A model generated the notes under the pieces. The model saw only the letters and a list, made by a program, of their open reading frames with translations, searched no databases and was not told the DNA's origin. From a candidate division WOR-3 bacterium (GTDB taxonomy: Bacteria > SDB-A): DNA of 32,233 bases. The stretch covers positions 1 through 32,233 of the forward strand of contig JAFGSQ010000022.1 of NCBI GenBank assembly GCA_016934535.1, read 5' to 3'. Below, piece after piece: positions 1-32,233 of the stretch (positions are counted from its first letter, which is position 1; every line of letters begins with the position of its first letter). The translations under genes were made by a program, and so were the position numbers.

Positions 1-45
1 CCACGGATTAAGAATCCGTTGCTCTGCCATTTGAGCTAGCAGCGC
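1..45 (-). tRNA. tRNA-Lys (anticodon CTT), 3' part outside the window
   Basis: On the minus strand the acceptor 5' half (GCGCTGC, 39-45) is followed by TA, a D-stem GCTC/GAGC with an AAATGGCA loop, and an anticodon stem ACGGA/TCCGT enclosing the loop TTCTTAA. This places CTT at positions 34-36, so the tRNA decodes AAG (lysine). The variable loop, T-arm and acceptor 3' half lie beyond base 1. It is divergent from the first protein gene, with about 67 bases between them. Confidence 0.93.
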
Positions 46-75
46 GTTATTTATCCTTTTGCTAACAGATAAACC

Positions 76-104
76 TTTACCTGTCAATTAAAAAAACATA
101 TTAT
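76..104 (+). promoter_or_regulatory. Possible sigma-70-type promoter placed for a leaderless start
   Basis: TTTACC (76-81, four of six matches to TTGACA) and TATTAT (99-104, five of six to TATAAT) are 17 bases apart. The -10 box ends 8 bases before the ATG at 113. Transcription would therefore begin at or just before the start codon, and no Shine-Dalgarno sequence is present there. The pattern is visible; promoter activity is inferred. Confidence 0.35.
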
Positions 105-112
105 AACAAGCG

Positions 113-1846
113 ATGTTACTTAATATAATGTGTTTTGCAGGATTGCTTTTCGGTTTTCAAAACCGGTATTTAGTCAATAACTCACTGACAAACGAAAGAA
201 GCCTGTCTTCTTTGCTGTTCCAGCTCGATTCTCTCATAGCGAACGAGGAAGCGACAGATCAGCAGATATTTCTGCGCGCAATGATCGGACTCGAAAGAGG
301 TCAGACATCATATTCTTTGGACCTTTTGAGAACAATCGAAGGTCGTCAGGGAGAAGCAGGATCAGCCGCCAGGACCGAGCTTTCAAGATGGACGCGGGGC
401 GACACGTTCGACGCCCGCGTCGCTTTCGTCACAGACAGCGTAACAGAAGATTCCTTTATCAGACACGTCAGAGTTTTCACACATGATCAGATAGAAATAC
501 CCTACAACCCTCTCTATACGGAGGTTGCTCTCGAAAGGGCATGGACAATTGATTCGTCCATACCCGGCAACATGTTTTATGTTGATCTGATACCTGCCGA
601 AAAAGAGACGGGAGGGTATTCGGTCTTTTACTTTGTACCCTCATCACGCGGAACCTGGGTCCACATAAAAATCTTCGGCGCTTTTTCGGGTATTGTTCCT
701 GCCTTGCCTGATTTTTACGGAAAATCCTGCACCTACGAAATCATGTTCAAAGAAAACGGTGTTTATACGGCATTACCGGATTCGGAATTTCTTTTAAGTG
801 TAATTGTGCAAAAAGCCGGTGAAAGTCTGAAAAACTTTGACACCGGCAATTTTAACTTCGAATCGGCCGAAAGCGCGTATTCGTATTTTTGTGACAATTT
901 AGACATCACCGATATTCCGCTGAGCCTTTCATTTTTCAAATCGAGAAAAGCCGAAGACATTTTCAGACAGAAAAGAGCGACGCCTTTCGAAACAGCTCTT
1001 CTTCTCATGAAAACGATTGCCGGCGTGGAGAATATTGAAATCTACGCCGTAAAACCGAGAATTTTCACATATCTGACGGACGCTCAAAGCATTTCTGCTT
1101 TCGACAAGATATTGCTGAGATTGAACGACACTCTCTGGCTGGACGCCGATCTCGTGTCGCCGTTCGGACACCTCCCCGGTAATTATCAAAACGCTCTGGC
1201 AATCGACCTGTCGAGCGGCGATCTGACTATGACACCGTGGCTGGAACCCGGCAAATCTTCATGCTTCGTCGAACAGAAAATACATACCGGCAATACCGGC
1301 GCTTCATACTCCATAGAATTATCATTGACCGGTGATTTTTTCAGGTTGGCCTCAAATGACCCTGATTTCAGCGAAAAGATCAGGTCTCAAATTCTCGCGA
1401 TGGGACCTGACGTATCTATCGACAAATTTTCCGTAGAAAAGACCCTGACTTCTATTAATTTTTCGGCCTCTTTTTCAGGCCGCGTTTTTTCCTACACAGA
1501 TAATTATTTTGCAGTATATCTTTACAAACCTTCCGCTCTGCTTTCCATGCTGAGGCCGTCTCCTTCCGAAAGAAGCATTCTTTTTCCTTTTGCCGCCGAA
1601 GTAATTCAACGCACAGAAATTTCAGGAGAGTATTTGCCGATGACACCGAACGCCGCCGGCAAAGAAACATCTTTTTCGAGAGCCTCTTTGGAAATCAGCT
1701 CTTCGGCAGGAAGCGTTGCTCTGCTTTCCTCTGCTGTATTTTGGGGCGAAAGAATATCCTCCGAATCATATCCTGCTTTGGAAGAGTTCACCCGCTTCGT
1801 CCATGAAGACGTCTTTCCTGAGTTTTTAGTTTTCGAAAGGAATTGA
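113..1846 (+). CDS. Secreted DUF3857/transglutaminase-like protein lacking the catalytic Cys and His
   Basis: A 577-aa protein with a short hydrophobic N-terminus (about residues 2-15) that probably directs export. It aligns with the protein encoded immediately downstream. Both share a PDFYG motif (199-203 here, 113-117 there), a segment of the form LL-x(5)-AGV after the catalytic Cys position, and an FGxLP motif. In the neighbour the transglutaminase triad is C291-H333-D348. Here the matching positions read T290, K332 and D344 or D346, so the nucleophile and histidine are gone and only the acidic residue remains. It is therefore likely a non-enzymatic relative, perhaps a partner or scaffold for the active copy. 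The gene is separated from the next by one base and they should be co-transcribed. The exact start (113, or the ATG at 128) is uncertain because no clear ribosome-binding site is visible. Family assignment rests on comparison with the neighbour and on memory of DUF3857 proteins. Confidence 0.6.
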   Translation: MLLNIMCFAGLLFGFQNRYLVNNSLTNERSLSSLLFQLDSLIANEEATDQQIFLRAMIGLERGQTSYSLDLLRTIEGRQGEAGSAARTELSRWTRGDTFDARVAFVTDSVTEDSFIRHVRVFTHDQIEIPYNPLYTEVALERAWTIDSSIPGNMFYVDLIPAEKETGGYSVFYFVPSSRGTWVHIKIFGAFSGIVPALPDFYGKSCTYEIMFKENGVYTALPDSEFLLSVIVQKAGESLKNFDTGNFNFESAESAYSYFCDNLDITDIPLSLSFFKSRKAEDIFRQKRATPFETALLLMKTIAGVENIEIYAVKPRIFTYLTDAQSISAFDKILLRLNDTLWLDADLVSPFGHLPGNYQNALAIDLSSGDLTMTPWLEPGKSSCFVEQKIHTGNTGASYSIELSLTGDFFRLASNDPDFSEKIRSQILAMGPDVSIDKFSVEKTLTSINFSASFSGRVFSYTDNYFAVYLYKPSALLSMLRPSPSERSILFPFAAEVIQRTEISGEYLPMTPNAAGKETSFSRASLEISSSAGSVALLSSAVFWGERISSESYPALEEFTRFVHEDVFPEFLVFERN

Positions 1847-1847
1847 T

Positions 1848-3593
1848 TTGCAGATTTTTCCGCTTTTTTTGTTTTTCTTCCTTCTTCAATTCGAAGAACC
1901 CCCTGCAGACAGAATAATTTCAGCTACAGTCGTCTTTGAAAAAATAAACCGGGCTGAAACATACGATGTCGAAATGATCTTCACAGCGGGCTCTCCCAAA
2001 GAAGCCGGGCGTCTCGCTTACGTCGCGTACGATCAGAGCAGAAGCGCTTTGATACACTTCGACGTTTCCGGCGTTTCATCAGAGACAAATGAGGAGATAC
2101 GCCCTCTCAGAACGGAACGGATTTCCTATTCCGCCGGAGCTTCACTTTCGTATTCGGGTTATGTCGAAGAATATGCCGTCTTTCCGGATTTTTACGGACA
2201 GGCTGTATTCAAATTGAACTACTCTTTGCTTACAGACAGCACAATCTGGGGAGAAGATTTCATTTTTTCCATACCCGTGGGTGATGAACTTCCGCTTGAC
2301 ACTCTCGATATCAAAGTCATATCCGAAAAGCAATTTACCTGGACTTCAGGCGGAGAAAACGGATCAATCGCTCCCGGGATTTCCGGACCCGAGACTCTTT
2401 TTGTCAGGTTCACTTCTCTCGAACCCATAGACCCCGATTTTTACCCTGAAAACACCGTCTTTTTTATCGCCAGTTCTTTTTTCAGCTTCAGACAGATAGC
2501 CGATAACTGCTTAAATCTTTTTTGCGGAAAATTACTGGCCGACGCTGAGGTCCGGGAAACAGCACAGAGCATATCGAGGGGGTATCCGAAAGAGGCAAAA
2601 GCGAGAAGAATTTTTGACTTCGTGTCTTCGTCAATTGATTATACGGCTCTGGAATGGGGATGGAGAGGTTTTTATCCGAACGAACCATCCGTCACCCTCT
2701 CTGAGGGAAAAGGCGACTGCAAGGATAAAGTCTCACTTTTGATAGCGATGCTCGGCTGTGCGGGAGTGAAAGCATGGCCCGCTCTGATAGCAACGAGGGG
2801 GACGCCAGACCTTTCATTCTCGCCGCCTGCGGTTTTTTTTAATCACGTCATAGCTCTCGTTGAGATCAACGGCGAAGCAATTTTTTGCGATCCCTCGAAT
2901 CCCGGAGTGCCCTTCGGGGCTCTGCCCTTTGAAGACAGAGGAGTCACGGCCCTCGTGCTCTTCGACGATTCTTTCGCTCTAATGAAAACGCCTGACTCGT
3001 TCACAGACGAATACACGAGGATTGTCAGCGGATCGGTTTCCTCTGAAGGCGCGGCTGAGCTTACAGTTTCCGACACTGTTACTGGAGTCATCTCTTCCTT
3101 TTACAGAAGAGAGATACTTTCCCGGGGAACCTCTTCGGCTTATAACTGGTTTGCCCTGAAACTTCCCGGTTGGAAAATACTCGGCGCGTGGGCTTATTCC
3201 AATTCTCCGGTTTCGGCGGCAATCGGAGCACGGGTTTTCAGAAAAGCTTTGAGCGCCGGAATCAATTATTTCAACTTACCTCTCCTTTACATTGTCCCTC
3301 CGGCGACTGACGGTTATTACACCAACGGTCCCGTGAGATATTTTGTGGCTATGAGAGTTGCTGTTCCCGAAAACATTCAAGCCATCCTTCCGTCTGATTA
3401 CTTTTACGAGGACAGACTCCTAAAAGTCGAATTCAAATACGAGAGAACTGCGGACAGTATTTTTGTGTTTCACCTGTTCTCAATAAAAAACGGTGTCGCC
3501 GACTCCGATGAACTCGAAAACTACGAAGAAAGGCTTTTTGAGCTAAATTTACTTTCTAAAAGACCGTTGCTGTTGATAAAATCCGATTTGTGA
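1848..3593 (+). CDS. Secreted DUF3857-type transglutaminase-like protein, triad intact
   Basis: A 581-aa protein starting at TTG 1848, chosen because GAAAGG at 1835-1840 lies 7 bases upstream and the resulting N-terminus (MQIFPLFLFFFLLQF) is a signal-peptide-like hydrophobic stretch. The N-terminal half resembles the beta-sandwich DUF3857 region. The middle carries a transglutaminase-like fold: GDCKDK with C291, FNHVIAL with H333, and FCDPSN with D348, the order expected of the Cys-His-Asp triad. The C-terminal third is beta-rich, as in DUF3858-like tails. Such proteins are common in Bacteroidetes-like envelopes and their substrate is usually unknown; cross-linking, amide cleavage or binding are all possible. 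It follows a catalytically dead paralogue by one base. No metal site or membrane anchor beyond the signal peptide is visible. Confidence 0.78.
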   Translation: MQIFPLFLFFFLLQFEEPPADRIISATVVFEKINRAETYDVEMIFTAGSPKEAGRLAYVAYDQSRSALIHFDVSGVSSETNEEIRPLRTERISYSAGASLSYSGYVEEYAVFPDFYGQAVFKLNYSLLTDSTIWGEDFIFSIPVGDELPLDTLDIKVISEKQFTWTSGGENGSIAPGISGPETLFVRFTSLEPIDPDFYPENTVFFIASSFFSFRQIADNCLNLFCGKLLADAEVRETAQSISRGYPKEAKARRIFDFVSSSIDYTALEWGWRGFYPNEPSVTLSEGKGDCKDKVSLLIAMLGCAGVKAWPALIATRGTPDLSFSPPAVFFNHVIALVEINGEAIFCDPSNPGVPFGALPFEDRGVTALVLFDDSFALMKTPDSFTDEYTRIVSGSVSSEGAAELTVSDTVTGVISSFYRREILSRGTSSAYNWFALKLPGWKILGAWAYSNSPVSAAIGARVFRKALSAGINYFNLPLLYIVPPATDGYYTNGPVRYFVAMRVAVPENIQAILPSDYFYEDRLLKVEFKYERTADSIFVFHLFSIKNGVADSDELENYEERLFELNLLSKRPLLLIKSDL

Positions 3594-3660
3594 CAAGTAA
3601 AATGTCTATTCATTTAGCGACGAATATAAACTATCATAGACAAAACAAAACGGAGTAAAT

Positions 3661-5025
3661 ATGAATGCTTTATTTTTGATTTTCTCTCTGGTCTTAGGGT
3701 CCAATTATGATCCGACGACATTGGTCTACCCCCCCGCGGGACATTCAGGCGGGTACAACAAGATTACTAATTTCACGATTTCAATGGTTCTCGGCTCGCA
3801 CCTGACTTTCGACAATCCTCAGGGGGTCAGTATAGTTAAACTCATCGAGCACGACGACCTGTCGACAGACAGGGACGACGACGAGCTCGCTTTTTTCGCC
3901 GTCAACAGCAACAGAGGCCAGGTGATTTTCAACATAGGCTTCGAAGACGTCAACTACTGGGGCAGTACCGGCACGGGCCGCGACAATTTGTGGGAACCCA
4001 TGGGCATTGCGGCGAATCCCGAGGGTGATGTCTACGTCGCAGACATGAACAATCACAGAGTCGTCAGGCTTAAATACGGAGCCGGCAAGCTTGAATACGT
4101 ATCATCTCTCGGCGACGGCTTCGGCTCTTCGACCGGCCAGCTCGCTTTCCCATGCGGAGTCGCAATAGATAAATCGGGCAATGTCTACGTCACTGAGATC
4201 GGAAATGACAGGGTTTCTGTTTTCGACAATAACGGCGCTTTCGTAAAAGTAATGGGAGTCGGCTATCTAAACGACCCTTTCGGCATAGCTCTCATAGACA
4301 GAAAAGACGTGTGGAATTACTACAGGGACAAAGATTACCTGGTCGTCACAGACAATTCGAACAAACGTATTTCTATGTTCGATTTTGCCGGCAACAGATT
4401 GAAATCCGTTGACGGGCTCGACTTGGGTTTCGAAAACATTTCCCTCGATTACGCCGCGATTGATTACTACGGAATGATATATGTCACGGACACTGACAAT
4501 TCACAGATCCACGTATTTTCGAGAGACCTCGTCCATGTTACGTCTTTCGGCAGGGAGGGCTCCGGCAAAAAAGAATTCATGTCGCCGAGAGGCATAGCTA
4601 TATGGAAAAGGTTCGGACAATTCATAATACTTGAGGCTTCATCCGCCCAGTATTACTGGGCTGGTATAGATGGATACATCAAAGGCGCGTTCCCGTCTGT
4701 TTTTCATTCCATGATGCCTGGTTCTACAATAGCCATTTTCATCACTCAGCCTGCAGTAATAACCCTGACAGTGTATGACAGCCGCGGCGAAATCGTCAGG
4801 AACCTCCTTCCTGAATTCAAAGAGACTCCTGGTTACACGCAGGTTCTGTGGGACGGCAGGGACAATTCTTCGAACATAGTCCTGCCGGGTGTTTACACAG
4901 TAAAAGCTGACCTCGAACCGACGTATTCTTCGAGAAGTTACTTCAAAAAGACGCTCTCCGTCGAGATTGAATGCACCGAATCGATCCTCGATTTGAACAG
5001 AGAAGGACAACCATCGGATTCATAG
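3661..5025 (+). CDS. Secreted NHL-repeat beta-propeller with C-terminal FlgD-like Ig domain
   Basis: A 454-aa protein with GGAG at 3652-3655, five bases before the ATG, and a short hydrophobic N-terminus (MNALFLIFSLVLG). NHL blades are clear, for example EPMGIAANPEGDVYVADMNN, then FPCGVAIDKSGNVYVTEIGN, a divergent blade (VVTDNSNKRISMFD), and DYYGMIYVTDTDNSQIHVF followed by SPRGIAIW. Residues about 350-445 form a FlgD-type Ig module with the typical YDSRGEIVRNLL and WDGRDNSS...LPGVYTVKA pattern. In FCB-type bacteria this module commonly ends secreted proteins. The propeller probably binds a ligand or partner outside the cytoplasm; no catalytic residues are apparent. The 67 bases upstream hold AT-rich sequence but no convincing -35/-10 pair. 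Its last 55 bases overlap the next gene. Confidence 0.82.
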   Translation: MNALFLIFSLVLGSNYDPTTLVYPPAGHSGGYNKITNFTISMVLGSHLTFDNPQGVSIVKLIEHDDLSTDRDDDELAFFAVNSNRGQVIFNIGFEDVNYWGSTGTGRDNLWEPMGIAANPEGDVYVADMNNHRVVRLKYGAGKLEYVSSLGDGFGSSTGQLAFPCGVAIDKSGNVYVTEIGNDRVSVFDNNGAFVKVMGVGYLNDPFGIALIDRKDVWNYYRDKDYLVVTDNSNKRISMFDFAGNRLKSVDGLDLGFENISLDYAAIDYYGMIYVTDTDNSQIHVFSRDLVHVTSFGREGSGKKEFMSPRGIAIWKRFGQFIILEASSAQYYWAGIDGYIKGAFPSVFHSMMPGSTIAIFITQPAVITLTVYDSRGEIVRNLLPEFKETPGYTQVLWDGRDNSSNIVLPGVYTVKADLEPTYSSRSYFKKTLSVEIECTESILDLNREGQPSDS

Positions 5026-6530
5026 GTCTTTACCTCATCATCGCGACGGTTTTCAGCGAAACAACTGTATTCGTCGACAGCGCCAGCGTCGAAATATTTT
5101 TTCAAGAACAAACGGCCGAGCGATTCAAAGTCGTAAAACCTTTGTACAATGGAACCGACTTATACGCATGGCTCGACTCCCCTGATTTCGATCCTTCTCC
5201 TTTTTTCTATTTTTTCGTGCCCCGGACAGGCGTTCAAAAAAATCTTTTCACTGCCGGAAAAAGAATTTTCATCGAAGACTTCCCTTTGTCAGAACCTGTT
5301 TTCGGCACGGACATTTACGACGGCGACCTGTCTTTTTTTCCGAATCCTGAATTTTCTTTTATGAGGCGCTATTTAAGATTCGGACTTTTTCAGGACAGAG
5401 ACAGGCTTCCGAAAACCTATCTTTCTCACGGTAGAACAGGCGATGATTCTGAAAACTCTTCTGTTATTTTTACAAGAGATATTTTTGACGCTTCGAAGGC
5501 CTCTTTTGGAGGAAATCTCATAAGAGGAAGCGAGTACCTGCCTTTTTCGCATTACGAATCTCAAAAAGGATACATACGCATTCAAACGCATCTTAAACCG
5601 GTTTCGATTGACGGTTACGCTGTTCACAATTACGAAAGAGAAGGCCACAGAGATTCATTGCCGTCAAAAACCGTTTATGACCTGGGCTGTTTAACTTTAA
5701 AAAAATCTTTTTTCGGCGTCGAATACGGTTATTTCTTTTTCCGGGCGGAGGACTCTGAAAATGCAGTAACTGCGAAAATTCACAGCGCAGACTTGTTCGT
5801 TGAATTCAGCCCTCTGCGAGCTACCGATCTTCGCCTTTCTGCTGGCGTGACAGTCATCGACACGGGCGAAGAAAAAAGAATTTACGGATCGCGAATGTCT
5901 TTTTCCCGCGAAATATTCCGTTTGGTGTGGCTGAAAGCTGATCTTGAAGTTAAAAGCGATTCCACTCACGGAGCCGACGTGTCTTTACTTTTCAGACCGG
6001 CTCTGAATTTCTCTTTATACGGAGGGGTCTCGGAGTGCTACAATTCCCCGCCGATTTCCGCCCCGCTGAAAGAAGTGTCCCGCGAAAGAACATCCGCGGT
6101 TTTTTATGCCGGAGCAAGATATCTCGGTCCTAAAATAGAATTTGACGCTTCAGGCGGATATGTTTCGCGTCTTTCCGAATGGACTTTCGTGCAGAACAAC
6201 TGGCGCGAATCAGAAACAGAACCTTTAGTCGAAGCGGCTTTCTATTCGGTCTACACTCCTATCAAGGACCTTAAAATTGGCGTTTTCGGATTTCGCGACT
6301 CGACTTACAAGGCTTGTCTCTTTTCCACCTATTCAAGAACACTCTTCAACGGCGATCTTGAAATTTCCCTTTCCCCCGGCACTATAGCAGATAAAACCGA
6401 CTCGTACGATTATTACCCGTTTTTTCTTTTGAAAACCCGGATAATAAACCTGTTTTTTGACTGGAGAATTCAGTTTGACGAAAAAGACTTCCTCATAGAT
6501 TATGGAGTTGTATGGCAGTTCACAAATTGA
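4971..6530 (+). CDS. Probable outer-membrane beta-barrel protein, function unknown
   Basis: A 519-aa protein. The start at ATG 4971 lies inside the previous gene and is supported by GAG at 4963-4965 and by the lack of any other ATG/GTG/TTG before the hydrophobic segment TIGFIGLYLIIATVFS (residues about 14-29), which looks like a signal peptide after a basic n-region ending RR. The rest is rich in aromatic residues and in alternating polar/apolar strands (for example LRLSAGVTVI, LKIGVFGFRDST), with a final strand ending DYGVVWQFTN. This is typical of a barrel inserted by the BAM machinery. I recognise no specific family. It overlaps the NHL gene by 55 bases and argS by 19 bases, so its expression is probably coupled to both. 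The barrel call is inference from strand pattern. Confidence 0.6.
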   Translation: MHRIDPRFEQRRTTIGFIGLYLIIATVFSETTVFVDSASVEIFFQEQTAERFKVVKPLYNGTDLYAWLDSPDFDPSPFFYFFVPRTGVQKNLFTAGKRIFIEDFPLSEPVFGTDIYDGDLSFFPNPEFSFMRRYLRFGLFQDRDRLPKTYLSHGRTGDDSENSSVIFTRDIFDASKASFGGNLIRGSEYLPFSHYESQKGYIRIQTHLKPVSIDGYAVHNYEREGHRDSLPSKTVYDLGCLTLKKSFFGVEYGYFFFRAEDSENAVTAKIHSADLFVEFSPLRATDLRLSAGVTVIDTGEEKRIYGSRMSFSREIFRLVWLKADLEVKSDSTHGADVSLLFRPALNFSLYGGVSECYNSPPISAPLKEVSRERTSAVFYAGARYLGPKIEFDASGGYVSRLSEWTFVQNNWRESETEPLVEAAFYSVYTPIKDLKIGVFGFRDSTYKACLFSTYSRTLFNGDLEISLSPGTIADKTDSYDYYPFFLLKTRIINLFFDWRIQFDEKDFLIDYGVVWQFTN

Positions 6531-8227
6531 ATATAATGAGCATCAGAGGATTCGTCGCTCAAAAACTTTCCGAATCTATCGGAATATCTTCCGACGAAGT
6601 GTCGCAAAACTTTTCCGATCCGCCCGATCCTTCTTTGGGAGACCTGGCTCTCAGGACTTTCTTTCTTGCAAAAAAAATGAAATTACCTCCACAATCCGTT
6701 GCGGCAGAGATCTGTAAAAAAAGCATATCTCCCGCTGAATTTTCCATGTGCCCCTCGGGTCCATACGTCAACATAACCCTGAACACGTCTTTCGTCTGTT
6801 CTCACGCCGCCGAAAGAGTTCTGTCCGCGGGCGACAGTTGGGGAACTTCCGACGAGGGGAGGGGTAAAACGGTTGTCATTGATTATTCTTCCCCAAACAT
6901 CGCCAAACCATTCGGCGTCGGTCATTTACGCTCCACAGCCATAGGAGCGAGCCTATACAGGATTTTAAAAACAGCCGGTTATGAAGTCGTGGGAATTAAT
7001 CACATCGGCGACTGGGGAACTCAGTTCGGCATCATATTGGCCGGATTCGAGACCGAAAAGATTGATTTGGATAAACTCGGCGCCGACGCTGTCAGAAAAG
7101 CATACGAAATATATGTAAAGTATTCCGCTTTTTCAGAAAATAATCCTGGATTCAGGGATAAAGCGAGAGACTGGTTTTCAAAGCTTGAAAATAACGACAC
7201 AAAAGCGGTGAAATTCTGGGAAGCCGTCAAAAATTCAAGTCTGAACGAATTCAGAAAGACATATTCGAAGCTTAATATAAATTTTGATCACTACATTGGA
7301 GAAAGTTTTTACGCGAAAAATACAGACGAAGTCCTCAAATTTTTCGCCGAAAAAGGGCTTTCCAGAAAAGATCAGGGAGCTACGATAGTCCCTTTGGAAG
7401 AATACGATCTTCCGCCGGTTTTACTTACGAAATCTGACGGCTCAACTTTATACGCTACAAGGGAAATAGCTTCGGTTTTTTATCGTCTCAAAACTTTCAA
7501 ACCAAGTAAACTGCTTTACGTAGTCGGAAATCCTCAGGAACTTCATTTCAAACAACTTCAAGCGATTCTTGAAAAAGCCGGCGTTCTCGAAAGGGACTTC
7601 ATAATTCACGTCAAATTCGGGCACATTCAGGGCATGAGCACTCGAAAGGGAAATCTCGTTTTTCTCGAAGATCTGATGGAAGAAGCCAGCTTCAGAGCGC
7701 TGGCTAAAATAGAGGAAGGTCAGCACGCTTTGGGAGAAAAAGCCAACACCGAAGAACTTGCATTCAGCATAGGCGTGGGAGCGATAATATTCAACGACCT
7801 TAAAAACAAACGCGTCAGGGACATTGAGTTCGACTGGGACAGGGCGATGTCTTTCGAAGGCGAAACAGGTCCGTACCTTCAATACGCTCACGCGAGGATT
7901 TGCTCCATTCTCAGGAAAGCCGGCAAGTTCACCGAAAATCCTGTTTTCTGCTCCGCCCTCGAATCTGACGAGGAAAAAAGGCTTGCTCTGGCCATAGACG
8001 GATTTCCGGACACGGTCATGTCAGCGTCAACAGAATTTGAACCGTCCGTCGTCTCCAAATACCTGCTGGATTTGGCGGGACATTTTTCTACCTTCTATCA
8101 TGCGCATAGAGTCCTTACGGGAGACGATAAAATTAGAGCTGCACGGCTGTCTCTTCTTAAAGCATGCAAATTGACCTTATCGAAGGGACTTCTTCTCCTC
8201 GGCATCGAACCTGTCGAGGCCATGTAA
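6512..8227 (+). CDS. argS: Arginyl-tRNA synthetase
   Basis: A 571-aa class I aminoacyl-tRNA synthetase that charges tRNA-Arg with arginine in the cytoplasm. The HIGH-type motif appears as GVGHLRST (H138, L139) after SSPNIAKPF, followed by GINHIGDWGTQFG. The KMSKS-type loop is GMSTRKGN (M375-G380), the form common in bacterial ArgS. The N-terminal Add-1 domain and the C-terminal anticodon-binding domain (ETGPYLQYAHARICSI onward) are present, and the length is normal. The ATG at 6512 is preferred over 6536 because GGAG at 6504-6507 sits 4 bases ahead. This start overlaps the upstream barrel gene by 19 bases, suggesting translational coupling between an envelope gene and a tRNA synthetase. Confidence 0.97.
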   Translation: MAVHKLNIMSIRGFVAQKLSESIGISSDEVSQNFSDPPDPSLGDLALRTFFLAKKMKLPPQSVAAEICKKSISPAEFSMCPSGPYVNITLNTSFVCSHAAERVLSAGDSWGTSDEGRGKTVVIDYSSPNIAKPFGVGHLRSTAIGASLYRILKTAGYEVVGINHIGDWGTQFGIILAGFETEKIDLDKLGADAVRKAYEIYVKYSAFSENNPGFRDKARDWFSKLENNDTKAVKFWEAVKNSSLNEFRKTYSKLNINFDHYIGESFYAKNTDEVLKFFAEKGLSRKDQGATIVPLEEYDLPPVLLTKSDGSTLYATREIASVFYRLKTFKPSKLLYVVGNPQELHFKQLQAILEKAGVLERDFIIHVKFGHIQGMSTRKGNLVFLEDLMEEASFRALAKIEEGQHALGEKANTEELAFSIGVGAIIFNDLKNKRVRDIEFDWDRAMSFEGETGPYLQYAHARICSILRKAGKFTENPVFCSALESDEEKRLALAIDGFPDTVMSASTEFEPSVVSKYLLDLAGHFSTFYHAHRVLTGDDKIRAARLSLLKACKLTLSKGLLLLGIEPVEAM

Positions 8228-8644
8228 ATGTTGTTTTTTTCCATTCTGGCCATATTGTGCTGGGGACTTTGGGGATTTTTCGGAAAGCTCGCAACCAGAT
8301 ACAATACCCCCCTCGTTATAACGGCAATCAACAATCTCATAGCTCCTGTTTACGGCATAATCATGCTGTTATTCATAAAAAACAAAACCAGTTCCATCAA
8401 CATAAAAAATCCGGCCCTGCTTTTAATATTCCTTGTAATGACGGCCGGAACCATAGGATCTTACGCGTTTTACGCCGCGCTGTCCAGGGGCAGTCCATCC
8501 ATTGTGGTGACGCTGACGGCGCTCTATCCTGCCGTGACAATAATACTTTCCGTGATTTTTTTCAAAGAATCCTTCACCTTGCTTCAGATCATAGGTTTCG
8601 CTCTGGTTTTTTTAGGCGCCTTGCTTTTGAACATTGGCAAATAA
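8228..8644 (+). CDS. Half-size EamA-family (DMT superfamily) membrane transporter
   Basis: A 138-aa hydrophobic protein with about five membrane helices (residues about 1-22, 31-50, 62-84, 88-108 and 114-136). It matches one EamA repeat: CWGLWGFFGKLA at the start, AFYAALSRGSPSIVVTLTALYP in the middle, and the FFKESFTLLQIIGFALVFLG ending. Full-length EamA permeases have two such repeats; this single-repeat form would have to dimerise, as small multidrug resistance proteins do. The substrate cannot be told. The ATG follows the argS stop codon directly, with GAGG about eight bases upstream, so it is read from the same transcript. Confidence 0.85.
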   Translation: MLFFSILAILCWGLWGFFGKLATRYNTPLVITAINNLIAPVYGIIMLLFIKNKTSSINIKNPALLLIFLVMTAGTIGSYAFYAALSRGSPSIVVTLTALYPAVTIILSVIFFKESFTLLQIIGFALVFLGALLLNIGK

Positions 8645-8682
8645 GACAATTCCTTTTATCATTAAAGAAAAAAAGACGACTC

Positions 8683-10314
8683 ATGATTTTATCTTTTGAC
8701 ATAGGTTCAACTTTGACAAAGGCTCTTCTTTTCTCTGAAGAAGGACCGCTCGCCAAAGTCATCGTGCCGACCTCCCCTGACAACGACATCGAAATAACAG
8801 CCAAACGGGCAAGCTTTCACCTTGAAAAAAAATCAGGTTTTAACCTTATAAAAAAATCCGGAGAATTCCTTGTATCCGCGATTGCCTGCTCTTCGGTTGG
8901 AGGGGGATTGAACGCTCTGGCGGCTTCTTCCATCGGCTCAGTCAGCGGCAGAGCCGCTTCTCTTGTCCTGTCCCATTCAGGCACAAATGTCGTCGGATCT
9001 GTATCAAACGACGACGGATTGACATTCCCGGAAAGAGTCCGGAGCATTACCAATCTAAATCCTGACATAATACTGTTGGCGGGAGGAACGGAAGGAGAAT
9101 GCATCGCCCCGCTGATCGAGATCGCAAAAACCGTTGCTTACGCTGTGCGCCTGATGAATCCCCGCGGCAACATACCTGTCGTTTACGCCGGAAACAGCAA
9201 GGCTCAGAGGACGATAGATCAGATGCTCAGCGGGATATGCAAACTTGAAATAGTCCCGAACATAATGCCGGATGAAGACACTTTGGACATATACCCCGCA
9301 GTTGATGAAATAAAAGATATGAGCAATAATATTCTGAGTTCAAAAAACCTTGGCTGGAGTAATTTTTTCCAGATGCTTTCGGAGCCTCTCGTTCCTTCAT
9401 CGCTTTGTCTACTGAAAGCCGCGGAGTCTCTGCCGGCCAAAAAACACCTCACTATCATCAGCTCAGGCAGTTCTTCGTCCGAGCTTATCACGGTGAGGAG
9501 GGAAAATGAGACTTCTTCTATAATCCTGAAAAGATATTCGAGTCCGTGCGGTGTCGGAATAAAAGCAATGACCTCTTACAACAAACATTTTTCGGGTAAA
9601 TCTTCAGCCTGGCTTCAACAGGACCACGACCCGGAAGTAACGGAAAACATAGTACGAAAGAGATCTTCGTTTCCCGCGATCACACCCGGAATTTTCGAAA
9701 ACGAACTTCTTCATTCTATTTCGGCAGAGATCCTTTGTGATTTAGCCCAGACGGCTTTCGATAAAAAATACAGGCTGTCTGATGACATTTTTGCCGCTTC
9801 TTACCTTTTTTCGGCCTCAAAACCGGAAAAGGTTTATGAAACAGTTCTAAATTGCATTCAACCGACTGGATTTTCACGAATTCACGTTGATGAAGGCTAC
9901 CTGACAAATTATGGACTGATGAAACTATTCGATGAAGGTTTTTCTTTCCTTCCCGATTTCAGGAATACCTGCCCCGTCGTTTCACTTGGCTTCAATTTCA
10001 AAAACCCCGGAACCGACGTCGCCCAGGTTGTCTTTTCAGCTAACGGAGAGAATGTGAGCGTCCCCATAAAATCGGGGGAATTAAAATTTCTGGATCCTGG
10101 ATTTTCCGAAGCTGAAGTCACCGTAATTCCTTCGAGGTCAGTTGACGCAGGTGCCGGTGCGGGAGTACCGTCGAGCGGATTTGTCAAAATGTCCGAAGCA
10201 GGTATCCTGATAGATTCCCGCGGCAGGCCTTTATTCCCGGAGTTGTATCGTGAAAACTGGTTCCCGTCGCTTCAGTCCTGGAAGAAAAATTTAAGCTTGA
10301 GAGCTGTTTTGTGA
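8683..10314 (+). CDS. glmL: MutL/GlmL-family ASKHA-fold protein (glutamate mutase accessory type)
   Basis: A 543-aa protein, not the DNA mismatch-repair MutL. The start at ATG 8683 gives MILSFDIGSTLTKALLF, the phosphate-1 loop of ASKHA ATPases at the very N-terminus. The open frame extends upstream to 8164, but that part overlaps argS and the EamA gene and is not credible. Further family features are SSVGGGLNALA, DIILLAGGTEGE (about 128-139), VVYAGNSKAQ and the C-terminal DAGAGAGVPSSGF. In clostridia the family is encoded beside glutamate mutase or ornithine aminomutase and is thought to act as a reactivating or accessory factor for the B12 enzyme. No mutase subunit is in this window, so the partner is unknown. 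The last four bases overlap the next gene (GTGA), which makes that protein its best candidate partner. Confidence 0.8.
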   Translation: MILSFDIGSTLTKALLFSEEGPLAKVIVPTSPDNDIEITAKRASFHLEKKSGFNLIKKSGEFLVSAIACSSVGGGLNALAASSIGSVSGRAASLVLSHSGTNVVGSVSNDDGLTFPERVRSITNLNPDIILLAGGTEGECIAPLIEIAKTVAYAVRLMNPRGNIPVVYAGNSKAQRTIDQMLSGICKLEIVPNIMPDEDTLDIYPAVDEIKDMSNNILSSKNLGWSNFFQMLSEPLVPSSLCLLKAAESLPAKKHLTIISSGSSSSELITVRRENETSSIILKRYSSPCGVGIKAMTSYNKHFSGKSSAWLQQDHDPEVTENIVRKRSSFPAITPGIFENELLHSISAEILCDLAQTAFDKKYRLSDDIFAASYLFSASKPEKVYETVLNCIQPTGFSRIHVDEGYLTNYGLMKLFDEGFSFLPDFRNTCPVVSLGFNFKNPGTDVAQVVFSANGENVSVPIKSGELKFLDPGFSEAEVTVIPSRSVDAGAGAGVPSSGFVKMSEAGILIDSRGRPLFPELYRENWFPSLQSWKKNLSLRAVL

Positions 10315-11573
10315 CAAGCTTCGCCGGTCTCGGAAAAATGACCTACAATCTAATCGCGCCTTTTCCCTCAAAGGCTCATTTTTCAGCAGGTGAAGAAGCG
10401 ATCTTCGGCGAAATTGCACTTTCTTACTCCCCGAACGAGGAAGAGCTGTTCGTCAATTTCAGCGCGATGCTGACCACGGCAGATTTTTCATCAATCGAGA
10501 AAAGCTCGCTGGTCTCCTGCGGAGAGGAATTCGCTTTGTACAAAAATATTTTCGACAGAAAATATCTTCCAGCCGGCGCACAAACCCTAGCTCCTTTTCA
10601 AGGAAAGATAAAGTATTTTATATTGCCATACGGTAATGCTATTTGCACAAAAATCAACAGAAAAGAACTACTGGTAAACCTCAGCGACCCTCTCGAAACG
10701 ACACCGAAAAAACTACTCAAAATGCTTAAGATTTCAAAACACTCAAAAGTTATTAAAGGGACCGTTCTCGCTGAAAGAATACTTCATGACAACATGACTT
10801 GGCTGCGCTCGGTGTCGCCTATAGACGGCGTAGTCGAGGATATTGACCTGTCCTCCGGAAATATCCTCATAAGACGCTTTGAATTCGATAAAACCGTTAA
10901 AATTCCTTTACCCGGTAAAGTAACCGGGGTGACGGAAACATCCTTCTGCTCTTCGATGACAGTGCAGTCTTCGGGTTACTTCATTAAAAGCTCGTTTTCG
11001 TTCGGAAAACCTCACCTTGGAAATCTTGTTTTGATACCAAATGATCCGGATGAAAGAAATGAGTTTTACAAAACAGGTTGTTTGGCTGAAAAAATCGCCG
11101 TCTTTGACGAAGCGCTTTCGCCAGAATCTCTCGATGAAGCTTTAAATTACGGTATAAAAGCCCTGGTCTGTCCTTCCATGGAAGACGAGACAAAAAAAAT
11201 GCTTAAAAAAAAACCTCCGCCCATAACCGTCGCCGTTGTCTTTTACAAGGGAGTAAACAGATTCCCCGAAAGCATGATGACTTTTTTTGAAAAACACGAA
11301 AGCAAGCCGGCCGTAGTGTCGAGACCTGAAAATTTCGAAGAACTTATTTTTCATATTCCTTCACCGGACGCTGTTTCCGGCATACAACCGCTGATTTATC
11401 CCGAAATTTCGCAGGAAGTTCTCATCTGCGCAGGGCAATATGCGAACAAAACCGGCAAAGTCGTACATTCGGAAACTCACCGCGTACCACCGCGTTCCGA
11501 TATTCCTACCGTAGGGATCAAGGTGCGTGGAACGAACGAAATCATTTTTGAACAGTTGAATGATTTATGGTAA
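10311..11573 (+). CDS. MutL-associated protein with barrel-sandwich-like core, function unknown
   Basis: A 420-aa soluble protein with no signal peptide or membrane helix. The start is GTG 10311, overlapping the upstream stop as GTGA; an ATG at 10338 is an alternative. Residues about 160-235 contain two consecutive biotinyl/RnfC-like hairpin signatures, SPIDGVVEDIDLSSGNILIR and IPLPGKVTGVTETS, suggesting a barrel-sandwich hybrid fold. A Rossmann-like segment follows (AEKIAVFDEALSPESLDEAL, then GIKALVCPS). The C-terminus (about 380-420) looks like a small KOW-type beta barrel. From memory, similar proteins sit beside MutL-family genes in other phyla such as Chloroflexi, but I cannot check this here. 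There is no lipoyl or biotin attachment lysine motif. The end overlaps recO by 7 bases. Confidence 0.5.
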   Translation: MTSFAGLGKMTYNLIAPFPSKAHFSAGEEAIFGEIALSYSPNEEELFVNFSAMLTTADFSSIEKSSLVSCGEEFALYKNIFDRKYLPAGAQTLAPFQGKIKYFILPYGNAICTKINRKELLVNLSDPLETTPKKLLKMLKISKHSKVIKGTVLAERILHDNMTWLRSVSPIDGVVEDIDLSSGNILIRRFEFDKTVKIPLPGKVTGVTETSFCSSMTVQSSGYFIKSSFSFGKPHLGNLVLIPNDPDERNEFYKTGCLAEKIAVFDEALSPESLDEALNYGIKALVCPSMEDETKKMLKKKPPPITVAVVFYKGVNRFPESMMTFFEKHESKPAVVSRPENFEELIFHIPSPDAVSGIQPLIYPEISQEVLICAGQYANKTGKVVHSETHRVPPRSDIPTVGIKVRGTNEIIFEQLNDLW

Positions 11574-12295
11574 ACGAAAGATACAGCCAGACCGAGGCAA
11601 TTTTACTGCGTGTTTTAAAATCGGGCGAAAGATCAAATTCCCTTTGCTTTTTGACCGAAAAAGAAGGTCTAATCTGGACTCAGATGAAACCTCAATCCGG
11701 TCATATTTCATCTGCAGGATTTGCCAACATTCCGTCCAGATTCAGAATAAACATTTACAGGACAACGAGAAACCGACTTTATGTCAGAGAAACGGTGGAA
11801 ACAAATCCGTACAGACGGGTTCATGAAGATTTTGCAAAACTAAAAGCGTGTTGGCACGTTTTGTCTCCGCTTATAAAACTTGTTCAGCCCGGCCCTTCCG
11901 ATGAATTCCTGTTCAGGTTAGCAGACAGGGCATTCAACGCTATATGCGGATCAGATTCGGAAATATCCGCCCTTCTTTTTATTCCGCCTTATTACGTCAC
12001 TCTGATAAAGCATTTTGGCTACGGATTTCCATTGGAAATCTGCAAAAAATGCGGCTCCCGAAATGTCTCGCGCATTTCCCCTTCTTCAGGAGGGCTTATT
12101 TGTCCGTCGTGTTCATCTAAAATTACCGACTCCAAAACCATAGATCCTTTTTTACTTAAAAAAACCATGACAGCTGCAAACAGGAAATCTTTGGCAGACA
12201 AGTCCGAAAAGAAAACAATTGTTGCCCTGATCAAAAACCTTGAGTTATACTTGTTTAAACAATTTTCACAAAACTCACCAGACATTGATTTATGA
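11567..12295 (+). CDS. recO: DNA repair protein RecO
   Basis: A 242-aa protein of normal RecO length. RecO helps load RecA at SSB-coated single-stranded gaps together with RecR and anneals complementary strands. The N-terminal OB-fold is marked by YSQTEAILLRVLKSGE and FLTEKEG. The central helical part (PYRRVHEDFAKLKACWHVL) and the C-terminal zinc ribbon C159-x2-C162 ... C179-x2-C182 are present. The ATG overlaps the end of the preceding gene by 7 bases. Divergence is substantial, but the order of OB-fold, helices and zinc ribbon is characteristic. Confidence 0.88.
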   Translation: MVNERYSQTEAILLRVLKSGERSNSLCFLTEKEGLIWTQMKPQSGHISSAGFANIPSRFRINIYRTTRNRLYVRETVETNPYRRVHEDFAKLKACWHVLSPLIKLVQPGPSDEFLFRLADRAFNAICGSDSEISALLFIPPYYVTLIKHFGYGFPLEICKKCGSRNVSRISPSSGGLICPSCSSKITDSKTIDPFLLKKTMTAANRKSLADKSEKKTIVALIKNLELYLFKQFSQNSPDIDL

Positions 12296-12307
12296 AGTGG
12301 AGGGAGT

Positions 12308-13189
12308 ATGTCTATTACCGTTGAAACCAATCTCGTGTCCGTCCCGCTTTTAACGAGAGGAAAAGTGCGGGACATATACATTTGCGAAAAAGACAAACTT
12401 CTGATAATTACGACAGACCGGATAAGCGCCTATGATGCAGTGATGAAGGAAGGGATACCGGGGAAAGGCGTGATCCTGAATTCTTTGAGTCTTTTTTGGA
12501 AAAACAGGTTTTCTGAATACATTCCCAACGACGTATTGGAATCCGACGTTGAAAAAATGGACTTTTTAACACCGGAAGAAAAAGATATTTGCAGGGACAG
12601 ATGCTCTCTTGTCAGAAAACTCGATGTTTTCAAATTTGAGTTTATTGTCAGAGGCTATCTTTGCGGTTCGGCCTGGCAGATGTACAGCGAAAAAGGGAAA
12701 ATAATCGATGTCGTGCCTCCTGTAGGATTGAAACTCGCATCAAAAATCCCGCTGCCCATTTTTACTCCGACGACCAAAGAGAATTCCGGTCACGACAGAC
12801 CGGTGTCCTGGGACGAACTGGCTGAATCTTTGGGTGAATATATTTCCCTGCAGATAAAAGACATATCCGTAAATCTTTACAAAAAGGCTCTCGAGACGGC
12901 AACAAACAAAGGCATAATCATTGCCGACACAAAATTTGAATTTGCATGCGACAAAACGGGCGATCTGTTTCTCGTAGACGAAGTTCTCACACCTGATTCC
13001 TCGCGATTCTGGGCTGCCGAATCTGTCGTTCCGGGAACCACTCCTCCTTCACTCGACAAACAGACACTGAGAGACTGGCTGGACAAGCAGGGCTGGGACA
13101 GAAATCCACCCGTTCCTGCCATACCTGAAACAGTAATAGACAAAATCTCTTTCGTTTACAAAGACATACATTCAAGGCTCCTGAATTGA
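12308..13189 (+). CDS. purC: SAICAR synthetase (phosphoribosylaminoimidazole-succinocarboxamide synthase)
   Basis: A 293-aa enzyme that joins CAIR with aspartate using ATP in purine synthesis. Family features are TRGKVRDIY (ATP loop, about 16-24), TDRISAYDAVM, VRGYLCGSAW, FTPTTKENSGHD, IIADTKFEFA and LVDEVLTPDSSRFW, ending in KQGWDRNPP. The long form resembles the yeast-type enzyme rather than the shorter E. coli type. GGAGGGAG at 12299-12306 is directly in front of the ATG, making this one of the few strong ribosome-binding sites in the run. Its end overlaps the next gene by 4 bases. No other purine gene is in the window. Confidence 0.97.
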   Translation: MSITVETNLVSVPLLTRGKVRDIYICEKDKLLIITTDRISAYDAVMKEGIPGKGVILNSLSLFWKNRFSEYIPNDVLESDVEKMDFLTPEEKDICRDRCSLVRKLDVFKFEFIVRGYLCGSAWQMYSEKGKIIDVVPPVGLKLASKIPLPIFTPTTKENSGHDRPVSWDELAESLGEYISLQIKDISVNLYKKALETATNKGIIIADTKFEFACDKTGDLFLVDEVLTPDSSRFWAAESVVPGTTPPSLDKQTLRDWLDKQGWDRNPPVPAIPETVIDKISFVYKDIHSRLLN

Positions 13190-13986
13190 CTTTTCCAATG
13201 CGGGATCTGCAGTCCGTCATGACGGAAGCGGGTGGTTATCTTATGGAAAACATAAATGACGTCCGGGAAGTTTTTCAGAAAAGGAAATTCGACTATGTCA
13301 CTGAAAAGGATATCTGGACCGAAAATTTTCTCAGAAAAAAACTTTCTGAAATTCTGCCCGGGTCGGGATTTCTAGGAGAGGAAAAAGGATCGGACTCTTT
13401 GCCGAACAATGGTGTCCGATGGATAGTGGATCCTCTGGACGGAACCACAAACTACATTCATGCCGTCCCTTTTTTCTCCTTGTCAGTCGCTCTCGAAAAA
13501 GACGGCGAAGTCACTGACGGAGCCGTGTATTGTCCCTGGCTCAATGAATTTTTCTCGGCATCTTCGGGGCAGGGAGCGTATCTGAACGGGGACAAGATAT
13601 CTGTTTCCTCGATATCATGCGTGGAAGGCGGTCTTTTCGCGACCGGATTCCCGTTCAGAGTCCATGAAAAACTTGAAAGATACCTGGCCAGCTTCAAATC
13701 TGTTTTTTTGAAAGCATCGGGCATCAGACGCTGCGGCAGTGCCGCCCTCGACCTGTGTTTCGTGGCGTGCGGAAGATTCGATGGTTTTTGGGAAGACAAC
13801 CTGTCAGCCTGGGATATTGCCGCCGGAATGCTGTTAGTTCGGGAAGCCGGAGGCGAAGTGACCGATTTTTCGGGCAACCCGTGTCCTCACGAAAGCGGCA
13901 GCGTAATTTGCTCAAACAAGAATATTTTCCCGGAGTTTTTCAAAACCGCCGCGGAGACATACACAAATTTTCGAGAAGGGAGATGA
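13186..13986 (+). CDS. Inositol-monophosphatase-family phosphatase (SuhB/IMPase)
   Basis: A 266-aa Mg-dependent sugar-phosphate phosphatase of the FIG/IMPase superfamily. Metal-site motifs are GFLGEEKG, WIVDPLDGTTNYIHAVPFF (D82-T87) and DNLSAWDIAAGMLLVREAGG. The RRCGSAALDLCFVACGRFDGF segment is also typical. The substrate could be inositol phosphate, fructose-1,6-bisphosphate or PAP; motifs alone do not decide. The TTG at 13186 overlaps the purC stop (TTGA) and has AAGG upstream at 13173-13176; ATG 13198 is the alternative and lacks a site. It precedes glgP by one base, so a role in sugar metabolism is plausible but inferred. Confidence 0.92.
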   Translation: MTFPMRDLQSVMTEAGGYLMENINDVREVFQKRKFDYVTEKDIWTENFLRKKLSEILPGSGFLGEEKGSDSLPNNGVRWIVDPLDGTTNYIHAVPFFSLSVALEKDGEVTDGAVYCPWLNEFFSASSGQGAYLNGDKISVSSISCVEGGLFATGFPFRVHEKLERYLASFKSVFLKASGIRRCGSAALDLCFVACGRFDGFWEDNLSAWDIAAGMLLVREAGGEVTDFSGNPCPHESGSVICSNKNIFPEFFKTAAETYTNFREGR

Positions 13987-13987
13987 A

Positions 13988-16558
13988 ATGAAACCCGTCC
14001 GAACATTTAAAGTAATTCCTTCTTTGCCGGAAGAACTCGCAGATCTCAGAACTATAGCGTTCAACCTCTGGTGGGGATGGAATGAAGAAGCCGTAAAGTT
14101 ATTTCACAGGATTTCACCAGAACTTTGGGAGCAAGCAAATCACAACCCGGTCGCTCTTCTTTCTATGGTACCTCAGGAAAACTGGTACGCACTCATCAAA
14201 GATGAAAGTTTCATCGCCCACATGAACAGGGTCAAGGAGGATCTCGACGAATATCTCGGAGGGGCGAGGTGGTTCGAAAGAGAACACTCTGACATACAAA
14301 ACGCCGTCATAGCCTATTTCTCGATGGAGTTCGGCCTCAACGACTGCCTGCCTCTATACTCGGGAGGGCTCGGCGTACTTTCAGGAGACCATCTGAAATC
14401 ATCCAGTGAACTCGGAATTCCTCTTGTAGCCGTGGGGCTTCTATACGGCCAGGGTTACCTGACGCAATATTTGTCGAACGACGGCTGGCAGCACGAAAAA
14501 TACGCTGAAAACGATTTCAGCAATATGCCTGTAAGAGTCCTCAACGTAAACGACGGCTCCACTTTGAAAATTTCAGTAAAGATGGCGGAAAAGGAAGTCT
14601 GGGCAGAAATCTGGGAGACTTCGGTCGGAAGAATCAAACTCTACCTTCTTAACACCAACATACCGGAAAATGATTCACTCGGCAGATACATTACAGAAAG
14701 ACTTTACGGCGGCGACAATGACCTGCGTATAAAGCAGGAGATTCTTCTGGGCATAGGAGGACTCAAAGCTCTCAGAAAAATAGGCTTGAATCCCACCGTC
14801 GTCCATATGAACGAAGGGCACAGCGCTTTTATAATTTTAGAAAGAATACGACAGTTGATGAAGGAAAACGGGCTCACCTATACCCAGGCGAAGCTTCTTT
14901 CAGCCTCTTCCTGCGTTTTCACCACTCACACACCTGTACCTGCCGGCAACGAGGTTTTTCACCCTGACATGATCGAGCATTACATAGGATATATTCGCGA
15001 AGAGATAGGAGTGACGAAAGAGGAGCTTTACTCTCTCGGCAAGCAAAATCCCAAAAACGCTTCAGAACATTTCGGCATGACTGTTTTCGCCATCAACAAC
15101 TCACATTACTGCAACGCCGTAAGCAAACTTCACGCCTCGGTTTCCCGTTCCATGTGGTCGGGCATCTGGCAGGGACTGGACGCCGATGAAGTTCCCATAA
15201 CTCACATAACGAACGGAATAAATCCCAACAGCTGGACCTCCGGCGAAATGCAACAGTTGTTTCTCAGGTACATAGGACCAAAAATGCTCGAAGAACCCGA
15301 AAACCTGAAAATCTGGGAAAGAGTTCTCGACATCCCGGACAACGAACTCTGGAGAACACATGAGAGAAGAAGAGAAAGGCTTGTCGCTTTCATAAGAAGA
15401 AGGCTCAAAAAACAACTCGCCGAACAGGGAGCCTCAGCAAAGGAAATCGAAGAAGCCGACGAAGTTCTGCACCCGGACACCCTGACAATAGGCTTTTCAA
15501 GGCGTTTTGCAACATACAAGAGAGCGTCGCTAATATTAAGCAATCTCGAGAGGATAACGAAAATACTGACCAACAAAGACAAGCCGGTTCAGCTCATTTT
15601 CGCCGGAAAAGCGCACCCGAGAGATGACGCGGGAAAAGACATCATCAAACACATATTCCAGGTCTCGAGAATGCCTCATCTGAGGAATCATATCGTCTTC
15701 ATCCAGAATTACGACATGAACGTAGCAAGATACATGGTTCAAGGATGCGACATCTGGCTCAACACGCCCAGAAGACCGCTCGAAGCGAGCGGCACCAGCG
15801 GAATGAAAGTCTGTTTCAACGGAGGGCTGAATCTGAGCGTTCTCGACGGCTGGTGGAACGAAGCATTCAACGGCAAAAACGGCTGGTCCATTGGAATGGG
15901 GGAAGTCTATCAGGATTACAAAGCCGAAGATGAAGTGGAATCCTCTTCACTTTATGACACTCTGGAGAACGACGTCGTCCCAAAATTCTACAACATAGCC
16001 AGAGACGGACTCCCGAGAGAATGGATTAAAATGATAAAAGAATCCATGAGAACTCTTTGCCCGGTTTTCAACACTAACAGAATGATATGCGAATACACAG
16101 AGAAATTTTACATCCCATCGCATAACTCATGGAGGACACTCACCGAGAACGACTTCAAGGGAGTCAAAGACTTCTCCTCCAGGTTTGATCTGATTTCCAG
16201 GGAATGGAACAACGTCAAAATTATTGACGTCTCTGCCGACACTGCCGCTCCGGTTCAGATGGGAACGCAGATAGAAGTAGTTTCCACGGTCTACATGGAC
16301 GGTCTCAATCCCGACGATGTATCCGTCGAAATCTGCCACGGCAAATTAAGTTACAACGGCGAAATAGAGAATCCTTCCTGTATAGCCATGTCGTCCGTCC
16401 AGAATACAGGCAAAGGCCAATACGTATTCAGAGGGCGAATTCCGTGTCTGGAAAGCGGTAAAAACGGATTTTCAGTAAGGATATTGCCGAGGAACAATTA
16501 CCTGACAAGGAAATTAGTGCCCGGTTTCGTCAAATGGTTCGAAAACGGCGGTCAATAA
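13988..16558 (+). CDS. glgP: Alpha-glucan (glycogen/maltodextrin) phosphorylase
   Basis: An 856-aa PLP enzyme that releases glucose-1-phosphate from alpha-1,4-glucans. It is the long TIGR02094-type form: residues about 1-100 match the DUF3417 N-terminal domain (AFNLWWGWNEEAVKLFHRIS), then AYFSMEFGLNDCLPLYSGGLGVL, HMNEGHSAFI, FTTHTPVPAGNEVF and ITHITNGINP. The PLP lysine is K607 in EASGTSGMKVCFNGG. A C-terminal beta-rich tail (about 740-850) is usual for this subtype. AAGGGAG at 13976-13982 serves as ribosome-binding site. The gene lies one base after an IMPase-family gene. Its stop codon is one base from the stop of the convergent gene, leaving no space for a hairpin terminator between them. 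Confidence 0.96.
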   Translation: MKPVRTFKVIPSLPEELADLRTIAFNLWWGWNEEAVKLFHRISPELWEQANHNPVALLSMVPQENWYALIKDESFIAHMNRVKEDLDEYLGGARWFEREHSDIQNAVIAYFSMEFGLNDCLPLYSGGLGVLSGDHLKSSSELGIPLVAVGLLYGQGYLTQYLSNDGWQHEKYAENDFSNMPVRVLNVNDGSTLKISVKMAEKEVWAEIWETSVGRIKLYLLNTNIPENDSLGRYITERLYGGDNDLRIKQEILLGIGGLKALRKIGLNPTVVHMNEGHSAFIILERIRQLMKENGLTYTQAKLLSASSCVFTTHTPVPAGNEVFHPDMIEHYIGYIREEIGVTKEELYSLGKQNPKNASEHFGMTVFAINNSHYCNAVSKLHASVSRSMWSGIWQGLDADEVPITHITNGINPNSWTSGEMQQLFLRYIGPKMLEEPENLKIWERVLDIPDNELWRTHERRRERLVAFIRRRLKKQLAEQGASAKEIEEADEVLHPDTLTIGFSRRFATYKRASLILSNLERITKILTNKDKPVQLIFAGKAHPRDDAGKDIIKHIFQVSRMPHLRNHIVFIQNYDMNVARYMVQGCDIWLNTPRRPLEASGTSGMKVCFNGGLNLSVLDGWWNEAFNGKNGWSIGMGEVYQDYKAEDEVESSSLYDTLENDVVPKFYNIARDGLPREWIKMIKESMRTLCPVFNTNRMICEYTEKFYIPSHNSWRTLTENDFKGVKDFSSRFDLISREWNNVKIIDVSADTAAPVQMGTQIEVVSTVYMDGLNPDDVSVEICHGKLSYNGEIENPSCIAMSSVQNTGKGQYVFRGRIPCLESGKNGFSVRILPRNNYLTRKLVPGFVKWFENGGQ

Positions 16559-16559
16559 A

Positions 16560-17558
16560 TCAGCGGGGAAAGTAAGAAAGAGAAAACCTGTGGGAAGAGC
16601 CTAATTGCTGATGGCTCATAAAACCGTAATCAACAGAAAATGAACTGAAAACAAAGCCTCCTCCGGCGGTCAAATGACCGGAATTGCTTCCCGCTCTCAG
16701 AAAAAATCTGTCCTTAATGGAAACTTCTCCTCCGTAATGACTGTCCATACTCAAGGAAGACACGTCCCACTGAGAAGAGAGTTTTCTGTTCTCAAAATAT
16801 ATGTCGGTTTCAATGCCGAACGACAGGGAAACGTCGCGCCAGGAAAGAGGCGCTCTGGCCATTATGCCTGTTTTCAGGAAAGGATAAGCGTATTCTTTTG
16901 TTCCGGTGCTCCACGACAAAATCGTAGTCGTCGCGTTTCTTAATACCGCCGAAAAATCCAGGTTTTTCGTCCTGTAAAAACACCCAACATCGGTTCCGAC
17001 ACCGTAGGCGGAATAATCGCCGATTTTTCTATAAACGGCCTTGACTGTCACTCCGAAGGAAAGATTTTCGCCGGCTTTGTGCCCGTATGAAACATACATG
17101 GTGTAATCGTCGTCGCTGAAATATGATACTCTGTCGTAGTCGAGCCATTCACCGGGATCGAGAGATCCGTTGTTCTCCCCCTGATCACCGGTACCCGGTA
17201 TGCCATCCTCTCCGTAATCTCTGAGCGCGTCCAAAGTATAAGGTATCCCCGATATGCCGAGGTGAACGAGTCCGATGCCGAGAGATCTTTTTGCTTCCGG
17301 GAAAATCATTGAAAATCCGTTGTAAGACAGGTTGCCCGAAAATACGTAAGCGTGTGTGGCGCTGTAGCATTTGTTTGAAAAACTCATCGCGGCTGGATTG
17401 CCGTAAAAAGAATGCTCTCCTGTAAGAATGCCTTCCATCTGCCCCATAGCAAGAGATCTCGCGCCGAACCCGAGAGCCAAAAACTCACCGGCGTATTTTG
17501 ACGCATAAACATTCAGGGATGAAAAGAAAAAGAATATAATAAATGTCTTAAACTTCAA
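16560..17558 (-). CDS. PorV/UPF0164-like outer-membrane beta-barrel protein
   Basis: A 332-aa protein with signal peptide MKFKTFIIFFFFSSLNVYAS. The mature start AGEFLALGFGARSLAMGQ and the NPAAMSF motif are hallmarks of the PorV/PorQ/UPF0164 family, FadL-like barrels of FCB bacteria. Strands alternate through to the last one (HRFSLSYFPR). Residues about 115-145 form an unusual acidic, glycine-rich loop (DGIPGTGDQGENNGSLDPGE) that resembles a calcium-binding loop. The start is TTG at 17558, one base after the stop of the upstream lamin-tail gene; no ATG would keep the signal peptide intact. In type IX secretion PorV is a shuttle, but no other T9SS gene or CTD sorting signal is seen here. Confidence 0.82.
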   Translation of the reverse strand: MKFKTFIIFFFFSSLNVYASKYAGEFLALGFGARSLAMGQMEGILTGEHSFYGNPAAMSFSNKCYSATHAYVFSGNLSYNGFSMIFPEAKRSLGIGLVHLGISGIPYTLDALRDYGEDGIPGTGDQGENNGSLDPGEWLDYDRVSYFSDDDYTMYVSYGHKAGENLSFGVTVKAVYRKIGDYSAYGVGTDVGCFYRTKNLDFSAVLRNATTTILSWSTGTKEYAYPFLKTGIMARAPLSWRDVSLSFGIETDIYFENRKLSSQWDVSSLSMDSHYGGEVSIKDRFFLRAGSNSGHLTAGGGFVFSSFSVDYGFMSHQQLGSSHRFSLSYFPR

Positions 17559-17559
17559 A

Positions 17560-18159
17560 TTATTTGCGTTCCGTTGAAAACATCGCTTTAATTCGGCCCC
17601 AGGTTGACGGATTAATCACCGAAGCTGGAATTTCTCTGTTGTTGTTTCCGGGTGTCGGATAGCACACCGTATAGTTCTCAGGTTGCGGAGCGAAATTAGT
17701 TTCAGGATAAAGCCCCAGAGAATAACCTGGAGAGACCCCTTGTGATGTTCCCGTTCCTCCCCATAATACTTTCGAAATTTCGCTGTCTCCGGAATCAAGA
17801 AGCGTCAGACCTCCGACGTTTCTGCATATATTGATTGAACTTCCGTACTGGACAATCAAAGTCGTCGAAGACAGAGAGGAATCCCAATGAGCGACAAATC
17901 TCGAACTGTCGGCGACGAAAACAACACGTTGACCCGGTTCCATTGAAATCGAGAATGTGAACACTTCTCCCGTAGGCGTCTTCAGTTTCCATGAATTCAT
18001 CGTGACTTTGTCGTTCGAAAAATTGAAAATTTCGACCCATTGGTCCTGATTGCTCCAGCCTGCCGTTTCGGGAATATTATAAAAGACCTCGTTTATATTT
18101 ATCTTTGAGAATATGAGTGAAGGAAATAGCATCACTGCCGCGAGAATTATCCTTTTCAT
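17560..18159 (-). CDS. Secreted lamin-tail-domain protein
   Basis: A 199-aa protein from ATG 18159, giving the signal peptide MKRIILAAVMLFPSLIFS. The open frame reaches further upstream to 18249, but that extension crosses the promoter and lacks export features. The mature part begins KININEVFYN and continues with DQWVEIFNFSND, WKLKTPTGEVFTF, GQRVVFVADSS and SLGLYPETNFAPQPENYTV, closely following the lamin-tail (LTD) pattern of an Ig-like beta fold. The final PTPGNNN is also typical. LTD domains in bacteria occur in exported proteins and may bind DNA, nucleases or surfaces; the role here is unknown. It is the first gene of a two-gene unit with the PorV-like barrel. Confidence 0.82.
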   Translation of the reverse strand: MKRIILAAVMLFPSLIFSKININEVFYNIPETAGWSNQDQWVEIFNFSNDKVTMNSWKLKTPTGEVFTFSISMEPGQRVVFVADSSRFVAHWDSSLSSTTLIVQYGSSINICRNVGGLTLLDSGDSEISKVLWGGTGTSQGVSPGYSLGLYPETNFAPQPENYTVCYPTPGNNNREIPASVINPSTWGRIKAMFSTERK

Positions 18160-18166
18160 ACCAGTC

Positions 18167-18195
18167 AATATAACAGCACTTGCATAAATTGTCAA
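18167..18195 (-). promoter_or_regulatory. Strong sigma-70-like promoter of the lamin-tail/PorV-like unit
   Basis: Reading the minus strand, a perfect TTGACA (18190-18195) is followed after exactly 17 bases by TATATT (18167-18172, five of six). Seven bases (GACTGGT) separate the -10 box from the ATG at 18159. The predicted transcription start falls on or next to the start codon, so the mRNA would be leaderless. Confidence 0.7.
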
Positions 18196-18293
18196 CCACC
18201 AATTTACTGAATTTTGTTCAAATATGTCTGTCTTCTGTAGGAATCTCAACTAACCTCTTGATTTTAATTCCGACATGTGTTTTTTTATATTCT

Positions 18294-19223
18294 GTGAAAG
18301 AAAAACATCAATTAATCATCATCGGCGGAGGCCCCGCCGGATATTGCGCCGCTCTTTACGCGGCGAGGGCTGACATCGGAACTCTCGTCCTCGAAGGCTC
18401 TCTGCCGGGCGGCAGGATAAGCCTGACAGACATCGTTGAAAATTATTCGGGTGTCGCCGGGGGAATCTCGGGTTTCGATCTTTCGCAGGTCATGCGCGAG
18501 CAAGCCTTGTCAGCCGGAGCTGAACTCGTCATGGCGAGCGCGGAAAAAATAGACACGAATGCCGAAAATCTGTTTTCACTTATAACTGACAGCGGAACTG
18601 ATATAAAAGCACAATCGGTTATTATTGCCACAGGAACGACGGACCGGAAGCTTTCAGTTCCCGGCGAAACAGATTTCACGGGAAGAGGAGTTTCTTACTG
18701 TGCCACGTGTGACGGTCCTCTCTTCAGAGGGAAAAAAGTGTCGGTCGTCGGAGGAGGGGATTCAGCGGTAAAAGAGGCTCTGTTTCTCTCCAAGATATGC
18801 GCGGAAGTTATTATTATACACAGACGCGATCAGCTGAGAGCGGAGAAAGTAATACAGAAAAAAGCTTTCGATAAAGAAAACATATCGTTTGAGTGGGATT
18901 CAGTAGTAACCGGGATTAAAGGCGACAAAAAAGTCAATTCAGTTCAGGTAAAAAACGTAAAAACTTCTCGGGAAAAAGAAATTTCAACGGACGGAGTTTT
19001 CGTATTGGTCGGTTCAGTTCCTAACACATCTCTTTTCAAGGACATGAGAATTCTTGACGAGAGAGGCTACGTCCTGACGGACGATGAGATGAAGACAAAA
19101 ATCTCCGGTCTTTTCGCGGCAGGCGACGTCAGAAAAAAAATTCTTCGCCAGGTTGCGACTGCCGTCGGAGACGGTGCGATAGCCGCCTTTTCTGTCCAGG
19201 AATTTCTTGAAAATCAAACATAA
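18294..19223 (+). CDS. trxB: Thioredoxin reductase (NADPH-type flavoprotein)
   Basis: A 309-aa FAD enzyme that reduces thioredoxin in the cytoplasm. FAD loop LIIIGGGPAGYCAALYAARA lies at the N-terminus; the redox motif C136-A-T-C139 is in SYCATCDGPLF; the NAD(P)-binding loop is VVGGGDSAVKEALFLS, with HRRDQLRAEK downstream consistent with NADPH use; and GLFAAGDVRKKILRQVATAVGDG is the second FAD motif. The GTG at 18294 is chosen because it starts six residues before the FAD loop, the usual spacing. The open frame extends to 18180, but this would add an unrelated hydrophobic stretch and run over the divergent promoter. No Shine-Dalgarno sequence is visible. No thioredoxin gene is in the window. 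Confidence 0.94.
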   Translation: MKEKHQLIIIGGGPAGYCAALYAARADIGTLVLEGSLPGGRISLTDIVENYSGVAGGISGFDLSQVMREQALSAGAELVMASAEKIDTNAENLFSLITDSGTDIKAQSVIIATGTTDRKLSVPGETDFTGRGVSYCATCDGPLFRGKKVSVVGGGDSAVKEALFLSKICAEVIIIHRRDQLRAEKVIQKKAFDKENISFEWDSVVTGIKGDKKVNSVQVKNVKTSREKEISTDGVFVLVGSVPNTSLFKDMRILDERGYVLTDDEMKTKISGLFAAGDVRKKILRQVATAVGDGAIAAFSVQEFLENQT

Positions 19224-19325
19224 ATAAAGACTGAAACTGGCACTCCGGCAATCTTTCCGTAACCGGTTCTTTTCATTATGTGCTTAAGTCAGGATTCAGC
19301 AGGATTTTTATTATATAACATCTTA

Positions 19326-20903
19326 TTATCTGTGCATTTTCTGAGCAGACGATTTGAGAGTCCTGCTTATAATCTCTTCTATTTTTCCCAGGACGTTTAT
19401 CATGTTGAACGGATTGTAAATATTTGTCGGAAGGTAATTGAAAGTGTATCCGATGTCTTTTGACAGGATCGAGGACATGTATATGTTTTGAGCCGCTTTG
19501 TAACCCAGGGCGTATCTTACCAGTCTTTCATCCTTGCCTATATATTCATTTCTGTAAAAATTGACAATCTCTATATCCGTGAAATAGCTTTCTAGAATCT
19601 CCTTCCCGAGCAGCATCAGCTCGTTGACCCCTTTTATGTTTTTTTCAGTGGGTTTTTCCAGATATTCCTGCGCTTTTTCAATGGATTCAATTATAAGTTT
19701 TTCCCTTTCGAGTTTCTTCTTTTCCATGGCTTTTCCGCCGAGTTCTTCGATTATTTCTCTCAGGTTATCGTCGAGCATTATCACATTGAAATCCACTATC
19801 TCGTCTATGTAAATGGCGACTTCGCCGAAATCTATTATGGGCTCCTTCTTTTCTTTTTCGTATTTGTCGACGTCAGGATTGGTTATTATTTCACGGACGA
19901 GGTCGAGGGCTTTTTCATATATGTAAAACTTGAATTCTGAAATTGATATCTTGTCCGTAGCGGCGAGAATTTCTTTGTCGGAACTGCCTAACACTTTCAG
20001 AATGTTGAATATTTCCTTGATGATCTCGATTTTTGCCTGTATTGGATAGATTGCCGAACCTCTTTCCGTGTCGGATTCTGCCGTGAACATCTCTTTTTTG
20101 TCGTCGTCTCTGTTCGTGAAAATCTCGTTCGACAATTTTTCCAGAGAGCTCATTTCCATGTTTGTCAATTTAGAGAGAGATTCTTTCTGGTATCTCATTT
20201 TTTTTATCGTGTATTCGATTTTGTCGTCTATCGAATAAAGCATTTTTTTTGATTTTGGAATGTAACGGTTGATTTCTTCGATAAGCCTGTTCGATCGTAT
20301 TTCGCAATTAGACAAATCGTTTTCCACGAGGTCGGCTCTGTCTTCTTTTTTCGCTATGCTTTCGAGATATTTCAGGAAATTCTCCCTGTCGGATTTACCG
20401 TATCCCAGCTTGATGAGATATGCCTGAAATATGGTCCAGAAACCGGCTATTAGGGCGTAAGCGCTTTTAAGTTTGGATTCGTTCTGTTCGAGAATGCTGA
20501 CATTTTCGTCAAAAAGAAGACCGAGCATGTAAGGTACTATGCTGTCCAGGTGAAGCTTGTCCGTGGTAATGTGATCGAAACTTATTTCGAGATCTTTCTG
20601 TATCCTTTCGAGCAAAGCCGTATTTTTCTCAATCTGGTCGTCGAAAAGAATCACGTTTATTTTTCCCGAAGAGACAGCGGCGTTAAGGCAGACATCTATC
20701 GTGTCCTTGACTATCCTTTTCATTCTCGGAGAATTGTTTTTAACTATGTTCGTCGTAAGCTTCTGAAGACTCAGAATGTACGCGACCCCCATGCCTCTTT
20801 CTATGGCAGGGTCAATGTTTATTATATCTTTCGGGTCAATTTTGGAAAGTTCGGACATTTTTTTCAACTTTCCTTTTTGAATCTCACTTTTGGGTTTTTC
20901 CAT
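19326..20903 (-). CDS. Unrecognised 525-aa helical cytoplasmic protein
   Basis: I do not recognise this protein. It has no signal peptide, membrane segment, P-loop, zinc motif or repeat that I can see. It is very rich in Lys, Glu, Ile and Leu and looks almost wholly alpha-helical. Residues about 205-260 (EEINRYIPKSKKMLYSIDDK onward) and about 390-430 (KAMEKKKLEREKLIIESIEK) look like helical hairpins or coiled coils. It is more AT-rich and lysine-rich than the surrounding genes. The ATG at 20903 is supported by GAGG at 20909-20912, five bases upstream, and by a good promoter further up. It is monocistronic, convergent with trxB and divergent from a methyltransferase gene. Confidence 0.75.
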   Translation of the reverse strand: MEKPKSEIQKGKLKKMSELSKIDPKDIINIDPAIERGMGVAYILSLQKLTTNIVKNNSPRMKRIVKDTIDVCLNAAVSSGKINVILFDDQIEKNTALLERIQKDLEISFDHITTDKLHLDSIVPYMLGLLFDENVSILEQNESKLKSAYALIAGFWTIFQAYLIKLGYGKSDRENFLKYLESIAKKEDRADLVENDLSNCEIRSNRLIEEINRYIPKSKKMLYSIDDKIEYTIKKMRYQKESLSKLTNMEMSSLEKLSNEIFTNRDDDKKEMFTAESDTERGSAIYPIQAKIEIIKEIFNILKVLGSSDKEILAATDKISISEFKFYIYEKALDLVREIITNPDVDKYEKEKKEPIIDFGEVAIYIDEIVDFNVIMLDDNLREIIEELGGKAMEKKKLEREKLIIESIEKAQEYLEKPTEKNIKGVNELMLLGKEILESYFTDIEIVNFYRNEYIGKDERLVRYALGYKAAQNIYMSSILSKDIGYTFNYLPTNIYNPFNMINVLGKIEEIISRTLKSSAQKMHR

Positions 20904-20927
20904 TAGCGCCTCTTTTTTTTATTATTC

Positions 20928-20956
20928 ATTATAATGACTATAACGGCTTTTGAAAA
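20928..20956 (-). promoter_or_regulatory. Probable promoter of the 525-aa gene
   Basis: On the minus strand TTTTCA (20951-20956, four of six) and a perfect TATAAT (20928-20933) are 17 bases apart. The predicted start near 20921 gives a leader of about 18 bases that contains the GAGG ribosome-binding site. The -35 box lies within the 15-base palindrome at 20945-20959. Confidence 0.55.
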
Positions 20957-20959
20957 GCC
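20945..20959. promoter_or_regulatory. Perfect 15-base palindrome, possible operator
   Basis: GGCTTTT-G-AAAAGCC is a perfect inverted repeat around one central base. It covers the -35 box of the minus-strand gene and lies about 50 bases before the methyltransferase start, in the only gap between these divergent genes. The one-base centre makes an RNA hairpin less natural than a dimeric repressor site. No regulator is encoded beside it; the role is inferred. Confidence 0.35.
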
Positions 20960-21009
20960 TTTGACAACATTTCTCGCTTTTGACGCAGATTTATTTTATC
21001 ATATCAACG

Positions 21010-21681
21010 ATGGCTGTAAACATTCTTGGTCCGGGCCCCGTAAAATTCTTCACCGAGGCTTATTATCTGACGGTAAGAACAACCGATTCGGCTTTTTTTT
21101 TCGACTTGCTTTATTCGGCAATGAACGACCCTTTTAAAACTGAAAAATCGGATTACGAAAAAGAGAAGATTTCCAAAGTAATCGATATAATCGGAAAGTC
21201 AGGATTCGAAAACGCACTCGACGTCGGATGCGGCACAGGCTCATTCACATCTTCTCTGCTGAGAGTCGCGAAAAAAGTCACAGGCATTGACATTTCGGTT
21301 AAAGCGGTACGGGAAGCAGGGAAAAAGTTCGAAAATGAAAAACGGCTCGAATTCAAAAGAGCCGACGTTTGTTCATTTTCAACTGACGCAAAATTCGACC
21401 TTTTTTTCTGCTCCGAAGTCTTGTATTACCTTTCCCCCGAAGAATTGAATAAAACGTGCTTAAAGATCAAAGAGCTCTCATTGAAAAACTCTTGCATTGT
21501 GTTCGTGGGAAGAGCAGACGATGATTACGTCAACATTCGGCTCCGTGATTTTTTCAAACCGGTAATAAAAGAGACGATTCAGGCTTCCTTCCCTCTCTAC
21601 TTTCTTCCCCGGGTGAGAATTTCAAGACCATACGGAGTTTTTGTATACCACAATAAAATAACGGAGAATGAAAAATCATGA
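21010..21681 (+). CDS. Class I SAM-dependent methyltransferase (NodS-like)
   Basis: A 223-aa cytoplasmic protein from ATG 21010. Motif I is ALDVGCGTGSF (about 69-79), followed by the acidic loop VTGIDISVKAV, then EFKRADVCSF and FDLFFCSEVLYYLSPEEL (motifs II-IV). The N-terminal segment NDPFKTEKSDYEKEK resembles the region before motif I in NodS-type N-methyltransferases, but the substrate is not predictable. An open frame begins at TTG 20980; I prefer the ATG because the earlier part has no conserved look. No Shine-Dalgarno sequence is visible, and TATCAT at 20997-21002 ends 7 bases before the ATG. The last four bases (ATGA) overlap the next gene. Confidence 0.82.
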   Translation: MAVNILGPGPVKFFTEAYYLTVRTTDSAFFFDLLYSAMNDPFKTEKSDYEKEKISKVIDIIGKSGFENALDVGCGTGSFTSSLLRVAKKVTGIDISVKAVREAGKKFENEKRLEFKRADVCSFSTDAKFDLFFCSEVLYYLSPEELNKTCLKIKELSLKNSCIVFVGRADDDYVNIRLRDFFKPVIKETIQASFPLYFLPRVRISRPYGVFVYHNKITENEKS

Positions 21682-22814
21682 TGGACAAAGATGTATTCAA
21701 ATGCCCGAACTGCGGAGCCCCACTCGATCCCGAAAAGGTAAAAGGAAAATACAAATGTCCTTACTGTCTGACTTATCTGCAAATTAAAAACAAAAACAGG
21801 GAATATGACCACGAAATTACCTTCGACTCAAAATCCATGCAAAACATTACAAGCTCCTTTTCTTCCATAGAAGTCGTACCGGTTAAAAAAACAGCCGTAT
21901 CTTTGGCCGTGATAGCGCTCAGCATTATCATTTTGATGACCTCCGGTATATTTCTGCTTTTTCATAATGTCAAATCTTCAAAAACCTTCAGTGAAAACAG
22001 AGAAATAGCAAAAGAGCTCGAGTTCGGATCCGAAGGGACCGGACCGGGTTATTTCCAGGACGTCAGGCTGGTATTGACAACTTATGACGGACATATTGTA
22101 ACTTGCGAGTACGAAGACGGAAGAATACAGGTTTTCGATTCTTCTATGAATTTTTTGAGACAATGGAAGACAGGCCGCAAAACATACGTTCAGTCATTTT
22201 CAATTGACAACTCCGGAAAGCTTTTTGCAGTGGTGCAAGGAGACGTTTTCTCATACGATATTGCTGACGGCACCCTGATAGATTCAATTCCGAAAAACGT
22301 TTTATCAACGCATTACTTCTCTGAGGTGGCGGTGTGCGCAGACGGATACATATACGTTATCTACGAAAGCGAGAATTTGGCGAAAGTGGATAAAAACAAA
22401 AACGTCGTCTGGACAATCCAAAATGCCGTGTCTTCTCACTCGGACGATTCCGAACTCGATTGCCACCTGGCGGTTGACGGATCTGGATATGTCTACATTC
22501 TGGGAACATTCAACTGCTCGGTTTTCAGATTCTCGCCGGAAGGCAAGTTTCTGAACAGGATAGGTTCGGAAGGGAACGATCCTGGGTCTATAAGCTTCGC
22601 TTCGACTTCAATCGCTGTGGACAATCAATCGAACATCTACGTATCCGACAACGACGGAATTGAAGTGTTCAGCAAGGACGGTAAATTCCTGACTCACCTT
22701 TCGGCAGAAGCGCCCAATTACAGCATGCACATAGACAAAAACAATTGCCTTTTCACGGCCAACGGGGACAGAATAGTCAAATATACACTTAGACCGGAGA
22801 TTTTCGGCAACTGA
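21678..22814 (+). CDS. Membrane protein: N-terminal zinc ribbon, one TM helix, C-terminal NHL-like propeller
   Basis: A 378-aa protein. The N-terminus is a zinc ribbon, C9-P-N-C12 ... C27-P-Y-C30, of the kind that starts many small bacterial membrane proteins. One helix follows at about residues 73-95. The remainder, about 110-378, is a beta-propeller of NHL/YncE type, with blades such as FGSEGTGPGYFQDVRL, SFSIDNSGKLFAVVQGDVFS, HLAVDGSGYVYILGTFN and SIAVDNQSNIYVSDNDGIEV. With no signal peptide and lysines on both flanks of the helix, the likely arrangement is ribbon in the cytoplasm and propeller outside, though topology is inferred. The ATG overlaps the methyltransferase stop as ATGA. GGAG at 21663-21666 may act as the ribosome-binding site. 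Confidence 0.78.
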   Translation: MMDKDVFKCPNCGAPLDPEKVKGKYKCPYCLTYLQIKNKNREYDHEITFDSKSMQNITSSFSSIEVVPVKKTAVSLAVIALSIIILMTSGIFLLFHNVKSSKTFSENREIAKELEFGSEGTGPGYFQDVRLVLTTYDGHIVTCEYEDGRIQVFDSSMNFLRQWKTGRKTYVQSFSIDNSGKLFAVVQGDVFSYDIADGTLIDSIPKNVLSTHYFSEVAVCADGYIYVIYESENLAKVDKNKNVVWTIQNAVSSHSDDSELDCHLAVDGSGYVYILGTFNCSVFRFSPEGKFLNRIGSEGNDPGSISFASTSIAVDNQSNIYVSDNDGIEVFSKDGKFLTHLSAEAPNYSMHIDKNNCLFTANGDRIVKYTLRPEIFGN

Positions 22815-22824
22815 ATTTATTCGT

Positions 22825-24018
22825 ATGTCAAATTCCGCAATATTCGTAATCAACTATTGTCTTTTATTTTTTTCATCACTTTTGCAACTATCAGAATCAG
22901 ATTTTTATTCGAGATTTCTACCAAAAAGAATCTCCGTTGTATTCGTCGGTGACATAATGGTTCACGACGAACAACTGAAAGGCGCTTTCGACGGATATGC
23001 CGGTAATTATTCGTTCACCGGAAGTTTCGAGGATGTTCGCGAAATCCTGATTCAGTCAAACTTGACTGTTGGCAATCTCGAAACGACGCTTTCCGGTGAA
23101 GACAATATCTTTTCAGGCTATCCGCTTTTCAACTCTCCCGACGAGCTCGCCTTTGCTCTGAAAGAAACCGGTTTTGACCTTCTGACGACCGCCAACAATC
23201 ACTGCCTCGACAGAGGCGAATATGGACTCCGAAGAACTTTGAGAGTACTCGACAGCCTTCAAATACGCCACACGGGAACATTCGCCGATTCGAGTGAAAA
23301 GAAATTCACTGTTGTCAGCGTCAACGGAATTGAAATCGCATTCCTTTCATACACTTACGGCACAAACGGCCTCTCTCTGCCAGGTAATAGCACCTGTTTT
23401 GTAAATTATATAGACGCGGAAAAAATACACGCGGACATTTCGGAAGCGAAAAATGAGGGAACAAATTTTACAGTAGTCGTACTGCATTACGGCACTGAAT
23501 ATGCTTTGCGCCCTTCACCCGGGCAAAAATCTTTCTTCGACACGATAGTTACTTTCGGAGCCGACGCGGTCATAGGGATGCATCCTCACGTCGTCCAGCC
23601 CTTTGAGTGGTTGGACCGATCTGACAGGGAACATGCCTCCGGTCACGCGTTTTGCGCTTACTCCCTCGGAAACTTCATTTCATCGCAGAGGACGGTTCCT
23701 CGGGACGCGGGAATAATCCTTAAGTTAGATATAGTTATGTATTTTTCGGGAAAGACAAAAATCTCTAAAGTGTCTTTCCTTCCGACTTATGTTCAATTCA
23801 AGCCTTCCGGCGGGAAATACGAAGTCCTGATAAAAGATGCCGTCAAAGCTTTGTCTCTCTTTATCTCGGGGGAAACGGCAGAATTTTCTCCATACGACAC
23901 AAGGCGCATAACAGCTATCGCACAATCTTTAAGCGTTCACGTCGGAAGCATGTCTGAAGCCGATTCCTGCGCTTTTGACTCGACTCAGGGAATGTTCGTT
24001 TTTCCATGGATCAACTGA
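22825..24018 (+). CDS. CapA/PgsA-type metallophosphatase-fold protein, secreted
   Basis: A 397-aa protein of the CapA family (calcineurin-like fold; poly-gamma-glutamate capsule proteins and relatives). Motifs in order: VVFVGDIMVHD (G42, D43, H48), VGNLETTLS, LTTANNHCLDRGEYGL, VVLHYGTEY, GMHPHVVQPFEW and AYSLGNFISSQ. These hold the metal ligands Asp, Asn, His and His expected of the fold. The N-terminus MSNSAIFVINYCLLFFSSLLQ is a signal peptide or anchor. No capB or capC ligase genes are nearby, so capsule synthesis is not implied; stand-alone members often have unknown envelope roles. It starts 10 bases after the preceding gene and converges on folE2 with 11 bases between stops. Confidence 0.88.
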   Translation: MSNSAIFVINYCLLFFSSLLQLSESDFYSRFLPKRISVVFVGDIMVHDEQLKGAFDGYAGNYSFTGSFEDVREILIQSNLTVGNLETTLSGEDNIFSGYPLFNSPDELAFALKETGFDLLTTANNHCLDRGEYGLRRTLRVLDSLQIRHTGTFADSSEKKFTVVSVNGIEIAFLSYTYGTNGLSLPGNSTCFVNYIDAEKIHADISEAKNEGTNFTVVVLHYGTEYALRPSPGQKSFFDTIVTFGADAVIGMHPHVVQPFEWLDRSDREHASGHAFCAYSLGNFISSQRTVPRDAGIILKLDIVMYFSGKTKISKVSFLPTYVQFKPSGGKYEVLIKDAVKALSLFISGETAEFSPYDTRRITAIAQSLSVHVGSMSEADSCAFDSTQGMFVFPWIN

Positions 24019-24029
24019 CAGGGAACAAA

Positions 24030-24803
24030 TTATTTTCTTCGTTCTATGACAGCGTAGGCGGAATGATTATGAATACTCTCCATGCTTTCGCATTCGGCGC
24101 GGAACCAAAGTGTTCTTTTATCGTCTAAAAGTTCTTTGGCAATGCCTCTGACCACGTCTTCGACAAAACGCGGCCTGTCGAAAGCATTTTCCGTGACAAA
24201 TTTTTCGTCTTCCCTTTTGAGCAGGGAAAAAACCGGCCCGCTCGAGTTGCGTTCAGCCAATTCGACAAGTTCTTCTATCCAGATGAAATCGTTGTATCTC
24301 ACCTGAATTCTAACAGCCGCCCTTTGATTGTGAGCTCCCCTGGCGGATATCTCCTTGGAACAGGGGCAAAGCGTCATCACCGGGACTTTCACTTCGAGAA
24401 CAAAATCATCTTTTCCACCCGTCGCCGCGCGAAAACAACAGTCGTAGTCCATCAAACTCTCTATTTTGCTGACGGGAGCCTTCTTTTTTATGAAGTATTT
24501 AAATCCGACTTCCATCAACGCTTTTTCAGCCTCGAGACCTTCTTTTACATGTTTTAATATCTCTCCCATGTTGAGCATTGAAAATTCTTTTTGATACGAG
24601 TGCAGGACGCTGACGAACCTGCTCATGTGAGTTCCCCTGTAATGTTTCGGCAGTTCGACGAACATCGAGATTCTGGCAATGGTCTGCTGTTTTGTGTTTG
24701 CCCTGTCTTCGACCGAAATCGGGAAAAAGATGTCTTTTACGCCGACTGAATCGACGTCTATTCCGTGCTCGGGCTCGTCGTTCTGAATATCCGGCATGCT
24801 CAA
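24030..24803 (-). CDS. folE2: GTP cyclohydrolase FolE2
   Basis: A 257-aa GTP cyclohydrolase of the IB type, converting GTP to dihydroneopterin triphosphate. The signature TLCPCSKEISARGAHNQRA carries the metal/catalytic cysteine (C146 or C148) and the nearby histidine; the YRGTHMSRF segment supplies another conserved His. The C-terminus has FVEDVVRGIAKEL and the final ESIHNHSAYA. Unlike FolE1, this family can work with metals other than zinc. The start is TTG at 24803 with AAAGG about 8 bases upstream; ATG at 24797 is an alternative. One base separates it from queD upstream, so the two form a unit supplying the first two steps toward 7-deazaguanines. Confidence 0.95.
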   Translation of the reverse strand: MSMPDIQNDEPEHGIDVDSVGVKDIFFPISVEDRANTKQQTIARISMFVELPKHYRGTHMSRFVSVLHSYQKEFSMLNMGEILKHVKEGLEAEKALMEVGFKYFIKKKAPVSKIESLMDYDCCFRAATGGKDDFVLEVKVPVMTLCPCSKEISARGAHNQRAAVRIQVRYNDFIWIEELVELAERNSSGPVFSLLKREDEKFVTENAFDRPRFVEDVVRGIAKELLDDKRTLWFRAECESMESIHNHSAYAVIERRK

Positions 24804-24804
24804 T

Positions 24805-25170
24805 TCATTCGCCTTTGTATGAACAGCGGGAACTGTCGCTTTCCCAGACAGTTATCTCAAAGAGCTGGGGTAAAACCGGCTTTAAACTGTTCCAAAGCCA
24901 AATAACGAGATTTTCACTCGTTCCGGATTCGACGCCTTCAATTTCGTTGAGAAATTTATGATCTATTTTTTTTATTGTCGGATTGACAATATCTTTAATG
25001 TCACCGAAATCCATGAGCCATCCCTTGTCGGGATCTACCTCGCCCTTGACACTGACTTCTATCCTGAATGAGTGACCGTGAATTGAACTGCACTTGTGCT
25101 CCTTGGTCAATCCCGCAATTTTGTGAGCGGCGTCAGCCCTGAAAGTTCTCGTCAAAATCACTGTTTTCAT
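24805..25170 (-). CDS. queD: 6-carboxy-5,6,7,8-tetrahydropterin synthase
   Basis: A 121-aa enzyme that turns dihydroneopterin triphosphate into 6-carboxytetrahydropterin for queuosine/preQ0 synthesis. Zinc ligands H16, H31 and H33 and catalytic C27 (KCSSIHGH), then D70-H71 and E110 (VWESDSSRC), fall at almost the same positions as in E. coli QueD. The C-x3-HGH spacing marks QueD rather than the glutamate-containing PTPS-III type used in folate synthesis. The ATG at 25170 sits 7 bases after a perfect -10 box with no ribosome-binding site, suggesting leaderless translation. It leads the queD-folE2 unit. queE, queC and tgt are not in the window. Confidence 0.95.
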   Translation of the reverse strand: MKTVILTRTFRADAAHKIAGLTKEHKCSSIHGHSFRIEVSVKGEVDPDKGWLMDFGDIKDIVNPTIKKIDHKFLNEIEGVESGTSENLVIWLWNSLKPVLPQLFEITVWESDSSRCSYKGE

Positions 25171-25177
25171 GTTTTGA

Positions 25178-25207
25178 ATTATATTGCTTTTTAGTGCCTG
25201 ACATCAA
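25178..25207 (-). promoter_or_regulatory. Promoter of queD-folE2, placed for a leaderless mRNA
   Basis: On the minus strand TTGATG (25202-25207) and a perfect TATAAT (25178-25183) are separated by 18 bases. The -10 box ends 7 bases before the queD ATG. There is no purine-rich ribosome-binding sequence in the gap (TCAAAAC). No preQ1-type riboswitch could fit in such a leader. Confidence 0.6.
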
Positions 25208-25218
25208 TAAAATTGTGC

Positions 25219-25246
25219 TTGCATTTTTAAAAAATAGTTATATAAT
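25219..25246 (+). promoter_or_regulatory. Promoter of the lipoprotein gene
   Basis: A perfect TATAAT (25241-25246) with a weak -35 TTGCAT (25219-25224) 16 bases upstream, in an A/T-rich tract. The predicted start is near 25253, giving a leader of about 130 bases before the ATG at 25385. It is back-to-back with the queD promoter. Confidence 0.5.
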
Positions 25247-25289
25247 GCACGCTTATCAAAAACCGATTGGGTTTCATTTCAGAATGTAT

Positions 25290-25315
25290 CATAGCTTTTC
25301 ATGGTGAAAAGTATG
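25290..25315 (+). other. Hairpin in the 5' leader of the lipoprotein mRNA
   Basis: CTTTTCA-TGG-TGAAAAG (25295-25311) is a perfect 7-bp stem with a 3-base loop. CATA and TATG on the outside extend it by four pairs, with one bulged G. A second, weaker inverted repeat, AAGCA ... TGCTT, lies downstream at about 25331-25351. There is no U-run after the first stem, so it is not a terminator. It may stabilise the mRNA or regulate it. Confidence 0.45.
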
Positions 25316-25368
25316 TGTTACATAAGTGTAAGCATGTGAATAATGTGCTTGGAAAAGCGTACATCAAC

Positions 25369-25374
25369 AGGAGG
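25369..25374 (+). promoter_or_regulatory. Strong ribosome-binding site that fixes the lipoprotein start
   Basis: AGGAGG lies 10 bases before ATG 25385. The frame is open further upstream to 25343, but only the ATG at 25385 gives a lipoprotein signal sequence and has this site. It is one of the two full AGGAGG sites I find directly ahead of a gene start; the other is in front of the nitroreductase. Confidence 0.75.
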
Positions 25375-25384
25375 AAAATCAGTT

Positions 25385-25930
25385 ATGAAGAGGAACAGCA
25401 TCGTTCTAACACTCGCTCTGACAGCAATTTTTGCATTATATTTGGGGGCGATATCCTGCAGTCAGAAACCGCAGGAACAGACTGACACGACAGCAGTAGA
25501 CACTACGGTAGTTGACACGACCACCGTGGTTGTCGAGGAAGTATACGTCGAAGTGGGATCATTTATTTTTGCCCGTACGACTACGACCGAATCTTTCCAC
25601 TACGATTCAGCTTACGTCACGGTTTTAACCGAAGACTCAATCACTTTTAATTGGGCCGACTCGTTTGCCAAGGGCGAAACAGGAAGAACCTATCCCAACA
25701 CGAACGCTTATTATTACGTTGTGAAAACCGACGCTACTCCCGAGACTTTTGTCGCCGGAACACCCGTCATGATAGCGCCCAACGGCACAAGTTTCGTGTG
25801 GTACTTCGGCGCCATTTCAGCCGTCGTAGAGACAAATTATGTAGTTGATTACATGATTCCCGGCGTTCCTGAAGTCAAACAGGACACAGTCGGCATGGAT
25901 AAGCTTTTCGCCGCGAAAATGATGGAATAA
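25385..25930 (+). CDS. Small lipoprotein with Thr/Asp-rich linker, function unknown
   Basis: A 181-aa protein. Residues 1-25 form a lipoprotein signal: basic MKRN, a hydrophobic core (VLTLALTAIFALYLG), then AIS-C, where the cysteine would be lipidated. Next comes a low-complexity linker in which VDTT-like units repeat (TAVDTTVVDTTTVVVEE). The globular part (about 55-181) is beta-rich, with Tyr, Thr and Val alternation, and I do not recognise it. With its own promoter, long structured leader, strong ribosome-binding site and clear terminator, it is built as a single, probably highly expressed gene, reminiscent of abundant outer-membrane lipoproteins. That expression estimate is inference. Confidence 0.85.
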   Translation: MKRNSIVLTLALTAIFALYLGAISCSQKPQEQTDTTAVDTTVVDTTTVVVEEVYVEVGSFIFARTTTTESFHYDSAYVTVLTEDSITFNWADSFAKGETGRTYPNTNAYYYVVKTDATPETFVAGTPVMIAPNGTSFVWYFGAISAVVETNYVVDYMIPGVPEVKQDTVGMDKLFAAKMME

Positions 25931-25955
25931 ACTTTTTTATAAGGCGAATTTTTTA

Positions 25956-25984
25956 GGGCGGCTCCTGCCGCCCTTTTATTATTT
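25956..25984 (+). terminator. Rho-independent terminator of the lipoprotein gene
   Basis: GGGCGGC-TCCT-GCCGCCC is a perfect 7-bp GC-only stem with a 4-base loop, followed by TTTTATTATTT. It begins 25 bases after the lipoprotein stop. Read from the minus strand the stem is followed by TAAAAAATTC, so it should not work for the convergent nitroreductase gene. It is the only unmistakable terminator hairpin in the window. Confidence 0.9.
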
Positions 25985-26491
25985 CCACTTGTTCAGGTGT
26001 ATCCTCGAAGGGTCGAATCTCTTTGGCTGTTCGGGTTTTTCGGCCGGATAACCGAGAGCGACTATTCCGAGAGGTTTAATTTTTTCAGGAAGCCTGAAAA
26101 GTTCCGAAATACCTTTCGTCCTGTCTTCTCTCGGATGAACTCCCAGCCACACCGAGCCTATACCGAGAGAATTAGCCGCCAAAAGAATGTTCTGTAGAGC
26201 CGCCGAGCAGTCCTGAGCCCAGTATCCGGCGTTTTCCTGTATGCTCTCGTCGGCGCAGACAACAACGACACAAGGCGCCTCAAGCAGCATTTTCGCGTAT
26301 GGATGAACTCCTGCCATTTTTTCCATAGTATTCCTGTCGTCGACAACTATAAAATGCCACGGTCTCAGATTTCTCGCCGAAGGTGCGAACATAGCTGCTT
26401 TCATTATTTTGTCCAAGTCTTCCTTTGAAATCTCTTTTTTTATATATTTTCTGATGCTACGCCTGGTCAGGATGCATTCCATCGCTTCCAT
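25979..26491 (-). CDS. Nitroreductase-family FMN oxidoreductase
   Basis: A 170-aa flavoprotein of the nitroreductase superfamily. FMN-contact motifs are ILTRRSIRKY at the N-terminus and FAPSARNLRPWHFIVV; the centre has DCSAALQNILLAANSLGIGSVWLG, and the end GIVALGYPAEKP...RIHLNKW is typical. It is short, like members that reduce nitro-compounds, quinones or unknown substrates with NAD(P)H. The ATG at 26491 is chosen because AGGAGGG stands just ahead of it; the open frame to 26542 would overlap the upstream gene. It lies about 34 bases after the threonine aldolase gene and is probably co-transcribed. Confidence 0.92.
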   Translation of the reverse strand: MEAMECILTRRSIRKYIKKEISKEDLDKIMKAAMFAPSARNLRPWHFIVVDDRNTMEKMAGVHPYAKMLLEAPCVVVVCADESIQENAGYWAQDCSAALQNILLAANSLGIGSVWLGVHPREDRTKGISELFRLPEKIKPLGIVALGYPAEKPEQPKRFDPSRIHLNKWK

Positions 26492-26494
26492 AAA

Positions 26495-26501
26495 CCCTCC
26501 T
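26495..26501 (-). promoter_or_regulatory. Ribosome-binding site deciding the nitroreductase start
   Basis: On the minus strand AGGAGGG is followed by TTT and the ATG at 26491. The spacing is short but the match is complete. This supports the 170-aa form rather than the longer frame. Confidence 0.75.
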
Positions 26502-26525
26502 GAAGTTAAATCGTAAAAGTTATTT

Positions 26526-27569
26526 TCAATTTGCTTTACCAAGTCTTTCCGCCATTAAAGGCAGAACTTCGATAAAGCGCTCTATGTCTTCGTTTGAGAT
26601 CTCTCTGTGAGTGACTAATCTGACAAACCGGTTTTCAGGGGGATAAGTCAATATATTATTTTCTTTTAGAATTTCAATAAATTTACCGGCAGTATTTTCT
26701 GTAGAGAATTTAATAAAAACCATGTTTATCTTGACCTTATCAACATTGACGTTGAAAATGTTGTACCACGAAAAAGCTTCCGCGAGCTTTTTGGCTTTTT
26801 CGTGATCCTCGGAAAGTCTCTCAGTCATCTCTTTCAGGGCGACGATGCCGGGTGCGGCTATTATTCCGGCCTGCCTCATACCGCCGCCCATTATTTTTCT
26901 GTTTTTCCTGGCTTTTTCAATGAATCGTGACGTTCCAGCCAATATGGATCCGACAGGACAGCAAAGCCCTTTTGAAAGACAGAACATGACGCTGTCACAG
27001 TTCTTTGCTATTTCTGAAGGTTCGACTCCTAGAAAGACAGCGGCGTTGAAAATCCTCGCCCCGTCGAGATGTATTGGAACGTCCCATTTTTTTGACAAGT
27101 CACTTATCCTTTTCATCTCTTTCACTGTCTGTACGTCTCCGTTGGACAAGGCGTTTTCAAGGCATATAAGGCCCGTTTTCGGAAAGTGAATGTCTTTGTC
27201 TTTTCTTATCCGGGGTTCAATTTCATCCGCCGTCAGTATTCCGGAAACCGGTTGGACCGTCCTGAGCTGAACCGCGCCGATTACGGAACTCGCTCCGGCT
27301 TCGTGAACGACTATGTGACAGTCCTCTGAAACAATGACTTCATCGCCTCTCGAGCAATGAGAAACAATGGCGAGCTGATTGCCGAACGTCCCTGACGGCA
27401 CGAGGAGGGCGGCATCTTTGCCGAGTATTTCCGCTGAGAGCTTTTCGAGCTCGTTTACAGTCGGGTCTTCCCCCAAAACATCGTCGCCTACTTCAGCTTC
27501 AAATATAGCCTTTCTCATCTTTTCGGTCGGTTTCGTCACCGTGTCCGAACGAAGATCTATGATTTTCAA
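26526..27569 (-). CDS. ltaE: Low-specificity L-threonine aldolase
   Basis: A 347-aa PLP enzyme that splits L-threonine or L-allo-threonine into glycine and acetaldehyde. The N-terminus IDLRSDTVTKPTEKMR is diagnostic. PLP contacts include VPSGTFGNQLA, H85 or H89 in EDCHIVVHEAG, D169 in HLDGARIFNA, and the Schiff-base lysine K200 in SVMFCLSKGLCCPVGS, followed by KIMGGGMRQAG. The start is TTG at 27569; AAGGGG lies about six bases upstream and no ATG or GTG keeps the conserved N-terminus. It is the first gene of a probable unit with the nitroreductase and is divergent from the large cyclase gene. Confidence 0.95.
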   Translation of the reverse strand: MKIIDLRSDTVTKPTEKMRKAIFEAEVGDDVLGEDPTVNELEKLSAEILGKDAALLVPSGTFGNQLAIVSHCSRGDEVIVSEDCHIVVHEAGASSVIGAVQLRTVQPVSGILTADEIEPRIRKDKDIHFPKTGLICLENALSNGDVQTVKEMKRISDLSKKWDVPIHLDGARIFNAAVFLGVEPSEIAKNCDSVMFCLSKGLCCPVGSILAGTSRFIEKARKNRKIMGGGMRQAGIIAAPGIVALKEMTERLSEDHEKAKKLAEAFSWYNIFNVNVDKVKINMVFIKFSTENTAGKFIEILKENNILTYPPENRFVRLVTHREISNEDIERFIEVLPLMAERLGKAN

Positions 27570-27604
27570 ATCAAACCCCTTTTATTGTTCATTATTCATC
27601 TATA

Positions 27605-27633
27605 AAGACACAATCCTTTTAAATTGATATTAT
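27605..27633 (+). promoter_or_regulatory. Possible promoter of the large cyclase gene
   Basis: AAGACA (27605-27610, four of six) and TATTAT (27628-27633, five of six) have a 17-base spacer. The predicted leader is about 19 bases and has no Shine-Dalgarno sequence (GCATCAGAAAAAAA before the ATG). On the opposite strand TATAAT at 27629-27634 could serve ltaE, but with no -35 that I can see. Confidence 0.3.
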
Positions 27634-27658
27634 AAAGTAATAACGCATCAGAAAAAAA

Positions 27659-30600
27659 ATGAAAAAATTCATTCCAGACTTTATATCGGAAAAATATTTC
27701 AAGGGAGAATACGAGGGCACATTTACGGGATGCGTCATGTTTCTCGACTTGACAGGATTTACTTCCATAACAGACAAACTGATGAAAGAAGACAAAGAGG
27801 GCATAGAAGTTCTCGGTAATTTCATCAGCCGGACGTTTGAGAGAATAATTACAAGCATACACGGGAAAAAAGGATTTGTTTCATCATTCGAAGGAGACGC
27901 TTTAACGGCAATTTTTCCCGGAGAAGAAAGTCACACGAACGCTTTATTGTCTTCCGATGAAATCACCGGCTACTTTTCCGACAAATCCGTTTTCAGAACC
28001 AGATTCGGAAATTTTTATATGTCCATAAAAACAGGTATATCTTTCGGCGAAATAGAATTTTCAATAATCGGAAACGATTTGAGAAAAATATATTATTTTT
28101 CAGGTGAAACTGTCAAAAATTGCATCGAATGCGAAAATAACTGCGACATGATGGAAACTGTAATCGACGCCCGCATGAACGTCAAATCTTTCCGTTCGGC
28201 AAAGACGCGGCCTCTTTCCAACAACATGTTCGTTTTGGAAAAACTTCTCATCGCTCAAAAAACAGAATATGTACTGACAGAACAATCAGCGGACGCCTCC
28301 GAAAAATTCATTCATCCAGGCATTTCAAAAATAACTCGTCAGGGTGAATTCCGTTTAATATCGCCAGTTTTCATTTCAATCAAGCAAACTGAAGCAAATT
28401 CCGTTGAATCGGTCGTCCTTTCAATACTGAATCTTTCAAGTGAATTCAGAGGACATGTCAATAAAATAACTTACACGGACAAAGGTTTTGTCTCTTTAGT
28501 GCTTTTCGGAGCTCCGGTTTCATTCGACAATAACATTGAGAGAGCTTGCGGGTTTTCACTTAAGCTTAAGGATATTCACGGTGACAATATAAAAATTGGA
28601 ATGACTCACGGAACAGTTTACGCAGGATTTGTTGGAGGGATTTCAAGATGCGAATACACCGCGCTGGGAAGTGTTGTAAATCTTGCCTCGAGGCTGATGA
28701 CCAGATCTGAATACGGCGAAATTTTGATTACAGACGATGTCGGCAACAAAGTTAAGGACAAATTCATCACCGGCGAGTTTTTACTCGAAAAACTCAAAGG
28801 ATTTAATAAAGAGCAACGCATCGGAAAGCTGATGTCTAAAAAAAATAAACTGACCGATTTCGAAACCGAATTCGTGGGCAGGGAAAATGAATTGTCCTTT
28901 TTGACAGGGCAATTGAAAAAAACATGCTCGGGATTCTTTCCCGGCTTGCATTACATATACGGCGAAGCGGGAATGGGAAAATCCCAGCTCATAAAAGAGT
29001 TCACAAAAAGATCGTCAAAAAATGCCCGCACATTCATTTTCACTACCGATCCGGTTGTGAAAAAAAGCATGAACCCTGTTAAACTTAGCCTCAATAAATG
29101 TTTTGACATTTCAGAACAAGCGAGTCTTTCTGAAAACAAGACCGCTTTCGAGAATAAATTTTCCGAATTATTCAAAAATTTTGTTTCGAAAACCGATGCT
29201 GATCCGCCAAGTGATGAAATTCTGAGGATAAAGGTTTTTGTGGGGTATTTTCTAGGCTTTTTTTCAAACCATCCTATGATTTCAGACATCGAAAACAGCA
29301 AACTGCCTGAACTCATAAACCTGTCGCTGAGAGATTTTTTCCGTTTTCTGTCGTCTATCAAACCCATAATAATTGTCTTCGACGATTTCAATGATTACGA
29401 CTCGGACTCCTTGGCTTTTATCAAGACTCTTTTTATCAACATCGAGCATTATCCGATCATGATAATATTTTCGAGTCGTTTAAACGACGACCTGTCAAAG
29501 CCGAAGATACAAACCGATCCCGAAATTGAATTTATCGACATTCTTCTTTCCGAGTTATTGCCTGAACAAAATGCAATCATGATTGAAAACTTCCTCTGTC
29601 ACAAATGCGATAAGGATTTGCTGTATTTTATACACGAGAGAGCCGGGGGTAATCCTTTCTATACTGAACAATATTGCTTTTTCCTGCTTGAAAACGGACA
29701 CTTAAGACTTTCAGAAAATATTTTCCGGCTCGACAGAAACACTGAAGAAATACCAGTCAGGATAAATGACATTATAGTATCGAGAATTGATAGACTCACC
29801 GGGGAAATCAAAGAGACGATTGTCATTTCAAGCGTTCTCGGCATGGAATTCGAAGTCGATGTTTTGAAAGAACTGATAAAAATCTACAGAACACATTCAG
29901 AGAAAGCGAGCAAGCAATTCGACGACATAGATGGCGTAATAAAAACTACGACAGGATTCAGAATATGGAAAAAAATCACCGAGTTAAAATACATATTCAG
30001 CCATTCTCTTTTGAGAAACACTGTTTATCAGATGCAATTAAAAGAACACTTGAGATCACTTCACAAATTGGTCGGAGAAGTTCTTTTGAACAAGTTCAAA
30101 GACGATCCCGCACATTACCCGGAAATAGCATATCATTTCGAAAACGCTGAGCTTATGGAACTCGCCTGCGAATATTACAAAAAATCCGCGGTAGAATCAC
30201 TCGAAAAGTATTACGTTGAGAAAGCATGGGAATATTTGAAAAAATCCCTAAAAATATCAGTCAAGCTGTATGGCAGCTGCCATCCGGAGACATCAAAAAT
30301 ACTGAAAATCACGGGTCGGTACTTGTTTGAAAAGGGAGATTACCGTTCTTCAGTTTCCGTTTTGGAAAAATCACTCGAAATTCTTGAAAAATTCAACATT
30401 GAAGACGTGTCTCTGAAAATCAAATATTTCATCGACATCGGTATAAATTACCGTTACATGGGTGAATACGACAAAGCCCTAAAATTCTATGAATCCTGCA
30501 TATCCCTGCTTCCAGAAAACTCAGATCTTCCCGAAGAGATACTGACGAATCTCGCAGTAATTTACAAGGAAAAAAATGAGTACCAAAAATCGTTGGATTA

Positions 30601-31573
30601 CTCCAACAAAGCTTTAAAAATTCAAAAAAACAATTACGGAGAATTGGATGAAAGAGTTGCCGACACATACAATAACATAGGTGTGGTTTTAACGGAAATA
30701 AACCGTCTCGATGAAGCTCTTGAATACCACAATAAGTCGATAGAGATTATGGAGAAGATTGGCAAATCACGGTCTCCAAAAAACGCTTATTTCACTGCGA
30801 ATATTTCCGTGTGCTGTTATTATAACAACGATCTTCAAAAATCAATCAAATACATAGACAAAGCCATAGACGTTTTAAAAGACATTTACGGAGAAAAACA
30901 CCCCGACATAGCCTTTTTATACGGCAACAAAGGAGCCATCTACAACGATGTTCCCGATTATGAAGGTGCGATATATTTTTTCGGCAGAGCTCTCGAAATT
31001 TACCAGGACACTCTTGGCCTCGAAACTGTATTTGCCTGCAATATTTTCAACAACATCGGTTATTCATATTTGGAAAACGACAATCTTGAAGAGGCACTGA
31101 AATATACTGAAAAGGCATTGTCAGGCAGAATGAAACACTTCGGAAAGCATCACGCCGAGACAGCAACTTCTTTAAATCAACTCGGCAACATTCAAAGAGA
31201 ACTCGGGAATTTAGAAGAGTCTTTAAAACATCTCGGCGCTTCTTTATTCGGATTTACAAAAATATTCGGAGTAAACAATAAGTATTCAATAATCGTACTG
31301 ATCAACATGGCCAAAACTCTCATGAAAACAGGGAATTTGACTAAAGCGCGCGTTATCATAGAACGAGCCGATCAAATAAACAAACTACTGGACATTCCTG
31401 ACGATCAAAGCACGGCGAGGATAGAAGAATTATTCGGCGATCTTTATTCTTCCATGGGTGACATTGAACGAAGCAAAGCACATTATTATGAAGCTGAAAA
31501 CATATACAAAAAGATCGGTTTACCCAAATATCTTTCATCGTTAAAAGAAAAACTCAAAAATGTTTCAGATTGA
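27659..31573 (+). CDS. Soluble-adenylyl-cyclase-like protein: two cyclase domains, P-loop ATPase, TPR array
   Basis: A 1304-aa cytoplasmic protein with no membrane segment. C1 (about 20-200) has both metal aspartates, D30 in MFLDLTGFTSIT and D80 in FEGDALTAIFPG, but its later part (FSGETVKNCIECENN) lacks the Asn and Arg of the active site. C2 (about 248-395) lacks the first metal Asp but ends CEYTALGSVVNLASRLM, with N341 and R345 in the transition-state position. One composite active site between C1 and C2 is therefore likely, as in mammalian cyclases. Residues about 405-750 are an AAA_16/STAND-type ATPase (Walker A GEAGMGKS, K441; IIIVFDDFND as Walker B; RAGGNPFYTEQ). Residues about 815-1300 hold eight or more TPRs, some in the kinesin-light-chain style (YNNIGVVLTEINRLDEALEY). 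Product is probably cAMP; cGMP is not excluded. The order C1-C2-ATPase-TPR is that of ADCY10. No HTH output domain is present. Confidence 0.88.
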   Translation: MKKFIPDFISEKYFKGEYEGTFTGCVMFLDLTGFTSITDKLMKEDKEGIEVLGNFISRTFERIITSIHGKKGFVSSFEGDALTAIFPGEESHTNALLSSDEITGYFSDKSVFRTRFGNFYMSIKTGISFGEIEFSIIGNDLRKIYYFSGETVKNCIECENNCDMMETVIDARMNVKSFRSAKTRPLSNNMFVLEKLLIAQKTEYVLTEQSADASEKFIHPGISKITRQGEFRLISPVFISIKQTEANSVESVVLSILNLSSEFRGHVNKITYTDKGFVSLVLFGAPVSFDNNIERACGFSLKLKDIHGDNIKIGMTHGTVYAGFVGGISRCEYTALGSVVNLASRLMTRSEYGEILITDDVGNKVKDKFITGEFLLEKLKGFNKEQRIGKLMSKKNKLTDFETEFVGRENELSFLTGQLKKTCSGFFPGLHYIYGEAGMGKSQLIKEFTKRSSKNARTFIFTTDPVVKKSMNPVKLSLNKCFDISEQASLSENKTAFENKFSELFKNFVSKTDADPPSDEILRIKVFVGYFLGFFSNHPMISDIENSKLPELINLSLRDFFRFLSSIKPIIIVFDDFNDYDSDSLAFIKTLFINIEHYPIMIIFSSRLNDDLSKPKIQTDPEIEFIDILLSELLPEQNAIMIENFLCHKCDKDLLYFIHERAGGNPFYTEQYCFFLLENGHLRLSENIFRLDRNTEEIPVRINDIIVSRIDRLTGEIKETIVISSVLGMEFEVDVLKELIKIYRTHSEKASKQFDDIDGVIKTTTGFRIWKKITELKYIFSHSLLRNTVYQMQLKEHLRSLHKLVGEVLLNKFKDDPAHYPEIAYHFENAELMELACEYYKKSAVESLEKYYVEKAWEYLKKSLKISVKLYGSCHPETSKILKITGRYLFEKGDYRSSVSVLEKSLEILEKFNIEDVSLKIKYFIDIGINYRYMGEYDKALKFYESCISLLPENSDLPEEILTNLAVIYKEKNEYQKSLDYSNKALKIQKNNYGELDERVADTYNNIGVVLTEINRLDEALEYHNKSIEIMEKIGKSRSPKNAYFTANISVCCYYNNDLQKSIKYIDKAIDVLKDIYGEKHPDIAFLYGNKGAIYNDVPDYEGAIYFFGRALEIYQDTLGLETVFACNIFNNIGYSYLENDNLEEALKYTEKALSGRMKHFGKHHAETATSLNQLGNIQRELGNLEESLKHLGASLFGFTKIFGVNNKYSIIVLINMAKTLMKTGNLTKARVIIERADQINKLLDIPDDQSTARIEELFGDLYSSMGDIERSKAHYYEAENIYKKIGLPKYLSSLKEKLKNVSD

Positions 31574-31576
31574 AAA

Positions 31577-32233
31577 TCATGCGCTGAAGTTTGAAAAAGA
31601 CTCGTATAAACTCTTGTAGAGCTCGCATTTCTCGAACAGTTCTTCATGCTTAGCCGTCATAAGTATTTCGCCTTTGTTTAAAACTATTATTTTGTCCATG
31701 TCTTTTATAGTGCTCAAACGGTGGGCAATAACTATTGACGTTCTTTCCTTCATCAGTTCAGACATCGCAAGTCTGATAAAGTTTTCGGACTCCGCATCCA
31801 GCTGGGAAGTCGCTTCGTCGAGGATCAGAATCTTCGCGTTTTTCAAGATTGCCCTTGCGATGGAAATTCTCTGCTTTTCGCCTCCGGACAGAGTTGAACC
31901 TCTCTCGCCTATTATGGTGTCGTATTCTTTCTCCAGTTTTGTAATGAAAGCATCCGCGTTCGCTTTTTCCGCGGCTTCGACGACCTTATCGTCTGTAGCA
32001 GACGGAGAGCCGAACCTTATGTTTTCCATGACGGTGTCCCGGAATAAAAAAATGTCCTGGGACACAAGAGCTATGCTGTTTCTCAGCGATTTCAGTTTTA
32101 TATTTTTTATGTCATGACCGTCCAAAGAAATTTTACCGTCATCGGGATCGTAGAACCTCATTATCAGATTTGCTATTGTCGTCTTGCCCGCTCCGCTCGG
32201 ACCTACTATTGCCGCTCTTTCGCCTTTTTCAAC
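31577..32233 (-). CDS. ABC exporter, C-terminal nucleotide-binding domain (5' part outside the window)
   Basis: The frame runs through the right edge, so the N-terminal membrane domain is not visible. The visible 218 residues include Walker A GPSGAGKTT (about 32177-32203), the Q-loop ALVSQDIFLFRDTV, signature STLSGGEKQRISIARA, Walker B ILILDEATSQLD and the switch histidine in VIAHRLST. These are all features of MsbA/LmrA-type exporters in which the NBD is fused to six TM helices. An internal ATG at 32159-32161 is not the start. The stop is three bases from that of the convergent cyclase gene. Confidence 0.93.
   Translation of the reverse strand, partial: VEKGERAAIVGPSGAGKTTIANLIMRFYDPDDGKISLDGHDIKNIKLKSLRNSIALVSQDIFLFRDTVMENIRFGSPSATDDKVVEAAEKANADAFITKLEKEYDTIIGERGSTLSGGEKQRISIARAILKNAKILILDEATSQLDAESENFIRLAMSELMKERTSIVIAHRLSTIKDMDKIIVLNKGEILMTAKHEELFEKCELYKSLYESFSNFSA

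Follow-up and report, generated by a model that had tools for sequence, protein, structure and literature searches.

The window analysed here is the whole 32,233 nt stretch of contig JAFGSQ010000022.1 from a candidate division WOR-3 bacterium (GenBank assembly GCA_016934535.1). On its forward strand, an open reading frame with an ATG start encodes a protein of 1304 aa. It is made up of two class III cyclase domains (C1 and C2) followed by a P-loop NTPase of the STAND type and then by a solenoid of TPRs. The features of this gene are listed in Table 1.

Table 1. Features of the sAC-type cyclase gene, with positions in the window
Feature	Position	Strand	Basis
sAC-type cyclase gene, C1-C2-STAND NTPase-TPR, 1304 aa	27659..31573	+	ORF, Pfam, phmmer, paralog profile, fold match
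C1 cyclase domain, residues 4-176; provides metal aspartates, without catalytic Asn/Arg	27668..28186	+	Profile match, phmmer to ADCY10, predicted structure
D30 (human sAC D47, metal)	27746..27748	+	Alignment, translation
D80 (human sAC D99, metal)	27896..27898	+	Alignment, translation
C2 cyclase domain, residues 227-396; provides Asn/Arg and base-recognition residues, without first metal Asp	28337..28846	+	Pfam Guanylate_cyc, profile, predicted structure
K269 (human sAC K334, ATP base recognition)	28463..28465	+	Alignment, published roles
T334 (human sAC T405)	28658..28660	+	Alignment
N341 (human sAC N412)	28679..28681	+	Alignment, published roles
R345 (human sAC R416, alpha-phosphate)	28691..28693	+	Alignment, published roles
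STAND-type P-loop NTPase (AAA_16), residues 404-603	28868..29467	+	Pfam, motifs; near-invariant in alignment A4
Walker A GEAGMGKS (435-442)	28961..28984	+	Motif; in 98/99 full-length homologs
Walker B IIIVFDDF (570-577)	29366..29389	+	Motif
GNP motif of STAND NTPases (664-666)	29648..29656	+	Motif, alignment
Putative helical/winged-helix-like region joining NTPase and TPRs, residues about 702-793	29762..30037	+	Model m9381a4af6c5f
Helical solenoid, kinesin-light-chain-type TPRs, residues about 817-1301	30107..31561	+	Pfam TPRs about 890-1240, phmmer, model, fold search

Besides the AAA_16 and TPR matches in Table 1, Pfam recognised Guanylate_cyc at residues 308-366, in C2 only. C1 was too diverged to be called by Pfam, and was detected by human ADCY10 in a phmmer search (query residues 5-169) and by a profile of the paralogs. 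No transmembrane segment was found in the protein, the highest Kyte-Doolittle mean over 19 residues being 1.38, and the modelled chain consists of soluble folds along its whole length, as expected of soluble adenylyl cyclase (sAC). Hence, the protein has the features by which sAC has been defined (PMC6660944), namely a chain that contains two class III catalytic domains, no membrane segment and a P-loop NTPase following them. The gene is surrounded by metabolic genes and an ABC transporter, and neither a cNMP gene nor any other signalling gene was found next to it. Adjacent genes for a FolE2-type GTP cyclohydrolase and a 6-pyruvoyl tetrahydropterin synthase are located at 24030-25170 in the window, on the reverse strand.

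Residue equivalence was read from a 119-row alignment of 118 bacterial tandem proteins and human sAC, and the functional roles of the human residues were taken from Table 1 of PMC12867704. In addition to the pairs listed in Table 1 above, K124 of the window protein corresponds to human K144, and D274 to D339. C1 carries both metal aspartates and has lost the Asn/Arg pair, the positions matching N412 and R416 being occupied by K153 and E157. Conversely, C2 carries the Asn/Arg pair and D274, and its first metal aspartate is replaced, by S240 in the window protein and by N298 in the human enzyme. This is the split site of sAC, and the original prediction had read both halves of it correctly. The core residues are retained in the bacterial tandem proteins far beyond chance (D47 in 116, D99 in 118, N412 in 115 and R416 in 111 of the 118). 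The base-recognition position 334 (K334 in human sAC) is variable, with Lys in 44 of 118, and the substrate may therefore vary among members of the family.

When the single protein was searched against the PDB with phmmer, human ADCY10 was the best cyclase (E 5e-17), with matches over C1 (query residues 5-169) and C2 (248-352). A profile built from 13 paralogs matched residues 20-460 of human ADCY10 with an E value of 1e-49 and 172 bits, the next being CyaB at 87 bits. Residues 1-402 were modelled with AlphaFold2 from 83 aligned natural sequences (pLDDT 94.5, pTM 0.92), and the 24 best PDB matches of this model were all human sAC (TM 0.80-0.85), followed by the transmembrane AC9 at 0.70. Both domains superpose on those of human sAC, though the match is not fully independent as AlphaFold2 has seen sAC structures. 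In the structural alignment, identity to the human protein within the domains is about 20 %. Taken with the residue equivalence, the superposition points to a pocket shared between C1 and C2, and it supports, at the level of a predicted structure, the earlier proposal that one complete and one degenerate site form within a single chain, as in sAC. The order C1-C2-ATPase-TPR, which had also been equated with that of ADCY10, is seen directly in the window protein and agrees with published descriptions of the human protein, of which the truncated chain, up to residue 475, was compared here.

The NTPase is marked by the Walker A, Walker B and GNP motifs. Residues 394-1304, which include the STAND and TPR regions, were modelled with a pLDDT of 91, and the PDB fold matches of this model were to TPR and other helical-repeat proteins only, including kinesin light chain and LGN. 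A phmmer search of the PDB with the STAND part alone returned no match and, hence, the STAND assignment rests on Pfam and the motifs. Mammalian full-length sAC also has a predicted STAND domain and is less active than the truncated enzyme, and none of the nucleotides tested set the full-length isoform, with its STAND/P-loop tail, apart (PMC12802110).

Very probably, the window protein belongs to the sAC (ADCY10) type of class III adenylyl cyclases and works in the cytoplasm, with a proposed STAND-TPR switch and with cNMP-binding proteins as presumed targets. C1 and C2 would fold together within the one chain to form a single catalytic pocket, with D30 and D80 contributed by C1 and K269, T334, N341 and R345 by C2, and ATP would be converted to cAMP in this pocket while the mirror-image site is dead. 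By analogy, the STAND NTPase and the TPR solenoid would act as sensor and switch, such that the TPRs would bind a ligand or partner and this binding, together with nucleotide exchange in the NTPase, would relieve or impose inhibition of the cyclase. The signal is unlikely to be bicarbonate. The cAMP produced would act on the five cyclic-nucleotide-binding proteins encoded in the genome.

The window genome (G000; 2.23 Mb in 76 contigs) includes 22 cyclase-domain matches and encodes at least 14 tandem C1-C2-NTPase proteins that, by summed length, account for about 2.4 % of the assembly. Among the loci fetched, 12-15 tandem proteins each were found in two congeners, one of them candidate division WOR-3 bacterium Zod_Metabat.185, and in one further member of the family, named Desulfuromonas sp. 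SDB at NCBI. The latter genome (LKUE01; loci L053, L105 and L109) falls within the window's own family and appears to be misnamed. Most of the paralogs in the window genome have orthologs across the genus and, therefore, the expansion is old. Tandem sAC-type proteins are also present in genomes labelled Fermentibacteria, Delongbacteria, WOR-3, Marinimicrobia, Cloacimonadota, Calditrichaeota, Gemmatimonadetes, Chloroflexi, Spirochaetaceae/Brachyspira, Actinobacteria and Rhizobiaceae, several of which carry many copies. Outside the family, at least roughly 36 of about 380 sampled genomes hold such a protein, a figure that describes presence and not copy number, as the scan of 386 genomes scored at most a few candidates in each.

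All four core catalytic residues are intact in 11 of 14 paralogs in the window genome. Of the other three, L012 lacks the Asn, L020 has Lys in place of the Arg and L150 carries D47N and R416M, and each has an ortholog in a sister species with the same or a similar loss. The degenerate ortholog sets are L012/L152/L166 (N412 lost), L020/L153 (R416K) and L150/L162 (D47N, R416M). Judged from their sequences, these appear to be conserved non-catalytic members. That paralogs of the same genus have lost catalytic residues and are nevertheless kept as orthologs raises the question of whether the window protein is itself catalytically silent, with the cyclase pair serving as a nucleotide-sensing or scaffold module and the output coming from the STAND-TPR part. 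However, all of the catalytic residues examined, K124, K269 and T334 among them, are intact in the window protein, and we regard a silent protein as unlikely and an active adenylyl cyclase of the sAC type as the better reading.

Candidate readers of the cAMP are the five cyclic-nucleotide-binding proteins of the window genome, among them a cNMP-GGDEF protein and an MscS-type channel that carries a cNMP domain. In four genomes, cNMP genes adjoin homologous cyclases (4 of 116 tandem loci), which supports a role of the family in cAMP signalling. A cNMP-GGDEF gene (L022:2317-3495, reverse strand) is divergent from the tandem cyclase gene beside it (L022:3458-7390, forward strand), and its counterpart in a sister species (L151:3-767, reverse strand) likewise adjoins a tandem cyclase. 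cNMP genes are also found beside the Fermentibacteria cyclase L054 and the Calditrichaeota cyclase L080.

Three further observations concern these genes. The conserved pairing of a cyclase with a cNMP-GGDEF (diguanylate cyclase) protein may provide a direct link from cAMP to c-di-GMP. The Calditrichaeota gene directly downstream of the tandem cyclase (L080:8795-10351) encodes a sigma-54 activator with an N-terminal cNMP-binding domain, and the two are likely in one operon. The MscS-type mechanosensitive channel encoded at L028:400-1926 has its cyclic-nucleotide-binding domain at the C-terminus and is possibly gated by cAMP or cGMP.

The combination of STAND and TPR is frequent in defence proteins, and the PycC models of PADLOC match weakly (34 bits). 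With the variability of position 334 in the family, these features could indicate a different specificity, for cGMP or a pyrimidine cyclic nucleotide, possibly in a STAND sensor that acts against phage and has an output like that of Pycsar. We find this very unlikely. The PycC scores reflect general class III homology, and K269 and T334 correspond to the residues with which sAC recognises adenine. As for a role in defence, many of the paralogs are orthologous across the genus, unlike typical defence genes, and the window gene is found among metabolic and transport genes. Membership of the Pycsar cyclases was rejected, as PycC scores did not exceed 34 bits and no cyclic-pyrimidine effector gene adjoins the window gene. 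Hence, we retain an ATP-using cyclase of the ADCY10 type as the preferred reading.

The relationship to ADCY10 was examined in a tree of 99 domains, comprising 38 C1 domains and 38 C2 domains, the human domain being included in each set, and single cyclases. The 38 C1 domains, human C1 among them, all group together (100/99), as do the 38 C2 domains with human C2 among them (100/96), and the single cyclases lie outside both groups. AU tests rejected trees in which human C1 and C2 are sisters, as expected from an independent duplication in the human lineage (p 0.0074), in which the window C1 and C2 are sisters (p 0.00013), and in which the window C2 joins the single, homodimeric cyclases (p 0.0035). 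C1 and C2 of the window protein thus share ancestry with C1 and C2 of ADCY10, respectively, and the duplication that gave rise to them predates the split of these bacteria from the human gene. Though the low identity to the human domains noted above might suggest that the bacterial tandem cyclase arose by its own duplication and merely resembles ADCY10, the placement of human C1 and C2 in the separate bacterial C1 and C2 clades and the AU rejections make such convergence scarcely credible. The closest sequence to human C1 comes from a protein of Rhizobiaceae (99/90). Human C2, which is on a long branch, groups with the same protein and another proteobacterial protein (99/84). Hence, the window protein is less closely related to ADCY10 than the proteobacterial tandem cyclases are.

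The residues of the human bicarbonate site, K95 and R176, correspond to S76 and I156 in the window protein, which lacks the mammalian site. Among the 118 bacterial tandem proteins, K95 is present in 14 and R176 in none (one has Lys). As the pair is also missing from most non-mammalian animal sACs (PMC12867704), it does not define sAC at large, and the finding that none of the 118 bacterial members has the full pair supports recent proposals that regulation by bicarbonate is a derived trait of animals.

Several known systems resemble the window protein in part. The homodimeric class III cyclases CyaB and CyaC (PDB 3R5G and 1WC0) share the class III fold and match C2 in sequence, but they are single-domain proteins with full sets of site residues, and CyaB lies outside both the C1 and C2 clades. 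The kinase/cyclase fusion of TOMM systems (TIGR03903) has a cyclase followed by an NTPase and TPR region and matches residues 280-859, but members of that family have a kinase domain and the window protein has none. At 100.5 bits against a cut-off of 705.75, membership of TIGR03903 was rejected.

Bacterial sAC proteins with a P-loop NTPase are already in the literature (Roelofs and Van Haastert 2002 and Kobayashi 2004, as cited in PMC6660944), and sAC has been described as nearer to the cyclases of cyanobacteria than to the other cyclases of metazoans (PMC3085406). As described in PMC6660944, the published bacterial sAC or cyclase-ATPase proteins are of the same kind as the window protein, which differs in coming from a candidate phylum where such genes form a large set and in lacking the bicarbonate residues. 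Less expected are the number of copies and the degenerate members kept across species, and the lack of R176 in all 118 bacterial tandem proteins also deserves attention.

The closest comparison is with human ADCY10 (PDB 4CLP and 4OYA), which likewise has C1 and C2 in one chain, one live site formed by the equivalent residues (D47, D99, K144, K334, T405, N412 and R416), the same fold, orthologous C1 and C2 domains and, according to published accounts, a P-loop STAND domain after C2. The window protein differs in being bacterial and one of at least 14 paralogs, in lacking the K95/R176 pair, in its length (1304 aa, shorter than the 187 kDa full-length isoform) and in its clear TPR solenoid. We tentatively suggest, as a picture somewhat short of an even chance, that the split-site sAC is an old bacterial invention, present as arrays of STAND-TPR sensors whose cAMP enters a common pool, here with at least 14 per 2-Mb genome and with conserved non-catalytic members by which the active ones may be modulated. 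Eukaryotic ADCY10 would have branched off from this stock, its nearest relatives among the proteins compared here being proteobacterial, and animals would have added bicarbonate sensing late. In work on male contraception, ADCY10 is a drug target. Bacterial proteins with its order of parts, in many diverged copies, offer tractable material on what its tail senses and how the split site is controlled.
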